A stretch of 64,000 bases of DNA, taken from positions 682,001 to 746,000 of the forward strand of contig NZ_CP086322.1 in the NCBI RefSeq assembly GCF_023277745.1, in the 5' to 3' direction. Below the pieces are notes generated by a model that made no database searches, had not been told where the DNA came from, and saw only the letters and a list, made by a program, of their open reading frames with translations. The translations under genes and the position numbers were made by a program. This stretch comes from Streptomyces halobius (lineage in GTDB: Bacteria > Actinomycetota > Actinomycetes > Streptomycetales > Streptomycetaceae). Positions 1 to 64,000 of the stretch are shown piece by piece; the first letter of the stretch is position 1; each line of letters starts with the position of its first letter.

Positions 1-1656
1 CGCCAGGTCGCCGACGCCTATGTCGACGCCCTCGTCGACCTGGACCCGATCACCGGCACCTTCCTCGGCGTCGCCGAGAGTTCCGGCAGGCTCCCCGACT
101 TCTCGCCGACGGGCCAGGAAGCGGTGGCCCAGCTCGCCCGTACGACGCTGGAGAAGCTCTCCGAGGCCGAGGCCCGGCCGGGCGGCGACAGCCCGGCCGA
201 GCGGCGCTGCGCCCGGCTGCTGCGCGAGCGGCTGATCTCCGAACTCGCGGTACACGAGGCGGGCGAGGGGCTGCGTACGGTCAGCAACCTCAGCTCCCCG
301 CTGCACCACGTCCGCGATGTCTTCACCGTCACCCCCACCGACACCGAGGCGGACTGGGCGGCCATCGCCCAGCGGCTGCGGGCCGTCCCGGACGCACTGG
401 AGGGATACCGGGCCTCCCTGGACGCGGGTCTCAAACGTGAGCTGCCCGCCGGGCCGCGTCAAGTCGTCACCGTCATCGGCCAGTTGGACGAATGGATCGG
501 TACGGACCGCAGCTGGTTCGAGGAATTCACCGACCCGGGCCCGCAGTCGCTGCGCGAGGAGCTGGCCAAGGCCGCCGCGGTGGCCACCGGCGCTCTGGTG
601 GAGCTGCGCGACTGGCTCCGTGACGTGTACACCCCGGCCGTCGAGGGCGCGCCGGACGTCGTCGGCCGGGAACGCTACGGCCGCCTCGCGCGTTACTTCA
701 ACGGCGCCGACCTCGACCTGGACGAGGCATACGCGTTCGGCTGGGCCGAGTTCCACCGCCTGCTGGCCGAGATGCGGGCGGAAGCGGCGAAGATCCTGCC
801 GGACGCGAAAACCCCGTGGGAGGCGCTGGCCTGGCTCGACGAGCACGGCGAGGCCATCGAGGGCGTCGAGGAGACCCGGCAGTGGCTCCAGTCGCTGATG
901 GACGAGGCCATCGACGCGCTGGACGGCACCCACTTCGAGCTGGCCGAGCGGGTGCGCCGGGTGGAGTCCCGGATCGCCCCGCCGGGCACCGCCGCCGCCC
1001 CGTACTACACCGAGCCGTCGCTGGACTTCTCCCGGCCCGGCCGCACCTGGCTGCCGACCATGGGCCAGACCCGCTTCCCGGCGTACGACCTGGTGTCCAC
1101 CTGGTACCACGAGGGCGTCCCGGGCCATCACCTCCAGCTGGCGCAGTGGGCGCATGTCGCCGACAACCTCTCCCGGTACCAGACCACCGTGGGCGGCGTC
1201 AGCGCCAACGCGGAGGGCTGGGCGCTGTACGCCGAGCGTCTCATGGACGAGCTGGGCTTTCTGACCAATGCCGAACGGCGACTGGGCTATCTGGACGCGC
1301 AGATGCTGCGGGCCGTCCGCGTCATCATCGACATCGGGATGCATCTGGAGCTGGAGATCCCGGCGAACTCGCCGTTCCATCCGGGCGAGCGCTGGACGCC
1401 GGAGCTGGCACAGGAGTTCCTGGCCTCCCACAGCAGCCGCCCGGCCGACTACATCGAGAGCGAGGTCATCCGCTACCAGGGCATGGCGGGCCAGGCCATC
1501 GGCTACAAGCTCGGCGAGCGGGTCTGGCTCCAGGGCCGGGAGGCGGCCCGAGCCCGGCACGGCGCGGACTTCGACCTCAAGGCGTGGCACATGGCGGCGC
1601 TGTCGCAGGGGTCGCTGGGGCTGGACGATCTGCTGAGCGAGCTCTCGGCGCTCTGA
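1..1656 (+). CDS. DUF885 family protein (putative zinc metallopeptidase-like), 5' end outside window
   Basis: The frame is open from the first base, and its first residues (ADAYVDALVDLDPITGTFLG) already look like the N-terminal part of a DUF885 protein, so the true start lies left of the window. About 551 residues are visible; family members are usually around 550-600. The motif HEGVPGHH near 1108-1131 is the conserved histidine/glutamate signature of the family and resembles a zinc-peptidase HExxH helix. Members are bacterial proteins of mostly unknown substrate, often secreted elsewhere, but no signal peptide can be judged here. A strong hairpin follows the stop at 1746-1782, so the gene probably ends its own transcript. 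Confidence 0.88.
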   Translation, partial: RQVADAYVDALVDLDPITGTFLGVAESSGRLPDFSPTGQEAVAQLARTTLEKLSEAEARPGGDSPAERRCARLLRERLISELAVHEAGEGLRTVSNLSSPLHHVRDVFTVTPTDTEADWAAIAQRLRAVPDALEGYRASLDAGLKRELPAGPRQVVTVIGQLDEWIGTDRSWFEEFTDPGPQSLREELAKAAAVATGALVELRDWLRDVYTPAVEGAPDVVGRERYGRLARYFNGADLDLDEAYAFGWAEFHRLLAEMRAEAAKILPDAKTPWEALAWLDEHGEAIEGVEETRQWLQSLMDEAIDALDGTHFELAERVRRVESRIAPPGTAAAPYYTEPSLDFSRPGRTWLPTMGQTRFPAYDLVSTWYHEGVPGHHLQLAQWAHVADNLSRYQTTVGGVSANAEGWALYAERLMDELGFLTNAERRLGYLDAQMLRAVRVIIDIGMHLELEIPANSPFHPGERWTPELAQEFLASHSSRPADYIESEVIRYQGMAGQAIGYKLGERVWLQGREAARARHGADFDLKAWHMAALSQGSLGLDDLLSELSAL

Positions 1657-1745
1657 GACGCGGGCGGCGGGCGAAAGGCGTCCCCGGCTCCCGGGACGAC
1701 GGGAACGACGGGGACTGAACGACCGGGGCACCTGCCGTGCGCCCA

Positions 1746-1782
1746 CGGCCGGCCACCCCACTTTCCGTGTTGTGGCCGGCCG
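1746..1782 (+). terminator. Hairpin after the DUF885 gene
   Basis: Perfect 11-bp inverted repeat CGGCCGGCCAC / GTGGCCGGCCG (1746-1756 and 1772-1782) with a 15-base loop, placed 90 bases after the DUF885 stop. There is no T-run, as is common for Streptomyces terminators. It sits only 24 bases before the next start codon, so a role in the leader of the next gene is also possible. Confidence 0.6.
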
Positions 1783-1806
1783 CCACCGTCCGTAGGGTCC
1801 GACACC

Positions 1807-3297
1807 ATGGGCACCGACAGCACCCACCTCACCAACAGCGCCAGCAGCACCCGCAAGTCCGGCGCTCCCGGGCCGCACCGCCCGCTGTTCCTCTTCTCCG
1901 GCGCCCCCCACCCAGCTACCGCGGGGAGGTGCCCCCAGCGCCCCCGGCGTACGGACCCGCATTTCGCACCGGAGGCCGCGGCGGCGCGAGCGGCCGGCGC
2001 GGCGACCGCGGTGCTCGACCACGAAGCGCTGCTGTCCGGGGACGCCGAGCGGGCCGTGGCCCGGGTGCCGCGCGATGCCGGTGCCGTCTGGTATCGCGGC
2101 TGGATGCTCTCCGCCGCGCGCTACGCCGAGCTGGCTGCCGCCCTCACGGCCCGTGGCTGCCGCCTGCTGACCTCGCCCACCGCCTACCGCACCGCGCATG
2201 AACTCCCCGGCTGGTACGACACGTTCAGCGCGCTCACCCCGAAGAGCGTTTGGCTGCCCTGCGCTCCGGGCAGGGCTCCGCGGGCCGAAACCCTGGCGCG
2301 GCTGGCCCAGCCGTTCAGCGGCGGCCCCCTCGTCGTCAAGGACTGGGTGAAGTCCCGCAAGCACGAGTGGGACGAGGCCGTGTATGTGCCGGACGCGGCC
2401 GACACCGGGCGGCTGACGTCGGTGGTCGAACGGTTCATCGCCCTCCAGGAGGAGTTCCTCACCGGGGGCGTGGTGCTGCGCGCCTTCGAACCGTTCGGTG
2501 CAACGGGCGAGGCCCGGGTGTGGTGGGTGGCCGACGAGCCCGTCCTGATCAGCGCGCATCCCGATACCCCGCAGCAGCACCCGGTCCCCGATCTCACCCA
2601 AGCAGCCCCTGCAGTACGAGCATTGAGCTTACCCTTCATCACCACGGATCTTGCCAGGCGGGCGGACGGCGTCTGGCGGGTCGTGGAGGTCGGCGACGGC
2701 CAGGTCAGCGGGCTGCCCGAAGGGGCCGACACCGGGCCACTGTGCGAAGCGCTGGTCACCGTGGCCGCCGGTTTCCCGCTGACACTCAGGGAAGGGCGGG
2801 TGGCACTGCGCGCCCTGCTGCCGACCGTCGCGGCGCGGGTCGCGGACGGCGAACCCGCGGGGTTCGACTGGATCGACGGCGCACCGCCACCGGCCACGTC
2901 CGACGGCGCCAGGATCGCCGCACGCGCGGCCGCTGCCGGCCTCTACCGTCCCGGCTGGGGCGTCTTCGTCCTCACCGACGCCACGACGGGCACGGCCCTC
3001 GGCAGCATCGGCTTCCACGGCCCGCCGGACGGCGCGGGCTGGGTGGAGATCGGCTACGACCTCGCCCCGTCCGCACGCGGCGCCGGATGGGCCACCGACG
3101 CCACCCGACTGCTGGCCGGCTGGGCCGCGGCCCGGCCCGAGGTAGGCACGGTGTGCGCGCTGACCGAGCCGGAGAACCTGCCGTCGCAGCGAGTCCTCGA
3201 ACGCGCCGGCTTCCGGTTCGCCGGACAACGCGACGGCCTGCGCGCCTACGAGGCCGACGGGGCCGCCTTCGCCACACCGCCGGTCCGCACCGCCTGA
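1807..3297 (+). CDS. ATP-grasp domain fused to GNAT N-acetyltransferase
   Basis: 496 residues in two parts. Residues about 30-320 look like an ATP-grasp domain of the DUF4343 type; key stretches are VVKDWVKSRKHEW, the acidic VWWVADEPVLISAHP, and VVEVGDGQVSGLPEG near its end. Residues about 330-480 are a GNAT acetyltransferase: IGFHGPPDGAGWVEIGYDLA, then the acetyl-CoA loop region SARGAGWATDATRLL and NLPSQRVLERAGF. ATP-grasp enzymes ligate a carboxylate to an amine, and the GNAT half would acylate an amine; the substrate is unknown. An AGGG motif lies 8 bases before the ATG. Residues about 33-44 are encoded by a palindromic repeat that seems to be inserted in frame, which makes the extreme N terminus doubtful. 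Confidence 0.82.
   Translation: MGTDSTHLTNSASSTRKSGAPGPHRPLFLFSGAPHPATAGRCPQRPRRTDPHFAPEAAAARAAGAATAVLDHEALLSGDAERAVARVPRDAGAVWYRGWMLSAARYAELAAALTARGCRLLTSPTAYRTAHELPGWYDTFSALTPKSVWLPCAPGRAPRAETLARLAQPFSGGPLVVKDWVKSRKHEWDEAVYVPDAADTGRLTSVVERFIALQEEFLTGGVVLRAFEPFGATGEARVWWVADEPVLISAHPDTPQQHPVPDLTQAAPAVRALSLPFITTDLARRADGVWRVVEVGDGQVSGLPEGADTGPLCEALVTVAAGFPLTLREGRVALRALLPTVAARVADGEPAGFDWIDGAPPPATSDGARIAARAAAAGLYRPGWGVFVLTDATTGTALGSIGFHGPPDGAGWVEIGYDLAPSARGAGWATDATRLLAGWAAARPEVGTVCALTEPENLPSQRVLERAGFRFAGQRDGLRAYEADGAAFATPPVRTA
1905..1937 (+). repeat. Small hairpin repeat element inside the ATP-grasp/GNAT gene
   Basis: The stretch contains CCCAGC-TACC-GCGGGG, a 6-bp stem with one A.G mismatch and a TACC loop, flanked by C-rich and G-rich arms and followed by AGGTGCCCCCAG. 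It resembles a short intergenic repeat recalled from other Streptomyces genomes (CCCCCAGCTACCGCTGGGAGGTGCCCCCA-like). Here it lies in frame inside a coding sequence, between the residues SGAP and RPRRTDPHF. Confidence 0.5.
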
Positions 3298-3346
3298 GGG
3301 CTGACGCGGCCGAGCGGAGGCCCACCCGCGTCCGGCCCCGGCGTCC

Positions 3347-3856
3347 TCAACAGCCGCAATCCGCCGCCCCGACAGGTGCCGTCAGCGGATCCGCCGGCCG
3401 CTGTTCCGTGCCCTGCCGGGTCGTGACCTCGTAGCCCTCGCGGATCCAGTACTCGATGCCGCCGAGCATCTCCTTGACCCGGTAGCCGAGCCGGGCCAGT
3501 GTGAGGGCGGCGCGGGTGGCGCCGTCGCAGCCGGGGCCCCAGCAGTACACGACGACCGGAACCGCCGGGTCCAGCAACTCCCCCGCGTCCTGCGGGATGC
3601 GGGCGGAGGGCAGATGGACGGCGCCGGGCACATGGCCCTGGTCCCATGCCTCCGTGCTGCGGGAGTCGACGACGAAGTCGAGGGGAGACGCGTCGGCGGT
3701 CGCGAGCGCGCTGTGTACGTCGGCGACATCGGTGTGGAGGGCGAGGTGCGCGGCGAAGTACGCGGCGGCGTCGGCGGGGGCGGCCGGTGGGACGGCGAGG
3801 ACGGGTCCGGCGGGACGACCGCTGACGGCGTTGTGCTGCGGTATCTGTGTGATCAT
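3347..3856 (-). CDS. Rhodanese-like domain protein
   Basis: 169 residues, one rhodanese domain at about 35-155. The substrate loop YCWGPGCDGATR holds the expected active-site cysteine region (GxGCxxA-type), preceded by VVDSRSTEAWDQGHVPGAVHLP, the typical CH2A-like motif. Single-domain rhodaneses carry sulfur as a persulfide on cysteine; the real donor and acceptor are unknown. The C terminus adds two cysteines (DCGC). It is divergent from the Lrp/AsnC gene at 3950, with 93 bases between the starts, so the regulator probably controls this gene. That pairing of a rhodanese with an Lrp-type regulator is inference from position only. Confidence 0.9.
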   Translation of the reverse strand: MITQIPQHNAVSGRPAGPVLAVPPAAPADAAAYFAAHLALHTDVADVHSALATADASPLDFVVDSRSTEAWDQGHVPGAVHLPSARIPQDAGELLDPAVPVVVYCWGPGCDGATRAALTLARLGYRVKEMLGGIEYWIREGYEVTTRQGTEQRPADPLTAPVGAADCGC

Positions 3857-3949
3857 GGCCGATAATTTACGGTTCGTCGGGCGGGCCGATAAGCGACGAT
3901 CACCGGCAGAACCCTTGATCTACCGGGGATTCCACGCTAGACAGCGGAG
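3857..3949. promoter_or_regulatory. Shared divergent promoter region of rhodanese and Lrp/AsnC genes
   Basis: 93-base spacer between two divergent starts, less GC-rich than the flanks (for example GATAATTTACGG at 3859-3870). Lrp-type regulators usually bind and control the adjacent divergent gene. No single clear operator was singled out. Confidence 0.45.
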
Positions 3950-4396
3950 ATGACCGGCTATTCCCCTGACGCCACCGACTGGCGCATCCTCGATGTCCTG
4001 CAGCGCAACGGCCGTGCGGGCTACGCCGAACTGGCGCGCGCCGTGAACATGTCCGCGAGCGCCGTGACCGAACGGGTACGGCGGATGGAAGAGGCCGGGG
4101 TGATATCGGGCTACGCGGCGGTGATCGACCCGGAGCGGATCGGCCTGCCGGTCCTGGCGTTTGTGCGACTGCGGTACCCGAACGGCAACTACAAGCCGTT
4201 CCACGATCTCCTGGAGACCACACCGGAGATCCTGGAGGCGCACCACGTGACGGGCGACGACTGTTTCGTCATCAAGGTCGCCGCCCGGTCGATGCGGCAT
4301 CTGGAGGAGGTGTCGGGCCGGATCGGGTCCCTGGGCGCGGTGACGACCAGCGTCGTCTACTCATCGCCCCTCCCCCGCCGCCCAGTTGGGCGCTGA
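3950..4396 (+). CDS. Lrp/AsnC family transcriptional regulator
   Basis: 148 residues, the normal size. An N-terminal winged helix-turn-helix (about 5-60) reads DWRILDVLQRNGRAGYAELA and MSASAVTERVRRMEEAGVI, and the C-terminal RAM effector domain follows (VLAFVRLRYP, AHHVTGDDCFVIKVAA). These regulators sense amino acids or other small ligands and form octamers on DNA. The start ATG has GCGGAG just upstream. It is divergent from the rhodanese gene and convergent with sbcC (28 bases between stops). The probable target is the rhodanese gene. Confidence 0.95.
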   Translation: MTGYSPDATDWRILDVLQRNGRAGYAELARAVNMSASAVTERVRRMEEAGVISGYAAVIDPERIGLPVLAFVRLRYPNGNYKPFHDLLETTPEILEAHHVTGDDCFVIKVAARSMRHLEEVSGRIGSLGAVTTSVVYSSPLPRRPVGR

Positions 4397-4424
4397 CCTG
4401 CACCAGAACACAAGCCGACCCCGC

Positions 4425-7400
4425 TCACCCCTGCACCCGATGGCGCACCCTGGACCCCGACCGGTCCTTGACCACCTCCAGTTGGGCCGGGATGCGTGCC
4501 CGGAGGTCCGCGACATGGCTGACGATGCCGACGCTGCGGTCGCGTTCGCGCAGGGAGTCCAGGACGTCCAGCACTTCGTCGAGGGTCTGTTCGTCCAGGC
4601 TGCCGAAGCCCTCGTCGATGAAGAGGGTGTCCAGGCGGGTGCCGCCCGCCTCTTCGGTGACGACATCGGCGAGCCCGAGCGCCAGCGCGAGCGACGCGAA
4701 GAACGTCTCGCCGCCCGAGAGGCTGGAGGTGTCCCGCTCATGGCCCGTCCACGCGTCGATGACGTGCAGGCCGAGGCCGGAGCGACGGGCGCTGCCCGCC
4801 CGTTCGTCGGAGTGCACGAGGGTGTAGCGGCCGGCGGACATCCGGTGCAGGCGGGTGCTGGCGGCGGCCGCGACCTGTTCGAGGCGGGCGGCCAGGACGT
4901 AGGACTCCAGCCGCATCCGGCGCGCGTTCTCGGTGGAGGTGCCGGAGACGAGTGAGGCGAGGCGGGCGACGCGGTCGTAGGCGCTGCGCAGTGGGGCGAG
5001 TTCGCGGGCGTCGGCCTCGGCACGGACGGAGAGGCGGTCGAGGTCGGCGCAGCGTTCGCGGGCCGCGGCGTGGTGCGCGGAGGCGGTCCGCAGCCGGTGT
5101 GCCGCGGCGTCCAGCGCGGTGCGGGCGCCGTCCGGGTCCGCGGGTGGCAGGGCTGCGGCGGCGATGCCGTCCGGATCGGCCAACTCCGCTTTCACGGCGG
5201 CCGATTCGGCCTGCCATTCGTCGAGCTGCTGCTGCAGCGCGCGCCATTCGTCGTCGCGCAGCAGCGCCTCGGCGGCTGCCTGCGGGGTGTCGAATCCGGC
5301 GCGGTAGGCGGCGTCGGAGAGTGCGGCGTCGGCTTCCTTGAGCCGCTCGGCGCAGGAGTTCGCGGTGTGCGCCGCCTCCGCGGCGGCGGCGAGTTGGGCG
5401 ACCTGTCGCTCCAGTCGGCCGGCCCGGTCGGCGACGCTGGCGCAGTCGCCCCGCGCCTGGCTCAACTCCTCTTCCAGCATGGCCCGTTCACGGTCCAGCG
5501 CCTCACGGTGCGAGGTACGGGCGGCGGCCCTGCGCTCGGCGTTCTGCTGCTCGGCGCGGCGGCGTTCGTACTCCCGCTCGGCGCGTCCCAGCGCCTCACG
5601 CGCGGCATGCAGATCCGCGCCGGCCGCGTGCTCGCGCGCGTGGTCCGACCGCAGCTCATCGACGCGGGCGGCCAGTTCGGCGGTCGGCGTCTCCCCGGCC
5701 GTGGCGGCCGCCGCTGCCAGCGCCTCCCTGACGCCCTGGCAGCGGGTCTCCGTCTCCTGGCGGGCGTTCTCGGCCCGCCGCCAGGCCGTCAGCGCCGCTT
5801 CCTCGGCCGCCCGGTCGACGTGTCCGGCGCCCGCGCGGGCCGGGTCGGGGTGCTCGGTCGCGCCGCACGCCGCGCATGCCTCGCCGTCCCGCAGGCCGTC
5901 CGCGAGTTCGGCGGCGATGCCGCGCAGCCGGCGGTCCTTGAGGTCGAGCCAGTGCTCGTGGGCGGCCAGGGAGCGTTCCCTGGCGGCGAGCAACTCACCC
6001 TCGGCCGTGCGGAGTTCTGCGGTCAGCCGGTCGCGACGGCGGGCCGCTTCCAGGCGTGCGACGGCTGGTTCGAGCAGGGGACCGAGCTGTTCCGCCCGGG
6101 TCGCGGCCTCCTGGGCGGCCTCGATGCGCCGCTGGTGGGCCCGGCGGGCGGTGTCCCATGCGGCGAGCCACTGCGCGGCGTCCAGCAGCGTCTGCTCGTC
6201 GGACCGTGCCTCGCGGTCCAGGGCGGCGTGCTCCAGGCCGATGTCGGCGGCCCGCCGCTCGGCCCGGCGGGCCGCCGCGAGCGACCCCAGGTCTTCTCTC
6301 AACCGGCGTTCCGACGAGACGAGTTGGTCGCCCTCGGCGTCGGTGAGGTCGGGAGGCAGTACGGCTCTGTACTGCCGCTCGGCGCGCTGCGCGGCGGCCA
6401 GCTCGCGCCAGGCGGCGTCCCGCAGCGCCAGGGCGGGGGCGACGTCCGCGGCCGCGCGGGCGCGCTCCAGACGGCTCCGCGTACGGCCGTGCTCCTCGGC
6501 GTGGGCGTCGAGCCGGGCGGCCCGCCGGCGGGCGTCGGCGTGCCGCTGCTGGAGCCGGTGCCGCTCGCGGGCCTCCTCCAGCCGCCGGGCCGCCGCCCGT
6601 TCCGCCGCCTCGGCCGACCGCACCGCGGCCCGGGTGATCTCCAGCCGCTCCCGCGCGCCGGCCCGGGCCACGGCGGCCCTGACCAGCACGGCCTCGGCGA
6701 ATCCCGGCTCGCCTGGGCCGGGCGCGGGGGTGTCGGTACGGCCGGTCGCACCGCGGGCCGCCCCGCCCTCCGATGGCCCGGCCTGCGCGGGAACGGTGCC
6801 GGATGCCCGGCCGCGCCCCCGGACCGGTGCGGCCGGTGCGGCCCGTCCCGGGGCGGGGACCGACGGATCGGCGAGATCGGCGCTGTCACCGGCGGCCTGC
6901 GTCATCCGGTGGGCCAGCGCCAGCAGCCGTTCGTCGCCCGCAGCCACCCGGTCCGCCGCCGCCGTCCGGCGTGCGGTCAAACGCTCCTCAAGGGCGGCGA
7001 ATCTGCGCGTGTCGAAGAGCCGCCCGAGCAGCCGGGCCCTGGCCTCGGCGTCGGCGCGCAGGAAACGCGCGAAGTCGCCCTGCGGCAGCAGCACCACCTG
7101 GCAGAACTGCTCCTTGCTCATGCCGAGCAGCTGGCCGATCTCCTCGCCGATCTCCTGATGGGAGCGGCTCAGCGCCTTCCAGTCGCCGCCGCCGGAACCG
7201 TCAGCGGCCGGCGCGTCCCCGGCACCGGGCGCCTGCGCGGGCGCATACTCCCGCAGCCGGCTCTGCGCCTTCTCCCGGGTCGTCCCGCTGCCCCGTTTCT
7301 TGGGTCGGGTCTGCTCGGGCAGCCGGGTGATCTCCAACCGCCGTCCGCCCACGGTGAGTTCGAGGACGACCTCGGTGAGGGTCAGCGGGTCCGCGAGGTC

Positions 7401-7604
7401 GCTGCGCAGCGCCTGGCCGTTCTGCCGCGCTCCGGGCACCGACCCGTAGAGCGCGAAGCACACGGCGTCCAGGACCGAGGTCTTCCCGGCGCCCGTCGGC
7501 CCGTGCAGCAGGAACAGTCCGTCGCGCGAGAGCCGGTCGAAGTCGACGGTGTGGGTGCCGGCGAACGGGCCGAAGGCCGTGACGGACAGCCGGTGCAGCC
7601 TCAT
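4425..7604 (-). CDS. sbcC: Nuclease SbcCD subunit C (Rad50-like ATPase)
   Basis: 1059 residues. Walker A GPTGAGKTS is at 35-43, the Q-loop region follows (LLPQGDFARFL), then long arginine/glutamate-rich coiled-coil arms. The zinc-hook motif CAAC lies near the middle (GEACAACGATEHP). The C-terminal lobe has the ABC signature LSGGETFFASLAL and Walker B LFIDEGFGSLD. SbcC joins SbcD to process DNA hairpins and double-strand break ends. A low-complexity insert with PAPG and GR runs occurs about residues 240-300. It overlaps sbcD by four bases (ATGA), which indicates translational coupling. Confidence 0.97.
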   Translation of the reverse strand: MRLHRLSVTAFGPFAGTHTVDFDRLSRDGLFLLHGPTGAGKTSVLDAVCFALYGSVPGARQNGQALRSDLADPLTLTEVVLELTVGGRRLEITRLPEQTRPKKRGSGTTREKAQSRLREYAPAQAPGAGDAPAADGSGGGDWKALSRSHQEIGEEIGQLLGMSKEQFCQVVLLPQGDFARFLRADAEARARLLGRLFDTRRFAALEERLTARRTAAADRVAAGDERLLALAHRMTQAAGDSADLADPSVPAPGRAAPAAPVRGRGRASGTVPAQAGPSEGGAARGATGRTDTPAPGPGEPGFAEAVLVRAAVARAGARERLEITRAAVRSAEAAERAAARRLEEARERHRLQQRHADARRRAARLDAHAEEHGRTRSRLERARAAADVAPALALRDAAWRELAAAQRAERQYRAVLPPDLTDAEGDQLVSSERRLREDLGSLAAARRAERRAADIGLEHAALDREARSDEQTLLDAAQWLAAWDTARRAHQRRIEAAQEAATRAEQLGPLLEPAVARLEAARRRDRLTAELRTAEGELLAARERSLAAHEHWLDLKDRRLRGIAAELADGLRDGEACAACGATEHPDPARAGAGHVDRAAEEAALTAWRRAENARQETETRCQGVREALAAAAATAGETPTAELAARVDELRSDHAREHAAGADLHAAREALGRAEREYERRRAEQQNAERRAAARTSHREALDRERAMLEEELSQARGDCASVADRAGRLERQVAQLAAAAEAAHTANSCAERLKEADAALSDAAYRAGFDTPQAAAEALLRDDEWRALQQQLDEWQAESAAVKAELADPDGIAAAALPPADPDGARTALDAAAHRLRTASAHHAAARERCADLDRLSVRAEADARELAPLRSAYDRVARLASLVSGTSTENARRMRLESYVLAARLEQVAAAASTRLHRMSAGRYTLVHSDERAGSARRSGLGLHVIDAWTGHERDTSSLSGGETFFASLALALGLADVVTEEAGGTRLDTLFIDEGFGSLDEQTLDEVLDVLDSLRERDRSVGIVSHVADLRARIPAQLEVVKDRSGSRVRHRVQG

Positions 7605-8767
7605 CGCGCCACCTCGTGCACCGTGTCGTCGAGGCGTACCTCGTCGATCGCGGACCGCAGTTCGGCCCGCTCGTCCTCGTCGGCCGCGCGTCCGGCCCGT
7701 ACGTGTGCCACGAAGTCCTCGGCGATCTCCTGGTCGCTGCGCCCGCGCAGCCGCTGCGCGTACGAGGCCGTTGAACGGGCGGGCCCCTCATCGGGGTCGA
7801 AGACCAGGCTGAGGACATGCGGGAAGCGCTTGCCGAGCCGGGCCATCGGTTCGTGCGGGCGGGAGGTGTCGGTGAGCGTCGCCTCCACCCAGGAATCCTC
7901 GTACCGGGCCAGCGCCGGATCGTCCAACAGGCGTTCCAGCGGGCCCCGGATACGGGCCAGCGGGCGGGGCACCGGGCAGTCCACCCGCTCCGCGCGCACC
8001 GTGCCCGCCGCGTCGAGGTCGACGATCCAGGTCGACTTGCGGTGGTCGGCCTCGGAGAAGGAGTAGGCGAGCGGGGATCCGGAGTAGCGGACCCGTTCGG
8101 TGAGGGTCTGGCAGCCGTGCAGATGTCCGAGGGCGGCGTAGTCGACACCGTCGAAGACAGCCGCGGGGACGGAGGCGACGCCGCCGACGGTGATATCGCG
8201 CTCACTGTCGCTGGGGGCGCCGCCGGTGACGAAGGCGTGCGCGAGGACGACGGACCGCATCCCCCGGGGCCGGGCGGCCAGGTCGGCCCGTACCCGGTCC
8301 ATCGCCGCGCCCAGCACGTCGGCGTGGCCGGCCCGTGGGGCGCCGAGTTCGTCGCGCACCATGGCTGGTTCGAGATACGGCAGCCCGTAGAGCGCCACCG
8401 GGCCGTGCGCGTCGGCGAGCAGCACGGGGGTGCCGCAGGCCGCCGGGTCGGTGCGCAGATGGATGCCGGCGCGCCGCATCAGTCCGGAGCCGACGCCCAG
8501 CCGGCGGGCGGAGTCGTGGTTGCCGGAGATCATGACCGTGGGGACGCCGAGCCCGGCGAGGCGGTGCAGGGCGTCGTCGAAGAGCTCCACGGCGGCGAGC
8601 GGCGGCACGGCACGGTCGTAGATGTCCCCGGCGACGAGCACCGCGTCGACCTCCCGCTCGCGGACCGTCTCGACGAGGTGATCGAGGAACGCGCGCTGCG
8701 CGGTGAGCAGGCTCACACGGTGGAACGACCGCCCCAGGTGCCAGTCGGAGGTGTGCAGCAGTCTCAC
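7601..8767 (-). CDS. sbcD: Exonuclease SbcCD subunit D
   Basis: 388 residues from the GTG at 8767. The longer open frame upstream is not protein-like, and GGAG lies about 8 bases before this GTG. All metallophosphoesterase motifs are visible: TSDWHLGRSF, VAGDIYDRAVPP, ISGNHDSARR, VLAHAF and GHLHGCQ. SbcD is the Mn-dependent nuclease that works with SbcC on hairpins and blocked ends. The gene leads a two-gene operon and its stop overlaps the sbcC start. The first in-frame start further upstream (9010) would add 81 residues with no family resemblance. Confidence 0.96.
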   Translation of the reverse strand: MRLLHTSDWHLGRSFHRVSLLTAQRAFLDHLVETVREREVDAVLVAGDIYDRAVPPLAAVELFDDALHRLAGLGVPTVMISGNHDSARRLGVGSGLMRRAGIHLRTDPAACGTPVLLADAHGPVALYGLPYLEPAMVRDELGAPRAGHADVLGAAMDRVRADLAARPRGMRSVVLAHAFVTGGAPSDSERDITVGGVASVPAAVFDGVDYAALGHLHGCQTLTERVRYSGSPLAYSFSEADHRKSTWIVDLDAAGTVRAERVDCPVPRPLARIRGPLERLLDDPALARYEDSWVEATLTDTSRPHEPMARLGKRFPHVLSLVFDPDEGPARSTASYAQRLRGRSDQEIAEDFVAHVRAGRAADEDERAELRSAIDEVRLDDTVHEVAR

Positions 8768-9050
8768 CGATGGGCTCCGGCCCGCATGTGTTCGTCCCTC
8801 TCCCCGCTCGCGGCTGATGATCGCCCCCAAGTTTCGCACCCGGAGAGGTGTGCGGTGGGCACTCCCCGGCGGATGACGACGGATCCGGTCAGGCGGTGAC
8901 CTCGGGATCCGGGCGGCCGGCTGATGACAGTGGCCTGTCGCTGACGGCGATGGCCCGACACCGTCCGATGCGGGGACGAAGCCCACCCGCTCCTCCGGTA
9001 AGTCAGGCACCGGTCAGCCTCTTCTCACACCGGCACCCCGCCGGTCCCGG

Positions 9051-9677
9051 TCACACGTCCCCGTACGCCTCGCCGCCCAGCTCCAGCTTCGCGGTCCCCG
9101 CCGTCACATCGGCCAGCCAGGCGCCAAAGGCGGTCAGATCGGCCTCCGGCAGCCCGACCTCGATGCGGACGTCCGCCCCGTAGGTCACCTCGCGCACCGC
9201 ACGCCCCGTCGTCCGCAGATCGTTCTCCACCCGGCCCGCACGCTGGTGGTCGACAGTGACCGTCACCAGCCGGAAGCGCTGCCGGGTGACGGTGCCCAGC
9301 ACGTCCAGCGCCTCCCCGACGACGCCTCCGTAGGCCCGGATCAGACCGCCCGCGCCGAGCTTGACGCCGCCGAAGTACCGCGTGACGACGGCGACGGCAT
9401 AGCGCACCTCGCGGCGCACCAGCATCTGCAGCATCGGTGCGCCCGCGGTGCCGCCCGGCTCACCGTCGTCGCTCGCCTTCTGGACGCCGCCGTCGGCGCC
9501 GAGGACATAGGCGAAGCAGTGGTGGCGGGCGGTGGGGTGCTCCTTGCGGATGCGCGCGATGAAGTCCTGGGCCTCGGTCTCGGTCGCGACGGGCGCGAGC
9601 GCGCAGAGGAAGCGGGACTTGTTGATCTCGATCTCGTGGACACCCTCGCGCGCGAGAGTCCGGTACTGATCCTGCAT
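9051..9677 (-). CDS. YigZ/IMPACT family protein
   Basis: 208 residues. The N-terminal IMPACT domain has INKSRFLCALAPV, the conserved HHCFAYVLG, and the signature SDDGEPGGTAGAPML, followed by VVTRYFGGVKLGAGGLIRAY. The C-terminal ferredoxin-like UPF0029 domain covers roughly 140-208. The family is conserved but of uncertain function; the eukaryotic relative IMPACT controls translation through GCN1. The start ATG gives a normal-length product. The gene stands alone: 283 bases upstream of it in the downstream direction separate it from sbcD, and nothing notable was seen in that spacer. Confidence 0.93.
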   Translation of the reverse strand: MQDQYRTLAREGVHEIEINKSRFLCALAPVATETEAQDFIARIRKEHPTARHHCFAYVLGADGGVQKASDDGEPGGTAGAPMLQMLVRREVRYAVAVVTRYFGGVKLGAGGLIRAYGGVVGEALDVLGTVTRQRFRLVTVTVDHQRAGRVENDLRTTGRAVREVTYGADVRIEVGLPEADLTAFGAWLADVTAGTAKLELGGEAYGDV

Positions 9678-9920
9678 CGCACCAGCCTATGCGGGCCCAC
9701 TGACAGACGGACACCACACGTCCCAGGCGCAGCGCCGCGCTGCGGTGTCCGCCGTACGGGCGCAGCCCGCACGGCCAGGCGGCGGACTCGCACGGCCCGC
9801 ACGGTGCGTCGGGCAGACGTCCGGGGTGCCCGTAGGCACTGTGAGCCCAGGGCGAGGGCCTCGTGATTCCGGGGCCGACTCGTGCACTCAGGATCGGAAC
9901 GGCGGGTTGGCGGAGGCTTC

Positions 9921-10709
9921 ATGGACAACAGCACACAGGCGGCGATGACGGCGGGCGAACCGAAGACGGGTTCGGATATGCCCGAGCCGCCCCCGGAGGT
10001 CATCGAGGCGGCACGGAACGCGCCCGATCACTGGCTGGCGATGGTGGATCTGACCTGGTCGGGCGAGGGGGCACCGCCGCTGTGGGCGCTGATCGGCCAG
10101 TGGCGGTCGGGACCGACCGGCGAAATCGAGGAGTGGCGGGACAACCCGGAGTACCGGCCGTCCCCGCAGATGCTGGACTGGGCGGACCCGGCCGACGCCG
10201 TCGACCGGGCCGTACAGCTCGCCGCCACCGGTTACGGCCCGGCCCAGGACGTGCACGAGACACTGGCGCGCGCGGAGGTCTCCGTGCTGGTCACCACGAC
10301 CGGGACCCCGCTGGCCGCGGCCTCTCCCGAGGGCACCCCGGTGATCCCCGTCTACACCTCGCCGGTCTATCTCGAATCCGTGGGACGTCTGCTGTACGAC
10401 CGGCGGCCGGTGGCCGAACTCGTCGAGCAGCTGCCGCCGGGCCACGCCCTGTATCTGAACCCGACCGGCCCGGTGAGCATGCTGGTGGAGACCGGGCCGC
10501 TGCGTGCGGCGCTGGCCGCCGTCGGGGCCGGCGCCACGGAGCAGCCGGACGATGCCGACGAGACGGCCGCTCCGGGGGCGCTGCGTCCCGGCACCGGGGC
10601 CGCCGGGGTCGAGCCGGTGCCGATCGGCAAGCCGGCCCGCACCACGGGCGGCAGCAGCGTCGTCGGGGCCGGGATGGCAGGCAGCGGGGTGGTCGGCGGC
10701 CCGAACTGA
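9921..10709 (+). CDS. Type VII secretion system-associated protein
   Basis: 262 residues from the ATG at 9921, preceded by a clear GGAGG at 9912-9916; an earlier ATG at 9882 lacks this. Two stretches recall Streptomyces proteins annotated as type VII secretion-associated: EVIEAARNAPDHWLAMVDL with YRPSPQMLDWADPADAVDRA, and then an SseB-like domain (VYTSPVYLESVGRLLYDRRPV, LPPGHALYLNPTGPVSML). The C-terminal 70 residues are low complexity (Gly/Ala/Ser/Asp). No membrane segment or signal peptide is visible. No Esx or EccC gene lies in the window, so the link to secretion is from family naming only. Confidence 0.75.
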   Translation: MDNSTQAAMTAGEPKTGSDMPEPPPEVIEAARNAPDHWLAMVDLTWSGEGAPPLWALIGQWRSGPTGEIEEWRDNPEYRPSPQMLDWADPADAVDRAVQLAATGYGPAQDVHETLARAEVSVLVTTTGTPLAAASPEGTPVIPVYTSPVYLESVGRLLYDRRPVAELVEQLPPGHALYLNPTGPVSMLVETGPLRAALAAVGAGATEQPDDADETAAPGALRPGTGAAGVEPVPIGKPARTTGGSSVVGAGMAGSGVVGGPN

Positions 10710-10727
10710 CCGTCGGCACACGGACCC

Positions 10728-10757
10728 GCCCCGCCCGTCTTCCCCTTCGGGCGGGGC
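10728..10757 (+). terminator. Terminator after the type VII-associated gene
   Basis: Perfect 10-bp stem GCCCCGCCCG / CGGGCGGGGC (10728-10737, 10748-10757) with a pyrimidine-rich 10-base loop, 18 bases after the stop codon. Confidence 0.8.
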
Positions 10758-10814
10758 GTCTGCATAGGCGCCGGAATTCCGGCCCGACGGACGCACCGGG
10801 AATCCAGCCCGATT

Positions 10815-10930
10815 CCTCAGAGGAACAGTCAGAACGCGAGCATGTTCAGACGGGGGGAAGCCACGTCGGGCGCGCAGATCTGCAGCGGCATCAGCCAGTT
10901 CGCGCAACCGGTGAACAGCGGCATCGCCCG
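10815..10930 (-). pseudogene. Fragment of cytochrome c oxidase subunit I (ctaD)
   Basis: On the minus strand this reads PLFTGCANWLMPLQICAPDV then ASPRLNMLAF, a stop (TGA), and LFL. The family motif is [32 protein letters not shown], so the stop sits where a tryptophan codon (TGG) is expected. Only about 35 residues remain of a roughly 570-residue membrane protein. A remnant, not a gene. Confidence 0.7.
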
Positions 10931-10965
10931 GTTGTGCTGGTCTCCCTGGCATCGGCTGCACCCCC

Positions 10966-11163
10966 GTGACGAGCATGTCGGCCCATCTCGCCGCTTTCGG
11001 TTCGTCCCGCCCGGTGCTGGTCCTGCACGCCGACCGCTCCCCCGCCGACCACGCCCTGCGCGCCGAGACACACGAACTCGTCGAACAACTGCCGGGCGCC
11101 CGTGCCGTCTTCTGGTACGAGCGCCCCGGTCCGGAGGAACCCGGCGCCCGACTCGGTACGTAG
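10966..11163 (+). pseudogene. Fragment of flavohemoprotein (nitric oxide dioxygenase) reductase domain
   Basis: An open frame of 65 residues reads HLAAFGSSRPVLVLHADRSP then ADHALRAETHELVEQLPGA, and ends near FWYE. This matches the NAD-binding part of Hmp-type flavohemoproteins (TxRPVxVxHADRSPADHALR). The haem and FAD domains are missing, so this is an isolated remnant. It lies head-on to the ctaD fragment at its left. Confidence 0.68.
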
Positions 11164-11459
11164 CTCCTTCCTGACGCCGCGGCCGCGCAGCAGCATGACC
11201 GGCCCGGAGACGCCCAGAGCCATGCCGAACGTCCTGAGCAGGGCGCCGTCTTGGCGGTAAGCAGCCTGTCCCAACGGCACCATTGGCCCCGGTTCGACGA
11301 CGACCCCGCGGGCGCTGGGCTGCAGGGCGAACCACATGCTGCGCGAGTCGGTGATTCGCCCGTCTTGACTCCCGTCTGGGCGGTCATGGACTGCGGCCCA
11401 GGTGACGTCACCTTAACTTCGGGTCGTCGGTTTATTCCGATAAGGCTGATTTAGACTTT
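11164..11459. other. Non-coding spacer with an unidentified minus-strand remnant
   Basis: The minus strand around 11165-11340 is open and protein-like (GPMVPLGQAAYRQDGALL, MALGVSGPVMLLRGRG) but I do not recognise the family and see no proper ends. It probably belongs to the same patch of gene debris as the two fragments to its left. From about 11400 the sequence becomes AT-richer (TTATTCCGATAAGGCTGATT), consistent with a promoter for the Gln-rich gene. Confidence 0.4.
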
Positions 11460-11507
11460 ATGTCAGCTTCTCTCGTGTTTACATCGGATGGAGCATTCAT
11501 AACGGTG

Positions 11508-11909
11508 ATGACCGGTACCCAACAACCCCTGCAGCAGTTCGGTCAGCAGACCGGAGGCCAGCAGCAGATCACGCAGGTGGTCCAGCAGGCGATCCAGCAG
11601 GCGTGTCAGCAGACGAGCCAGCAGGTCGCGCAGCAGATGCAGCAGGTCCAGCAGCAGCTCCAGCAGCAGGGCCTGGGCCACCAGGCCCACCCGTACCTCG
11701 CCCTCGCGCTGCACCGCGCACTGCACGCGGGCATCCGGCACGCGGTGGAGCAGTCCGTGCAGCAGGCGCTGCCGACCGCGATCGTGACCCTGCTTCAGCA
11801 GGGTCAGCAGGGCCAGCAGTGGGGCGGCGGGTTCGGCCAGCAGTTCCCGCAGTACCAGCAGCCGGGCTTCGGCTACGGCCAGATGGGTCAGCCCTTCGGC
11901 ATCGGCTGA
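11508..11909 (+). CDS. Glutamine-rich protein of unknown function
   Basis: 133 residues from ATG 11508 (GTG 11505 or ATG 11460 are alternatives; GGAG at 11490 fits none perfectly). About a third of the residues are glutamine, many in QQ or QxxQQ patterns that would form a polar or coiled-coil helix (QQAIQQACQQTSQQVAQQMQ). A short conserved-looking core follows (HPYLALALHRALHAGIRHAV), then a Gly/Gln/Tyr/Phe tail (FGQQFPQYQQPGFGYGQMGQ), which resembles low-complexity, self-associating tails. No known domain. The gene lies 130 bases before the pseudo-subtilase in the same direction, and a functional link is possible. Confidence 0.7.
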   Translation: MTGTQQPLQQFGQQTGGQQQITQVVQQAIQQACQQTSQQVAQQMQQVQQQLQQQGLGHQAHPYLALALHRALHAGIRHAVEQSVQQALPTAIVTLLQQGQQGQQWGGGFGQQFPQYQQPGFGYGQMGQPFGIG

Positions 11910-12039
11910 ACCCTGGCGGCGCGCGATGCGGTGTGCCCCGGAGTGCTTCCCGGGCACACCGCATCACCGTGGAAGCGCGAGCCGCCTGTTACCGGATCAG
12001 GAGCAGAAATACGACGTAGGCGTGGTGAAGGTGGACGTA

Positions 12040-13776
12040 ATGGTCAAGGAAAGGCCCGGAAACAGCCGCGAGAGCGGGTCCGAGGGCGCGGGGGCAGGTG
12101 GACCGGGCCCCGAGGGCAAGGAAACGGGGCCACGCAAGGAAGGCGCGCCGACACCCCTCACGGTGCAGCCACGCCGGGAGCGGTATTTGGTGACACCGCT
12201 GCCGCAGCAACTGCTCCCACCGGGAGTGCCCGAACTCGACATGGACACGGTCTGTGACCGGCTGGACCAGATGCCCGAGGTCACAGTGATCCGCAGACTC
12301 CAGCCGTCGGAGAAGCTCCAGTCGGCCGGGCTGCCCCCCTCCTGCCCGGAAATCGCGGTCGTCGAGGCAGCCGAGGCCCAGATCCCGGCGATGCAGTCGC
12401 TCCACGTACACATCGAGCCGGACCTGCCACTGGCCGGAACCGGACCCGCCGCCACACCGGCCGCGGGGATTCTGCCGCTCCGCGATCCGGGGCTGGTCAC
12501 GCCGCTGGAGCAACCCGTAGAAATCTCGTTGCGCGTCTGTGGCCCGGACGGCGAACCGCTGGCCGGCGCGGGGGTGTTCCTGATCGGGGCGACCTGGCCG
12601 AGCCAGGGCATCACCAGGGCCGACGGGACGGTCACCATCGCGCTGGCGACGGAGACCGCACACTCCGTCCGGTCCCTGTACGTGCGCCCCAGGAGCGGTT
12701 ACACGGACCGCTGGATCCCTCGCCCCGACCTGTCGGCGACCCGGGAGAACGTCGTCACCCTCACCCCGCTGGCCAAGGCGTACCCGGAGTTGGAGAAGCG
12801 GCAGCGGTACGGGTGGGGCCAGCAGGCCATGCGGCTGGACCGGCTGCCCCCCACGTTCCGCGCCTTCGGCGTCAAGATCGCGGTCATCGGGTCGGGGGTC
12901 AGCGCCGAGCACCCCGATCTGAAGGAACGGGTGCGCTCCGGGGTCGATCTGGTTCGCGGCACGGACGACGGATGGGCTCGCGACACCGTGGGCAGCGGTA
13001 CACACGCGGCGGGCATCATCGCCGGGGCGGACACCGGCAAGGGCGTCATCGGTATCGCGGTCGACGCCGAGATCGAGGTCTGTCAGGTGATGCACGACGG
13101 GCATTTCAGCGATCTCATCGCCGCGCTGGACCACTGCATCGCACACGAGGTCGACATCGCGCACATCGCGGTGGCGACCCCGTACTCGTCGGCGCTGGTC
13201 TCCCGCAAAGTCGCCGACGCCAACGCGGCGGGCATCGCCTGCGTCGCCCCGGCGGGCGACACCGGCGGGCCGGTCGCCTTCCCGGGCTCGCTGCCCACCG
13301 TGTTCGCCGTGGGCGCGCTGGGAGCCTTCGGCTCGTACCCGCAGGGCACGTCCCAAGCCACCCATTTGGGGCCGCAGTTGACACCGGAAGGGCTGTTCGC
13401 CGCGCCGTTCAGCTGCTACGGGCCCGGCGTCGACGCGGCCGCCCCCGGTGTGGCGGTCCTGTCGTGCGTGCCACAGGGCGGATACACGGCTCTCGACGGC
13501 ACCGGCACGGCCTCGGCGCATGTCGCCGGCCTCGCCGCCCTCGTTCTCGCTCACCACGAGGACTTCCACGGCCAGCTGCTGCCCCGCGGATCCGGCCGGG
13601 TGCAGCGCTTGTTCGAGATCATCTCGGCCAGCTGCCGCCCGCTGGCCGCGCAGGGCACACAGGAAGCGGCCCACGTCGGACGCGGCTTGCCCGACGGTCT
13701 CATCGCCCTCGGCCTGGCCCCGGGAGTGCAGCTCGCTCCGGCCTTGTCGCCCTACGCCCCGTCGATGGCGGGTTGA
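12040..13776 (+). CDS. Subtilisin-fold (S8) pseudoprotease with N-terminal accessory domain
   Basis: 578 residues from ATG 12040, preceded by AAGGTGG at 12028-12034. A disordered start (1-60) is followed by an accessory region, a carboxypeptidase-regulatory-like beta domain (about 160-250: EISLRVCGPDGEPLAGAGVF), then an S8 domain (about 275-540). All catalytic positions are changed: Asp is Gly284 (VKIAVIGSGVSAEHPDL), His is Ser319 (GSGTHAAGIIAG), Ser is Gly489 (DGTGTASAHVAGLAAL), and the oxyanion Asn is Asp407 (APAGDTGG). The fold motifs around them are intact and the frame is unbroken, so it is probably expressed as a non-enzymatic protein. No signal peptide, so likely cytoplasmic. A strong terminator follows. 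Confidence 0.88.
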   Translation: MVKERPGNSRESGSEGAGAGGPGPEGKETGPRKEGAPTPLTVQPRRERYLVTPLPQQLLPPGVPELDMDTVCDRLDQMPEVTVIRRLQPSEKLQSAGLPPSCPEIAVVEAAEAQIPAMQSLHVHIEPDLPLAGTGPAATPAAGILPLRDPGLVTPLEQPVEISLRVCGPDGEPLAGAGVFLIGATWPSQGITRADGTVTIALATETAHSVRSLYVRPRSGYTDRWIPRPDLSATRENVVTLTPLAKAYPELEKRQRYGWGQQAMRLDRLPPTFRAFGVKIAVIGSGVSAEHPDLKERVRSGVDLVRGTDDGWARDTVGSGTHAAGIIAGADTGKGVIGIAVDAEIEVCQVMHDGHFSDLIAALDHCIAHEVDIAHIAVATPYSSALVSRKVADANAAGIACVAPAGDTGGPVAFPGSLPTVFAVGALGAFGSYPQGTSQATHLGPQLTPEGLFAAPFSCYGPGVDAAAPGVAVLSCVPQGGYTALDGTGTASAHVAGLAALVLAHHEDFHGQLLPRGSGRVQRLFEIISASCRPLAAQGTQEAAHVGRGLPDGLIALGLAPGVQLAPALSPYAPSMAG

Positions 13777-13798
13777 GCCCGTCCTCACGGCAGGCTCA

Positions 13799-13836
13799 CA
13801 GAACGGCACCCGCCTTGAGGGACGGGTGCCGTTCTG
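13799..13836 (+). terminator. Terminator after the S8 pseudoprotease
   Basis: Perfect 14-bp stem CAGAACGGCACCCG / CGGGTGCCGTTCTG (13799-13812, 13823-13836) with a 10-base loop, 22 bases downstream of the stop. Confidence 0.88.
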
Positions 13837-13938
13837 CGCCGTACCGGCGAACCCAGTCACCCCACAGCGTCCGAAAGGAATCAGCCAAGCCGATCACCCG
13901 TTGTGCTGCACAGGGACCATGGACTACAGGAGGCACCG

Positions 13939-14346
13939 ATGCACGACGACCAGGCGACCATCCGCAGAATCCTCACCGAGCTCGGAGACACCTGGGCCGT
14001 CGTGGGACTGTCCGGGAACCGGCAGCGCGCCGCGTACGGCGTCGCAGAGGTGCTGCAGGGTTACGGCAAGCGGATCGTCCCCGTGCACCCGAAAGCCGAG
14101 ACCGTGCACGGGGAAGTGGGCTATCCGTCCCTTGATGCCGTCCCCTTCAAGGTCGACGTGGTCGACGTCTTCGTGCGCAGCGACCTCGCCGGAGCCATCG
14201 CCGACGAAGCCGTCACCATCGGCGCCGAGGCCGTCTGGTTCCAGCTCGGGGTCAAGGACGACGCCGCCTACCACCGCACCCGCGCCGCCGGTCTCGCCAT
14301 GGTCATGGACCGCTGTCCGGCGATTGAGATTCCCCGTTTGGGCTGA
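13939..14346 (+). CDS. CoA-binding domain protein (YccU type)
   Basis: 135 residues starting at ATG 13939 with AGGAGG directly upstream. A Rossmann-like CoA_binding_2 domain fills the protein: WAVVGLSGNRQRAAYGVAEV, then GKRIVPVHPKA, VDVVDVFVRSD, AVWFQLGV, and the conserved VMDRCPAIE near the end. Relatives are small stand-alone versions of the CoA-binding domain of succinyl-CoA synthetase alpha; their cellular role is not settled. It sits between two terminator-like or debris regions and looks monocistronic. Confidence 0.92.
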   Translation: MHDDQATIRRILTELGDTWAVVGLSGNRQRAAYGVAEVLQGYGKRIVPVHPKAETVHGEVGYPSLDAVPFKVDVVDVFVRSDLAGAIADEAVTIGAEAVWFQLGVKDDAAYHRTRAAGLAMVMDRCPAIEIPRLG

Positions 14347-14371
14347 GCGCGGGCCGGGTCAGCGTCCGGGC

Positions 14372-14613
14372 GTGATCGCACCACGTGCCGCTGTTCCCGA
14401 GGACGCCGCCGAGCTCGTCCGGCTGATGTTCTTTGCGATGAACGGGCCTGATGAGCCGGGGGGTTGGGAGCGGGACGCGGAGGCGGTGGGGCGCCGGCAG
14501 CCGGCCGGTCCGGATGCGCCCCTGGGCGGGTTCGTCGTGGACGGCGACCTCGCGGACGGCGACGCGCGGGTGCGCCGTATCTGGCGGCGTGCGCGGTGGG
14601 GCGGCGGCGTGAG
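14372..14613 (+). pseudogene. Truncated GNAT acetyltransferase remnant
   Basis: From GTG 14372 the frame reads VIAPRAAVPEDAAELVRLMF, the usual opening of a GNAT domain, then DAPLGGFVVDGDLADG, but the acetyl-CoA-binding half is missing and the frame runs on into antisense of the next gene. Roughly 80 of about 160 residues remain. No intact copy lies nearby. Confidence 0.6.
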
Positions 14614-14614
14614 C

Positions 14615-15172
14615 CTAGGCCACGCCGAGCCCCTCCAGGACCGTGGCGCCCGGCAGTTGGGCCAGCGCCTTGCCCGGTACGATCAGCTTGCCGCGGCGGC
14701 CGCCGCTGCCGATCAGCGCGTACGGCATATCGGCCACGGCGGAGTCCACCAGAATCGGCCAGGAGGTGGGCAGGCCGATCGGGGTGATGCCGCCGTACTC
14801 CATGCCGCTGTCCCCGACCGCGGTGTCCGTCGGCGCGAACGACGCCTTACGGGCGCCCAGTTGGCGGCGTACCACGCCGTTGACGTCGACCCGGGTGTGT
14901 GAGCGGACCACGCAGGCGGCCAGGGTGACCGTGCCGCCGCGCTTGCCGGCCACCACGACACAGTTCGCCGACTGCTGGAGCAGCCAGGCGCCGTGATGCG
15001 CGACGAGGGATTCGGTGTCCGCGATGGCCGGATCCGTATCGACATAGCGGAGTTCCTCGACCGGTACGGGTCCGCGCCAGCCGCGGATCGCGGCGGCGAC
15101 GGGTTCGGTCAGCAGGTCCAGGGACTCGGCGGCGGGCCGGACATCGTCGAAGGCATCCATCGGCACGGGCAT
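14615..15172 (-). CDS. YbaK/EbsC family protein (aminoacyl-tRNA deacylase-like)
   Basis: 185 residues. The YbaK/aa-tRNA deacylase domain spans about 45-180: HGAWLLQQSANCVVVAGKRG, KASFAPTDTAVGDSG, then EYGGITPIGLP and a closing LIGSGGRRGKLIVPGKALAQ, all characteristic of the family. Such proteins hydrolyse mischarged tRNAs such as Cys-tRNAPro or Ala-tRNAPro; this one's substrate is unknown. It is co-directional with the XRE-cupin gene 26 bases upstream and may share its transcript. Confidence 0.9.
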   Translation of the reverse strand: MPVPMDAFDDVRPAAESLDLLTEPVAAAIRGWRGPVPVEELRYVDTDPAIADTESLVAHHGAWLLQQSANCVVVAGKRGGTVTLAACVVRSHTRVDVNGVVRRQLGARKASFAPTDTAVGDSGMEYGGITPIGLPTSWPILVDSAVADMPYALIGSGGRRGKLIVPGKALAQLPGATVLEGLGVA

Positions 15173-15198
15173 GGCGACAAGCTAACAGGCGCGGTGGT

Positions 15199-15771
15199 TC
15201 AGCGGCCGAGCGGGATGATCACCGACATGGCCATCTCCACCGGCTCCGTACCGTCGTTGCGGTAGCCGTGGGCGACCTTGGCCTCGAAGGTCGCCGAGGC
15301 ACCCGCGGGCACCGTGTGCTCCTCGCCGTCGACGAGGAGCGTCAGCGTGCCGACGCGCACATGCAGCAGCTCGACGGTGCCGGGCGGATGGGGATCGGAG
15401 CGGCTTTCGTCGCCGGGCATCAGCCGCCAGTCCCACAGTTCGAAGGGGCCGGGCGCCTCGGCCCCCACCAGCAGTGAGGTCTGGCTGCCGGCGTCGGTGG
15501 ACCACATCCGCACCGCCTCGCCCGGCGCCACGATCCGTACCTGCGGGCCCTGTTCGTAGTCCAGCAGCGTGGTGATGCTGACGCCGAGCGCGTCGGCGAT
15601 CTTGACGGTGGTGCCCACGCTCGGGTTCGTACGGGCCTGCTCGACCTGGATGATCATGCCGCGGCTGACCCCGGCGCGGGCCGCCAGGGCGTCGAGGGTG
15701 TAGCCGCGTTCGGTGCGCCAGCGTTTGAGATTGCGCGCCAGCGACTGGGTGAGCTGGTCGAGGTCAGTCAC
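15199..15771 (-). CDS. XRE family regulator with C-terminal cupin
   Basis: 190 residues. The helix-turn-helix is at about 10-65 (LARNLKRWRTERGYTLDALA then SRGMIIQVEQARTNPSVGTT), and a cupin sensor domain is at about 110-185 (HPPGTVELLHVRVGTLTLLV). The architecture is common in regulators of amino-acid or polyamine catabolism and of exporters, where the cupin binds the ligand. It is divergent from a dead EamA transporter gene at 15891, probably its former target. Confidence 0.93.
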   Translation of the reverse strand: MTDLDQLTQSLARNLKRWRTERGYTLDALAARAGVSRGMIIQVEQARTNPSVGTTVKIADALGVSITTLLDYEQGPQVRIVAPGEAVRMWSTDAGSQTSLLVGAEAPGPFELWDWRLMPGDESRSDPHPPGTVELLHVRVGTLTLLVDGEEHTVPAGASATFEAKVAHGYRNDGTEPVEMAMSVIIPLGR

Positions 15772-15890
15772 GGTCCACCGACTCCAAGTTCACGTGGAAG
15801 TGTTCAATATATTCAATGTCGCGGTCGAATTTTTTGCACTACGGTGTGGTGCACTTCAGCGTCCAGCTCACTGTACTGCGAGGTTTCGCC
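15772..15890. promoter_or_regulatory. Divergent promoter with TTCAAT direct repeats
   Basis: An AT-rich patch within the spacer carries TTCAAT twice nine bases apart (15803-15808 and 15812-15817), then GTCGAATTTTTTGCAC, and an inverted TGCAC/GTGCA pair around 15836-15853. These are candidate operator and promoter elements for the XRE-cupin gene and the old transporter gene. Confidence 0.45.
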
Positions 15891-16295
15891 ATGACCACGG
15901 CCTTCGCCCTGGCCACCGGCCTTCTCTTCGGGCTCGCCGACTTCGGCGGCGGACTGCTCACCCGGCGTCTGCACCCGCTGACCGTGGTGGTCGTCTCGCA
16001 GACGCTGGCCGCCGTGGTGCTGGGCGCCATCGTGGTGATCACCGGCGGCTTGCGCGAGGCCGGGCCGCAGCTGTGGTAGGCGGTCGCGGCCGGCGTCGTG
16101 GGACCCCCCGCGATGCTCTCCTTCTACCGCGCCCTGGCGCTCGGGCCGATGGGTGTGGTCTCACCGCTCGGGGCGATCGGCACCGTCGTCACCGCGCTCG
16201 CCGCGCTCGGCATCCTCAAGGAGCGGATGCGCGCGATCCAGACGGCGGGCGCCTCGCTCGCCCTGATCGGGGTGCTGCTCGCCTCCGGCGGCTGA
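15891..16295 (+). pseudogene. EamA/DMT transporter, nonsense-mutated and internally deleted
   Basis: From ATG 15891 the frame encodes typical EamA helices (TTAFALATGLLFGLADFGGG; LTVVVVSQTLAAVVLGAIVV). It is stopped by TAG at 16077, where a tryptophan (TGG) is expected, then continues in the same frame as FYRALALGPMGVVSPLGAIG and ends GASLALIGVLLASGG. Total length is about 134 codons against roughly 290 for an intact ten-helix EamA protein, so the middle helices are also missing. The gene is divergent from the XRE-cupin regulator. Confidence 0.85.
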
Positions 16296-16302
16296 CGCCC
16301 AC

Positions 16303-17181
16303 TCAGCGGGCGCCCCGGACGGGCAGGTTCTTCGCCGCGTCCGCCGACGACCGCGGCGCGGCGGCCGTCCCCGTCCCGTCCGCCCCCGTTCCACCCATCT
16401 CCGTCCCGTCCGTCTTCATCGCGTCCACCCCCGCCCTGTCCGTCTCCACCGCCGCGTCCTGCCACTCCGCCAGCGCGAGCAACTGCTCCGGGCTGACGCC
16501 CTCGGGAATCGGCACCGGCGCCGGCGTCCGCAGCGGCGGCTGCCAGCCCGCCTCCGGGTCCCAGCTGCGGACGACCTTGGCGGGCGCGCCGGCGACCACC
16601 GCGTGGTCGGGGACCTCACCGCGGACGACGGAGCCGGCCGCGACCACGACGTTCCTGCCCAGCCGCGCCCCGGGCAGGATGACCGCCCCGGTGCCTATCC
16701 AGCTGCCGGGGCCGATGGTCACCGGGTCGGCACGCGGCCACTGCTTCCCGACCGGCACCTCCGGGTCGTCGTAACTGTGGTTGGTGGTGGTGATGTAAAC
16801 ACCGGGGCCGAAGAAGCAGTCGTCGCCGATCGTCAGCCGGACATCCGCGATCACATGGCTGCCGCGGCCCAGCACCACGCCGTTGCCCAGGGTGAGGATC
16901 GGTTCCGCGCCGAGATCGAGGTCCGGCATCATGCCGGCGGTCAGCGTCACGTCCTGGGCGATGATGCAGTGGTCGCCGATCTCGATCCACGGGTCGCCGA
17001 AGACCGTGCCCTGCGGGTAGGCGAGCCGGGTGCCGTGGCCGATCCGGCGGAAGCGGTACGGTCCGGGGCGCTCGGCCGTGACGGCAGCGGCCTGCCTCAC
17101 CCAGCGCGCGCCGCCGTGGACGGCACGGGACACGGCCCGGCGCCGCCACGCCGCCATGGATGAGAACACGTTCTTGTTCAT
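16303..17181 (-). CDS. Hexapeptide-repeat acyltransferase (CatB/LbetaH type)
   Basis: 292 residues from ATG 17181. Left-handed beta-helix hexapeptide repeats run from about 60 to 205 (IEIGDHCIIAQDVTLTAG; LTIGDDCFFGPGVYITTTNH; IGPGSWIGTGAVILPGARLG; VVAAGSVVRGEVPDHAVVAG). TNHSYDD carries the loop histidine typical of these acetyltransferases, and AGAPAKVVRSWDP closes the domain. The C-terminal 45 residues are low complexity with DGTE/GTGADGTGT repeats and are probably disordered. The acceptor is unknown; relatives O-acetylate sugars. It is back to back with a second beta-helix protein at 17328. Confidence 0.9.
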   Translation of the reverse strand: MNKNVFSSMAAWRRRAVSRAVHGGARWVRQAAAVTAERPGPYRFRRIGHGTRLAYPQGTVFGDPWIEIGDHCIIAQDVTLTAGMMPDLDLGAEPILTLGNGVVLGRGSHVIADVRLTIGDDCFFGPGVYITTTNHSYDDPEVPVGKQWPRADPVTIGPGSWIGTGAVILPGARLGRNVVVAAGSVVRGEVPDHAVVAGAPAKVVRSWDPEAGWQPPLRTPAPVPIPEGVSPEQLLALAEWQDAAVETDRAGVDAMKTDGTEMGGTGADGTGTAAAPRSSADAAKNLPVRGAR

Positions 17182-17327
17182 CGGCACTCGCACACCGTAC
17201 TCAGCGCGGCGGACGACCGGCCGCACAGCGCGCTGTGATCTTCGCCCCACCGTCGGCCGCCCCGGCCCGGCCGGCTGTCGTCTACGGTGCTGTGGGCGCG
17301 GCACAGACCTGACGAGGAGAGCCAACG

Positions 17328-17867
17328 ATGACCGGACGGGCGTTGATCGCACAGGTGGGCGGCGCGGAACCGAAGATCGATCCGGCGGCGTTCACCGCTC
17401 CGACATCCGTCGTGCTCGGCGAGGTCACCCTGGCCGCGGGGGCGAGCATCTGGTACCACGCCGTCCTGCGTGCGGACTGCGGCCCGATCATCCTGGGCGC
17501 CGACAGCAACATCCAGGACAACTGCACGGTGCATGTGGATCCGGGCTTCCCGGTGACCGTCGGCGCGCGGGTGTCCGTCGGCCACAACGCGGTGTTGCAC
17601 GGCTGCACCGTCGAGGACGATGTCCTGGTCGGCATGGGCGCCACGGTCCTGAACGGTGCGCATATCGGCGCGGGCTCACTGGTCGCCGCGCAGGCGCTGG
17701 TCCCGCAGGGCTTGCGGATACCGCCCGGTTCGCTGGTCGCCGGAGTGCCGGCGAAGGTCAAGCGGGAGCTGACCGATGAGGAGCGCGAGACCATCACGCT
17801 GAATGCCGCGATGTATCTGGAGCTGATGGCGCGGCATCGGGACGCGGTGACGGACGTCGAGAGCTGA
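17328..17867 (+). CDS. Gamma carbonic anhydrase family protein
   Basis: 179 residues, the usual length. The hexapeptide beta-helix includes IWYHAVLRADCGPIILGADS, NIQDNCTVHVDPG and VGHNAVLHGCTVEDDVLVGM, which supply the three zinc-binding histidines (HVD, GHN, LHG), and ends AGVPAKVKREL. Homologues are called gamma-CA, PaaY or YrdA; many have weak or no carbonic anhydrase activity, so the reaction is uncertain. GAGGAGA lies just before the ATG. It is divergent from the acyltransferase gene. Confidence 0.94.
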   Translation: MTGRALIAQVGGAEPKIDPAAFTAPTSVVLGEVTLAAGASIWYHAVLRADCGPIILGADSNIQDNCTVHVDPGFPVTVGARVSVGHNAVLHGCTVEDDVLVGMGATVLNGAHIGAGSLVAAQALVPQGLRIPPGSLVAGVPAKVKRELTDEERETITLNAAMYLELMARHRDAVTDVES

Positions 17868-17923
17868 GCCTGGCTGTCCGGTGGTGGGTGCGGCCCGTCG
17901 GGACCGCACCACGGCCGCGTGTG

Positions 17924-18688
17924 TCAGCGGCGCCGCGCGGACTCGGCCGCGGCCAGCACGGATGTCATCAGCTCCGCGTCGAACAGGGTGGCGTCCGCGA
18001 GGCGGTTGGCTCCCGCGTACGCGTTCATCATCACCTTGGCGGTCCGCAGGGCCGTGGCGGACCTGCGGACCAGCGGTCTGGTCCACAGTCTGATCGCGTC
18101 GTCCAGCTTCTCCTCGGGCACGACCTTGTGGAGGATGGACAACTCGGCCGCCTTGGCCGCGTCGAAGCTGTCACCGGTGAGGACCAGCTCGCGGATCCGT
18201 GCAGCGCCCGTCTCGTTGAGCAGCCGTGGCAGCGCGCCACCCCAGGCGGGCGGCATACCGAGGGCGAGCTCCGGCATCCGGAAGCGGCAGTTGTCCGCCC
18301 CGGCCCGCAGGTCGCAGAAGAGCGACAGGGCCAGCCCCGCGCCGATCACCCCGCCGTGCAGCCGGGCGATGGTGACGGCGTTGGCAGTCGCCAGGGCGTC
18401 GCAGACCCGGCGTGCCTTGGCCGCGAGCACCCGCAGCTCCGCTCCCCCGGGGTCGGCGGCGAGCAGCTCGGTGAACTCCTTGCGGTCGCCGCCCAGGCTG
18501 AAGTCGGCCCCCGCTCCGGAGAGGATCAGTACGCGTACACCGGGCTCGTCCGGCAAAGCGCCCAGCACGGCGAGGAGTTCGTCAAGGAGCAGGCCGGAGA
18601 CGGCGTTCCCGGTCTCCGGGCTGTTCAGCTGCACCTTGAGGACCGGCCCCTCGGGGATGACGCGGAGGGCCTTGAAGTCTTCGACCAC
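17924..18688 (-). CDS. Enoyl-CoA hydratase/isomerase family protein
   Basis: 254 residues, crotonase fold. The CoA-binding and oxyanion loops appear as ILSGAGADFSLGGDRKEF and LHGGVIGAGLALSLFCDLR. Both catalytic glutamate positions are filled: PELALGMPPAWGGALPRL and RIRELVLTGDS, so it could be a true hydratase. It is the last gene of a minus-strand run after two P450s (48-base gap), suggesting that it acts on an acyl-CoA in the same pathway as the P450s, which is inference. The substrate is unknown. Confidence 0.92.
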   Translation of the reverse strand: MVEDFKALRVIPEGPVLKVQLNSPETGNAVSGLLLDELLAVLGALPDEPGVRVLILSGAGADFSLGGDRKEFTELLAADPGGAELRVLAAKARRVCDALATANAVTIARLHGGVIGAGLALSLFCDLRAGADNCRFRMPELALGMPPAWGGALPRLLNETGAARIRELVLTGDSFDAAKAAELSILHKVVPEEKLDDAIRLWTRPLVRRSATALRTAKVMMNAYAGANRLADATLFDAELMTSVLAAAESARRR

Positions 18689-18736
18689 GATGTTCCTTGT
18701 TCGTCGGTTCTCATTGCCCCGATTACTGTCAAAGCG

Positions 18737-20056
18737 TCAAGAAGCGGTGATCCGCAGCTCCATGATGCGCCGGAAGCCCACACGTGGCGCCCAGACCGGG
18801 GCGGCGCTGACACTGAGGCCGGGCAGGCGTCTGAGCACCCCGGTCAGCAGTGTCGTCGCTTCCAGACGCGCCAGCTGCGCGCCCAGGCAGTAGTGGATTC
18901 CGCCACTGAAGCTCAGATGGCCGGCCTTGCGGCGGACATCGAAAATATGCGGATCGATATGGTGGGCCGGATCGTGGTTGGCGGCACCGACCATGAGATG
19001 CACCATCCGGTCCTTCTCGATGGGCACTCCGGCGAGGGTGGTGTCGGCGGGGGCGATCCGACTGATCACATGGTTCGGGGAGTCATAGCGCAGCACCTCC
19101 TCGACCGCCTCCGGTATGTGCTGCGGATGCGCGCGCAGCCAGCCCATCTGGAGCGGGTGTTCCAGGAGCAGCCACATCATGGTGGACAGCAGGGCCGACG
19201 TGGTCTCCGGCGCGGCCAGGAAGACCAGAAGCGCGAGGAGGTAAACGGCTTCGTCGGCCGCCTCCCGGTCGGATTCCAGTTCGTCCCAGGTCCGGAGCCA
19301 ATGCGAGACCGGATCGTCACCGGGCGACCTGCGACGTTCCTGCACCAACGCTCTGAAGTACGCCTCCAGTTGATCGGTCGCCGCGTCGGAACGCGCGAGC
19401 TGGCTCGCCGAGGGCAGCAGCTCCTGGGTGAACACCTGGTCGTGGGCGAGTGACCGCAGCAGGGGGTAATCGGCGGACGGAAGGTGCAGCCATCCGCCGA
19501 TCGCGCTCATCGGCAGTTCTTCGCTGACAATCGCGCTGAAATCGGCCTCGCCGTTCCGCAATTCCACGGTGAGCCGGTCGAGAAGTTCCTCCACCGTTTT
19601 CCCGATCGAAATCTTCAGCAAAGGCAGAGTTTTCCGGTCGAACATGTTCCCCACCGAGCGGCGCACCCGGGTGTGCTGCGCCCCATTGAGCGCGGGCATG
19701 GTTCTGCTCATTTCGCGTGACGAACGCGCCCCCCAGCGCGTCCCGTCACCCTGCCGAGCCCGCCATGCACTGTCCGGTACCTGCCAAGCCTTATCCCTTA
19801 ACACCTGGTCACACAGGCCGTAAGAGGTGATCAGGTACCCGCCCCACGGAGCCGGAACCACGTCCCCCATGGACCTGAGTTCCGCATAGACAGGCAAGGG
19901 ATTCGCCTGGCCGCTCGCCGTCCGCAGACGAGAGAAGAGCGAAATCACCGCACGCCGATCAACAATTGGGGAGGCCAGGGCGGGCTGCACAGTGACTCCT
20001 TCAGAAGATCGGGTAAGTCGCGACACCCCTATCTTCCCCCGCACTTGAACGTTCAT
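18737..20056 (-). CDS. Cytochrome P450 next to conservon
   Basis: 439 residues, soluble bacterial type. The C-helix HTRVRRSVGNMF, the I-helix region LVFLAAPETTSALL, the K-helix EEVLR (intact ExxR) and the haem loop FSGGIHYCLGAQLARLE are all present, so it should be a working monooxygenase. It follows the conservon P450 by 33 bases in the same direction. In other Streptomyces some conservons end in two P450s (for example CYP157/CYP154 pairs); assignment of this one to CYP154 is a guess. No ferredoxin gene is adjacent. The first 30 residues may be over-long; a later start is possible. Confidence 0.93.
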   Translation of the reverse strand: MNVQVRGKIGVSRLTRSSEGVTVQPALASPIVDRRAVISLFSRLRTASGQANPLPVYAELRSMGDVVPAPWGGYLITSYGLCDQVLRDKAWQVPDSAWRARQGDGTRWGARSSREMSRTMPALNGAQHTRVRRSVGNMFDRKTLPLLKISIGKTVEELLDRLTVELRNGEADFSAIVSEELPMSAIGGWLHLPSADYPLLRSLAHDQVFTQELLPSASQLARSDAATDQLEAYFRALVQERRRSPGDDPVSHWLRTWDELESDREAADEAVYLLALLVFLAAPETTSALLSTMMWLLLEHPLQMGWLRAHPQHIPEAVEEVLRYDSPNHVISRIAPADTTLAGVPIEKDRMVHLMVGAANHDPAHHIDPHIFDVRRKAGHLSFSGGIHYCLGAQLARLEATTLLTGVLRRLPGLSVSAAPVWAPRVGFRRIMELRITAS

Positions 20057-20089
20057 ACGGCGAATGAATGCTCGACGCTGTTGTGAACG

Positions 20090-21457
20090 TCACACCTTCC
20101 ACCAGCTGAGGAAACCACTCCACCAACTATTCTTCCGCGATTTGCCGGAGCCGCCTTGGGGCGAGGCAGTCTCGACCCCACGGTCGCCGGCCGGAGCGGG
20201 AGCGGCCAGCCGCCGTTCGCCCGGCACCGGGGTGAAGCGGGCGGGCAGCGCGTTGAGCGCCCGGTGGAACGGCCCAGGACGCCACGTCAAGCTCTCCTCG
20301 GGCACGCCCAGTTCGATGTCCGGCAGGATGTTGAGAAGCTTCTCGATGGCCCGGACCGAGATCAGCAGGGCCGGGTCCTTGGCGGGGCAGGCGTGCGGGC
20401 CGGCTCCCCAGGCGAGGTGCGCCCGCTTGCTGAGCGTCTGTCGGCCCACGGACAGGTTCGGGTCGGTGTTGGCCGCGGCGAAGCTGATCACCACGGGGTC
20501 GCCGGCGGTCAGCTTGGTGCCGGCGATCTCCACGTCCTGCACAGGGTAGTGCGTCGCGTAGTTGGCGATCGGCGGGCTGTTCCACAGCACGTCATTGATG
20601 GCGTCGTCGACCAGGACACCGGCCGAGTGCTGGCCTCCCGCGTAGTTCTCGTCGCACAGCAGCAGTCGCAGGGCACTGGAGATGATGTTCTGCATCGGCT
20701 CGGCGCCCGCTCCGATGAGCAGCACCAGCTGATGGATCATCTCCTCGTCGGACAGGTTGGCCTGATGGGCCATCAGCCACGAGGTGACGTCATCGCCGGG
20801 ATGGGCACGCTTCAGCGCAACCAGCTCGAACAGCGACTCCGTCAGGACCTCGTTCGCCTTTTCCGCGTCGACCCCGTCGAAAATGCCGGAGAAACCGAAG
20901 ACCAGCCGGTCACCGATTTCGGCCGGGCAGCCGAAGAGGTCATTGAAGACCAGCAGCGGCAGCCATTGCGCATAGTCGGATATCAGATCGGCCTTGCCCC
21001 GGCTGCTGAACTGCTCGATGAGATACGAGGCGACGCGGTCGACATGCCGGCTCATCCGGTGCATATCGATCCGGGCCAGGCTGTCCGTCACCGCCTGGCG
21101 CAACCGCAAATGCTCGGCGCCGTCGGAGAACATGCTGTTCGGTCGGTACATCATCATGGGCAGGACCGGGCTGTCCAAAGGAACCTGCCCCTCGTTCAGA
21201 GCCCGCCACCGCCGGGAATCCCGCGCGAAGGCATCGGGATTCTGCAGCACCCGCAGCGCCGCGGCGTAGTCCGTGACCAGGGTCGCCTCCACTCCGGGCG
21301 CCAGTTCGACGGGGGCGCCGGCACCGTACTGCCGCAGATGCTCGTAGAACGCCTCGGGAGCGGCGGCGAATTCGGGCCCGTGCAGCGGGACGCGCTCGCC
21401 GTCGGTGTGTGCGGGGCAGCCCGGTGGCGGGCCCTGGAATTCCGAGTGAGATTGCAT
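20090..21457 (-). CDS. cvnE: Conservon cytochrome P450 lacking ExxR
   Basis: 455 residues. The haem ligand loop is WGAGPHACPAKDPALL, with the cysteine in the conservon-type setting. The I-helix reads LLIGAGAEPMQN, without the usual threonine, and the K-helix has INDVLW where ExxR is expected, so both Glu and Arg are missing, as reported for the CYP157 family of conservons. The C-terminal tail (RKNSWWSGFLSWWKV) is Trp-rich and basic, possibly membrane-touching. It follows cvnD by 10 bases in the same transcript. Whether such P450s are catalytic or act as redox or ligand sensors is unsettled. Confidence 0.92.
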   Translation of the reverse strand: MQSHSEFQGPPPGCPAHTDGERVPLHGPEFAAAPEAFYEHLRQYGAGAPVELAPGVEATLVTDYAAALRVLQNPDAFARDSRRWRALNEGQVPLDSPVLPMMMYRPNSMFSDGAEHLRLRQAVTDSLARIDMHRMSRHVDRVASYLIEQFSSRGKADLISDYAQWLPLLVFNDLFGCPAEIGDRLVFGFSGIFDGVDAEKANEVLTESLFELVALKRAHPGDDVTSWLMAHQANLSDEEMIHQLVLLIGAGAEPMQNIISSALRLLLCDENYAGGQHSAGVLVDDAINDVLWNSPPIANYATHYPVQDVEIAGTKLTAGDPVVISFAAANTDPNLSVGRQTLSKRAHLAWGAGPHACPAKDPALLISVRAIEKLLNILPDIELGVPEESLTWRPGPFHRALNALPARFTPVPGERRLAAPAPAGDRGVETASPQGGSGKSRKNSWWSGFLSWWKV

Positions 21458-21467
21458 GCCTGGACTC

Positions 21468-22058
21468 CTAGTTGAGGCGGGACTGTAGATAACGGACGAG
21501 CACGATCAGGGAATCCGCCGACGACTGCTGGTCCCGTACATCGCAGTTGACGACGGGCGTCTCGGGGAGCAGGTCCAGCGCCTCGCGGATCTCTTCGATC
21601 TCGTGGTCCGGGCTCCCGTCGAACCGGTTCACGGCGATGGCGTAGGGGATTCCGTACTGTTCCACCAGGTCCATGACAGGAAACGAATCCGCAAGACGGG
21701 CGGGATCGACCAGTACCAGTGCGCCCAGTGCCCCGCGGGTCATGTCCTCCCACACCTGAACGAAGCGCTGCTGACCGGGCGTTCCGAACAAGTAGAGGAC
21801 CAGTTTCTCGCTGAGGGTGAGACGGCCGAAGTCCATGGCGACCGTCGTCGTGGTCTTGCCGGGAACCTCTTTCAGGTCGTCAATGCCCTCGCCGGCCTGC
21901 GTCATGACCTCTTCGGTACGCAGCGGGGGAATCTCGGACATCGTTCCGATGAACGTCGTCTTGCCCACGGCGAAATGCCCGACCACAAGGATCTTGGCCG
22001 CGGTCTGCACCGAATTGCGCAGGTACACGCCGTCATCCAAAGCGAGCCTGGAGCCCAT
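21468..22058 (-). CDS. cvnD: Conservon GTPase
   Basis: 196 residues. Walker A/G1 GHFAVGKTT is at 27-35, DFGRLTL and FGTPGQQRF give the G3 region, and VNRFDG is the G4 motif (NKxD-like with Arg). This is the Ras/Arf-like small GTPase of conservons, thought to signal from the membrane-bound sensor CvnA complex in a way similar to eukaryotic G proteins. It overlaps cvnC by 26 bases and is followed closely by the P450. Confidence 0.95.
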   Translation of the reverse strand: MGSRLALDDGVYLRNSVQTAAKILVVGHFAVGKTTFIGTMSEIPPLRTEEVMTQAGEGIDDLKEVPGKTTTTVAMDFGRLTLSEKLVLYLFGTPGQQRFVQVWEDMTRGALGALVLVDPARLADSFPVMDLVEQYGIPYAIAVNRFDGSPDHEIEEIREALDLLPETPVVNCDVRDQQSSADSLIVLVRYLQSRLN

Positions 22059-22413
22059 TCAGCACCTCCTCAAGGATTTGCCTGTCGACGAGCTGGGCGC
22101 TCGGTATCGGCGCACGCGTACAGAGGTGTCCTTCCTCGGTGAGATCGGACACCAGAATCTTGGCGACACCCACGGGCAGCCGTGTGTGTCCGGCGATCTC
22201 GGCGACCGAGAGAAAACCTCCCGAACACAGCTCGATAACGCGGAGCTTCTCCGGGTCGAGAGGTTTGGTCCTGGGAGGGTTCTGGTGCACTGTGACCAGC
22301 GTGATCAGCGAGAATTCACTGTCATCTGGAAGTTCACGGCCGTTGGTGATGACGTACGGCCGTACTAATTCCGCGGCTTCGTGTTCCAGCTCCGGTTCGT
22401 CCGAGGGCGTCAT
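22033..22413 (-). CDS. cvnC: DUF742 conservon protein
   Basis: 126 residues from ATG 22413, overlapping the cvnB stop by four bases. DUF742 signatures are visible: LVRPYVITNGR near the start and VIELCSGGFLSVAEIAGHTR then LPVGVAKILVSDL, which resembles a winged-helix fold. CvnC is a soluble component of the conservon complex. The long upstream open frame to 22605 is only antisense or overlap with cvnB. Confidence 0.94.
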   Translation of the reverse strand: MTPSDEPELEHEAAELVRPYVITNGRELPDDSEFSLITLVTVHQNPPRTKPLDPEKLRVIELCSGGFLSVAEIAGHTRLPVGVAKILVSDLTEEGHLCTRAPIPSAQLVDRQILEEVLNGLQARFG

Positions 22414-22817
22414 GGTTGGATATCGGCCCTCTCGCGAGGCGGGCTGGTCAATGCCTTGCCGAGCTGTCCGACCAGCTGCTGCATCCGGAACGATATCTCC
22501 GCCATGTCGACGTCGGGCGACGCCGAGACAGCGAGATAGGCGCCCTCGCCGGCCGAAATGAGAAAGACCCAACCATGGTCGAATTCGACCAGCGTCTGAC
22601 GCCACTGCGGCCGATTGCCGCTGTCCCGGCAGAAGTCGGCGACGGTACGGCTCAACGACTGCATACCGCTCATCGCGGCGGCAACGGTATCTGCGTGGTC
22701 CCGGCCGACATCCTTGGACCGGGCCATGAGGAGCCCGTCGGCGGAAACCAGAATGGCGTGCTGCGCTTCGGGCACTTCCAGAGCACTGTCAAGCATCCAC
22801 GACAGATCGTAGTTCAC
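22410..22817 (-). CDS. cvnB: Roadblock/LC7 domain protein
   Basis: 135 residues, one roadblock/LC7 domain (LDSALEVPEAQHAILVSADG then LLMARS, AAAMSGMQSLSRTVADFC, FLISAGEGAYLAV). Roadblock proteins regulate small GTPases of the MglA/Ras type, so this is the likely partner of cvnD. It overlaps the cvnA stop and the cvnC start by four bases each. Confidence 0.95.
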   Translation of the reverse strand: MNYDLSWMLDSALEVPEAQHAILVSADGLLMARSKDVGRDHADTVAAAMSGMQSLSRTVADFCRDSGNRPQWRQTLVEFDHGWVFLISAGEGAYLAVSASPDVDMAEISFRMQQLVGQLGKALTSPPRERADIQP

Positions 22818-23968
22818 TGAACCTCATGCCCTTCACTGCTTGCATTGGTGGAACGACGGCCCGACTGCGTCCCCCGTTGGAATGCGCCCATGACCGAGGC
22901 GGTCTGCGCGCTGTCGCGGACCGGGTCTGTGGCGCTCCCGGCCTCGGCCGGCACGATGGAAATAGCACCGCGCCGACGGCGCTTGGGCAGTCCGCCGGCC
23001 GTGGTCGCGGAATCCAGGGGCGCCGCGGGAGCCGCGGAACCGGAATTGTTCTCCTCGGGCGGCATCGGGACGGACGCGGCCACGGCAGGACTCTCCTCGG
23101 GCTCGTGCAGGGACGTCAGAAGGCCGTCGGGGAGCAGCACGACCGCGCGCACGCCGCCGTAGGGCGAGGTGGAATCCACGGACACGCTGAATCCGTAGCG
23201 GGCGGCGAGCACACCGATGACGGTGAATCCGAACTGCGGCGGATTGCCGAGGCTGGACACGCCCCGTGCCCCCTCGCCAGACAGCAGCTCGGCGGCCTTG
23301 GCCTTCTCTTCCTCGTTCATGCCGACACCCGCGTCGTCGACGACGATGCAGACGCCCTTGGGCACCGGACGAATATTGATCTCGATGACCGTTTCCGGCG
23401 CCGAGTAGCTGGTGGCATTGTCCAGCAGCTCGGCGAGGGTGAGCGCGACCGGTTCCACGGCACGGCTCACGATGGCGAAATTACTCTGGGAACGGATCTC
23501 GACACGCGTGAAGTGGCGGATACGGCCCTTCGCGCTGCGGACCACGTCATAGAGCGAGGCCGCGGTGCGCCGCCGACCGAGCCATCCGTCGCAGAGGACG
23601 GCGATGGACTGGGCCCGCCGCGCGAACTGCGAGTTCATGTGGTCGACGTCGAGAAGGTCCTGCAGGAATTGGTGATCGCCGTACTTTTCCTGCATCTTGG
23701 AAATGATCAGCTGCTGCTCACTCGCCAGGCCCTGAAGCGTCCGCATGGCGGCCTTCAGCGTATTCTTCGTGGCCTCTTCGGCGCGGTCCTTGGCCTCCTC
23801 CACGGCCTCCGCGTAATGCTCCTCCAGGGTGGTGTAACGCTGCTTGAGCTCACCCTTTTCTCTGCGTAGCTCCGCGATCTTTCTTCTGCCCTGAATGATC
23901 GCGGCTGCGGCGACAGGGGTACCAGCGATCAAACCCCAGAGCGCTGGATCCTGGAAGTATGGCGTCAT
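22814..23968 (-). CDS. cvnA: Conservon sensor, histidine-kinase-like ATPase
   Basis: 384 residues from ATG 23968. An N-terminal hydrophobic segment (about 5-25: LWGLIAGTPVAAAAIIQ) may anchor it. A coiled-coil (30-90) follows, then a GHKL ATPase domain with N box ELLDNATSYSAP and G1 box VVDDAGVGMNEEE, and LGNPPQFGFTVIGVLAARYG. The phospho-acceptor helix is not canonical, as in other CvnA proteins. The C-terminal 100 residues are disordered. It heads the conservon operon; its promoter must lie in 23969-24260, where a CTTGCCA/TGGCAAG pair (24156-24162, 24183-24189) is one candidate site. Confidence 0.93.
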   Translation of the reverse strand: MTPYFQDPALWGLIAGTPVAAAAIIQGRRKIAELRREKGELKQRYTTLEEHYAEAVEEAKDRAEEATKNTLKAAMRTLQGLASEQQLIISKMQEKYGDHQFLQDLLDVDHMNSQFARRAQSIAVLCDGWLGRRRTAASLYDVVRSAKGRIRHFTRVEIRSQSNFAIVSRAVEPVALTLAELLDNATSYSAPETVIEINIRPVPKGVCIVVDDAGVGMNEEEKAKAAELLSGEGARGVSSLGNPPQFGFTVIGVLAARYGFSVSVDSTSPYGGVRAVVLLPDGLLTSLHEPEESPAVAASVPMPPEENNSGSAAPAAPLDSATTAGGLPKRRRRGAISIVPAEAGSATDPVRDSAQTASVMGAFQRGTQSGRRSTNASSEGHEVQ

Positions 23969-24378
23969 AAGACTCTCTTCGGACGACGGTGCCACCGGGT
24001 ATGGAATGCCTGGGTGGCGCGTCCCCCGTCACTCGCGATTCCAGACAAGCGTGAACGCCCGCGCAGGGTCGCCCGCCAGCAGCCGTCGAAGGCCCGGCTC
24101 ATGGCATGCCTCTCCCCAAGTGGCGGTTTCTCAGGCCGATACGCGGAACTTCCGTCTTGCCATAGCAGGTGTTTACCGCGCTTGGCAAGTAGGATGATCT
24201 TAGCACCATGGTGACACCTCGCGTCCATGCCAATCATGTTCTGATACAGAGCCCTGACGCGCGCTCAACAATGGTGCCGAGTGGGACCATTGGGCGGATG
24301 TCGGGGCACCCGCCGACCGGGAAGTCGTGATCGCGCCGGGCCGGGCGGACCGACGGCCCCGATCGGCCGCGCGGCGCG

Positions 24379-24879
24379 TCAGACCGACGGAACGGGCACC
24401 GGCCCCTGCGTCCGCTCACTGATCCAGTGCGGCGAGTCGGCCATCCGCCGGATGTAGGTATGATCACTGTGCCGACCGCCGGGTGTCTCGAAAAGAGTTG
24501 AGTGGATCGGCCCGCCCGTGTAGTCCCGGATGAAGCTCTTCACGTCGGGCACCGCGACCTCCCCGGACCCGAGCTAAGGCCAGATACACCTCCGGCCCCT
24601 TCCGCGCGGCCAGTTGCCGCGCCAGCGCACGCGGGTCCTTGGCCCGCTTCGCGGCCGGATGCCCCTTCCACAGCCGCGAATCCGGCGTCGTATCCGGCCC
24701 GTTGACGGTGGGCGCCCTCGAACTTCCGCGGGTGCTTGAGCACCGCCTTCAGCGCGGCGAAGCCACCGGAGGACGGACCCATGAACGCCCAGCCGTCCCG
24801 GCCGTCGTACGCGCAGGCACTTCATCGGGACGTTCTCCTCGGGTCCTCCGGCCCGCCCGGTGGCAGCCCGCGCCGCCAC
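24379..24879 (-). pseudogene. Alpha/beta hydrolase (esterase-type) pseudogene
   Basis: On the minus strand, one frame shows the nucleophile elbow GPSSGGFAALKAVLKHPRKF, and another, further on, reads FIRDYTGGPIHSTLFETPGG then RHSDHTYIRRMADSPHWI up to a stop at 24379. These are the central and C-terminal parts of an esterase-like alpha/beta hydrolase, with an HSDH that would hold the catalytic histidine. They lie in different frames with a scrambled middle, so several frameshifts or deletions have killed the gene. The N-terminal half is not seen. Confidence 0.65.
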
Positions 24880-25117
24880 CCGGTCACGGTACGAAAGACA
24901 TCACCATAAGATGATCCGCACGCCCCCGTACCGGCCCCGGCCTGCGACGATGCAAGGGCCGCGCGCGGTCGGCCACCGAACGGCCGGCCATGTCAAACGC
25001 GTCGGACCTCTTTCCCTCAATCGATAGGCCCACCCGCTGTTTACCCGGCGGTCGGTTCTGGCATCGTGGGTGCTCCATAGGGAAGCACGCGGCGCGGTGC
25101 CGCGGACGGGAAGACCG

Positions 25118-27181
25118 ATGAGCGCGTGGGCCGATCGCGGGTCACTGCCCAACGTGGTGGGACGGGCCGTTGAGCACGAGCGGGTGTCCGAGCTGCTGGC
25201 CGGCGCCCCGCTGATCACACTCACCGGAGCCGCCGGGGTGGGCAAGAGTGTCCTGGCCCGCACCGTCCTGGACGAACACGCCGCACGGCACGGCGGCACG
25301 ATCGTCCGGGTCGGCTGCTGGGATGGCCTGTCGGCGGACGGTCTGACCGCAGCCCTGGTCCGCGCGGCGGGCCTGGACACCCTCCGCCGTGACACCACGC
25401 AGGCCGTCGCCCGGCCCGCCGCCCGCCCGGGTCCGTACGACACGGTGCGCTGCGAAGCGGACGCCCCCACCGGCCAAGGCGGCCGGCCATCGGCCCCGGA
25501 CGATACGGGCGATACGGCCGTCGCGGAGCTCGCCGCGCACTGTGTACGACGCCGGGCGACGCTCCTGCTGGACGACTGCGACCCGCTGCTCGACACGTGC
25601 GCGGGGCTGGTGCGGCGGCTGCTGCGGGCCGAGCCGGCGCTGCGGATCGTGGCAACCGCGCGCCGTGCTCTGGGGCTGGCCGTGGAGCGCGTCGTCGATC
25701 TCGCGCCGCTCCCGGTGACCTGGGGCGAGGGGATCGCCGGCCCGGCCGTGGAGCTGCTGGCGGCCCGGACCGGGCCCGCGGCACCGGAGTTGCTGGTGGC
25801 CATCTGCGAAGCGCTGGAGGGCTCGCCGCTGGCGATCGGGCTGGCCGCCGAGCAGTTGGACCGGATGTCGCTGCCGCAGCTCGCGGCGCAGGCGGGCGCG
25901 GACGGTCCGCTGTTCTGGTCCGGTCCCGCCCCGACCGCCCGGCACACCTCGCTCCACGCGGCGCACGCCGCGGGCTACGCTCTCTGCTCACCCGTCGACC
26001 GTCGGGTGTGGGCGCGGCTCTCGGTGCTTCCCGGGGACTTCGATCCCTGGCTCGCGGGGTGCGTATGTGCGAGCAGTGACGTTCCTGCAGCGGCCGTCGA
26101 CGCCGCACTGGAACGGCTCGCGCTGGCCTCCGTCCTGGAACGCGTACGGGAGGCCGGCGGCCCTCCCGAGGACTCCGGGGTCGTACTGCCGCCGCGCTAC
26201 CGGCTCCCGCGCGCCGCCCGGGACTTCGGGCGGACGCGGCTGCGCGAGGCGGGCGAGGAGTTCTCGGCGCTCCGCCGGTTCCGGCAGGCGTGCGCGGCGC
26301 TCGCCGCCGAGGCGCAGATCGCTTGGCAGGGCACTGGCCAACAGCTCGCGGTGCGCCTGGTCGAGGACGAGCAGCACCACCTCGACGCGGCGCTGACCCG
26401 GCCTCCGCAGGACGCGGACGACGCACTCAGCGCGCTGGAGATCGCGGTCTCCCTGTGGTTCCGGTGGGCGGCGTGCGGCTTCCGCCGCGAAGGACGCGCG
26501 CACCTCGACCGGCTGCTGCTGCTCTCCCGGGACGACACCCCGCTCCGGGCGCGGGCGCTGTGGCTGGCGGGCTGGCTCGCGGCGCAGGAGCACTCGCTCG
26601 CCACGGCGGAGGCACTGCTGGGCCAGGCGTGGACGGCGGCCGTGATGCATGCCGACTCCGACGGGCTGGCCCGTATCGCGCATGCCCACGGCGTGCTGGC
26701 GCTGTACCGCGACGACACCCCGGCGGCGGTTGCCTGCCTGGAGGAAGCCGCCCAGCATACCTCCAAGGACCCCTGGTTCGGCCCCGGGCCCGCCCACAGT
26801 TGGGCGCTGCTGGCCATCGCGCTCGCACCGGTCGACGCCGACCGGGCGACGGCAGCCGCCCGCCGCGCCTGGGAAGTCCGGTACTCCGACGGGGACTTCT
26901 GGCTCTACTCGACCGTCCTGTACGCCCGCGCCCTCACCGAACGGGCCCACGGACGGCCGGAGTCGGCCCTGCGCGTCTGCCGTAAGGCACTGGCGGCCAA
27001 GAAGCTCATCGGCGACCCGCTGTTCATCGCGGGGGTGCGCAACATACTGGCCGGACTGCAGCGCGAGGTCCGCGACGGCCTGTCGGCGCCGGACAGCGAC
27101 GCACATATCCGGTGGTGGCGGCGCGCCGGTTCCGACGCCCGCCCGGCACCGTTCTTCTCACGGCTTCGAGCGGGCTCGTAA
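25118..27181 (+). CDS. NB-ARC/AfsR-like ATPase with TPR-like C terminus, no DNA-binding domain
   Basis: 687 residues from ATG 25118, preceded by GGGAAG; the open frame starts 16 codons earlier. Walker A GAAGVGKSVLAR lies at about 40-50 and a Walker B-like LLLDDCDPLLD near 150. The N-terminal third reads like STAND ATPases (VVGRAVEHERVSELLAGAPL, VATARRALGLAVERVVDLAPL). The C-terminal half is an alpha-helical repeat region (WLAGWLAAQEHSLATAEALL) like TPR units. Related proteins in actinomycetes usually carry a LuxR, SARP or XRE helix-turn-helix, but none is visible here. Function unknown; perhaps a signalling or scaffolding switch. Confidence 0.85.
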   Translation: MSAWADRGSLPNVVGRAVEHERVSELLAGAPLITLTGAAGVGKSVLARTVLDEHAARHGGTIVRVGCWDGLSADGLTAALVRAAGLDTLRRDTTQAVARPAARPGPYDTVRCEADAPTGQGGRPSAPDDTGDTAVAELAAHCVRRRATLLLDDCDPLLDTCAGLVRRLLRAEPALRIVATARRALGLAVERVVDLAPLPVTWGEGIAGPAVELLAARTGPAAPELLVAICEALEGSPLAIGLAAEQLDRMSLPQLAAQAGADGPLFWSGPAPTARHTSLHAAHAAGYALCSPVDRRVWARLSVLPGDFDPWLAGCVCASSDVPAAAVDAALERLALASVLERVREAGGPPEDSGVVLPPRYRLPRAARDFGRTRLREAGEEFSALRRFRQACAALAAEAQIAWQGTGQQLAVRLVEDEQHHLDAALTRPPQDADDALSALEIAVSLWFRWAACGFRREGRAHLDRLLLLSRDDTPLRARALWLAGWLAAQEHSLATAEALLGQAWTAAVMHADSDGLARIAHAHGVLALYRDDTPAAVACLEEAAQHTSKDPWFGPGPAHSWALLAIALAPVDADRATAAARRAWEVRYSDGDFWLYSTVLYARALTERAHGRPESALRVCRKALAAKKLIGDPLFIAGVRNILAGLQREVRDGLSAPDSDAHIRWWRRAGSDARPAPFFSRLRAGS

Positions 27182-27217
27182 GACTCTCGCGCCTGCCACC
27201 ACCCTCCCCTAGGCCAG

Positions 27218-27246
27218 GGGACCTCCTTGGCCGAGGGACCTCCTTG
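27218..27246. repeat. Short direct repeat GGGACCTCCTTG
   Basis: The 12-mer GGGACCTCCTTG occurs at 27218-27229 and again at 27235-27246, inside the 147-base spacer after the ATPase gene. No other structure was seen in that spacer. Confidence 0.6.
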
Positions 27247-27328
27247 AGCACGAGACGCCAACCACTCAACGTAATCAGCTGACTGCGTACGGGATGCGAT
27301 CGTGGCGGTTCCACCCCATGCTGGTCCC

Positions 27329-27538
27329 ATGAACCGTGCGCCTGTGATCGTGCATCCGCCCTCCACCGGCGGCCGTCGCGTGACCCTCTACGGGCAGGAC
27401 CTGGGCCGCGCGCGGCGCACCGGCGACGTGGCCGCGTTTCTGCGCCGGGCCGGTTTCCCCATGTCGACGTTCGTCTGGGACGACACGGGGGTCTTCGAGT
27501 GGCGTGAGGGCGGGCCGGAGATCTGGTCGATGCCGTAG
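27329..27538 (+). CDS. Small conserved-looking protein of unknown function
   Basis: 69 residues from ATG 27329. The sequence is balanced and protein-like (GGRRVTLYGQDLGRARRTGD; AAFLRRAGFP; DDTGVFEWREGGPEIWSMP), without cysteines or membrane segments. I believe similar short proteins occur in Streptomyces but cannot name a family. It is convergent with the DedA gene, 27 bases between stops. Confidence 0.6.
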   Translation: MNRAPVIVHPPSTGGRRVTLYGQDLGRARRTGDVAAFLRRAGFPMSTFVWDDTGVFEWREGGPEIWSMP

Positions 27539-27565
27539 GTAACGTCGATGTCGTAGGTGACTACG

Positions 27566-28219
27566 TCAGTCGACCGTCGCGCCGACCGGCGCCTCCTCCA
27601 CCACCTCACGCTCGGCGGCCGCCTTCGCCGCACGGCGCTTCATGATGATGAACGAGGCGACGCCGAACAGCAGGGCGGCGACCAGCCCGAGCCAGGAGAA
27701 GCGCTTGAGCCACTGCTCGGCGACGATACCGACGCTGTAGATGAGCGCGGTGGTGCCGCCGGCCCAGACGATGCCGCCGAGGACGTTGGCGATCAGGAAC
27801 TTCCAGTACGGCATCTTCAGGACACCGGAGAGCGGTCCGGCGAAGATCCGCAGCAGCGCGACGAAGCGGCCGAAGAAGACCGCCCACATGCCCCACTTGT
27901 CGAACTTCGACTCCGCCATCGCGACCTGATCCGGTCCGAAGTGCTTGGGGAACTTGCGGCCGGCCCAGTTGAGCAGCGGCTTGCCCCCCTTGCGTCCGAT
28001 CAGATACCCGATGGAGTCACCGATGATCGCGCCGGCGGAGGCACAGGCGCCCAGCACGACGGGATTGATGTGGTCCTGGGTCGCGGCGAGAATCGCCGCA
28101 CTGACGAGGACGATTTCACCGGGCAGCGGAATGCCCAGGCTCTCCAGCCCGATGACCACCCCCACCAGGAGGTAGACGCTCAACGCCGGTACGGTCTCCA
28201 GCCACTCCTGGATATGCAA
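27566..28219 (-). CDS. DedA family membrane protein
   Basis: 217 residues. The start is taken as TTG 28219, because GGAGG stands 7 bases upstream and the family usually begins with (M)HIQEWLE; the longer upstream frame is not protein-like. DedA/SNARE-associated motifs are clear: GLESLGIPLPGEIVLV, GDSIGYLIGRKGG, and FFGRFVALLRIFAGPLSGVL with the conserved FxRxxP-like region. Five or so membrane segments follow. DedA proteins are now thought to flip or scramble lipids such as undecaprenyl phosphate or phosphatidylethanolamine. Interestingly, TVP38 and UppP genes lie 6-8 kb away. Confidence 0.92.
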   Translation of the reverse strand: MHIQEWLETVPALSVYLLVGVVIGLESLGIPLPGEIVLVSAAILAATQDHINPVVLGACASAGAIIGDSIGYLIGRKGGKPLLNWAGRKFPKHFGPDQVAMAESKFDKWGMWAVFFGRFVALLRIFAGPLSGVLKMPYWKFLIANVLGGIVWAGGTTALIYSVGIVAEQWLKRFSWLGLVAALLFGVASFIIMKRRAAKAAAEREVVEEAPVGATVD

Positions 28220-28591
28220 CGCCGCTTCCTCCGCATGGTGTGGGGCCCCCGTGGGCCGTTGCCCGGCGTGTGTGACACCGGTGCCGGTCACTTCCCTGGC
28301 GCGACGTACAGCGCGCCCGGGAAGCGTACTCGATCGCCAACGCCGACAGCCGTCGCGCATACGCCTCGGGCTACATCGGCCTCCGGGGGCCGGCGCGGCG
28401 CTGCCGACAACGCTTCCGGCCTGCCGTGCGGGTGCACGACGGACCGGGGGCCGGCTCACCTATCGCTGACTCACGCATCGCCGACTCACATCGCCCGCTT
28501 GCTCATCGCCGATGTGCTGATTGCCGACGTAGTCATTGGCTACGTGGTCATGGCCAGCTCACCAGCTGCCGGCGCTCTCGTCCGTCTCGGT
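28220..28591. other. Spacer between DedA and thioesterase genes
   Basis: 372 bases without a confident gene. Plus-strand 28320-28390 reads EAYSIANADSRRAYASGYIG, which resembles the tail of a DUF1080 sugar hydrolase domain and may be a remnant. From 28450 to 28560 there are imperfect repeats of ATCGCCGA(C/T) (28474-28530 region) of unknown meaning. Confidence 0.35.
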
Positions 28592-29056
28592 TCAGCTATG
28601 GGGACGCAGCGTCCAGATGATGGTCATCTCGCCGGTGACCGCGCCGTCTTCACGGGTGATCGCGACATTCACGGGGAACTCGGGGCGCTCCCCGGCATCG
28701 AGATCGGCTATCACCTCGGCCGCCGGGCGGCCCAGCTCCGCGGTGGCGGTGACCGGCCCCATGGCCAGCTTCTTGTAGCCGATCTCGGCGCGAACGGCCA
28801 GTGGTACCGCGCGGCCGAGCTCGCTGCCGAAGGCCGCCATCACGATCGCGCCGCTCGCCGACTCGGCGAGGGTGAACATGGCTCCGGCGTGCGGGCCGCC
28901 GACGTGGTTGTGGTAGTCGGGCTGGTCGGGCATACGGACCACGGCGCGCTCGGCGGTGGTCTCGGTGAACTCAAGGTTCAGGGTGCGCACCATCGGCACG
29001 GATGCCGACATCATCTCGCCGATCGACGGCAGGGTCTCAGAGGACATGGACGACAT
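28592..29056 (-). CDS. Hotdog-fold thioesterase (DUF4442/PaaI type)
   Basis: 154 residues. The hotdog core is seen as DYHNHVGGPHAGAMFTLAES, which contains the helix-start HxGAxFTLAE typical of PaaI/DUF4442 thioesterases, followed by VPLAVRAEIGYKKLAMGPVT. Such enzymes hydrolyse acyl-CoA thioesters. The substrate is not evident and it stands alone. The start is the ATG at 29056; M4 is an alternative. Confidence 0.87.
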   Translation of the reverse strand: MSSMSSETLPSIGEMMSASVPMVRTLNLEFTETTAERAVVRMPDQPDYHNHVGGPHAGAMFTLAESASGAIVMAAFGSELGRAVPLAVRAEIGYKKLAMGPVTATAELGRPAAEVIADLDAGERPEFPVNVAITREDGAVTGEMTIIWTLRPHS

Positions 29057-29717
29057 GTTACCTGCCGGTAGTTTGGGCTGGGAAGAGCGAAAGGGGAGGT
29101 GAACCGGCGGAGAGTCGGCGGGCCCACCGTCCCGAGGCCGCCCGGAAACCCGGATGCCGCCGTGGCGCCGCCCCTCTCATCGTCGACGCCCATGAACGCT
29201 CCCCGGCCCATCGCAGCACCGTTCTGCCTGGCGCCGTCTTGATACGGGCCCGCCCCGTTTGGGCGGGGCGCAACTTCACCCTGCTCACCGGCACCCACGG
29301 TGATCACCGGCCTCGGCGGCTCCGGAGCGCTGATCGCCGCCGTCGGGCCGGGCTGGGTGCTGGCCATCGACTCCGCCGCCTTCGCCCGGGCGGGGTGCCG
29401 CGCGCGTTTCTCGGGAGGCGCTCGGCCCGGCCAGGCGCAAACGCGAGACGCAGAAGGGAAAGGTTAGGGAAGAGGCCGGGCGTGCGACGGAGCCGCACAT
29501 CGCGAGACCCACCCGAGCCCGCGGAATACCACCGAACGTCGATGACCGACGCCACTGAGTGCCGTTCGGAGCTGCCGGGACCGCCGTTCAACGCAGCGGC
29601 CGAACCCACCGTCCCTCGGCCGAGCCGAGCCAATCACCTACGACGGGCTGATCACGCACGAGCCGAGCCGACACCTGACCGACCGAGCCGTGACCGGCCG
29701 AGCCGACACCTGACCGA
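29057..29717. other. Gene-poor spacer with an MFS transporter remnant and a direct repeat
   Basis: 661 bases. Plus-strand 29297-29393 reads VITGLGGSGALIAAVGPGWV then LAIDSAAFA, a typical piece of an MFS transporter, with no continuation. A CCCGCCC/GGGCGGG hairpin lies near 29250-29270. A 21-base direct repeat GCCGAGCCGACACCTGACCGA sits at 29662-29682 and 29697-29717. Nothing else looks coding. Confidence 0.55.
29662..29717. repeat. 21-bp direct repeat, period 35
   Basis: The 21-mer beginning GCCGAGCCGACACC occurs exactly at 29662-29682 and 29697-29717, ending just at the stop of the spermidine-synthase-like gene. Confidence 0.8.
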
Positions 29718-30572
29718 TTAGCCGATGCTGAAGGAATCGTCCGGCGGCACCGGGGAAGCCCCCGCCTCCGCGTCCCGTACGGGGGCGGCGTCCGCGATCA
29801 GCCGCCGTAGCGACCTGCCGTGCTCGACCCGGGCCGGGAATGCGTCACCCGCGACCCGCCGGGCCAGCGCGGCGACCGGCAGCTCCGCGCGCGAGGCGAG
29901 CAGCACGGCGTTGCCGAAGCGGCGGCCGCGCAGGACGGAGGGCTCGGCGATCAGCGCGAGATGGTCGAAGACCGTGGCGAAATTGGCGAGTTGGCCGCGC
30001 AGAAAGCCGAACGGCGCGCTGTCGGCGAGGTTCGCGGCGTAGAGGCCGTCCGGGCGCAGCACCCGGGCGGCGGCGTGCGCGTACTCGACCGAGGTGAGGT
30101 GGGCGGGGACGCGCGAGCCGCCGAAGACGTCCGCGACGATGACATCGGCGCTGGCCTCCGGCGCCGCTTCCAGCGCCGTACGGGCGTCCTGTGCGCACAC
30201 CCCGATGCCGGAGCCGTCGGGCAGCGGGAGGTGTTCCATCACCAGGCAGAGCAGTGCCTGGTCGGCGTCGACGACGTCCTGCCGGGAGCGCGGGCGGGTG
30301 GCGGCCAGATAGCGCGGCAGGGTCAGCCCTCCGCCGCCCAGGTGCAGCACGTCGAGCGGCTCTCCGGAGGCCGCCGCCTCGTCGAGGACGTGGGCGAGGC
30401 GGCGTATGTACTCGAATTCCAGGTGCGTGGGCGTGTCGAGGTCGACGTAGGACTGAGGCGCGCCGTCCACCGTCAGCAGCCACGCGCGGGGGCGGTCGAC
30501 GTCCGGCATCAGCTTGGCGGTGCCGTAGTCCACGGTCCGGGTGACGGGTATCGGCTCTGGCGCTTCGTCCAC
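29718..30572 (-). CDS. Spermidine synthase-like methyltransferase-fold protein
   Basis: 284 residues. The class I SAM-type fold is visible: DVLHLGGGGLTLPRYLAATR (motif I), the acidic VVDADQALLCLVMEHLPL, and DVIVADVFGGSRVPAHLTS followed by LRPDGLYAANLAD. In actinomycetes such proteins are annotated as spermidine synthase or fused MFS/spermidine synthase; true polyamine synthesis is doubtful without a partner. The C-terminal tail is acidic. It ends in a direct repeat and is preceded by a G-rich spacer of 186 bases to the patatin gene. Confidence 0.86.
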   Translation of the reverse strand: MDEAPEPIPVTRTVDYGTAKLMPDVDRPRAWLLTVDGAPQSYVDLDTPTHLEFEYIRRLAHVLDEAAASGEPLDVLHLGGGGLTLPRYLAATRPRSRQDVVDADQALLCLVMEHLPLPDGSGIGVCAQDARTALEAAPEASADVIVADVFGGSRVPAHLTSVEYAHAAARVLRPDGLYAANLADSAPFGFLRGQLANFATVFDHLALIAEPSVLRGRRFGNAVLLASRAELPVAALARRVAGDAFPARVEHGRSLRRLIADAAPVRDAEAGASPVPPDDSFSIG

Positions 30573-30758
30573 CGTCCCATTGTGCCGGGCGGGGCCGCCG
30601 GCTGGTGGCCGGAGGCCCCGCCCGGGAGACCCGGAGGGCCCGCCCGGGAGACGGCGGCCAGGGGGCGGGCAGCGGACCGTACGCGCCGGGGCCCGGTCGG
30701 CGACGGCCCCCGGCGACGGGCCCGGCCCGCTCTTGGATCAGGCCGTCCACACTACGGA

Positions 30759-31646
30759 TCAGGCCGCCCAGACCTCGTGGATTTTCTCGGCGTGGGCGGT
30801 CGACTGGCGGCGGCCCGCGCGGGCGGCGTCTGCGCGCTTGGCGGGGTCCAGGACGTTGCGTCCGAAGGCCGATCTGGCCGCGCGGTCCGGGGTGATCACG
30901 CATACCCGGGTGCCCTGGCGTGCCAGTCTCGCTCCCTGGGAGTGGGGGCCGTCGATGGGTCCACCGCTGACCGCCATCGGTGCGACGACCACGACCCGGG
31001 CGTATCCGGCGGCCAGATCGGCATTGGCACTGGAGTGCACCCCGCCGTCGATCCAGCGGCTTCCGTCGAGGGTGACCGGTGGATAGACCCCCGGTACGGC
31101 GCAGCTCGCGGCCACCGCGTCGACCAGCCCGACACCACTGGCGTCGTCGAAGGCGGTCCGCTGCCCTGTCGCCGCGTCCACCGCGGTGATCATCAGCCGA
31201 CGCGCGGGCCAGTCGTCGATGGTCAGGGTCCGGGCGATCACCGCGCGCTGTTCCGCCTCCGGGGCCGTACGGGCCGCCAGCGCGAGTCGGCCCATCCGCG
31301 CGCCGAACGACACGGTGTTCCGGGAGCGCAGCGCGATCGCCGCGAAGCGTGCCAGCGACCCCGGCCCCATCCGGGCGGCCGGCCGGCTCCCACCCGACCG
31401 CCCGCCGCCCGCCCGCCCCTCGCCGGGCCGGGCTTCGGGGGCGGCCAGTTGTCGTGCGTACATCCCCTCCAGGGAGAAGTGCCCCGAGGTGAGGTGGGCG
31501 CCGACGATCGATCCCGCTGAGGTTCCGATGACGACATCGGCGTCGGTCAGGTCGATGCCCGCCTCCGCGAGACCGGCGAGCATGCCGATTTCCCAGCCGA
31601 TCCCGGTGAGCCCTCCGCCGCCCAGGACCAGTGCCGTACCCGCCAT
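30759..31646 (-). CDS. Patatin-like phospholipase
   Basis: 295 residues from ATG 31646, preceded by GGGGAGGG; upstream codons to 31775 are not family-like. It shows the oxyanion glycine run LVLGGGGLTGIGWEIGML, the nucleophile GTSAGSIVGA, and the catalytic Asp in IDGGVHSSANADLA, so the Ser-Asp dyad is complete. Between them is a disordered Gly/Ser/Arg insert (GRAGGGRSGGSR). A cytoplasmic lipase is expected, since no signal peptide is visible; the substrate is unknown. Confidence 0.92.
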   Translation of the reverse strand: MAGTALVLGGGGLTGIGWEIGMLAGLAEAGIDLTDADVVIGTSAGSIVGAHLTSGHFSLEGMYARQLAAPEARPGEGRAGGGRSGGSRPAARMGPGSLARFAAIALRSRNTVSFGARMGRLALAARTAPEAEQRAVIARTLTIDDWPARRLMITAVDAATGQRTAFDDASGVGLVDAVAASCAVPGVYPPVTLDGSRWIDGGVHSSANADLAAGYARVVVVAPMAVSGGPIDGPHSQGARLARQGTRVCVITPDRAARSAFGRNVLDPAKRADAARAGRRQSTAHAEKIHEVWAA

Positions 31647-31835
31647 GCGCCCTCCCCTTCCCGCCCCGGCCATCCGGCCTCTGGACCACAGGCCGGCCGA
31701 CGGGCGCACGCGCCGTCCGCCCGGGCCACGCGGCTCGTTCTGTCCATGACTGTCCCATGGGCACGTCCTGACCAATGGGCAAGCAGTGTCGCACCACCCG
31801 CCCGATGGCCGGCAGCGTACCTCCGGGGTACGCGG

Positions 31836-31872
31836 CTGTGCCCCGCCCCGCTGAGGCAGGGGCAGGGCACAG
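31836..31872. terminator. Terminator hairpin between patatin and EF-Tu genes
   Basis: 14-bp stem with one mismatch: CTGTGCCCCGCCCC (31836-31849) and GGGGCAGGGCACAG (31859-31872), 9-base loop. On the minus strand it lies 140 bases after the EF-Tu stop. The bases immediately right of it (31873-31930) are unusually AT-rich for this genome. Confidence 0.75.
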
Positions 31873-32010
31873 TCAATATCCCATCATTTACCGGTCATTT
31901 AAGACTTTAGGGTGTTTATTACCCAAAACGGAGCGCCCGTTGACGCCCAGGGCTCGCCCCGTTCACGCCCGAGGGGCGCCCCGTTGGTATCCGGGGCCTA
32001 CGGCGCCGCC

Positions 32011-33183
32011 TCAGCCCTCGACCGTCCGTACCGTGCCCGCGCCGACGGTCCTGCCGCCCTCGCGGATGGCGAAGCCGAGGCCCGGCTCCAGGGGCACGGC
32101 CCGGCCCAGCTCGACGGCGACGGTCACCGTCTCGCCCGGGCGGGCGACGGCGCACTCGCCGAGGTCGAGGTCGCCGACCACGTCCGCGGTGCGGATGTAG
32201 AACTGCGGCCGGTAGCCGGTGGACAGTGGCGTACGGCGGCCGCCCTCCTCCGTGGACAGCACATAGACGTCCGCGGTGAACCGGCGGCGCGGTGTGACGC
32301 TGCCCGGCGCCGCGACCACATGCCCGCGGCGCACCTGCTCGCGGTGCACACCGCGCAACAGCAGCGCGACATTGTCCCCGGCCTCGGCGGACTCCATCGG
32401 TTTGCCGAACGTCTCCAGCCCGGTGACCGTGGTCTCGGTCTCCGCGCCCAGCACCGCCACCCGGTCGCCGACCCGTACCGTGCCGCGCTCGACGGCGCCG
32501 GTGACGACGGTGCCGCGCCCGGTGATGGTCAGCACGTTCTCCACCGGGAGGAGGAATGGTGCGTCGACGTAACGCTCGGGCATGGGCACGTAGGTGTCCA
32601 CGGCGTCCAGCAGTGCGTCGATCGCCGCCGTCCAGCGCGGGGCGCCCTCCAGCGCGCGCAGTCCGGAGACCCGTACGACGGGCACGTGCTCCCCGTCGTA
32701 GCCGTGCGCGCCCAGCAGCTCGCGTACCTCCAGCTCCACCAGGTCGGTGAGCTCCGGGTCGCCGGCGTCGGCCTTGTTGAGGGCGACGACGATGTGCCGT
32801 ACGCCGACCTGCTTGGCGAGCAGCAGATGCTCGGCGGTCTGCGGCATGATCCCGTCGAGCGCGGAGACGACGAGGATCGCGCCGTCGAGCTGCGCCGCGC
32901 CGGTGACCATGTTCTTGATGAAGTCGGCGTGGCCCGGCATGTCGACATGGGCGTAGTGCCGGGTGCCGGTCTCGTACTCGACGTGGGAGATGTTGATGGT
33001 GATACCGCGGGCGGACTCCTCCGGGGCCCGGTCGATCCGGTCGAAGGGGACGAAGGTGCCGATCCCCCGGTCGCTGAGGACCTTGGTGATGGCGGCGGTC
33101 AGCGTGGTTTTGCCGTGGTCGACGTGGCCCATGGTGCCGATGTTGAGGTGCGGCTTGGTACGTACGTATGCCGTCTTGGGCAT
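32011..33183 (-). CDS. tuf3: EF-Tu paralog (tuf3 type)
   Basis: 390 residues from ATG 33183 (the frame extends 15 codons further up). All GTPase motifs are there: GHVDHGKTT (G1), [14 protein letters not shown] (switch I), [12 protein letters not shown] (G3 with the catalytic His), NKAD (G4). Domains 2 and 3 are complete and end GTVRTVEG. Several positions differ from the usual EF-Tu ([17 protein letters not shown]; a shorter protein), as in the divergent third EF-Tu of some Streptomyces (Tuf3), which was linked to the stringent response in S. coelicolor. No ribosomal-protein genes are adjacent, which rules out the housekeeping tuf1 locus. Confidence 0.9.
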
Positions 33184-33291
33184 GGCGTTCTTCCTCGCAA
33201 CGATGCGGTGAGGAGGGCGACTTGGCACCCGGGGACCCCTGGGCCGATCCGACCCTCCCCCTGCGGGGTCCGCCGGACGATCCGGGGAGGG

Positions 33292-33495
33292 TCAGCTTCG
33301 CGCGCCGTCCGCCGCGGCGACGACCGGGACAGCGGCTGCTGCGACGGCGTCTGTCACGACGGCGGTGACGGCGGCCACCTTGGCGGCGCCTGCGGGCGCG
33401 CAGTCGGCTGCGGCGATGGCCGCGAGGAAGTCGGCGGCAGCCTTCGGCTCGTCCGCGACTGCGGACGGGAGCGGAAGGAAGGCGTGCCGGGACAT
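33292..33495 (-). CDS. Possible small Ala/Val-rich protein
   Basis: 67 residues starting MSRHAFLPLPSAVADEPKAA, then AADFLAAIAAADCAPAGAAK and a hydrophobic Ala/Val tail (VVTDAVAAAAVPVVAAADG). No ribosome-binding site is visible and the composition could arise by chance in GC-rich DNA. It lies 108 bases upstream of tuf3 in the same direction. Low confidence. Confidence 0.3.
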   Translation of the reverse strand: MSRHAFLPLPSAVADEPKAAADFLAAIAAADCAPAGAAKVAAVTAVVTDAVAAAAVPVVAAADGARS

Positions 33496-33761
33496 ACGTC
33501 ATATGGTGGCGGGTGGGTGGCTGCGGCGTCGAACGATTTAAACGACTCACTCGCCGAGCGATCCGCCGGGGTCGAATCCCCTTGGGGAGCGCGGCGTTGG
33601 AGAGACGGCGTTGGAGACGAGGTCCGTTGAGGAGCAGTCCTGTGTGACGAGGATGTCTCCCCTGACAAGGCACCTACCTTTGCTGAGGCCACGTCAACTC
33701 ACCGCGCGCTCGCCTCTCCCGCCTCTCTCCCTCACACGCACGTCTCCCCCGCCCTCCCGCC

Positions 33762-34511
33762 TCACGAATGCTTCATCGCCTCACGCACCGAGAGCGGGGA
33801 GAGCCCCTCCCGGTGTTCCTCGACGAAGCCGCGTACCGCCTCCGGAGCCGTCTTCGCGTATGCGCGCAACGCCCAGCCGATCGCCTTGCGGATGAAGAAG
33901 TCCTGGTGCCCGGCCCGCCGCAGGCAGTACGCGAAGAGCCGGTCGGTGTCCGTGCGCTCCTTGAAGCGCAGTTGGTGCAGCAGCGCGGTACGCGCCACCC
34001 ATCGGTCGTCGTCCTCGATCCACCGGTCCATGTCGGTGGTCAGCCGCGCATCCGCGCTCACCAGCCCGCCGACGACATGCGCGGCGAGCGCGTCGACCGT
34101 GTCCCACCACGATGTCGTCGTGATCAGCCGCCGGGCGACCGGCAGAAAGCCGGACGAGCAGCGCTTCACATGACGGCGCAGATAGTCCACGGCGAAGTAG
34201 TGGTACTCCCGCTCTCGCAGGTCCCAGCAGCGCAGTGCGATGGCCGTGCAGTCGGTCTCGTCGGGCTTCGGGGTGCCCTTGAGGAGGGCGCGGTCCAGCG
34301 TGCGGCGTTCGGTGGCGGGGATGCCGAGGAACGGGCAGACGCCCTTGAGGTAGGCGGCGGCGCCCTCGGCCCGTACGGGGTCCCCGGCAGGCGGACAGGA
34401 GGCGGTCAGCCGGGACAGGACGGTGTCGGCGAGGGCGCTGAAGGGGGCTTGTCCCGGTGCGAGGGGTGGAGCTGGTGCCCGGGCGCTGGACGGATCCGGT
34501 GGCGAGGCCAT
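33762..34511 (-). CDS. DNA alkylation repair protein (AlkC/AlkD HEAT-like)
   Basis: 249 residues from ATG 34511. HEAT-repeat alkylpurine glycosylase signatures are present: YLKGVCPFLGIPATERRTLD, CWDLREREYHYFAVDYLRRH, TTSWWDTVDALAAHVVGGLV, DDRWVARTALLHQLRFKE, and FFIRKAIGWALRAYAKTAPE. This matches the AlkD-like family, which excises positively charged N3/N7-alkylpurines without base flipping. It is divergent from the TVP38 gene with 50 bases between starts. Confidence 0.93.
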   Translation of the reverse strand: MASPPDPSSARAPAPPLAPGQAPFSALADTVLSRLTASCPPAGDPVRAEGAAAYLKGVCPFLGIPATERRTLDRALLKGTPKPDETDCTAIALRCWDLREREYHYFAVDYLRRHVKRCSSGFLPVARRLITTTSWWDTVDALAAHVVGGLVSADARLTTDMDRWIEDDDRWVARTALLHQLRFKERTDTDRLFAYCLRRAGHQDFFIRKAIGWALRAYAKTAPEAVRGFVEEHREGLSPLSVREAMKHS

Positions 34512-34561
34512 GTGGGCAAGGTTACGGCCGCGCGGCAGCCGCGCCGGGTTACGCTCCCGGG

Positions 34562-35296
34562 ATGCTCGAACCCGTCGCGACGCCCGACGGCCTCGCCGTC
34601 CGCTGTACGCGTGTCCTCTTCTCCCCATGGTCCCGGCTGAGCCTGCTGCTCGTGCTGCTGGCCTGCGCGGCGGCCGCGATGCTGCAGTGGCAGCCGCAGC
34701 GGCTGGTGACCGAGGGATGGCCCGCGCAGCTGTCCGGCCCGGCGGCCATGGTCGGCTTCGCGGTGGCGTACGGGGTGTGCACCACCGCATTTGTGCCGCG
34801 TCCCGTGCTGAACCTCGCCGCGGGTGCCCTCTTCGGCAGCCAGGCCGGGCTGGCCGCCGCGCTCGGCGGTACGGTGCTGGGCGCCGGTCTGGCTTTCGGT
34901 CTCGGCCGGCTGCTCGGCCAGGACGCGCTGCGCCCGTTGCTGCGTGCCCGGTGGCTGACCGCGGCGGACCGGCAGCTGAGCCGGCACGGTTTCCGCTCGA
35001 TGCTGGCGATCCGGCTGTTCCCCGGGGTGCCGTTCTGCGCCTCGAACTACTGCGCCGCGGTCTCCCGGATGCGTTGGTTCCCGTTTCTGGCGGCGACGGC
35101 GCTCGGCAGCGTCCCGAATACCGCGGCGTACGTCATCGCGGGGGCGCGGGCCTCGACTCCCGGCTCGCCGGTGTTCCTCCTCGCCATGGGCTTCATCGCG
35201 CTCAGCGGTCTGGGCGGGATGATCGCGGCTTGGTGCAAGCGCAAGGCGCTGCGCGGACGGTGCGTGAGCGGGACGGTGGCGCTGGACAAGCGCTAG
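34562..35296 (+). CDS. TVP38/TMEM64 family membrane protein
   Basis: 244 residues from ATG 34562. About six membrane segments. The family core reads PRPVLNLAAGALFGSQAGLA with GTVLGAGLAFGLGRLLG, then MLAIRLFPGVPFCASNYCAA, which matches the SNARE-associated (VTT) domain with its conserved RxxPxxP-like loop. Like DedA it may translocate lipids. It is divergent from the alkylation repair gene. A tandem repeat tract follows it. Confidence 0.9.
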   Translation: MLEPVATPDGLAVRCTRVLFSPWSRLSLLLVLLACAAAAMLQWQPQRLVTEGWPAQLSGPAAMVGFAVAYGVCTTAFVPRPVLNLAAGALFGSQAGLAAALGGTVLGAGLAFGLGRLLGQDALRPLLRARWLTAADRQLSRHGFRSMLAIRLFPGVPFCASNYCAAVSRMRWFPFLAATALGSVPNTAAYVIAGARASTPGSPVFLLAMGFIALSGLGGMIAAWCKRKALRGRCVSGTVALDKR

Positions 35297-35321
35297 GCGC
35301 ACGAGCTTCTCCACTTCCGCG

Positions 35322-35369
35322 CTTCCGCCTCCCTGGACTTCCGCCTTCCTGGACTTCCACCTCCCTGGA
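35322..35369. repeat. 16-bp tandem repeat, three copies plus a degenerate fourth
   Basis: CTTCCGCCTCCCTGGA, CTTCCGCCTTCCTGGA and CTTCCACCTCCCTGGA follow each other at 35322-35337, 35338-35353 and 35354-35369, then a decayed copy to about 35385. Strand-biased pyrimidine-rich DNA in the 330-base spacer before uppP; otherwise nothing was recognised in that spacer. Confidence 0.9.
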
Positions 35370-35626
35370 CCTTCGCTTCCCAGGCTTTCCTCCCCGCCGT
35401 CCCCGGAAGACGTCGTCATTCCCCACCGTCCCCGACCGTCCCCGGAAGGCATTCCGTCCACACCTTCCCGGAATACGTCGTCCCTCCCGGGCCCTTTGGA
35501 CGGCCCGACATCTTCGGGCGCTACGCTGCCCCAGCGGCCGATGACATCATCCGCGTCCGCCGCACCGTCCGCCTCTCCCCGCCCGCGCCGGTAAGCGCTT
35601 GATCACCCCTGGATAGCGTAGTTTCC

Positions 35627-36499
35627 ATGACCTGGTTTGAATCGTTCGTCCTCGGACTCGTCCAAGGGTTGACCGAGTTCCTGCCCATCTCGTCCAGCGC
35701 GCACCTCCGCCTGACCGCGGCGTTCGCCGACTGGCACGACCCGGGCGCGGCGTTCACCGCGATCACGCAGATCGGCACCGAGACCGCCGTCATCATCTAC
35801 TTCCGCAAGGACATCTGGCGGATCATCTCGACGTGGGCCCGCTCGCTCGTCAACCCGGAGCTGCGGCACGCGCAGGATGCCAAGCTGGGCTGGCTGGTCA
35901 TCATCGGTTCGATCCCGATCGGCGTGCTGGGTCTGACGCTCAAGGACGCGATCGAGGGGCCGTTCCGTGACCTCCGGCTGATCGCCACCACCTTGATCGT
36001 GCTGGGTGTGGTGCTCGGTATCGCCGACCGGCTGGCCGCCCGCGACGAGCTCGGGGGCCGGCACCGCGCCGCCAAGCAGCGCAAGTCGCTCGACGATCTC
36101 ACCGTCAAGCACGGTCTGGTGTACGGCATGTGCCAGGCCATGGCGCTGGTCCCGGGTGTCTCGCGCTCCGGCGCCACGATCAGCGGCGGTCTGCTGATGG
36201 GCTACACACGGGAGTCCGCGGCCCGATACTCCTTCCTCCTCGCCATCCCGGCGGTGCTGGCGTCCGGTGTCTACGAGCTGAAGGACGCCGGCGAGGGGCA
36301 TGTCGCCTGGGGGCCCACCATCTTCGCGACGTTCATCGCCTTCGTCGTCGGCTATGCCGTGATCGCATGGTTCATGAAGTTCATCTCCACCAAGAGCTTT
36401 ATGCCTTTCGTCATCTACCGCATCGTGCTGGGCATCGTCCTCTTCGTCCTGATCGCGGCCGGTGTGCTGGCCCCGGACGCGGGCGAATCCGGCGGCTGA
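35627..36499 (+). CDS. uppP: Undecaprenyl-diphosphatase
   Basis: 290 residues with about eight membrane segments. The signature regions are LVQGLTEFLPISSSAHLRL at 12-30 and MALVPGVSRSGATISGGLLM with RESAARYSFLLAIP in the second half, which hold the catalytic Glu, Ser and Arg residues of the BacA/UppP family. It recycles undecaprenyl pyrophosphate to the monophosphate carrier for peptidoglycan and gives bacitracin resistance when abundant. Single gene followed by a strong hairpin. Confidence 0.97.
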   Translation: MTWFESFVLGLVQGLTEFLPISSSAHLRLTAAFADWHDPGAAFTAITQIGTETAVIIYFRKDIWRIISTWARSLVNPELRHAQDAKLGWLVIIGSIPIGVLGLTLKDAIEGPFRDLRLIATTLIVLGVVLGIADRLAARDELGGRHRAAKQRKSLDDLTVKHGLVYGMCQAMALVPGVSRSGATISGGLLMGYTRESAARYSFLLAIPAVLASGVYELKDAGEGHVAWGPTIFATFIAFVVGYAVIAWFMKFISTKSFMPFVIYRIVLGIVLFVLIAAGVLAPDAGESGG

Positions 36500-36655
36500 A
36501 CCAGGGCCGCACAGGTAGCGCTATCTAGCATTTCCTAGCGCCTGATTGCAGCACCCCGCCATGATCATCTCCCACTTGTCTCCCACTCATTCTCCCACCG
36601 GGGAGGCGGGATACGCCCCACTAGGACGTGTGCGTCCGCAAAGTAGGGGATGACG

Positions 36656-36689
36656 CGGAAGGGCCCGCACGGCAGTGCGGGCCCTTCCG
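36656..36689. terminator. Bidirectional terminator between uppP and the next gene
   Basis: Perfect 15-bp stem CGGAAGGGCCCGCAC / GTGCGGGCCCTTCCG (36656-36670, 36675-36689) with loop GGCA. It lies between convergent genes and can serve both. Confidence 0.92.
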
Positions 36690-36729
36690 TACAGAGGGTG
36701 GAGCGGGTCAGCTGGGGTTCATGTCCGGC

Positions 36730-37158
36730 CTAGGCCGCGACCCTCGCCACGAGGAAACGCAGCCGCTCATCCACCGTGTCCCAGGCATCGCCGGTGAGGT
36801 CGTCCAGTGCGGCGGCGGCAGTGAGGATGAGCAGGCCGAGGCGCGCCTCCACGTCCTCCCACGTGTGCGTGATCTCGACCGCCTCACCGCGCGGGCCGGT
36901 GCCCAGCGCGCCGTACACGGCGGTGGTGATGGCGCCCATGTCGCCGCTGATCGCGAGGACCTGGAGGAGCCGGATGTCCCCGGCCGCCGTGATCTCCTCC
37001 TCCACGCGGCCCTGGAGCTGCTGCTCCACCACGGTCGCGCCATCCCCGCTCACGGTGTCCAGGGCGACCATGGCCGTCACGATGACTGGTCGGGTAGCGG
37101 GGACGCATTGCTGCGCCCCCGCTACCCGACCAATGACGTCCGCGAGTTCCTTCGCCAC
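36730..37158 (-). CDS. Protein of unknown function
   Basis: 142 residues, starting MAKELADVIGRVAG. Mostly helical and acidic (TVVEQQLQGRVEEEITAAGD; EDVEARLGLLILTAAAALDD), no membrane segments, not recognised. Residues about 9-24 are encoded within a long inverted repeat (37087-37132), which is odd for a coding sequence. The 105 bases upstream hold a perfect palindrome and look like its promoter. It begins the accessory region that runs to 42.8 kb. Confidence 0.65.
   Translation of the reverse strand: MAKELADVIGRVAGAQQCVPATRPVIVTAMVALDTVSGDGATVVEQQLQGRVEEEITAAGDIRLLQVLAISGDMGAITTAVYGALGTGPRGEAVEITHTWEDVEARLGLLILTAAAALDDLTGDAWDTVDERLRFLVARVAA
37087..37132. repeat. Long near-perfect inverted repeat within a gene's 5' end
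   Basis: Arms TGGTCGGGTAGCGGGG (37087-37102) and CCCCGCTACCCGACCA (37117-37132) are perfect over 16 bp. After an A/C mismatch the pairing goes on with CGCA/TGCG (37104-37107, 37112-37115) around a TTGC loop, giving a 21-position stem. It lies in codons 9-24 of the minus-strand gene at 36730-37158. Confidence 0.9.
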
Positions 37159-37183
37159 GTCCCCCCAGGTGTTATCTGGGGTT

Positions 37184-37195
37184 GTATTCGAATAC
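37184..37195. promoter_or_regulatory. Perfect 12-bp palindrome upstream of the 142-residue protein
   Basis: GTATTCGAATAC lies 26 bases upstream of the start at 37158, in an AT-richer stretch; a CCCCAG/CTGGGG hairpin lies between them (37161-37181). Good candidate for a repressor site overlapping the promoter. Confidence 0.5.
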
Positions 37196-37263
37196 CTGCT
37201 GGTCAGAGCGCTCTATGGATGCCAGTTACGTGAGGCACGTCTTCTCCTGGTGGCCGGAGGTCA

Positions 37264-37872
37264 TTACCGCGTGCTCCTACGTAGGGCCAGCAAGCTCATT
37301 AGCTTGCGAGTGAATCGGTGCATGTGCGGGTCGAGGGTGTCCTCTGGTGTGGCGAGGACCTGGTCCAAGGAGAGCCACTTGATCGCGCCGAACTCGGCTT
37401 CGTCGAAGGAAGTGACCTGGTCTGCCTCTCCCCGCAGGACGTACCACAAGGACACGTCAGTGTGCCGCCCCTGGCCGCGAGTCCGTGTGACGGTGAGGAA
37501 GATCGGGCGCTCCCCGGTGATCGAGGCGGGTACGGCTTCGATGCGCAGCTCTTCGCGGCATTCACGACGGACCGTGTGCCACGGATCCTCTGTCGGCTCG
37601 ACGTGGCCGCCGCTGGGAAGCCACAAGCCGGCCTTGCGGTGGGCAACGAGCAGGAGCTCCTCGCGCGTCTCATCGAGCACGACGAAGTAGCTGACCAGGT
37701 GCTTCGCGGGGGTGGCGGGCTTCAGCGTCCTGTAGAGAGGCGCTCCGCTGGTGATCCACTCTGCTGTTGCAGCGAGGTGCGTCTGCTCCTGATCGTCCCA
37801 GGGCTCGATGCCGCTGAGCAGCTGCATCAGCTGGGCGCGGAGTAGTTGGTCGGGGGCATTTGAGGAATCCAT
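37264..37872 (-). CDS. NUDIX hydrolase
   Basis: 202 residues from ATG 37872; a TTG at 37923 in the same frame would add 17 residues. The Nudix box is complete: GGHVEPTEDPWHTVRRECRE then ELRIE, with the REXXEE core present. It is preceded by SYFVVLDETREELLLVAHRK and followed by WYVLRGEADQVTSFDEAEFG. These enzymes cleave nucleoside diphosphates linked to another moiety; the substrate is unknown. It sits 26 bases before nothing recognisable and 62 bases after the next gene, in the same direction. Confidence 0.92.
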   Translation of the reverse strand: MDSSNAPDQLLRAQLMQLLSGIEPWDDQEQTHLAATAEWITSGAPLYRTLKPATPAKHLVSYFVVLDETREELLLVAHRKAGLWLPSGGHVEPTEDPWHTVRRECREELRIEAVPASITGERPIFLTVTRTRGQGRHTDVSLWYVLRGEADQVTSFDEAEFGAIKWLSLDQVLATPEDTLDPHMHRFTRKLMSLLALRRSTR

Positions 37873-37934
37873 GGTGACCACGGGCACATGATGGCAGGGG
37901 AGCCACAACCGCTCGCGGGTCAAGTCAGCCAGCG

Positions 37935-38408
37935 CTAGCGGACGGGGCCCTGCTCGTCGATGAAGAAGTCAGGCGTTCCACAGAACAGGTCAGTGGTCAC
38001 CGGTCCGTAGGCGATATTGAAGGTGTCCAGCCAGTAGGACCAGTCTCGGATCCCCAGTGCGCTGCTGAAGCGGTAGTTCAGCTGCCAACGGACCCACTGT
38101 CCGGGAACAAGTCGCACGGCGGGCAGGCGTCGTCGCCGCGGCGGCAGGGCAAACAAAGGCTGCACTCGCGGGAAGACCCGCAGGCGTCCTTCGGCTTCAC
38201 GGAGTTGGACATCGATCTTGCTCAGGTCCTCAAGAGTGTCATGAGGCTGAAAACCGTCCTCCTCACTCATGCGCACCACGTGCGCCAGCGACCTCGACGC
38301 ATGTGGAAGAGGGAACCCGATCGGGGCGGCATTCCTGCGCGCGGCACTCTCACCTCCCCGAGACTCCTTGGTCCACGATGTCCGTACCCACTGCACGGTG
38401 ATCTCCAC
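37935..38408 (-). CDS. Hypothetical protein
   Basis: 157 residues if the GTG at 38408 is used, 111 if it begins at ATG 38270 (MSEEDGFQPHD). The C-terminal part is strongly protein-like: PAVRLVPGQWVRWQLNYRFS then DWSYWLDTFNIAYGPVTTDL and FFIDEQGPVR. I recall similar small actinobacterial proteins of unknown function. It may be transcribed together with the Nudix gene. Confidence 0.65.
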   Translation of the reverse strand: MEITVQWVRTSWTKESRGGESAARRNAAPIGFPLPHASRSLAHVVRMSEEDGFQPHDTLEDLSKIDVQLREAEGRLRVFPRVQPLFALPPRRRRLPAVRLVPGQWVRWQLNYRFSSALGIRDWSYWLDTFNIAYGPVTTDLFCGTPDFFIDEQGPVR

Positions 38409-38457
38409 GCCGTCTCATTCTCCGCTTAGCTGTTGCGCGTCATGACGTTGTTGACGC

Positions 38458-39849
38458 TCATGCGATGGGTGCGGGGGTATGAGTTCCGGTAGCGCCTTGT
38501 GCGAGTGCCTGTTGTGCCTGCGCGAGTCTGCGGATTGCCTGGATCAGTTGACTCGAAGGGAGCGTGTACGGCAGTCGGATGTTGCGTTCGAACGCACCTC
38601 CGATCCCGAATCGTGGTCCGGCCGCGATGGTCACTCCGTGGTCAGGCGCCATGGCTGCCAGCCGTGAGCTGACGGGTCCGGGGAAGGTTGCCCATAGCGT
38701 CACACCGCCGGCTGGTTGCAGGGCATGCACGTCCGGTAGGTGCTCGGTGAGTGCTTGCCGCAGGGCGTCACGTTGCGACCTGAGTTGCTGGAGTGTGTCC
38801 GGTCGCTGGGCCTGGTGCTCGTTCAGGAGGACGGCTGTGGCGAGCTGTTCGACGACGGGTGTGCCGAGGTCTGTGGTGGGACGGGCCTTTTCGACGCGTT
38901 CCAGGAGAGAGGGAAGCGCGCGAATCCAGCCTATGCGTAGGCCGCCCCAGACGCTCTTGGACACAGAGCCGATGCTGATGGCTGCTGGCATGTGCAGCGC
39001 GAGGGGTTCGGGGCTCGGAATGTCCAGAGCCAGATCGGCCATGGTCTCGTCGACGACCGTGGGACACGCGAGCCTGAGCTGTTGGCGCACGCTCGTGGGC
39101 ATGCACATCCCGGTCGGGTTGTGAAAGTCAGGTATTAGGTAGGCCAGGTCCGCGGCTTGCCCGGCTGCTTGGAGTTGCTCGGTGTCCCAGCCGGAAGACG
39201 CCACGGCGACGGGCAGAAGTCGGGCGCGCGCTTGAGTGAATGTCGTGATCGCGTGTGGGTAGGTCGGATGGTCGATGAGGACTTTGCCGCGTGGCGACAG
39301 GAGTATTCGTGTCAGAAGTGCGAGCGCGTGCTGTGCGCCGTTGGTGATCAGGATGTGATCGGGCCGGGTGGGCAGTCCTCGCCGCTGATACCAGTGGGCG
39401 ACTGCTTCGCGCAGCTCCGCGGTGCCGTATCGGTCGTAGCCGTGCCGCTCGAAGTGTCGTGGCAGCTGTTCGAGAGCGGTCGCGAACGCAGCGTGGAGGA
39501 TTTCTACGGGCGCAGCCGGCGCGGCAAAGGACAGGTCGATGGTCTCTGCGTCCGTGCCGACCGGGTGCTCGGACGTGGTGTCATCAGGCAGCCGTACCGT
39601 CGCCCTGGTGCGCGCCTGTGTGGCGAGGTATCCGTGCTCGACCAGCGTGCGAAATGAGGTACCGACGGTGGTTCTGCTCGTGCCGAGCGCGACAGCCAGG
39701 TCACGCTCGCTCGGCAGGGCCGCGCCAAGGGAGAGGCGTCCATCCAGGATGAGCAGACGCAGCCTGTCGGAGAGACGTTGATGCGCTGGCCCCGGCCCCT
39801 CCTGCCAGGTCCCCAACATCCGCGCTACCGCGTGCGTGCTGATTTTCAC
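38458..39849 (-). CDS. MocR-type regulator (GntR helix-turn-helix fused to aminotransferase)
   Basis: 463 residues. An N-terminal winged helix (about 20-90) reads RLRLLILDGRLSLGAALPSE then RDLAVALGTSRTTVGTSFRT. The rest is a class I aminotransferase fold: ITNGAQHALALLTRILLSPR, YLIPDFHNPTGMCM, VVDETMADLALD, and the PLP-lysine region SIGSVSKSVWGGLRIGWIRA. MocR proteins sense PLP or amino compounds. It is divergent from yczE at 39980, as in other MocR/YczE pairs, and an inverted repeat lies in the spacer. Confidence 0.95.
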   Translation of the reverse strand: MKISTHAVARMLGTWQEGPGPAHQRLSDRLRLLILDGRLSLGAALPSERDLAVALGTSRTTVGTSFRTLVEHGYLATQARTRATVRLPDDTTSEHPVGTDAETIDLSFAAPAAPVEILHAAFATALEQLPRHFERHGYDRYGTAELREAVAHWYQRRGLPTRPDHILITNGAQHALALLTRILLSPRGKVLIDHPTYPHAITTFTQARARLLPVAVASSGWDTEQLQAAGQAADLAYLIPDFHNPTGMCMPTSVRQQLRLACPTVVDETMADLALDIPSPEPLALHMPAAISIGSVSKSVWGGLRIGWIRALPSLLERVEKARPTTDLGTPVVEQLATAVLLNEHQAQRPDTLQQLRSQRDALRQALTEHLPDVHALQPAGGVTLWATFPGPVSSRLAAMAPDHGVTIAAGPRFGIGGAFERNIRLPYTLPSSQLIQAIRRLAQAQQALAQGATGTHTPAPIA

Positions 39850-39857
39850 CAGACCAG

Positions 39858-39876
39858 CATAGCCAATCTGGCTATG
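39858..39876. promoter_or_regulatory. Inverted repeat, probable MocR operator
   Basis: CATAGCC-AATCT-GGCTATG (39858-39864, 39870-39876) lies 8 bases from the MocR start and about 100 bases before yczE. Its place in the divergent spacer suggests autoregulation and control of yczE. Confidence 0.6.
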
Positions 39877-39979
39877 GAATCCAGGTCCAGATCACCCAGA
39901 GACTCGCCATATGGCACCTCCCGCTTCCACGGCACACACCTCAGTCCCGGCTCGTCACGACCCACCCGTACTACCGCGC

Positions 39980-40621
39980 ATGAACGCATTTGCCCAGGTC
40001 CGGGCGGCCCGAAAGGCACGTCGGATCCCCCAGCTCCTGCTCGGCTTGATGGGCTACGGGTCCGCCGTCATGCTGCTCGTCCAGTCCGGGCTTGGCGCGG
40101 CCAGCTGGAACGTGCTCACAGAAGGCACCGCCAAGTCTCTTGATATCTCGTTCGGTTGGGCGACAAACCTGATCTCGCTGCTTGTGCTTATTGCATGGAT
40201 CCCCCTGCGAGAACTGCCCGGGCTTGGCACGCTCCTCAACGTCGCGATCGTCGGCTTCGCCGCAGATGCCACCGCGACTGTGCTCCCCAACCCACAGGGG
40301 CCACTCGCCGAGATCGGATATCTCGCCCTCGGCCTTGTCGCTCTGGCATTCTTTGACGCGCTCTACCTCGGCGCGCAGTTCGGGTCGGGACCACGCGACG
40401 GCATCATGACCGGACTCGTTCGGCTCACCCACCTACCCGTCGCCCTTGTACGCACCGGCATCGAAGTCGCTGTTGCCTGCGCCGGCTGGCTTCTGGGTGG
40501 AACCGTCGGAGTCGGCACTGTGCTGATCGCACTGTGCATGGGGCCCCTCGTAGGCTGCTTCCTGCCGCTGGTAGCGGTTCGCCTTCCTGCCGTTTCTGCA
40601 CCCACACGGCACACCCGATGA
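39980..40621 (+). CDS. YczE/YyaS/YitT family membrane protein
   Basis: 213 residues from ATG 39980 (ATG 39911 is possible but that leader is Pro/Ser/Thr-rich). Five or six hydrophobic segments: QLLLGLMGYGSAVMLLVQSG, NLISLLVLIAWIPL, LGLVALAFFDALYLGAQFG and VAVACAGWLLGGTVGVGTVL. GSGPRDGIMTGL is a family hallmark. Members are encoded beside MocR regulators and may transport small molecules, though none has a proven substrate. The transposase start overlaps its stop by four bases. Confidence 0.88.
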   Translation: MNAFAQVRAARKARRIPQLLLGLMGYGSAVMLLVQSGLGAASWNVLTEGTAKSLDISFGWATNLISLLVLIAWIPLRELPGLGTLLNVAIVGFAADATATVLPNPQGPLAEIGYLALGLVALAFFDALYLGAQFGSGPRDGIMTGLVRLTHLPVALVRTGIEVAVACAGWLLGGTVGVGTVLIALCMGPLVGCFLPLVAVRLPAVSAPTRHTR

Positions 40622-41637
40622 CCGTGAAGAGACCGTCGCTTCACCGCAACGCCCCGCTGTCTGTTGAAGGCCGACGCCGCCTCGTCGAACGCTGTAAGTC
40701 GCGCCCGATCGCCCACGTGGCCGCGGAGATGGGGATCTCAAGAGCGTGCGCGTCGAAGTGGGTAAACCGATTCCGCCGCTATGGTGAACTTGGCCTGCAC
40801 GACCGGTCCTCCGCGCCTCGCCACCAACCGACAGCCACGCCGGGCGAGGTAGTGGAACAAATCGAGCGGCTACGCCGGGAACACAAGTGGTCCGCAGCGC
40901 GCATCACCTTCGAACTCTCAGCCCAGGGCATCCAGATCAGTCGCCGGACCATCACGCGACATCTGGAACAGCTCGGACTGAGCCGCCGTCGGTTCATCGA
41001 TCCGGACGGGGAATCCAACCGCACAGCGCGGCAGATCACCGCCCACCGCCCGGGTCACATGGTGCACATCGACGTCAAGAAGGCCGGCCGCATCCCCTAT
41101 GGCGGAGGCTGGCGAGTCCACGGCCGCGGAAGCACGCAGGCCAAATCTGCAGAACGGCAGAAACGCCGAACCGGCCGTCGCGGCTACATCTACCTGCACT
41201 CCGCCATCGACGGCTTTTCGCGCCTGGCCTACACCGAGGCACTGCCAAACGAGAAGGCCACCACCGCCATTGCGTTCATGCACCGCGCTCGCGTCTGGTT
41301 CGCAGCGCATGGCATCACCACCATCGAGCGGATCGTCACCGACAACGGAGCCTGCTACCGAGCCGATGCCTTCGCTCGCGCGCTGCTTGGAGCACGGCAC
41401 CAACGCATCACCCCATACACACCTCGCCACAACGGCAAAGTGGAGCGATACCACCGCATCCTCGCCGAGGAATTCCTCTACGCCCGGAGCTGGCAGTCCG
41501 AGCAACAACGCTCAGACGCGCTCCGCGTCTGGAACATCCACTACAACTACCACCGCCCACACGGGGCAGCTGGAAACCAGCCACCGGCAGTCCGCCTGCC
41601 CCTGACCGTCACCAACGTCCTGTCCTCATACACTTAG
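40618..41637 (+). CDS. IS481-type transposase
   Basis: 339 residues from ATG 40618. A helix-turn-helix (SRPIAHVAAEMGISRACASK) lies at about 30-50, a second HTH region follows, then an integrase core with D (HMVHIDVKKAGRIP), D (IVTDNGACYRADAF) and E (HNGKVERYHRILAEEF). The ending NIHYNYHRPHGAAGNQPPAV is typical of IS481. The open frame is full length, so it may be active. No terminal repeats could be fixed: its start overlaps yczE and its stop overlaps the next gene, which is unusual. Confidence 0.93.
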   Translation: MTVKRPSLHRNAPLSVEGRRRLVERCKSRPIAHVAAEMGISRACASKWVNRFRRYGELGLHDRSSAPRHQPTATPGEVVEQIERLRREHKWSAARITFELSAQGIQISRRTITRHLEQLGLSRRRFIDPDGESNRTARQITAHRPGHMVHIDVKKAGRIPYGGGWRVHGRGSTQAKSAERQKRRTGRRGYIYLHSAIDGFSRLAYTEALPNEKATTAIAFMHRARVWFAAHGITTIERIVTDNGACYRADAFARALLGARHQRITPYTPRHNGKVERYHRILAEEFLYARSWQSEQQRSDALRVWNIHYNYHRPHGAAGNQPPAVRLPLTVTNVLSSYT

Positions 41638-42060
41638 CTCGTCGAGGATCTCGCCGTAGTAGCGGCGCCGCTGGCTCAGTGTCTGGGCGACCTCCTCGTC
41701 TGTGACCTGGGAGATCTTCCCGAGGTGCTCCAAGAGGTTGTCCCGCTGGGGATGGTCAGAGCCTTTGACGTACTCCGTGGTGATGGACACTCCGGCGGCG
41801 AGCAGCAGGTGGTGAGGAAGGCCGCACCAGGTGTCGAAGCTCCGGCAGACGGCTTCCCACAGGAGCCAGACGTCCCCGACGTGGCGTTCTTCGGCGATCA
41901 ACAGGGCGGCGAGTTCGATGCTGTGGCTGAATCCCCAGGAGTGCCCATGCCACCGTGTCTCCTGAAGCAACAAGAACCGGGCGAAGTTCCCGTCGTCCTG
42001 ACAAGGATCCCGGACCAGGGCTTCGAGGACCTGCTGCCTGTCCTCCCAGCGGGCGTCCAT
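41626..42060 (-). CDS. Hypothetical protein next to the transposase
   Basis: 144 residues from ATG 42060, preceded by GAGGA. The protein is helical and natural-looking (FLLLQETRWHGHSWGFSHSI; LWEAVCRSFDTWCGLPHHLL; RRRYYGEILDELSV). I do not recognise it. Its last 12 bases overlap the transposase 3' end on the opposite strand, so the C terminus may have been rewritten by the insertion. The frame upstream to 42825 is antisense to remnants and not counted. Confidence 0.6.
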   Translation of the reverse strand: MDARWEDRQQVLEALVRDPCQDDGNFARFLLLQETRWHGHSWGFSHSIELAALLIAEERHVGDVWLLWEAVCRSFDTWCGLPHHLLLAAGVSITTEYVKGSDHPQRDNLLEHLGKISQVTDEEVAQTLSQRRRYYGEILDELSV

Positions 42061-42188
42061 GGGCAGCCCATCCTCAGAAGCCGTTGCCTTTCCGGACTTG
42101 AGGACTGCGTTTTCGCTGGTCGGGCATAGGGTCGGCGATCCCGTGGGAGTGGTGGGCTGTCGTGTCGTCGCTCCGGTGGAGGTTGTGG

Positions 42189-42390
42189 ATGCCGTCAGTC
42201 GTGGGGCTGCTGGAACAGCGCGAGCTCGCCGCTCGCCGTCGGGTGGACGAGCTGCGGGAGGAGGCTGACCGGGTCCAGGCCGAGCTGGCCCTGGCCGAGC
42301 AGGACTGGAAGGAATGGGCCATCGCCCGCTCGCGGGTGGGTGAGGTGCTGGCCCCTGCGGACGAGACCAAGCATGGCCACGACCAGGCCG
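42189..42390 (+). pseudogene. N-terminal half of an IS-linked coiled-coil/HTH protein
   Basis: From ATG 42189: VVGLLEQRELAARRRVDELR then EEADRVQAELALAEQDWKEW and AIARSRVGEVLAP, a heptad-type helix. I recall this as the opening of a common Streptomyces protein often found near IS5 transposases, whose second half has a different fold. Here the second half is missing and the frame breaks up. A matching second half lies at 56471-56745. Confidence 0.55.
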
Positions 42391-42435
42391 GCCGGACAGC
42401 ACCGACCACCGGCGGACAGGCCGAGCAGACGCCAC

Positions 42436-42786
42436 CTGGAGATGGACATCTACTGGGCGTACGCAGGACAGTTCCGCTTCTCCAAGCGAGTCGACGGCAC
42501 CCCCGCCCCCTTCGACCCGCTCGACTACGTACTCAAGCAGCCGCACCGCTACCCGCTGTTCCACGTCAAGGACGGCGAACACGACGAGAGTGCCCGGGAC
42601 GGCTACCGGATGGTCGACGTCGGCGACGGCGACATCGACTACAAGAACTTCATCTCGAAGGTCACGCGCCGGACCGAGACCGGCCGCCGGTACCACCATT
42701 GGCAGGCCGAGCGCGACAACCCGGAGGAGTCGTTCACCTTCGCCCGTAAGTCGAGCGAGCACCTCCACTCGCTGCGCGACCGATGA
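42436..42786 (+). pseudogene. C-terminal remnant of a sugar phosphate isomerase/epimerase (TIM barrel)
   Basis: The frame reads EMDIYWAYAGQFRFSKRVDG, then HVKDGEHDESARDGYRMVDV and GDGDIDYKNFISKV, to RKSSEHLHSLRDR and a stop. HVKDG and VGDGDIDY are metal- and substrate-loop motifs near the end of xylose-isomerase-like TIM barrels. About 117 residues of roughly 330 remain. A strong terminator follows, as if the old 3' end were kept. Confidence 0.75.
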
Positions 42787-42843
42787 CCCCCCTACGGGAG
42801 CGTCGAGTTCGGCGGCCGTCGCCACATAGGTAGGGAGCGATAG

Positions 42844-42882
42844 CGAAGGGACCGTCCGGGTCAGTCCCGGACGGTCCCTTCG
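42844..42882. terminator. Strong terminator between the isomerase remnant and the MFS gene
   Basis: Perfect 17-bp stem CGAAGGGACCGTCCGGG / CCCGGACGGTCCCTTCG (42844-42860, 42866-42882), loop TCAGT. Works for both converging sides. Confidence 0.93.
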
Positions 42883-42908
42883 TATGTGTCGCGCTCGCGG
42901 TCAGCTCG

Positions 42909-44297
42909 TCACACGGCATCCCGGCTGATGGGCTGCGGGTTGGGCTTGATGCCCTTGGACCTGGGCCTGCCGGGCTGGGTGAGAAACAGCGCCACGAACC
43001 CGGCGAGCAGCGAAGTGGAACCGGCCAGGGTGAACGCCCCGGTGTGGCCCCAGTTGCTCACGACCAGAGCGCCGAGCCCGGACCCGAAGAGCCCCGAGAC
43101 CAGCTTGGAGCTGTAGACCAGACCGTAGTTGGAGGCGTTGTTGTTCTCACCGAAGTAGTCCGACGTCATGGCCGCGAACATCGGGAAGATGGCGCCTCCG
43201 CCGAATCCGGAAATGCTGGAGAACAGCAGGAACAGCGGCAGGCTCGCCATGCCCGCGGACCACAGAATGCCGTACTGGGAAAGGCCCAGGACGATACAGA
43301 CGAAGATCAGGCACTGCTTGCGTCCATAGCGATCCGACAGCCAGCCGATGACGCCTCGTCCCGTGCCGTTGACGATGGCCTTGAGGGACATGGCGGTGGC
43401 CACGATGCCGCCCGCGAAGCCGGCCTCCTGGCCGATCTCCACCTGGAAGGCGATACCGAAGATATTCACGCCCGAGGTGCACAGCAGACAGAACCACATC
43501 AGCGCGACCCGACCTGTCTGCCAGGCTTCCTTGGGGGTGTACTGCTTCACGGCGGGAGGGTTCTTCAACAGGGCGCGCCGAGCCCGCGGGTCGTCCGGCG
43601 GACGCAGCGGGTCCACATCGGCCGGCCACCAGTTCTTCGGCGGATCCCTGAAGAAGAACCCGGCGACGGCCACCATCGCCGCGAGGAAGACGCCGACGGC
43701 GACAAGGACCCACCGGAAGTTCGTCAGATCCATGTAACCGGTGAAGATGAACACGAACGGCACGGAGCCATAGGCGAAGCCGCCGTTGACGAAGCCGGTC
43801 TTACCGCCCTTCCGCTCCGGATACCACTTGCCGACCATGTTCACGCAGGTCGCGTACACCATGCCGGCGCCCATACCGCTGAACATGCCGAAGCCCAGAT
43901 AGGCGACGATCACATGCGGCGCGTACGCCAATGAGAGATAGCCCAGCAGTGTGCCGAGCGCGCCGTACATCATCGCCCAGCGGGCCGGAAGCCTTCCGCT
44001 TTCGCGCAGCTTGCCCGCAGGGAAGGCGACCGCCGCCTGGAAGAAGACCCACACCCCGAGCATCCAGAAGATGTGCAGACTGCTCCAGTGATGCGCGGTG
44101 TGCAGGGTTTCCTCGGCGGAGGCGAATGCGTACTCGGCCGAGCTGATGCCCATCATGCCCACCCACGGCAGGATGACCATCCACTTGCGCTTGCGGCCCA
44201 TGATGTCGACGTCGGTCTCGCCGACCCGATACATACGACCGTTGCTGTCCGTCAGTTCCCGATAGGGAACGGATGTTGGTATATCGGTGGTTGCCAC
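42909..44297 (-). CDS. oxlT: OFA-type MFS transporter, probable oxalate/formate carrier
   Basis: 462 residues, 12 membrane segments. MFS motifs include GWLSDRYGRKQ in the middle loop, and SAEYAFASAEETL, FFQAAVAFPAGKLRESGRLP, YGALGTLLGYLSLAYAPHVI, GMGAGMVYATCVNMVGKWYP point to the oxalate:formate antiporter family. It lies downstream of oxc-frc-acyl-CoA synthetase on the same strand, which supports oxalate uptake; the exact exchange partner is inferred. A hairpin at 44376-44408 separates it from the synthetase gene, so it may have its own promoter or be attenuated. The symbol is given by analogy. Confidence 0.88.
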   Translation of the reverse strand: MATTDIPTSVPYRELTDSNGRMYRVGETDVDIMGRKRKWMVILPWVGMMGISSAEYAFASAEETLHTAHHWSSLHIFWMLGVWVFFQAAVAFPAGKLRESGRLPARWAMMYGALGTLLGYLSLAYAPHVIVAYLGFGMFSGMGAGMVYATCVNMVGKWYPERKGGKTGFVNGGFAYGSVPFVFIFTGYMDLTNFRWVLVAVGVFLAAMVAVAGFFFRDPPKNWWPADVDPLRPPDDPRARRALLKNPPAVKQYTPKEAWQTGRVALMWFCLLCTSGVNIFGIAFQVEIGQEAGFAGGIVATAMSLKAIVNGTGRGVIGWLSDRYGRKQCLIFVCIVLGLSQYGILWSAGMASLPLFLLFSSISGFGGGAIFPMFAAMTSDYFGENNNASNYGLVYSSKLVSGLFGSGLGALVVSNWGHTGAFTLAGSTSLLAGFVALFLTQPGRPRSKGIKPNPQPISRDAV

Positions 44298-44375
44298 GTT
44301 TCCTTAGCACCCCTTGCGTCGTAAGACCTGGCCAGCGCCCCCTGTCCAATTCCTTTCGTGTGCGCTCGGGTCCCT

Positions 44376-44408
44376 GGGGGCGGCCGGCGCGCACCGCCGG
44401 CCGCCCCC
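44376..44408 (-). terminator. Hairpin between acyl-CoA synthetase and transporter genes
   Basis: Perfect 14-bp stem GGGGGCGGCCGGCG / CGCCGGCCGCCCCC (44376-44389, 44395-44408) with loop CGCAC, 59 bases after the synthetase stop (minus strand). Confidence 0.85.
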
Positions 44409-44467
44409 TTCGCCTCACCCCCTCATCGACCACCGCCGAGCGGTCCGTCGCGACAGGCCCGGTGCGT

Positions 44468-46603
44468 TCACAGCAGCTTCGCCGCCCGTGCCCAGCGGTA
44501 CTTGGCGCAGAGGACCGCGACGGGCCGCTCGGTCGTGTACGGGTACGCCACGACGCCTCGCTCGAAGAGATAGGAGCACGCCTCTTCGACCTCGACGTCG
44601 CCCGCGAGCGAGGCCACCACCGGCTTCTCGATGCCCCGCTCCCGGAATTCGGCCACTACGCGCGCGGTGAGCTCGGCGAACACCATTGGTGGGGTGACGA
44701 TGGTGTGCCAGTAGCCAAGGACCAGGGAGTGGATCCGCGGGTCCTCCAGGCCGAGCCGGATCGTCGCCTCGTACGTCGACGGCGGCTCCCCACCCGTGAT
44801 GTCCACCGGGTTCCCCGCCGCCCCAAAGGGAGGGATGAACTTCCGGAAGGCGGCGTCCAGATCCCCCGGAATCTCCATCAGGGAGAGGCCGTTGTCGGTC
44901 ACCGCGTCCGAGAGGAGCACACCGGAACCACCGGCACCGGTGATGATGACGACGTTGTCGCCCTTCGGGGTGGGCAGTACCGGCAGGGCACGCGCGTACT
45001 CCAGCATCTCGTGGAGCCCGGGCGCCCGGATCACACCGGCCTGCCGGAGGATGTCGTCGTACACGGCGTCGTCGCCCGCGAGGGCCCCCGTATGCGACCC
45101 GGCGGCCTTGGCGCCCGCCGCGGTGCGTCCCGCCTTCAGCACCACCACGGGCTTCTTCGGCACGGTCTCCCGGGCCGCGGCCACAAAGGCCCTGCCGTCC
45201 TTGAGATCCTCCAGGTGCATGGCGATGCACTGGGTGTTGGGGTCCTCATCGAACCAGGTCAGCAGATCGTCCTCGTCCAGGTCCGACTTGTTGCCGAGCC
45301 CGACGATCGCGGAGACGCCCGTCTTCGTGGCGCGTGCGAAGCCGAGGATCGCCATGCCGATGCCGCCCGACTGGGATGTGAGCGCCACCCCGCCCTTGAC
45401 GTCGTACGGCGTGCAGAAGGTGGCGCAGAGATCCTGCCAGGTCGAGTAGTAGCCGTAGATGTTCGGGCCAAGGATGCGTACGCCGTACCGCTCACCAATG
45501 GCCACGATCTCGGCCTGCAGCTGGTGTTCGCCGGTCTCCGCGAACCCGGAGGGGATGAGCACCGCGTTGGGAATCCCCTTGCGTCCCACCTCCTCGAGTG
45601 CCGAGGCCACGAACTTGGCGGGGATCGCGAAGACCGCCACATCCACCTCACCGGGAACGTCCGTGGCACTCTTGTACGCCTTGCGGCCGAGAATGTCATC
45701 GGCCTTGGGGTTCACGGGATGGATCTCTCCCGAGAAGCCGCCGACGATGAGGTTGCGCATAACCGAATTGCCGATCTTGCCCTGCTCGTTGGAGGCCCCG
45801 ATCACGGCGACCGAGCGCGGCTGCATCAGCCGGCGCATGGACCGGAGGATCTCAGTGCGGCTGTAGGTGCGCCGCTCCTGCGCCGGTTCCGAGGAGAGAA
45901 TCACGCGGATGTCCGCCGCAAGCGCGCCCTCCGGTGTGGCGATCACCGGGTTGAGGTCCACCTCGGCGATCTCCGGGAAGTCGGTGACCAGTTCGGAGAT
46001 CCGGCGGATCTGCTCGGCGAGCGCCCGCCGGTCCACCGCGGGAGCCCCGCGCACACCGCGCAGGATCTCGGCCGCCCGGATCGAGTCGAGCATCGAGAGC
46101 GCCTCGTCCGCGTCGACCGGCGCGAGCCGGAAGGTCACGTCCTTGAGTACTTCCACGAGTACGCCGCCGAGGCCGAAGGCCACCACCTTCCCGAAGGTCG
46201 GATCGGTGACCGCACCGACGATGACCTCCTGGCCGGAGGGCAGGAGCTGCTGCACCTGCACCCCCTCGATCCGGGCCCCGGGGGCGTAGGCGCGCGCGTT
46301 GTCGATGATGGAGTGGAAAGCGGCCCGCACATCCGTGGCGCCCTGCACCCCGACCACGACTCCACCGGCATCGGTCTTGTGCAGGATGTCCGGGGAGACG
46401 ATCTTGAGGACGACGGGCCCGTCGAAGCGGGCCGCGTGCGCGACCGCCTGGTCGACATCGCCGGCCAGTTCCTCACCGGGCACGGCGATGCCGTACGCGT
46501 CCGCGATCACTTTGCCCTCGGGCGCGGTGAGCGCGGTGCGGCCATCGGCCCGTACGGCATCGAGCAGCGTCCGCACCGTCCGCGAGCGGTCCTCTGCCAT
46601 CAC
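44468..46603 (-). CDS. NDP-forming acyl-CoA synthetase (acetate-CoA ligase family)
   Basis: 711 residues. The order is an ATP-grasp beta part first (about 1-230: PVVLKIVSPDILHKTDAGGV), then the CoA-binding domain (SVAVIGASNEQGKIGNSVMR) and the ligase part with the phosphorylated histidine (GSHTGALAGDDAVYDDIL). Such enzymes convert an acid, CoA and ATP into acyl-CoA, ADP and phosphate, reversibly. Between formyl-CoA transferase and the transporter it may charge formate or oxalate with CoA, or save energy from formyl-CoA. GTG 46603 follows the frc stop directly, with GGAG 8 bases before; ATG 46600 is the next codon. Confidence 0.88.
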   Translation of the reverse strand: MMAEDRSRTVRTLLDAVRADGRTALTAPEGKVIADAYGIAVPGEELAGDVDQAVAHAARFDGPVVLKIVSPDILHKTDAGGVVVGVQGATDVRAAFHSIIDNARAYAPGARIEGVQVQQLLPSGQEVIVGAVTDPTFGKVVAFGLGGVLVEVLKDVTFRLAPVDADEALSMLDSIRAAEILRGVRGAPAVDRRALAEQIRRISELVTDFPEIAEVDLNPVIATPEGALAADIRVILSSEPAQERRTYSRTEILRSMRRLMQPRSVAVIGASNEQGKIGNSVMRNLIVGGFSGEIHPVNPKADDILGRKAYKSATDVPGEVDVAVFAIPAKFVASALEEVGRKGIPNAVLIPSGFAETGEHQLQAEIVAIGERYGVRILGPNIYGYYSTWQDLCATFCTPYDVKGGVALTSQSGGIGMAILGFARATKTGVSAIVGLGNKSDLDEDDLLTWFDEDPNTQCIAMHLEDLKDGRAFVAAARETVPKKPVVVLKAGRTAAGAKAAGSHTGALAGDDAVYDDILRQAGVIRAPGLHEMLEYARALPVLPTPKGDNVVIITGAGGSGVLLSDAVTDNGLSLMEIPGDLDAAFRKFIPPFGAAGNPVDITGGEPPSTYEATIRLGLEDPRIHSLVLGYWHTIVTPPMVFAELTARVVAEFRERGIEKPVVASLAGDVEVEEACSYLFERGVVAYPYTTERPVAVLCAKYRWARAAKLL

Positions 46604-47833
46604 TCAGATCACTCCGTTCGACTTGAGCAGGCGCAGCTCCTCGTCACCGAGGCCGAGCTCGCCGACATACACCTCTTCGTTGTGCTCACCGAGCAGCGGC
46701 GAGCTGGACACGTCCACGGGGGAGTCGGAGAGCTTGAGCGGGCTGCCGACCGTGGTGAACTCGCCGCGCTCCGGGTGGGGCACCTTCACGACCATCTCGT
46801 TGGCGGCGAGCGAGGCGTCCTCGACGATCTCCTTCGTCGACAGGATCGGGCCGCATGGGATGTTGCGGGAGTTGAGCTGTTCCAGGACTTCCCACTTCGG
46901 GAGCGTCGACGACCACTCCTCGATCAGCTGGAACATCTTGCCGAGCTTGGGCAGCCGGGACTCGGGGGTCGCCCACTCGGGGTCCTCGGCCAGTTCGGGC
47001 CGGCCGATCAGCTCCGAAAGGGGCTTCCAGCCGACCGGTTGGACGATGACGTACACATAGTCGTTCGGGCCGCCCGGTGCGCACTTCACCGCCCAGCCGG
47101 GCTGACCGCCGCCGGACGCGTTTCCCGAACGGGGAACTTCATCGCCGAAGTCCTCGTTGGGATATTCAGCGAGCGGGCCATGGGCCAGGCGCTGCTGATC
47201 GCGCAGCTTCACCCGACAGAGGTTGAGCACAGCATGCTGCATGGCCACATTGACCCGCTGACCACGCCCGGTGTTCTCCCGCTGGAACAGCGCCGCGAGA
47301 ATCCCCGCCACGGCGTGGATGCCCGTGCCCGAGTCCCCGATCTGCGCCCCGGTGGCCAGCGGTGGCCCGTCCTCGAAGCCCGTGGTCGACATCGACCCGC
47401 CCATGGCCTGCGCCACGACCTCGTAGGCCTTGAAGTTGGTGTACGGACCTTCCCCAAAACCCTTGATGGAGGCATAGACGATACGCGGATTGATCTCCTG
47501 GATGCGTTCCCAGGTGAACCCCATCCGGTCCACGGCTCCCGGGCCGAAGTTCTCGACCATGACGTCCGAGCGCCGGATCAGCTCGGTGAGGATCTCCTTG
47601 CCGCGTTCGGTCTTGGTGTTGAGGGTGATGCTCCGCTTGTTGCAGTTGAGCATCGTGAAGTAGAGCGAGTCGACGTCCGGCAGATCGCGCAGCTGCTTGC
47701 GGGTGATGTCACCGGTCGGTGCCTCGAGCTTGACGACATCCGCGCCGAGCCAGGCGAGCAGCTGGGTCGCGGAGGGCCCTGACTGGACGTGCGTCATATC
47801 GAGGACGCGAATGCCTTCGAGAGCCTTGGTCAT
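46604..47833 (-). CDS. frc: Formyl-CoA:oxalate CoA-transferase
   Basis: 409 residues from ATG 47833; GAGG lies 8 bases upstream, whereas GTG 47842 has no spacing. Class III CoA-transferase features: [33 protein letters not shown], and the catalytic Asp in [15 protein letters not shown], the aspartate that forms the acyl anhydride. The flexible glycine loop [11 protein letters not shown] matches formyl-CoA transferases. It moves CoA from formyl-CoA to oxalate. The stop abuts the next gene, and it follows oxc by 21 bases. Confidence 0.95.
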
Positions 47834-47854
47834 GGCAGTCACCTCAGCGATCCC

Positions 47855-49564
47855 TTACTTGTACATGGTCTGGTTCATGGTTCCGGGGGCGTACGCGTCC
47901 GGGTCGACCCAGACGTTGATGAGCGACGGCTTGCCCGACTCCCGGGCGCGCTGCAGTGCGGGACCGATATCGGCGGGGTCGCGGACCTCCTCGCCGTAAC
48001 CGCCGAGCATTTGGGCGAACTTGTCGTAGTGGACATCGCCGAGGGTGTTGCCGACGCGTTCGCGCTCATCGCCGTACTTGGCCTTCTGGCCGTAACGGAT
48101 CTGGTTCATGGACGAGTTGTTGCCGACGATCCCGACGAAGGGGAGGTTGTAGCGGACGAGAGTTTCGAAGTCCCAGCCGGTCAGGCTGAAGGCGCCGTCG
48201 CCGAAGAGCGCCACGACCTCCTTGTCCGGCCGTGCCTGCTTGGCGGCCAGGACGAAGGGGATGCCGACGCCGAGGGTGCCGAGGGGGCCGGGGTCCATCC
48301 AGTGGCCGGGTGCCTTGGGCTGTACGACCTGACCGGAGAAGGTGACGATGTCGCCGCCGTCGCCGATATAGATCGAGTCCTCGGTGAGGAAGTCGTTGAT
48401 CTCGGTGACCAGGCGGTACGGATGAATGGGGGAGGCGTCCGAACGCAGGTTGGGCAGTCGCTTCTCGATGGCGGTCTGTTCGACGGCGCGCAGCTCGTCC
48501 AGCCATTCCTTGCGCTTGGAGGCACCTCCGTTACTGAGTCCATTAGAAACGTGTCCCGATGCGGCTTCGGTCACGGACTTCAGGATCAGTCCGGCATCGC
48601 CCACGATTCCCAGGTCGATGTCCCGGTTCCTGCCCACGGTCCGGTAGTCCAGGTCGATCTGCACCACGGTCGCGTCCGGCGAGAGGCGCTTGCCGTATCC
48701 CATCCGGAAGTCGAAAGGAGTACCGACGATCACGATCACATCAGCGTTGGAGAAGGCGTACCGCCGGGACAGTTGGAAGTGATGCGGGTCGCCGGGCGGC
48801 AGGGTGCCGCGTCCGGCCCCGTTCATATAGGCGGGCACATTCAGGGTGCGGACCAGCTGGGTGGCCGCCTCGGTGCCGCGTGTTGTCCATACCTGGCTGC
48901 CGAGCAGGATGGCCGGCTTCTCGGCGTGCACAAGGAGGTCGGCGAGCTTCTCGATGGCCTCGGGGTCACCGGCGGTGCGGGTGGAGGCACGGTAGTGCCC
49001 GGACTGCGGTACGCGTGCCTGCTCCACCGGCACCTTGGCGTCGAGGACATCGCGCGGAATCTCCAGGAAGGAGGGCCCGGGAGCGCCGTGGTAGCACTCG
49101 CGGAACGCCATGGAGACCATGTCCGCGGCGCGCGCCGTGTCCGGCACGGTCGAGGCGAACTTGGTGATGGGCGTCATCATGTCGACGTGCGGCAGGTCCT
49201 GGAGTGAGCCCATCTTGTGCTGGGTGTGGGCGCCTTGGCCGCCGATGAGCAGCATGGGTGATTCGGCGCGGAAGGCGTTGGCGACGCCGGTGACGGCATC
49301 GGTGGTGCCCGGGCCCGCGGTGACGACGGCACATCCGGGCTTGCCGGTGATGCGGGCGTAACCGTCGGCGGCGTGGGCGGCGACCTGTTCGTGGCGTACG
49401 TCGACGACTTCGATGCCTTCGTCGACGCAGCCGTCGTAGATATCGATGATGTGGCCGCCGCACAGGGTGTAGATGACCTCTACCCCCTCGGCCTTGAGGG
49501 CCTTGGCGACCAGATGCCCACCGGAGATGAGGCCTTGGTTCTTTTCGCTGCTGTCGTCGGGCAT
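47855..49564 (-). CDS. oxc: Oxalyl-CoA decarboxylase
   Basis: 569 residues from ATG 49564, with AGGA upstream. A thiamine diphosphate enzyme: the catalytic Glu region is VRHEQVAAHAADGYARI, and the ThDP/Mg motif runs from GDGAFSLTGWDFETL to NNSSMNQ. Family-specific text includes YMNGAGRGTLPPGDPHHFQL and FRMGYGKRLSPDA. It converts oxalyl-CoA to formyl-CoA and CO2, closing the cycle with frc. First gene of the oxalate operon; an inverted-repeat operator is 119 bases upstream. Confidence 0.96.
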   Translation of the reverse strand: MPDDSSEKNQGLISGGHLVAKALKAEGVEVIYTLCGGHIIDIYDGCVDEGIEVVDVRHEQVAAHAADGYARITGKPGCAVVTAGPGTTDAVTGVANAFRAESPMLLIGGQGAHTQHKMGSLQDLPHVDMMTPITKFASTVPDTARAADMVSMAFRECYHGAPGPSFLEIPRDVLDAKVPVEQARVPQSGHYRASTRTAGDPEAIEKLADLLVHAEKPAILLGSQVWTTRGTEAATQLVRTLNVPAYMNGAGRGTLPPGDPHHFQLSRRYAFSNADVIVIVGTPFDFRMGYGKRLSPDATVVQIDLDYRTVGRNRDIDLGIVGDAGLILKSVTEAASGHVSNGLSNGGASKRKEWLDELRAVEQTAIEKRLPNLRSDASPIHPYRLVTEINDFLTEDSIYIGDGGDIVTFSGQVVQPKAPGHWMDPGPLGTLGVGIPFVLAAKQARPDKEVVALFGDGAFSLTGWDFETLVRYNLPFVGIVGNNSSMNQIRYGQKAKYGDERERVGNTLGDVHYDKFAQMLGGYGEEVRDPADIGPALQRARESGKPSLINVWVDPDAYAPGTMNQTMYK

Positions 49565-49682
49565 GGCGAAGTCCTGTCCCTTCGTAGGGGAGTTGGAGTG
49601 CTCTCACGAGGTGCTCTTCGGGTGCTGCGCTCGGGTGTTGCTGCTGGTCTCGGGGGCGCTCGGGTGGCGTCTCGACAGATTG

Positions 49683-49706
49683 CATACAGTCGACGAATAC
49701 TGTATG
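49683..49706. promoter_or_regulatory. Inverted repeat operator upstream of oxc
   Basis: CATACAGT-CGACGAAT-ACTGTATG (49683-49690, 49699-49706), perfect 8-bp arms with 8-base spacing. The pattern suits a dimeric repressor such as a GntR- or IclR-type protein, but no such gene is next to it. It probably controls the oxc-frc operon. Confidence 0.65.
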
Positions 49707-50028
49707 AACCTTGTTATCCCGCACTGGCGGGATGCGGCTGGGGCAGGGCTTGACACCACCCCTGCGCCTGAGTCGGCATCATCGACAGTCAGTGCGACCG
49801 CGATGCCGGTGCAGGAATTTGTCACAGCGCGATAAACCTTAGGAAATTTAGAGGGCGTTCGGTGATGCTTTTGCTCATCCGGTTTAACGGCCCTGAGTAT
49901 CCACCCGGTCACGGAATGTTGACAGTTACCGGTGGTCACCCCAACAAAAGCCGCGGCGCAAATACCGCCGCCGGGAGATTTCATCGAAATTCGGTTCACC
50001 CATCCCGCTGCCCCCACCGGGAGGTTCG
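49707..50028. other. Promoter-side spacer before the remnant junction
   Basis: 322 bases with no convincing gene. Contains AT-richer stretches (for example TAAACCTTAGGAAATTTAG at 49834-49852) and the lead-in of a truncated membrane gene. No repeat was seen. Confidence 0.5.
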
Positions 50029-50570
50029 ATGTCCGCACCCCGTTTGCAGAGCCGGCACGCGCACCGCGCCCGGCCCTCGCCGCCCGGGCCCCGTCCCCGG
50101 TGCCCGAGAGAGAAACCCGGCCCGCCGCCACGGGTGCCGGACCGGGCACCGGGCGGCGGCTTCACCCGAACCCCCCTGCTCCGTCCGGCACTTCCGGCGG
50201 CGCTGCTGCTCTTCCTCGCCGTCACCCTGCACTCCGGCGCGATGAACACCACCATGGTCTTCCTGGACTTCGGCGCCGGCGTGCTGGCGCTGGTCTCGCT
50301 GTCCGTCACGGTGCTGTGGGGCCTGGCCGCCACCGACCGCATGGTGCTGCACACGGGCCACCGGCTGCTCGCCCAGGCCGTGCACCGCGGCACCGGCGTC
50401 GCCGGGCTGGGCTTCCTCGGCCTGCACATCTGGGTGAAGGTCGCCGAGGGGCACACCGGCACCCTGTCCGCCGCGGTGCCGTTCACCGACGGCGCCCGCC
50501 CGGTCCTCATCGGCCTCGGCACGCTCGCCGCGTATGTCTTCCTCGCCGTCGCGGTGACCGGCGCCCCCGG
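50029..50570 (+). pseudogene. Truncated integral membrane protein (cytochrome b/ferric reductase-like)
   Basis: From ATG 50029, a basic Pro/Arg-rich leader is followed by four hydrophobic segments (LPAALLLFLAVTLHSGAMNT; GAGVLALVSLSVTVLWGLAA; HRGTGVAGLGFLGLHIWVKV; VLIGLGTLAAYVFLAVAVTG). The histidines in the second and third helices resemble haem-binding b-type membrane proteins. It loses its last helices at about 50570, where it joins the sucC remnant. Confidence 0.55.
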
Positions 50571-50617
50571 TGAGTGGTGTCCAGGGGGCGTGCGGCACTT
50601 TTGAGTCAGGAGCCGAG

Positions 50618-50959
50618 ATGGACCTGTTCGAGTACCAGGCAAGGGAACTCTTCGAGGAATACGGTGTGTTGGTGCCGAAGGCTGCGGTGGCGGACTCGGC
50701 CAAGGCGGCACGCACGATCGCGGAACGGCTCGGCGGCCATGTGGTCGTCAAGGCCCAGGTGAAGACCGGCGGCCGCGGCAAGGCAGGCGAAGTCAAACTC
50801 GCCGCCGACCCGGCCGCCGCCGAACTGACCGCCCGCCAGATCCTGGGCATGGACATCAAGGGCCACACCGTCCATCAGGTGATGCTGGCCCAACCCGTGG
50901 ACATCGACACCGAGTTCTATGTCTCCTACGTCCTCGACCGTGCGGCCGGCCGCTTCCTG
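50618..50959 (+). pseudogene. N-terminal fragment of succinyl-CoA synthetase beta subunit (sucC)
   Basis: From ATG 50618: MDLFEYQARELFEEYGVLVP, KAQVKTGGRGKAGEVKLA and GHTVHQVMLAQPVDIDTEFY, the standard ATP-grasp opening of SucC. Homology stops sharply after AAGRFL (residue 114 of about 390), so it is a broken copy. Confidence 0.88.
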
Positions 50960-51123
50960 ACGAACGCGGGCTTCGACCTTGCCCGGCTCCTCGCTGTCGA
51001 AGACGCCGGTCTCGTGCTCGCGCTGCGGCTCCGGGGCCCGGGGCGGCTCCCCGCCGTTGGTGTAGAGGGTCGCGCGCTCGGTGTTCTGGGTGACCCAATG
51101 GCGCCAGTCGGCAGGATCGCCGT

Positions 51124-51429
51124 CACGACGCTCGACGGCGGCGATAAGCCCGCCCAGTCCGACGCGAAGGCGTCCCCGAGCCCGTCGTCCGGCAGCACCT
51201 CGGCGCCGCCGACCACCGGCAAGGAGTACACCCCGGCCACCGCCCCCCGCATTCCGCTGCTCAAGGCTAAGTCGAACGCCGAGGGGATCGGAACCGGCTT
51301 CGAGCACTCCGACCTCGGCGCGACGTCGGCCGCCGTCTCCTACTGGGAGGACCTCGACCTCCTGGACGACGTGATCGCCCGCCGACAGTGGACCGCCATC
51401 GCCGCCAAGGACTCCCCCGGCACCATCGT
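51124..51429 (+). pseudogene. Fragment of a secreted/lipoprotein-like protein
   Basis: The frame reads TTLDGGDKPAQSDAKASPSP, a Ser/Pro/Thr linker, then TAPRIPLLKAKSNAEGIGTG and FEHSDLGATSAAVSYWEDLD, IARRQWTAIAAKDSPGTI. I recall this as the middle of a Streptomyces exported protein of unknown function. Signal peptide and C terminus are missing. The left-hand stretch 50960-51123 is unassigned; its minus strand is open but unrecognised. Confidence 0.5.
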
Positions 51430-51533
51430 ATATCGGCATCCAGAACCACGGATCCGAGGACCAGGTCTCCTTCCGCGACATCCGCGTGAAGGAACTGCCT
51501 GCTCCGGCCACTTCGCCCACAGCGGGCGACTGA
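51429..51533 (+). pseudogene. C-terminal tail of a DUF1080 sugar hydrolase domain
   Basis: A different frame from its left neighbour: YIGIQNHGSEDQVSFRDIRV then KELPAP and a stop at 51533. GYIGLQNHGxxDxVxFRNIRI is the closing motif of DUF1080 (3-keto-disaccharide hydrolase type) proteins. Only about 34 residues remain. Confidence 0.72.
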
Positions 51534-51616
51534 TCGGCGGCGGGCGGGGGACGCCGGATCTCCGCCCGCCGTCTTGCCCTGTCTCTTCCCCCTTCCTCTC
51601 TCTTCTGGAGGCAGCC

Positions 51617-51931
51617 GTGTCCACATCTGTGCCCGCCGCATCCGCTTCGGCTGTGGCCTCGGCGTCGGCCTCGGCTCTTGGGCCCTCACTCGGAGTCTGG
51701 CTGATCGGCGCACGGGGTTCCGTCGCCACCACGGTCGTGGCGGGATGCGCGGCGGTGGCCGCGGGTCTGCATCCGGCAACAGGCATGGTGACCGAGACAC
51801 CCCCCTTCACGGACTCCGGCCTGACCCCGCTGAATTCACTGATCTTCGGGGGCCACGACACGGTCAGCTGCCCCCTGCCCAAACGTGCCGAGAACCTGGA
51901 GGCAGGCGGCGTACTGCCGCACGGCCTCACC
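51617..51931 (+). pseudogene. N-terminal fragment of an inositol-3-phosphate synthase
   Basis: From GTG 51617 with GGAGG 7 bases upstream: LGVWLIGARGSVATTVVAGC (NAD-binding loop), TETPPFTDSGLTPLNSLIFG, then PLPKRAENLEAGGVLPHGL. The gene then breaks off into a mobile-element protein. About 105 of roughly 400 residues remain; the start signals are intact. Confidence 0.78.
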
Positions 51932-51945
51932 CCGGCCGATTGCCC

Positions 51946-52679
51946 ACGGCTTCACCTTGCGCAATATCGAACAGGCCGCTCGCATCGCCATCGTCCTGGA
52001 CCGCTGGAACGAGGGCGACGCCGATGAGCGGTACGACGCCGTGCTCTACGCCATCACCGAGCACCTCCTCACCACCGACACCCCGCCGACCGCCCGCGAT
52101 CTGGTCCGCATCGGGCTGCGCGCCTCCAACCGGCACGTCGAGACCGAGATGCACCACCGCGGCTACGACCCGCGCAACCTCGCCGCTGGGTCCGGTGCGC
52201 TGCCCGGGTTCCTGCGCTACTGGCAGCACACCGGCCGCGTCCCGTGGGACGAACGACTCGTCGAAGCTGTAGCCCTGGCGCAGATCTGGCCGCTGCTCAC
52301 CCCGCTGCAGCAGCAAGCTGTCACCGCGCTCGCCCTCACCGGCGACCACCAGGCCGCCGCGGACAGCCTCGGCGTCGGGATGCCGACCCACGCCGCGCGC
52401 CTCCACAAAGCCCGCCTCGCGGTCGCCGCCCTGTGGCACGAGCACGAGACGCCGCGGCGTCCGGCCCGCGACAAGCGGGTGCTGGCCCGCTCCGGCCACT
52501 ACCGCGGGCGCCGCCTCCTGACCGAGCAGGACCTGGAAGCGCTCCGCGACCGGCGCGCCGAGGGCGCGACGCTACGCGAACTGGCCGCTGAAACCGGCTA
52601 CTCGGCCGGCGCACTGTGCAACCTGCTGCGCGGCAAACGTCGTCCCGCGGCTGCCGTCGTCGGGGGTGAGGCAGTGTGA
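51946..52679 (+). CDS. Sigma-like/HTH protein of a mobile element, 5' end replaced
   Basis: The natural protein starts near TLRNIEQAARIAIVLDRWNE; upstream codons (frame open from 51885) belong to the inositol synthase junction, so the native start is lost or is the TTG near 51952. A sigma-70 region 4-like part is LTPLQQQAVTALALTGDHQA then ADSLGVGMPTHAARLHKARL, and a second helix-turn-helix is TLRELAAETGYSAGALCNLL. Such proteins occur in actinomycete integrative elements and phages. The next gene overlaps its stop (GTGA). Confidence 0.7.
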
Positions 52680-53164
52680 CCACCGCAGCCGAGACCCCGG
52701 CTCAGGAGTACGACCGGCTCTCCTACGAGTACCGCCGCCTCCTCAATCTGCCGGACCGCAGCCCCGAACAAGAAGCCCGCCTGCAGCAGGTGTACGCCCG
52801 GCTGCGCGCGATCCGCGCCACACCGCCGGACGGCTACACCCTGCCCACCGCGGCAGCGCAGCTCGTAGCCCACGCCGAAGCACACGGCTGGCAGGCCCTC
52901 GTTCACTGGCCGGCGCCGGGCTACGACGGCGACGTGTCCGTGCACCTGAAGATCGGCCGCCGCGCTGCGCCCGGCGAGCTTGAGTACGCACGCAGCGACA
53001 TGTGGATCTACGAGCTCACCTGGCACTCCCGCGACTGCCCGCCCGGAAAGCTCCGCCTCTTCGGCCGGATCTTGGCCCGCACCCCGCAGAACCCGGCAAC
53101 GCACGAGGCGCCATCGGTGCGCGCGGTGCGGGAGGTGATCGCTGCGCATCCCGAACCGGCATAG
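52676..53164 (+). CDS. Mobile-element protein of unknown function
   Basis: 162 residues from GTG 52676, translationally coupled to the gene before. Protein-like text: YDRLSYEYRRLLNLPDRSPE; HGWQALVHWPAPGYDGDVSV; RSDMWIYELTWHSRDCPPGK. No family named. It belongs to the run of small element genes to 60 kb. Confidence 0.75.
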   Translation: MTTAAETPAQEYDRLSYEYRRLLNLPDRSPEQEARLQQVYARLRAIRATPPDGYTLPTAAAQLVAHAEAHGWQALVHWPAPGYDGDVSVHLKIGRRAAPGELEYARSDMWIYELTWHSRDCPPGKLRLFGRILARTPQNPATHEAPSVRAVREVIAAHPEPA

Positions 53165-53171
53165 CCGACCC

Positions 53172-53235
53172 GGCCGGATGGCGGAACAGGCAGACGCCGT
53201 CGCCTTGAAAGCGACCGCCCCACGGCGCGCGGGCG
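53172..53235 (+). tRNA. tRNA-like remnant, class II, anticodon loop of Ser(UGA)
   Basis: Seven acceptor bases GGCCGGA (53172-53178), then T8 and G9, a D-stem GCG/CGC (53181-53183, 53195-53197) around GAACAGGCAGA, one base, an anticodon stem GTCGC/GCGAC (53199-53203, 53211-53215) and loop CTTGAAA with anticodon TGA. A long variable arm CGCCC/GGGCG (53216-53220, 53231-53235) fits a class II tRNA. No T-arm or matching 3' acceptor strand follows, so it is a 3'-truncated copy or a mimic. Confidence 0.42.
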
Positions 53236-53533
53236 CGCACCGTCGACATACACCTCGATGAGGAGACGCTCACAGGAACCGTGCGCCGAGCAGGCGCCGA
53301 GGCAGGGACATTCACCCTCAAGCCGATCGAACAGGACCAGCCAGCCGACACCGAGTCAACAGCTCCCGACCACGTAGCCCACGGCTCCACCATGCGCGAC
53401 CTCGATCGCGCCGCACGTGCCCAGACACCGCAGCACCACGCGGCACCCACGACGTACTGCTCAACGGCGCCTACCTGTAGCCGACCCAACCCACTCCCTT
53501 CACTTCCGCCCTCAACCCGCAAGGAGATCCCCT
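53236..53533. other. Spacer before the P-loop kinase-like gene
   Basis: 298 bases. The frame through 53244-53480 (VDIHLDEETLTGTVRRAGAE and TFTLKPIEQDQPADTEST) is mildly protein-like but has no clear start. A strong AAGGAG for the next gene ends it. Confidence 0.4.
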
Positions 53534-54490
53534 ATGACCTCGCCGATTTCGCTGTGCCCGCAGTTGCCGGAGAACGCGCTGATCGTGCTGATCGGCGCCT
53601 CCGGGGCCGGTAAGACGACGCTGGCCAGTACCTGGCCCGCCTCTCAGGTCCTCTCGCTGGACACCCTGCGCGGTTGGGTGAGCGACGACGAAGGGTGCCA
53701 GGAAGCCACCACCGACGCCGTCGATGCCCTCCACTGGCTCGTGGACCGCAGGATGGCCCGCCGCCTCAACACGGTCATCGACGCCAACGTGAGCAGCGAC
53801 GCCAGGGACCCGCTGATCGCCGCCGCCAAGCGCCACGGCATGCCTGCCATTGCGGTGATCGTGGCGACATCGGAAGACGTGTGCCTGGCGCGCCAGATCC
53901 CGCGCCCGGACAACCGAACCGTTCCCGGTGACACGGTCCGCGCGCAGTACAAGCAGATGGTCCACTCGATCCAGTCGCTGCGGGCGCAGGGCTTCAACGA
54001 GGCCTTCTTCGCTGGGGGCCTCAACCGCCTGGAGCCGTTCCTTCGGCGCCTGAGCGAGGCCCGCGAAGCCGACCTCGGGCTGGACGGCGGTGACGGCCGG
54101 GGGGACCTGCTCCTGGTCCGCCGCGTCTTCGGCCCCGAGATCCTTCCCATGTGGCAGTGGAAGGACGGCTCCGACGTCGCGGGCGGCGACCGGGTCGCGG
54201 AGATCCGCCTCGGACAGCTGTACCTCACCCTCGCCCTGCGCACGAACGTCGACGGCGAGGGCGACGTCGGCTTCGACGTCATGGTGCCCTGCCCGTTCGA
54301 CCCGGAGTGCTGCGGCTACGCGTGGGCGCCGGCCTACAGCATCAGCTGCCTCCACCGGGCGCTCACCGGCGAGTTGAACACCAGCGAGGACATCGTCTGC
54401 ACCGTGCATGGCGGCTTCGATGACGTTGACCAGGAGGCCGACGACCACGCCCTGCAGGCGCTCCACGAAACCGTCGGGAGCGTGCGATGA
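53534..54490 (+). CDS. P-loop polynucleotide kinase-like ATPase of a mobile element
   Basis: 318 residues from ATG 53534 with AAGGAG 8 bases before. Walker A GASGAGKTTLA lies at about 21-31; DTLRGWVSDDEGCQEATTDA and VIDANVSSDARDPLIAAAKR match AAA_33/polynucleotide kinase-like domains. The C-terminal third (about 210-318) is a separate acidic domain containing Cys pairs (CPFDPECCGYAWAP) of unknown role. The next gene overlaps its stop by four bases. Found in actinomycete integrative elements. Confidence 0.8.
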   Translation: MTSPISLCPQLPENALIVLIGASGAGKTTLASTWPASQVLSLDTLRGWVSDDEGCQEATTDAVDALHWLVDRRMARRLNTVIDANVSSDARDPLIAAAKRHGMPAIAVIVATSEDVCLARQIPRPDNRTVPGDTVRAQYKQMVHSIQSLRAQGFNEAFFAGGLNRLEPFLRRLSEAREADLGLDGGDGRGDLLLVRRVFGPEILPMWQWKDGSDVAGGDRVAEIRLGQLYLTLALRTNVDGEGDVGFDVMVPCPFDPECCGYAWAPAYSISCLHRALTGELNTSEDIVCTVHGGFDDVDQEADDHALQALHETVGSVR

Positions 54491-54977
54491 CCTTCCGTGA
54501 AACCGGCGCTATCCCTGGTTGGACGGACTGGCAGCTCGCCCGCGAAGCCCTGCACCACGCCGGGTTATCCGACGGCGAGCAGCGCATCGCCAAGCTGTCC
54601 ACCGAAGAGGAGGTCCGCCGGGTCAACAACTTCCTGGCCGCCGGACGTCACGACACCGACCGCTTGACCGCCATCGAGACCAGGCTGAAGGCCGTCCCCG
54701 ACGGCTGGCGGCAGCGGGTCTGCGACCCCGGTCTCATCGAGGACGCCGACGGCCAGCCCATCGCCATCCTCGGCACCAGCGGCGACGTACGGATCCCCCT
54801 CGGGGAGTTCCTCGCCTCTGCCCCGCCGACACCGAGTGGCTCGCTCAGCAACTAAGGCGGGCATGGGCGCAACTGGACAAGCTGCGCGACCGGATCGACG
54901 CCGCCGGCAGCCTCATGGACACCAACTACGTCGCCACCGCCATCGACTACGTCCGCGGCTCGCGGGAGACGCAATGA
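54487..54977 (+). pseudogene. Mobile-element protein, apparently frameshifted
   Basis: From ATG 54487 the first frame gives 122 residues (LTAIETRLKAVPDGWRQRVC; IAILGTSGDVRIPLGEFLAS) and stops at 54855. The protein-like continuation lies in the other frame: PADTEWLAQQLRRAWAQLDK, then DRIDAAGSLMDTNYVATAID, ending at 54977. The switch falls near 54815-54830 in a run of C and G. Either a real frameshift, a sequencing error, or programmed shifting. Confidence 0.6.
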
Positions 54978-55042
54978 CGCCCCAGCCGCTACCAGCTCGA
55001 CACCTGGCAGCCGATCGAGGCACTCCTGGAAGGCGGCTCCCA

Positions 55043-55642
55043 ATGACCACACGCCTCGCCCCGTACCCGCCGTTGACCGGCAGCGAGCCCTGCGGTCAGC
55101 CGCACGCCGACCACTCCCCCGCCACCGTGCCGTCCACCAACGGCCGGCGCGCCGGACGGCCAGGCACCAAAAAGCCTCGGAGCCGCCGCGTGACACCGAA
55201 GCTCTCCGCCCCGGACTCCATCCGCGGCATCGCCATCAAGCAACCCTGGACGGCCTGCATCCTCCACGGCGACAAACGCGTGGAAAACCGGCCCCGCGCA
55301 TGGGCGTCCGGTTGGCGCCTGCTGCACGCCGGAGCCGAGATCGACCGCGCCGCGCTGCGCGACCCGCTCGTGGCTCGCAGGATCCGCGGGCACGAGCTAC
55401 GCACCCGCGCGGTCCTCGGCATCGTCCGCATCACTGGCGCCCACACCGACACCGGCGAGGCGTGCAGCCCCTGGGCGCACCCCGAGCGCTTCCACCTGGA
55501 CCTGGACGACGTCCACGCGCTGCCGCTGCCGGTGCCCTGCGGCGGACAGCTCGGGCCGTGGCGCGTACCGCTCGCGGTCTTCGATCAGGTCCTTGTCCAG
55601 CTGCCCGACCTTGCCCCACTCCTCACGGAGGCCCCGTCATGA
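55043..55642 (+). CDS. ASCH-like domain protein
   Basis: 199 residues from ATG 55043 with GGAAGG just upstream. After a basic leader (RRAGRPGTKKPRSRR), the ASCH fold begins IRGIAIKQPWTACILHGDKR then VENRPR, the characteristic opening strand and helix; WRLLHAGAEIDRAALRDPLV and VLGIVRITGAHTDTG follow. ASCH domains bind RNA or modified nucleotides. The next gene starts within its stop region (ATGA). Confidence 0.82.
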   Translation: MTTRLAPYPPLTGSEPCGQPHADHSPATVPSTNGRRAGRPGTKKPRSRRVTPKLSAPDSIRGIAIKQPWTACILHGDKRVENRPRAWASGWRLLHAGAEIDRAALRDPLVARRIRGHELRTRAVLGIVRITGAHTDTGEACSPWAHPERFHLDLDDVHALPLPVPCGGQLGPWRVPLAVFDQVLVQLPDLAPLLTEAPS

Positions 55643-56186
55643 GCGGTCTGCGTACCGGCACCCCGAACACCCCGTCCGTGGTCGCCGACAACCGGATTCC
55701 CTTCCCCCGTACCGACACCCCGACCCGTTGCCAGGACCACCCGAAGCTGTTCGCCATCGAGGACGTCACCGACCGCACCGAGCGAGAGAAGGCCCTCGCC
55801 AAGGCCAAGCTCGCCTGCTCCGGCTGCCCGATCGTCACCGGCTGCCTCAAGTGGGCCCTGGCCAACAAGGAGATGACCCAACCGGCGTGTGGGTGGCGAC
55901 CACTGCCCGGCAGCGGACCACCCTGCGCAAGAGCCTTGAACGGCGCCTCGGGGCCGACTGGGTCGGCGTCGTCGCCGAAGAGGACCGCCGCCAGCAAGAG
56001 AAACAGCGCGCGGCCCGTCTCGCCCCGCCCACCGTCCGCGACCAGGTGATGGCCCGCCTGGAGCTGGAGCTCATCCCCACCCGGCCCGCCCCGTACGAGC
56101 CGTGGAGGGAACCGATGACCCCGGCCCGGCAGGTGCACAACATGGCGATCCCCAAGGCCGCGCTGTCCACCAAGGCGGCCGCGTAG
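55639..56186 (+). pseudogene. WhiB-like (Wbl) protein with a one-base deletion
   Basis: From ATG 55639 the Fe-S domain is intact: a first Cys in TRCQDHPKLF, then KLACSGCPIVTGCLKWAL, giving the CxxCx5C part of the Wbl cluster. The frame then reads EMTQPACGW and ends at 56049. In the next frame the expected continuation is perfect: PTGVWVATTARQRTTLRKSL, GADWVGVVAEEDRRQQEKQR, to 56186. Adding one C in ATGACCCAACCGG (about 55872-55878) restores one frame (MTPTGVW). Wbl proteins are Fe-S transcription partners of sigma factors. Confidence 0.82.
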
Positions 56187-56188
56187 CG

Positions 56189-56308
56189 ATGTTCAGCGAC
56201 TGGCAGCAGGCCCTCGAAGCCGAGGGCCTGCCTCTCACCCGTCCCGTGGTGGGCGGCACCACGGGGCCGCCCACCACCCCACTCCTCAAGGAGACCGAAT
56301 CACCATGA
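56189..56308 (+). CDS. Small mobile-element protein
   Basis: 39 residues: MFSDWQQALEAEGLPLTRPV then a Gly/Pro/Thr tail. The ATG lies 3 bases after the Wbl stop and its own stop overlaps the next start by four bases (ATGA), which supports translation. No known domain. Confidence 0.55.
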   Translation: MFSDWQQALEAEGLPLTRPVVGGTTGPPTTPLLKETESP

Positions 56309-56470
56309 CCGCATTCACCGAAGCCCACCCTGGCCAGACCTTCACGCTGTCCGGCACCACCGAGGAAGGCTTCGACACGCTGTACGGCATCCCGGCCATC
56401 GCGCTGGGCGAGGACTGCGACCGCCTCATGGCGTTAGGCCATATCACCGACCGCGCCGTCCTCGCTGTCA
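56305..56470 (+). pseudogene. 5' part of a mobile-element gene cut by IS debris
   Basis: From ATG 56305 with GGAG upstream: MTAFTEAHPGQTFTLSGTTE then EGFDTLYGIPAIALGEDCDR and MALGHITDRAVLAVS. At about 56470 the sequence switches to the IS-linked protein in another frame, so the gene has lost its 3' end. Confidence 0.65.
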
Positions 56471-56745
56471 GCGGCAGGGCCGGCGAAGCCGAAGTCGCAG
56501 GTGCCGGTGTGGTGCGAGGGACTGGCCTGGTCGGCGCTGTCGGTGGACTACCAGCGCATCCTGCGACTCCTCGCGGACCGGCACCGCCTTGGTCAAGGCC
56601 CCTTGACCTGCCAGGAGATGGCCGCCTTGTTCGGCCTGGACGTGGCGCCGGCCAAGGTGGAGGCACTGCGGTCGAAGGCGACGCGGCTGGTGGCCCGCGG
56701 CTGGCTTGCCGAGCCAGCGCCGGGCCGGTTCACCCTCGCGCAGCA
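56471..56745 (+). pseudogene. C-terminal half of an IS-linked HTH protein
   Basis: A new frame begins AAGPAKPKSQVPVWCEGLAW then SALSVDYQRILRLLADRHRL, GQGPLTCQEMAALFGLDVAP, AKVEALRSKATRLVARGWL and APGRFTLA, a winged-helix-like module. It matches the second half of the protein whose first half sits at 42189-42390. Here the coiled-coil half is absent. Confidence 0.6.
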
Positions 56746-56765
56746 TGGGGCCGGGCCAAGCGGCG

Positions 56766-57520
56766 GTCATGAGCAGGATCATCGACCAGTAGACCATCGC
56801 CTCGGCGCTGGTGGTGCGGCGTTCGAAGTCACGGACCAGGCGGCGACTGCGCATCAGGTGGGCGAAGAACCGCTCGACGATCCACCGCTTGGGCAGCACC
56901 ACGAAACCGCGCATGTCGTCGCTGCGTTTGACGATCGCCAGGACCAGGGCGAACGCGGCCAGGCAGTGCTCGACGAGGCTGCCGGTGTAGCCGCCGTCGG
57001 CCCAGATGAGGGCCAGGCGGTGATGCGCGTCGGTCACCTGCCTGAGCAGGACCTGGGCGGCGGTGCGGTCGCCGGTGTCCGCGGCGGTGACCATCACCGC
57101 GAGCAGCAGGCCGAGGGTGTCGACCACGACGTGCCGCTTGCGCCCGTTGACCAGCTTGCCGCCGTCAAAGCCACGGCTCTCCGACCCGACGACGGCATCT
57201 GCCTTGACCGACTGCGAGTCGATCACCCCGGCCGTCGGTTCCGTATCCCGACCCAGCTTCTCGCGGACCTGTCCGCGCAGCCGGTCGTGGAACTCCTTGA
57301 CCAGGCCATGGTCACGCCAGCGGCGGAAGAACGCGTATACCCGGTCCCACGGCGGGAAATCCCCGGGCATCGACCGCCACTTGATGCCGTTGTCCACCAG
57401 GTAGCGGATCGCATCGAGCATCGCCCGGTGGCAGTACGCCTCCGGCCGGCCGCCACGACCACGCAGCCAGCCCGGCACCGGCAGCAGCGGCCGGGCCACG
57501 GCCCACTCCGCGTCCGTCAT
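56766..57520 (-). pseudogene. IS5-type transposase, 3' truncated
   Basis: From ATG 57520: TDAEWAVARPLLPVPGWLRG, IKWRSMPGDFPPWDRVYAFF, then the DDE core with D (VIDSQSVKADAVVG), D (LIWADGGYTGSLV) and E (WIVERFFAHLMRSRRLVRDF). After YWSMILLMT the normal ending is missing and the frame runs into antisense of the IS-linked protein. An upstream extension to 57646 is open (VRFNSAAPTCDC) and may be part of it. Confidence 0.8.
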
Positions 57521-57644
57521 GTCCGAGGGATACCGCCGAACACGTTCCGGGTGATCAGCCGCATTCCCGAACCGGTGAGCGACACAATCACACGTCGGTG
57601 CAGCCGAGTTGAACCGCACCGGCGCGAGCACGTACAACTGCCGC

Positions 57645-57703
57645 AACAGGGTCTCCTGGATCTCGGTTGGCTTCGCAACCCCGAGCTACCAAGAGGCCCT
57701 GTT
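57645..57703. repeat. Imperfect inverted repeat at the IS5 5' side
   Basis: AACAGGGTCTCCT (57645-57657) and AAGAGGCCCTGTT (57691-57703) are inverted copies matching at 11 of 13 positions, with an inner CTCGG...CCGAG stem. It may be an IS end or a terminator protecting the transposase. Confidence 0.45.
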
Positions 57704-57782
57704 CTCATGCCCGCGGCCAGCTGCGATCACCCGATCGAGACTCCCGTTCGACCCACATCCCTCAAGATCGGAACGACAACAG

Positions 57783-57875
57783 CTACTCAGTGTGCTGCCC
57801 GTCGAACTCCAGAAGTTCCCATCGCTCGGGGTCCCCGCGCCACCAGGCCAGGTCGGGTATCGCAGGACGGCTCAT
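57783..57875 (-). CDS. Possible 30-residue peptide
   Basis: MSRPAIPDLAWWRGDPERWE then LLEFDGQHTE. GGAAG lies about 8 bases before the ATG. Trp-rich and natural-looking but too short for a firm call. Confidence 0.4.
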   Translation of the reverse strand: MSRPAIPDLAWWRGDPERWELLEFDGQHTE

Positions 57876-57964
57876 TGGCGTGTCTTCCGTGCGGGGCAGG
57901 GGCGATCCCAGCTTCGCACGGCTGCTGCTGGTCCCGGGCCGCCTGCGCGCCACCTGAGGGGCGA

Positions 57965-58183
57965 TCACGTTGAGTCGCGGTTCTGGTCGCGCATCATGTT
58001 CCGCAGGGCCGTCCGGGCGGCAGCCAGGTCGTCCTGTGCCTCGGCCACATCATCCTGCAGGCTGTCGCGGTCTGCTTCGGCTCGGGCCAACTCCGCGGCG
58101 AGCTGTTGGTTGACGATGGTCAGCTCCTGAACACGGGCGAACCAATGCTGCAGGCGGTCTTTGAAGCCGATCGTACAGCTCAC
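57965..58183 (-). CDS. Small coiled-coil protein of the mobile element
   Basis: 72 residues: HWFARVQELTIVNQQLAAEL then ARAEADRDSLQDDVAEAQDD and LAAARTALRNMMRDQN, a clear heptad pattern over about 55 residues. It may be a short helper protein or the tail of a larger one. Confidence 0.6.
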   Translation of the reverse strand: MSCTIGFKDRLQHWFARVQELTIVNQQLAAELARAEADRDSLQDDVAEAQDDLAAARTALRNMMRDQNRDST

Positions 58184-58415
58184 GACAAGTCAGACATGCT
58201 GCTGCAATCGCAGCGCTCGCACTACAGCCTGTTGAGATGGCAGGAAGAACGCGCAGTCTGGAGTCAAGGCAGCGCCCGATGGTGCTACCAATCCAGGCAG
58301 ATGCCAGACCGCTGAAGACTCGGAAGGGTCGCGGGACGAGGGACGGACTCGATCGGAGCTCGCCGCGTAGAGCGCGGACACACGAGACAACTCATCGATG
58401 AACGAGAGGTCTCCG

Positions 58416-58679
58416 ATGCCGACCCCATCGACACTCGAGCGCCGGTGCGACATGCGCGAGCTGCAGGAGGACGCGAACCAGGGTCCCTCGATCGCGATCC
58501 GTGGGCAGATTACCGATGGCGCGATGCCTGCTGTCCGGGTCGGCGGCAAGCTGAAGATTCGCGAGTCGGACCTGCCGCCGCTGGCCATGCCGGTCATCGC
58601 TTCCCGCCCCGACGAGCAGGTAGAGGAACAGGTCAAAGACGACCTCAATGCATTGGTTGCGAATCTCGTCGCGAGCTGA
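58416..58679 (+). CDS. Excisionase-like small DNA-binding protein
   Basis: 87 residues from ATG 58416, with AGAGG 6 bases upstream (ATG 58398 is in the same frame). MPAVRVGGKLKIRESDLPPL is the second half of the HTH_17/MerR-like fold typical of Xis/AlpA proteins; the first helix is weak (NQGPSIAIRGQITDG). In integrative elements such genes stand by the integrase, which is not in this window. A terminator follows. Confidence 0.55.
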   Translation: MPTPSTLERRCDMRELQEDANQGPSIAIRGQITDGAMPAVRVGGKLKIRESDLPPLAMPVIASRPDEQVEEQVKDDLNALVANLVAS

Positions 58680-58761
58680 CCGAAACTCCCCATCGAGCGC
58701 AGGGTCGAGCTCAGCCTTCTTTTGACTACCCCCTGACCCGCCCCGACCCCTGAGGAGATGA

Positions 58762-58785
58762 AACGCCCCGGCTCACCGGGGCGTT
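58762..58785 (+). terminator. Terminator after the excisionase-like gene
   Basis: Perfect 10-bp stem AACGCCCCGG / CCGGGGCGTT (58762-58771, 58776-58785) with loop CTCA, followed by GTCGTGTGTGT. Confidence 0.88.
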
Positions 58786-58803
58786 GTCGTGTGTGTACTG
58801 AGG

Positions 58804-58965
58804 TCAGCGCAGGCCGTCTGAGTCGTCGTGCTCTTCTCCGACCGGAAGTGGCCGACGATCACCCCCCGGGTCCTCGCTGTAGATGACTGCGGAGACCGCG
58901 CCGTCGTAGGCATCGCTGAGGCCGTTGCCGCTTGTGCCGAGCATGTTCTCCCAGTCGAATCCCAT
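58804..58965 (-). CDS. Small acidic protein
   Basis: 53 residues: MGFDWENMLGTSGNGLSDAY then DGAVSAVIYSEDPGGDRRPL and an acidic tail EEHDDSDGLR. Starts 10 bases after the stop of the gene to its right, same strand, so the two are likely co-transcribed. Similar short acidic proteins are common in phages and integrative elements. Confidence 0.6.
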   Translation of the reverse strand: MGFDWENMLGTSGNGLSDAYDGAVSAVIYSEDPGGDRRPLPVGEEHDDSDGLR

Positions 58966-58975
58966 GCCTACGAGC

Positions 58976-59185
58976 CTAGCTGTACCGCTCGAGAATCTCG
59001 GCGATGTGGGGGTTGCCCTCGTCTACCCGGGCGAAGATCGCAGCTTCCGCTTCAAGAGCGATACGCCCCTCAGTCCGCGATCGCCCGTACGAGAGCGGCG
59101 TGGAACCGACTATTCCCCACCCCGGCCGGGTCACGACCGCCGGCCGTCGCCGTGCCGCATCTGCGGCCAGCCTCGCTTCCCCCAA
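58976..59185 (-). CDS. Possible small protein upstream of the acidic protein
   Basis: 69-residue frame; the last 35 residues are the convincing part (SRTEGRIALEAEAAIFARVD then EGNPHIAEILERYS). The real start is probably inside the frame, such as the GTG codons near 59130. Function unknown. Confidence 0.4.
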   Translation of the reverse strand: MGEARLAADAARRRPAVVTRPGWGIVGSTPLSYGRSRTEGRIALEAEAAIFARVDEGNPHIAEILERYS

Positions 59186-59638
59186 CTCGCCGCGATCCTC
59201 GCCGGCCGTTCCCAGTGCATCTCCTGCGTCAGAACCGGGCGCGTCCCCGGCAACCGTGGAGGCGATCGCCCGGCTGCTGGCACCTGAAGGGGAACGTTCG
59301 GAGGACTCTCCAAGTACTCACACGCCGCGGCGGTGGACCTGCACATGCCGCGACATGACGGTTATCCGGACATTGAAGGACGCCCAGGCATCGAAGTCCT
59401 CCCGGCGCCGCTGCGGCATCACGCGCCGCGCCCAGACCCATCGCATCCCCCGGTGGCGGCCGTTCAGGAGTTCTCGGCCGCCGAGTTCGATTCGTCCGGA
59501 GACTACGTCGACGGCCACCGCGGTCGCGGTCCCATGCCGGGCCTGCGGCAGCGAGTTCGGCCAGAGCCGACGGGTGGCGGAAGCCCGAGACGGTGAACGT
59601 CTACGACCGCGAGTTCAACCCGGCCGCCCGCAACAGCA
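59186..59638. other. Unresolved short-ORF region
   Basis: 453 bases with conflicting small frames on both strands. Plus-strand pieces look partly real: PCRACGSEFGQSRR (CxxC ribbon) near 59530, then in another frame RKPETVNVYDREFNPAARNS then IMRLGL to 59658. They suggest a decayed zinc-ribbon gene. A minus frame (59318-59518) ends FNVRITVMSRHVQVHRRGV. None is firm. Confidence 0.35.
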
Positions 59639-60148
59639 TCATGCGTCTGGGTCTGTGATCTCGTCGGCCGGCTTGTTGCGGACATCACGCATCCGGGCGT
59701 CAAGAGCGGCCTGGGTCTCAGGGTCGAGCTCGTAGTCGCCGACGGTTTCAGGGTTGACGTCCAGCGCGTGAGAGCGGAAGGCCTCCCGCTCGGCGGAGAG
59801 TTGCTGGATGGTCTGAGTGATCCGGTGGATCTTCTGGCGCAGCCTCTCCCATTCCTGCTCGGCGAGGGCGAGCTCGGCGAGCTGGTTCTGGATCTCAGCC
59901 TCGTTCTCGCGGGTGTAGTTGTCGCTGACCAGTGTGATCAGAGGGACCCCGAGAGCCTCGGCAGCGGCGACCGCCTCGTCGAGCCTGACCGCGCGGGTCT
60001 GCTGCTCGATGCGTGTGATGGCGGTGGAGTCAACGTTCGTGCCGAGCAGTGCGGCCATACGGCGCGCTAGCTCTGCCTGGCTGATGCCGAGGCGTTCGCG
60101 TTCTTGACGAAGTCGGCGGGCGAAAAGGTCCCCGGGCAGTGGGTTCAT
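59639..60148 (-). CDS. XRE family regulator of the mobile element
   Basis: 169 residues from ATG 60148, with AGGAAG upstream. The helix-turn-helix lies at about 8-65 (FARRLRQERERLGISQAELA; VDSTAITRIEQQTRAVRLDE). The second half is coiled (EAEIQNQLAELALAEQEWER then LRQKIHRITQTIQQL), which suggests dimerisation. It reads away from the conjugation-like module and probably represses it; the AT-rich promoter area is 60340-60420. Confidence 0.88.
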   Translation of the reverse strand: MNPLPGDLFARRLRQERERLGISQAELARRMAALLGTNVDSTAITRIEQQTRAVRLDEAVAAAEALGVPLITLVSDNYTRENEAEIQNQLAELALAEQEWERLRQKIHRITQTIQQLSAEREAFRSHALDVNPETVGDYELDPETQAALDARMRDVRNKPADEITDPDA

Positions 60149-60573
60149 GGCGGTTTGGTTCTTCCTGGTCAAGATCGCGATCGACGGGGTGTGTGAGGGT
60201 GGCCCGCCTCGAAATCGAGCAGGCCAGCGTCGCAGCAGTGCTGGAGCGGCACATTACACATCTCGCACTGCGGATTCCACAGGCGTCCGCCACGGCCCTG
60301 CGGTCGCGCGCCGCGATGTCGATTCACCTCGTTTTCGAGTCCCTTTCGACTCTTTATCGATAGACCTTTCGTGCACCTCTGCGATCCGCCATTAGAATGG
60401 GGTAGATTAGTCACTTCAGATGCGCACGTATACGAGCAAGCAGGGGGAGCCGACAGCATGCCACCGATCACTTCAACTTCTATCACCGCCCGTCCGGGTG
60501 GGCGAGCTGCGCTTGTTGCCTAGTGACTCACTGTCATGCCACCGAATGATTCGAAAGGCGAGAGGGAAGAACC
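60149..60573. promoter_or_regulatory. Divergent control region between the XRE regulator and the conjugation-like module
   Basis: 425 bases without a gene. AT-rich patches at 60335-60365 (TCGACTCTTTATCGATAGAC) and 60390-60425 look like promoters. GAGAGGGAAG lies just before the pilin-like start. Confidence 0.5.
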
Positions 60574-60966
60574 ATGACGAAGATCTACGAGGCAGCCGTC
60601 CTCACACAGGCCTCCCTGCCGAATGCAGCCTGGGACCTGACCAGCTTCCTGACGAACGCCAAGTCCCAGATCCAGCTCTGGGGCGGTCTTTTGCTCATGC
60701 TGCTCGGTGCTGTCGGCCTGGTCTGGGGCGGTGTGCTCCTGATCAAGAAGCTGATGGCCAACCCGCAGTCCGCGGGTCAGCAGCAGGGCTGGGGCACGAT
60801 CGCGCTCCTCATTCTCGTCGGCGGAGCCCTGGGCACCGGCGGGTGGTCGCTGATTTCGACGGTCGGTTCCGGCGGCCAGCAGACCATCACGGACCTCGGC
60901 GGCAGCACGGTGATCGTCCAGACCGTCGATCAGTTCAGCGGGTTCCTGAGCGGCCCTTCCAAGTAA
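60574..60966 (+). CDS. Small two-helix membrane protein, pilin-like (TrbC/VirB2 type)
   Basis: 130 residues. Two hydrophobic segments at about 35-57 (IQLWGGLLLMLLGAVGLVWG) and 74-95 (GTIALLILVGGALGTGGWSL), separated by a short basic loop (KKLMANPQ). The size and layout resemble conjugative pilins of the VirB2/TrbC family, but sequence evidence is weak. It is the first of three co-directional genes. Confidence 0.6.
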   Translation: MTKIYEAAVLTQASLPNAAWDLTSFLTNAKSQIQLWGGLLLMLLGAVGLVWGGVLLIKKLMANPQSAGQQQGWGTIALLILVGGALGTGGWSLISTVGSGGQQTITDLGGSTVIVQTVDQFSGFLSGPSK

Positions 60967-61104
60967 GAGGCCGTCACAGACCGTGCACACGACCGGGGAC
61001 AGAGGCGTCGAGCGAACCGGGTCGGTTGAGGTGCAAGGCCTCCTCCGGCCCGGTTCGCCATATCCGGGCCCGCAGCACGGTGCAGGCACGAAAGAGAGCA
61101 GAAC

Positions 61105-62412
61105 ATGGGGATCAAGGACAAGGCACTGGCCTTCAGCAGGAAGTTCAAGCTCGACTCGCACCACGCGATCGAGCGTTTTGGGGTGTTCTTCGGCATCTTC
61201 GCGGTCACGGGCGCGATCGTGATCAGCGCATCGGGGGCCTCGGCGTACCAGGCGGAGCGTGACTCGCTGTCGCAGACGGCCCTGTACACCAGCGACTTCA
61301 AGACGTCGAAGACGAATCTCGACGGCACCGTCGACGGGGTCTATACCAACGAGAGCGGCAACAAGGCGCTCGTGATGATGCACTTCAGTCCGACCGCTCA
61401 GATCTCGTACAGCGCCGCGGACTACAGGGCGTTCCTGCTCGGGTCGGACACCTCACTGAACAGCGAGCCGGTCAGCACCAGCGGGATCAAGGGCTCCTTC
61501 TACGCCTTCGGCTCGACCGGCTACGTCGGGGTCCTCCTGAACGCCGACCGGCCCTTCGACCGCCAGGTGGTGTTGAACCTGACAGTCCGTGCGAACGCCG
61601 AACTCACCACGCCCGGAGCGGAGCAGGCGCAGAGCAGCGGCAAGCTGGCCGGCGACGAGACCTTTTCCAAGTACGACCAGTGGCGGGTCTTCTTCAACCC
61701 CGGCGCATCCGGGGTCCAGAAGATCGCGGCGCTCAACGCCCTGACCTTCGACCCGGCGCAGGCCTACTACGAGGTCGCACTCAAGGAGAAGGAGGCCGAG
61801 GCCAGGGACGCCCTGGACCAGAAGCTCGTCGAGATGCGCACGAATCTGACGCAGATTCAGTCGTACACCTCCGACCTGCAGACGACGAAGATCGACGGCC
61901 TGTTCCTGCGTCCGCCGACCGTTCCAGTCTCGATTGCCACCGACAAGATCACGGGCGTCTCCGCGGCCGCGGCCAAGGACGGCGTCTCGACGCTGGCGCT
62001 GCAGACCAAGCACGTCGTTCCGGGCGGCTTCGACCTCAACTGGCGTGCAGGCAACGTCTACGACGGCTACCTCGACGCCCTGGTGCCGGCCGGTCAGAGC
62101 TACGCCCAGTTCTTCACCAAGAAGCGTGACGAGGGCTCGGATCCAACGAGCCAGCAGATCTCGGACATGCAGTGGACCCTCTCGGACGGCACCGGCCTCA
62201 CCAAGGACTACCAGTCCTCTGACGTGACGATGCGCCCTCTCATGAACATCATGAACAACCTTTCACAGGCGTATCAGAACTACTCCAGAAACAAGTCGCA
62301 GTACGAGTCGGATCTCTCGCTCGACCTGCTTCGACTGGACGCGAGCCTGCGGGATGTGCAGTCCAACAGCACCATTCGCGACGACAAGGACTTTCTCACC
62401 ACGCTCCATTGA
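61105..62412 (+). CDS. Membrane-anchored protein of the conjugation-like module
   Basis: 435 residues. A single N-terminal membrane helix (about 28-47: FFGIFAVTGAIVISASGASA) is followed by a large, probably extracytoplasmic, Ser/Thr-rich domain and helical end (EVALKEKEAEARDALDQKLV; SQYESDLSLDLLRLDASLRD). No known family. The topology suits a bitopic T4SS component. AAAGAGAG precedes the start. Confidence 0.68.
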   Translation: MGIKDKALAFSRKFKLDSHHAIERFGVFFGIFAVTGAIVISASGASAYQAERDSLSQTALYTSDFKTSKTNLDGTVDGVYTNESGNKALVMMHFSPTAQISYSAADYRAFLLGSDTSLNSEPVSTSGIKGSFYAFGSTGYVGVLLNADRPFDRQVVLNLTVRANAELTTPGAEQAQSSGKLAGDETFSKYDQWRVFFNPGASGVQKIAALNALTFDPAQAYYEVALKEKEAEARDALDQKLVEMRTNLTQIQSYTSDLQTTKIDGLFLRPPTVPVSIATDKITGVSAAAAKDGVSTLALQTKHVVPGGFDLNWRAGNVYDGYLDALVPAGQSYAQFFTKKRDEGSDPTSQQISDMQWTLSDGTGLTKDYQSSDVTMRPLMNIMNNLSQAYQNYSRNKSQYESDLSLDLLRLDASLRDVQSNSTIRDDKDFLTTLH

Positions 62413-62470
62413 GTGCGGCGATGAAGTGACGCATCCCGCTACCTGGCATTGAGCCGGAAAGGAAAACGAC

Positions 62471-64000
62471 ATGGCCACCGACAAGCCGAATCGGAGTCCC
62501 AAGAAGGGGACGACGAAGGACCAGCCGAGCACGTCGGTGAGTCAGGGGACGCCCCGGCAGGGTCGCGGGACCAAGAGCCTCGGCCCCAAGGAGGGCATCG
62601 AGAAGCCTCCCGAGGACAAGGCCAGCGTGCCCAAGCAGTTCCCGGGGCCGGGAGCTGATTCTTCTGGTCCTTCTGGCGCGGCGAACACGGCACCGAAGAT
62701 GCCAGAGGCCGCGCCGAAGATGCCGGACGCTGCAAACACCGCAGGCACGGCGGCCGGTACCGCGAATGCCGGGTCGAAGATCAAGCAGGGCATGAACGGC
62801 GTCGCCGGGAACATGGCCGGAGGCGCAGCCCAGAAGGCGATCGAGGGAGACGGCAGCAGCGCGACCCGCCGTAACGCCGGGCGTTACGCAGGAGCTGCCG
62901 TCTCCGGTGCCGTGGCCGGCGCACAGGCTGGCGGGCTTCCGGGAGCCGCCGTTGGCGCAGCGAAGAACGTCGGCGTCGAGGGGGCCCAGGACGCGGTCAA
63001 GGGCGTGTCCAAGGTCACCGGCGGCAGCCCGGACGCCAAGCCGGCCGACCAGCGCGAGCTGGGTGCTGGCGGCACGGGCTACGAGCGCGGTGCGTCGAAG
63101 GACGACGAGGGCCTGGGCTCGAAGACGGCCAAGGGTGTCGCCGTCGGCGGTGGCGTGGCTGCTGCTCCGCCGGCCATGGGCGTGGTCATGGCCATGGCCC
63201 TTCTGAACTGGCTGAAGTCCATGTTCTTTGCGGCCATGGCGATGGCCGTCAACGCCGGGAAGCTGCTGTGGACGCTCATCGTCAACATCGCTAAGGCGGT
63301 TGGTCATGCGATCGCTGCGCCGTTCATGGCGATCGGCAGCTTTATAGCCAAGGGGGCCGGCGCGGTCCTGGGCGTCACTGTCACGGCGACGATGACCCCT
63401 GTAGCGGCAGCGATGTCGGGTGCGGTCGCGGTGACCGCCACCGTGGCTCTGCTGGGCACGGTCTTGACCGGCGTCCTCAACTCGACGGCGCTGACCGAAG
63501 GCAGCATCAACGCGAACGGGACGGCGTGCGTCGTCAACGCGGGTAGCGTCGGCAACGGTTCCGGGGCCACCGTCCCGGCGGACGTGGAGAAGAACGCCAA
63601 GGAGATCTACTCGGTACTCGGCAGCTGGGGGATGCCGAAGGAGAACATCGCGGGCATCCTCGGCAACTGGTCGCAGGAGTCCGGGATCGACCCGACGAGC
63701 GTGCAGAACTTCCCCACGGGGACGTATGCCATGACCGCCGAGAAGGCCAGCGCCGCACAGAACACGGACAACGGCATCGGTCTCGGGCAGTGGACGTTCG
63801 GCCGCAACACGCTGCTGCGCCAGTACGCGAAGAGCAAGGGCGTCGACTGGTACGCCATCAAGGCCCAGCTGGCCTTCATGGTCGATGGTGACAACCCGGG
63901 CGACGTCACGGCCTTCAAGGACATGCTCAAGAAGTCGCAGGGCTCGCCGCGTGCGGCGGCGCTGCACTTCCACGAGAACTGGGAGCGCTCCGCTGACGGC
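62471..64000 (+). CDS. Membrane protein with phage-type lysozyme domain, 3' end outside window
   Basis: 510 codons visible, no stop. From ATG 62471 (GGAAAGGAAAACGAC upstream): a long Pro/Gly/Ala-rich cytoplasmic part (about 1-235), hydrophobic segments around 236-345, then an exported domain. Its part NAKEIYSVLGSWGMPKENIA, GILGNWSQESGIDP and GIGLGQWTFGRNTLLRQYAK matches phage tail lysozyme (Phage_lysozyme2) proteins; the Glu in SQES is the likely catalytic acid. Such cell-wall hydrolases open the peptidoglycan for T4SS conjugation machinery in Gram-positive hosts. Confidence 0.82.
   Translation, partial: MATDKPNRSPKKGTTKDQPSTSVSQGTPRQGRGTKSLGPKEGIEKPPEDKASVPKQFPGPGADSSGPSGAANTAPKMPEAAPKMPDAANTAGTAAGTANAGSKIKQGMNGVAGNMAGGAAQKAIEGDGSSATRRNAGRYAGAAVSGAVAGAQAGGLPGAAVGAAKNVGVEGAQDAVKGVSKVTGGSPDAKPADQRELGAGGTGYERGASKDDEGLGSKTAKGVAVGGGVAAAPPAMGVVMAMALLNWLKSMFFAAMAMAVNAGKLLWTLIVNIAKAVGHAIAAPFMAIGSFIAKGAGAVLGVTVTATMTPVAAAMSGAVAVTATVALLGTVLTGVLNSTALTEGSINANGTACVVNAGSVGNGSGATVPADVEKNAKEIYSVLGSWGMPKENIAGILGNWSQESGIDPTSVQNFPTGTYAMTAEKASAAQNTDNGIGLGQWTFGRNTLLRQYAKSKGVDWYAIKAQLAFMVDGDNPGDVTAFKDMLKKSQGSPRAAALHFHENWERSADG

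Follow-up and report, generated by a model that had tools for sequence, protein, structure and literature searches.

A subtilase pseudoprotease encoded beside a glutamine-rich protein in Streptomyces halobius: conservation, active relatives and a possible binding role

Introduction

What is the role of a protein that has the subtilisin fold and an open reading frame but none of the residues by which subtilisins cut? The question is raised by a gene of Streptomyces halobius lying in a 64,000-nucleotide stretch of DNA, referred to here as the window. Public records call the proteins of its clade "S8 family serine peptidases", which is misleading. Studies of subtilase pseudoproteases are, to our knowledge, few, and the best known bacterial case is CspC. 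A 2008 survey counts 42 inactive homologues among 966 serine proteases, in five families and 91 prokaryotic genomes (PMC2605481), so that such homologues are already known as a class. The literature matches listed, with subscription journals outside their scope, include no paper on the present family.

The pseudoprotease gene and its product

The gene occupies positions 12040..13776 of the forward strand, as do all window features below on that strand, and its 578 codons are uninterrupted, bearing out the intact frame claimed in an earlier note on this DNA. The frame can be read from 11926 and GTG codons precede the ATG at 12040; these upstream starts were rejected because the corresponding frames of two relatives (L058 and L044) run into a stop before the ATG, which is thus the probable start. 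The 578-residue product, labelled P0001, matches PF00082 with 88.2 bits (cut-off 21.8) and aligns to subtilisins of the PDB with E values down to 7e-28. It has the fold of peptidase family S8 and lacks the Asp-His-Ser triad and the oxyanion Asn.

Residues 1–44 (12040..12171) are polar and largely predicted to be disordered (pLDDT below 50 for residues 1–33). Neither a signal peptide nor a membrane helix is apparent by reading, the first 33 residues being polar and predicted disordered. Residues 45–131 (12172..12432) form in the model a beta-alpha-beta-beta-alpha-beta unit that looks like an I9-type prodomain, with the ferredoxin-like fold, and the position against the S8 domain, expected of the amino-terminal prodomain of a subtilase; this assignment belongs to the predicted structure, as Pfam I9 has no sequence match in P0001. 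Note that a profile of stand-alone prodomain-like proteins (gene 3, see below) matches the intact relative P0123 (E 2e-6) and not P0001, so that the assignment rests on the model and on alignment to relatives. A beta-sandwich similar to Big_1 and CarboxypepD_reg follows at residues 155–243 (12502..12768), with strands between residues 160 and 240 of the model. Both Pfam matches are below cut-off (CarboxypepD_reg E 0.091 in P0001; Big_1 25 bits against 34.9 in the intact relative P0136). The subtilisin domain spans residues 250–560 (12787..13719), 266 of which align with plain subtilisins. A terminator-like hairpin downstream of the gene (13799..13836; -32.3 kcal/mol, z -6.5) closes the operon.

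Alignment to subtilisins and homologues places Gly284 (12889..12891) at the catalytic Asp, Ser319 (12994..12996) at the catalytic His, Asp407 (13258..13260) at the oxyanion Asn and Gly489 (13504..13506) at the nucleophilic Ser, the four replacements named in the earlier note. The note's beta-sandwich and absence of a signal peptide are likewise supported, by the strands of the model and the polar amino terminus as read, while the prodomain-like domain ahead of the sandwich had escaped it. Its statement that every surrounding fold motif is intact holds for the fold and not for the substrate site, where several presumed strand and pocket positions differ from those of intact relatives. Alignment and model together show a protein that keeps a prodomain-like part, a beta-sandwich and the subtilisin fold and has lost both triad and oxyanion Asn.

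Conservation, selection and distribution

The replacements are common to the close homologues and do not mark a lone mutant. A protein search gave 255 relatives, and conservation was counted over the query and the best 120 of them (121 rows). Position 284 is Gly in 120 rows and Cys in one, position 407 is Asp in all 121, and position 319 is Ser in 59, Thr in 59 and His in none. Position 489 is Gly in 94 rows and Ser in five, the remainder being mixed; since it varies freely among G, V, S, T, A and I, this part of the old active site is simply unconstrained. H291, D293, H322, D486 and H494 are nearly invariant, and Ser492 is Ala in 7 of the 121.

Catalytic states are written here as the residues at the D, H, N and S positions, in that order, a dead type having Gly or Cys first and Asp third. 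When all sources were pooled, 144 of 316 distinct sequences were of dead type (GTDG being commonest, with 61 rows) and 148 were intact DHNS, in a set weighted toward the neighbourhoods of the search queries. Other states were DHSS (11), DHDS (4), DHDA (2) and DHNA (2), and DSDA, DRDA, DYNS, NHNS and a broken copy occurred once each. At the cut-offs chosen, dead and intact rows have different fixed residues at 13 positions. Going by subtilisin numbering, we place several of these (N375H, L378V, A404P, N407D and P493A) in what was once the substrate strand and pocket.

The pseudoprotease gene is under purifying selection as judged from substitution ratios. When 38 distinct coding sequences from Streptomyces were compared pairwise (703 pairs, Nei-Gojobori), the median dN/dS was 0.286 and the maximum 0.397; none of the 38 has an internal stop. 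By part, the ratio is 0.31 for the prodomain, 0.35 for the beta-sandwich and 0.22 for both the S8 domain and the carboxyl terminus. The same method, applied to the BLAST-aligned part of control sets, gave 0.22 for active Microbispora (n=12), 0.09 for active Bradyrhizobium (n=10) and 0.31 for Planotetraspora (n=6, four of them DHSS). The ratios of the whole gene (0.29) and of its S8 domain (0.22) are close to that of the active Microbispora set and well removed from the ratio near 1 that would have told against the earlier note; together with the substitutions shared by homologues, they support its view of P0001 as a pseudoprotease under selection.

A scan of 392 Streptomyces genomes, with scoring confined to the top three candidates of each, found a match at E < 1e-40 in 30. 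Full-length dead copies, 78–100% identical, are present in 25 of the 392, the window's own included. The remaining carriers are G007, whose copy is broken, and G069, G190, G241 and G260, whose matches are more distant, G260 holding in addition a fragment of the close type. The restriction to a minority of strains and the broken copy indicate that the cassette is dispensable. In G007 (L004/L060) only fragments of the pseudoprotease are left, and no glutamine-rich frame is seen within 4.5 kb upstream. A class-level scan of 394 genomes gave 14 with a match at E < 1e-60; motifs were parsed at 12 of these 14 loci, where the window and G241 are degenerate and ten keep Asp and Ser. The window's own genome has nine other PF00082 places or proteins, and the best other match to P0001 among the 22 of 43 candidates scored is a generic subtilase (E 2e-18). 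A degenerate relative, DHDT by eye, is carried by the linear plasmid p3211-2 of Streptomyces sp. 3211 (L148, 4698-6284) with its own glutamine-rich partner, near an IS5 transposase.

The glutamine-rich partner and the intercistronic hairpin

Upstream of the pseudoprotease gene lies gene 1 (11505..11909), which codes for a glutamine-rich protein of two long helices with disordered tails rich in Gln, Gly and Phe. In a 12-sequence alignment its relatives are 77–87% identical to the window's protein. The model places the helices at residues 34-70 and 77-117 (numbered from 11460) with a mean pLDDT of 57.5. Proteins of this type have 134–189 residues as cut and 35% Gln on average (31 sequences); the partner has a dN/dS of 0.42, no Pfam or NCBIfam match above cut-off and no Gly-zipper. 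The start ATG of the relatives is ATA in the window (11499-11501). Translation likely starts at GTG 11505 or ATG 11508; alternatively, expression of gene 1 may be reduced in this strain. The leader (11405..11493) of relatives has a pair of small stem-loops ahead of its GGAG ribosome site, as judged from 31 aligned upstream regions (14 shown, 12 folds examined); that of the window folds weakly (z -1.5).

All 37 distinct dead-type loci with enough sequence, one of them called GSDG, have the glutamine-rich gene upstream of the S8 gene. The neighbours of this two-gene cassette mostly differ between strains, with an alcohol dehydrogenase gene and others common to some. The distance between the two genes is 130 bases in the window; it ranges from 79 to 235 bases among L059, L063, L064 and L118 and reaches 438 in L057.

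The gap is occupied by a hairpin (GATGCGGTGTGCCC...GGGCACACCGCATC, 11925..11965; -35 kcal/mol, z -6.8), whose core is present downstream of 38 of the 39 distinct genes for such glutamine-rich proteins, L063 being the miss; in L064 it follows a glutamine-rich gene that does not adjoin the S8 gene. Among 32 hairpin sequences 95.7% of cells pair and both sides change in 8 of 18 pairs. None of 500 shuffles reached the paired fraction, the two-sided changes or the covariation score, and 49 of 500 reached the number of pair types. Because the pattern used to choose the 32 already prescribes part of the core, pairing there is hardly informative; the two-sided changes sit in outer and upper pairs and in one core pair. 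Rfam gave nothing above its gathering score. A dispersed repeat was ruled out, the hairpin occurring just once in the genome (9.24 Mb) when up to 3 mismatches are allowed.

Active relatives, operon make-up and order of loss

A genome scan with a six-row alignment confirmed at least 307 relatives in Actinomycetota, Pseudomonadota and Acidobacteriota, of which 80 were kept, at 79 loci. Intact members, from Microbispora, Nonomuraea, Bradyrhizobium, Massilia and others, are 35–46% identical to P0001 and share its domain order, but they keep the triad. As in the cassette, their S8 gene often follows a glutamine-rich gene or one with Gly-zipper-like repeats; it often also follows gene 2, a small helical gene, and/or gene 3, a stand-alone prodomain-like gene.

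This make-up was counted at 93 of 100 distinct places, those with at least 1200 bases upstream, seven being dropped. Where the triad is intact (51 loci: 45 DHNS, 5 DHSS, 1 DHDS), gene 2 or 3 is present in 49, a match that arises there by construction, as their profiles were built from active loci, and the glutamine-rich gene in 39. The two loci without gene 2 or 3 are one DHNS and the DHDS locus. Where the triad is lost (42 loci: 37 dead type, 2 DHDA, 1 DSDA, 1 DRDA, 1 broken), gene 2 or 3 is found in none; these loci belong mostly to one clade and stand for few events, not 42. The glutamine-rich gene is present in 40 of the 42; it is missing at the broken copy and at L057, where a related partner contains little Gln. 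The short intergenic gaps of dead loci leave little room for a missed gene, with the exception of L057. Loss of genes 2 and 3 may have been a single event in one clade.

Stand-alone prodomain-like proteins with EPDxP(L/V) tails are encoded directly 5' of active subtilases (L070 7626-7895, L072 7689-7904, L120 7601-7864). Judging from their sequences, gene 3 products may be bacterial inhibitors of the I9 type whose genes accompany that of their protease.

In some active operons (L078 6315-7280, L137 6560-7645, L120 6670-7536, L070 6091-7317) gene 1 codes, by reading, for a repeat protein, as if it were a polyprotein for the subtilase: its Gly-zipper-like units, each some 40 residues long, end in LPFSAQP-like motifs, and the linkers between them are often Gln-rich. 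PF13488 is just below cut-off in gene 1 of L070. A simple link between Gly-zippers and catalytic state was discarded, since the Microbispora partner L080 lacks repeats and its enzyme is intact. In L062 (1-5155 and 7564-14619) two tandem intact family copies stand, by reading, beside a large YD/RHS-like repeat protein.

A careful tree of 91 rows, from which the fragment L004 and one outgroup row were left out, unites the dead type in one clade (bootstrap/SH-aLRT 100/99). Its grouping with the DHDS rows P0214 and L118, the latter from Saccharopolyspora soli, is equally supported (100/99); addition of the DHDA, DSDA and DRDA rows gives 87/62, and further addition of P0167 (DHNA) 99/97. When rows are labelled by "Ser lost or first residue Gly/Cys", a definition that takes in P0222 as well, parsimony requires 4 changes. 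In a quick tree that contained L004, the basal Streptomyces row L103 is GTDS. Since partly degraded relatives branch beside the dead clade, the catalytic machinery appears to have been lost in steps. Replacement of the oxyanion Asn by Asp probably preceded loss of the catalytic Asp and His, and in the Streptomyces line Ser was probably lost last; outside that line Ser is gone while Asp and His are retained. Four of six Planotetraspora loci (L074, L075, L081, L084) have an intact triad and Ser for the oxyanion Asn (DHSS), perhaps another early step towards loss of activity.

Comparison with known systems

According to PMC6636752, the subtilase pseudoprotease CspC of Clostridioides difficile, which like CspA acts in germination, has a pseudotriad of Gly485, Thr170 and Asp105; with CspA it shares with P0001 the subtilisin fold, replaced catalytic residues and, presumably, an uncleaved prodomain. 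The same Ser-to-Gly and His-to-Thr replacements are found, by convergence, in CspC and the GTDG type (PMC6636752). P0001 differs from CspC and CspA in the additional loss of Asp and the oxyanion Asn, in the beta-sandwich that separates its prodomain from its S8 domain, and in having no gene for an active partner protease alongside its own. It is far below the cut-offs of both families (NF040808, 20.8 bits against 675; NF040809, 22.3 against 1250), and their jelly-roll insert of about 130 residues is absent from residues 250–560, where alignment to plain subtilisins leaves too little room for it.

To judge by the entry titles, the pro-subtilisin E and pro-Tk-subtilisin structures (3whi, 3wiu, 2e1p) show active enzymes in an unprocessed or mutant form, whereas P0001, with its inserted beta-sandwich, would stay in this state permanently. 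Gene 3 resembles the stand-alone I9 propeptide-like inhibitors POIA1 and SUB1-ProM as a short free prodomain relative with a similar tail (PMC6993865); it differs in that it comes from bacteria, shares an operon with its presumed protease and is lacking at the dead loci, its inhibition being putative.

The best NCBIfam match of P0001 is the type VII secretion mycosin TIGR03921, at 83.5 bits well under the cut-off of 278.75; unlike a mycosin, P0001 has no signal peptide or membrane helix by reading, and the loci annotated by eye have no type VII cluster. The window does carry a gene (9882-10709) matching the type VII secretion system-associated, SseB-like family NF033532 (201 bits against 85), but a link through it was rejected, as no relative of that gene clusters in the other loci annotated. 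PADLOC assigns P0001 to its generic subtilase model, and the partner has no Pfam ATPase match, its IetA match (E 0.031) covering 41 residues of a glutamine-rich stretch; the pair is thus not placed with the IetAS anti-phage system. The cyanobactin protease family PatA/PatG is no better fit (TIGR03895, 20.1 against 421), and phages gave no match at E 1e-20.

Function and alternative explanations

A role for P0001 as the non-catalytic binding partner or scaffold of the glutamine-rich protein is most likely. The comparisons suggest that a former cutting enzyme became a binding part, and we assign a probability of about 0.5 to the joint reading of a two-gene cassette in which a pseudoprotease descended from an active subtilase works on the glutamine-rich protein by binding. 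The earlier note had proposed a binding protein, which we also infer, and had recognized the dead S8 protein, without the glutamine-rich partner, the hairpin and the stepwise history. The ancestor would have been an active subtilase of the larger operon family that probably cut or controlled the glutamine-rich protein. Its descendant would be unable to cut off its own prodomain and would thus persist as a locked zymogen whose old groove the prodomain covers. It may bind the glutamine-rich protein or its assemblies as an intracellular scaffold, chaperone or assembly limiter. The intercistronic hairpin might lower expression of the second gene, which would leave the partner in excess. The locked-zymogen and binding mechanism is proposed because the partner is retained, the inhibitor-like gene is absent, the model is zymogen-like and no signal peptide is apparent. 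Against the binding reading stand the higher dN/dS and weak model of the partner (0.42, mean pLDDT 57.5), a loss of genes 2 and 3 that is possibly one event and also affects a DHDS locus with intact triad, a split of only 87/62 for the Ser-lost lineages when P0167 is set aside, neighbours that are not wholly random (the alcohol dehydrogenase gene common to some strains), and a dispensable cassette (25 of 392 full-length, G007 broken) with an unconstrained residue 489.

The main rival is a CspC-like role, in which the dead subtilase would regulate an active one as a sensor, decoy or inhibitor holder. The pseudotriad of CspC (Gly, Thr, Asp), reached by the same Ser-to-Gly and His-to-Thr changes as GTDG, and the nine other PF00082 proteins of the genome speak for it; we still find it unlikely, as the closest of those scored (22 of 43 candidates) is only a generic subtilase, an intact family member occurs in one of 30 carriers (G069; best three candidates per genome scored) and the cassette has no active protease gene. 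The cassette might instead be selfish or toxin-antitoxin-like, the dead protease neutralising a toxic glutamine-rich protein. Its two genes stay together amid mostly unlike neighbours, transposase-like genes are near some copies (IS5 annotated, IS3-like by reading), a related degenerate copy sits on a linear plasmid, and the Gly-zipper-like repeats of active relatives (PF13488, sub-cut-off) recall pore-forming or aggregating proteins. This is quite improbable given that the PADLOC match is to a generic subtilase model, that phages gave no match at E 1e-20 and that the glutamine-rich protein itself has neither a Gly-zipper nor a Pfam or NCBIfam match above cut-off.

The two remaining alternatives concern the active site. 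Catalysis by other residues could be imagined from the near-invariance of H291, D293, H322, D486 and H494, and Siezen (2007), to judge by the title, reported subtilases with altered catalytic residues. The same His and Asp residues occur in intact relatives, where they are non-catalytic, pocket residues are altered too, and no replacement nucleophile is seen, with 489 being G, V, S, T, A or I and Ser492 giving way to Ala in 7 of 121 rows; we consider a surviving enzyme very unlikely. A pseudogene on its way out, catalysis lost and frame still unbroken, would account for the patchy distribution, the drift at 489 and the fragments left in G007 with no glutamine-rich frame seen upstream. It is hardly credible beside a dN/dS of 0.29 with a maximum of 0.40 over 703 pairs, the lack of stops in 38 sequences, the fixation of substituted site residues (Asp407 in 121 of 121, the query and best 120 of 255) and the covariation in the hairpin.

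A more detailed version of the binding reading, which we regard as doubtful though possible, is that a processor of a self-associating glutamine-rich protein lost catalysis stepwise and, locked as a zymogen, turned into the chaperone of a prion-like protein. Asn would have gone first, then Asp and His, and Ser last or repeatedly; loss of the inhibitor gene would mark the transition, and the hairpin would keep the dose low.

If binding to the glutamine-rich protein is indeed the retained function, the family would preserve a transition from enzyme to scaffold with its intermediates still extant: active, half-degraded and fully dead members of one architecture, with one retained partner gene. 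A specific candidate ligand, the glutamine-rich protein, can be named, and since members at all these stages exist, the sequence of steps by which a pseudoenzyme arises can be tested.
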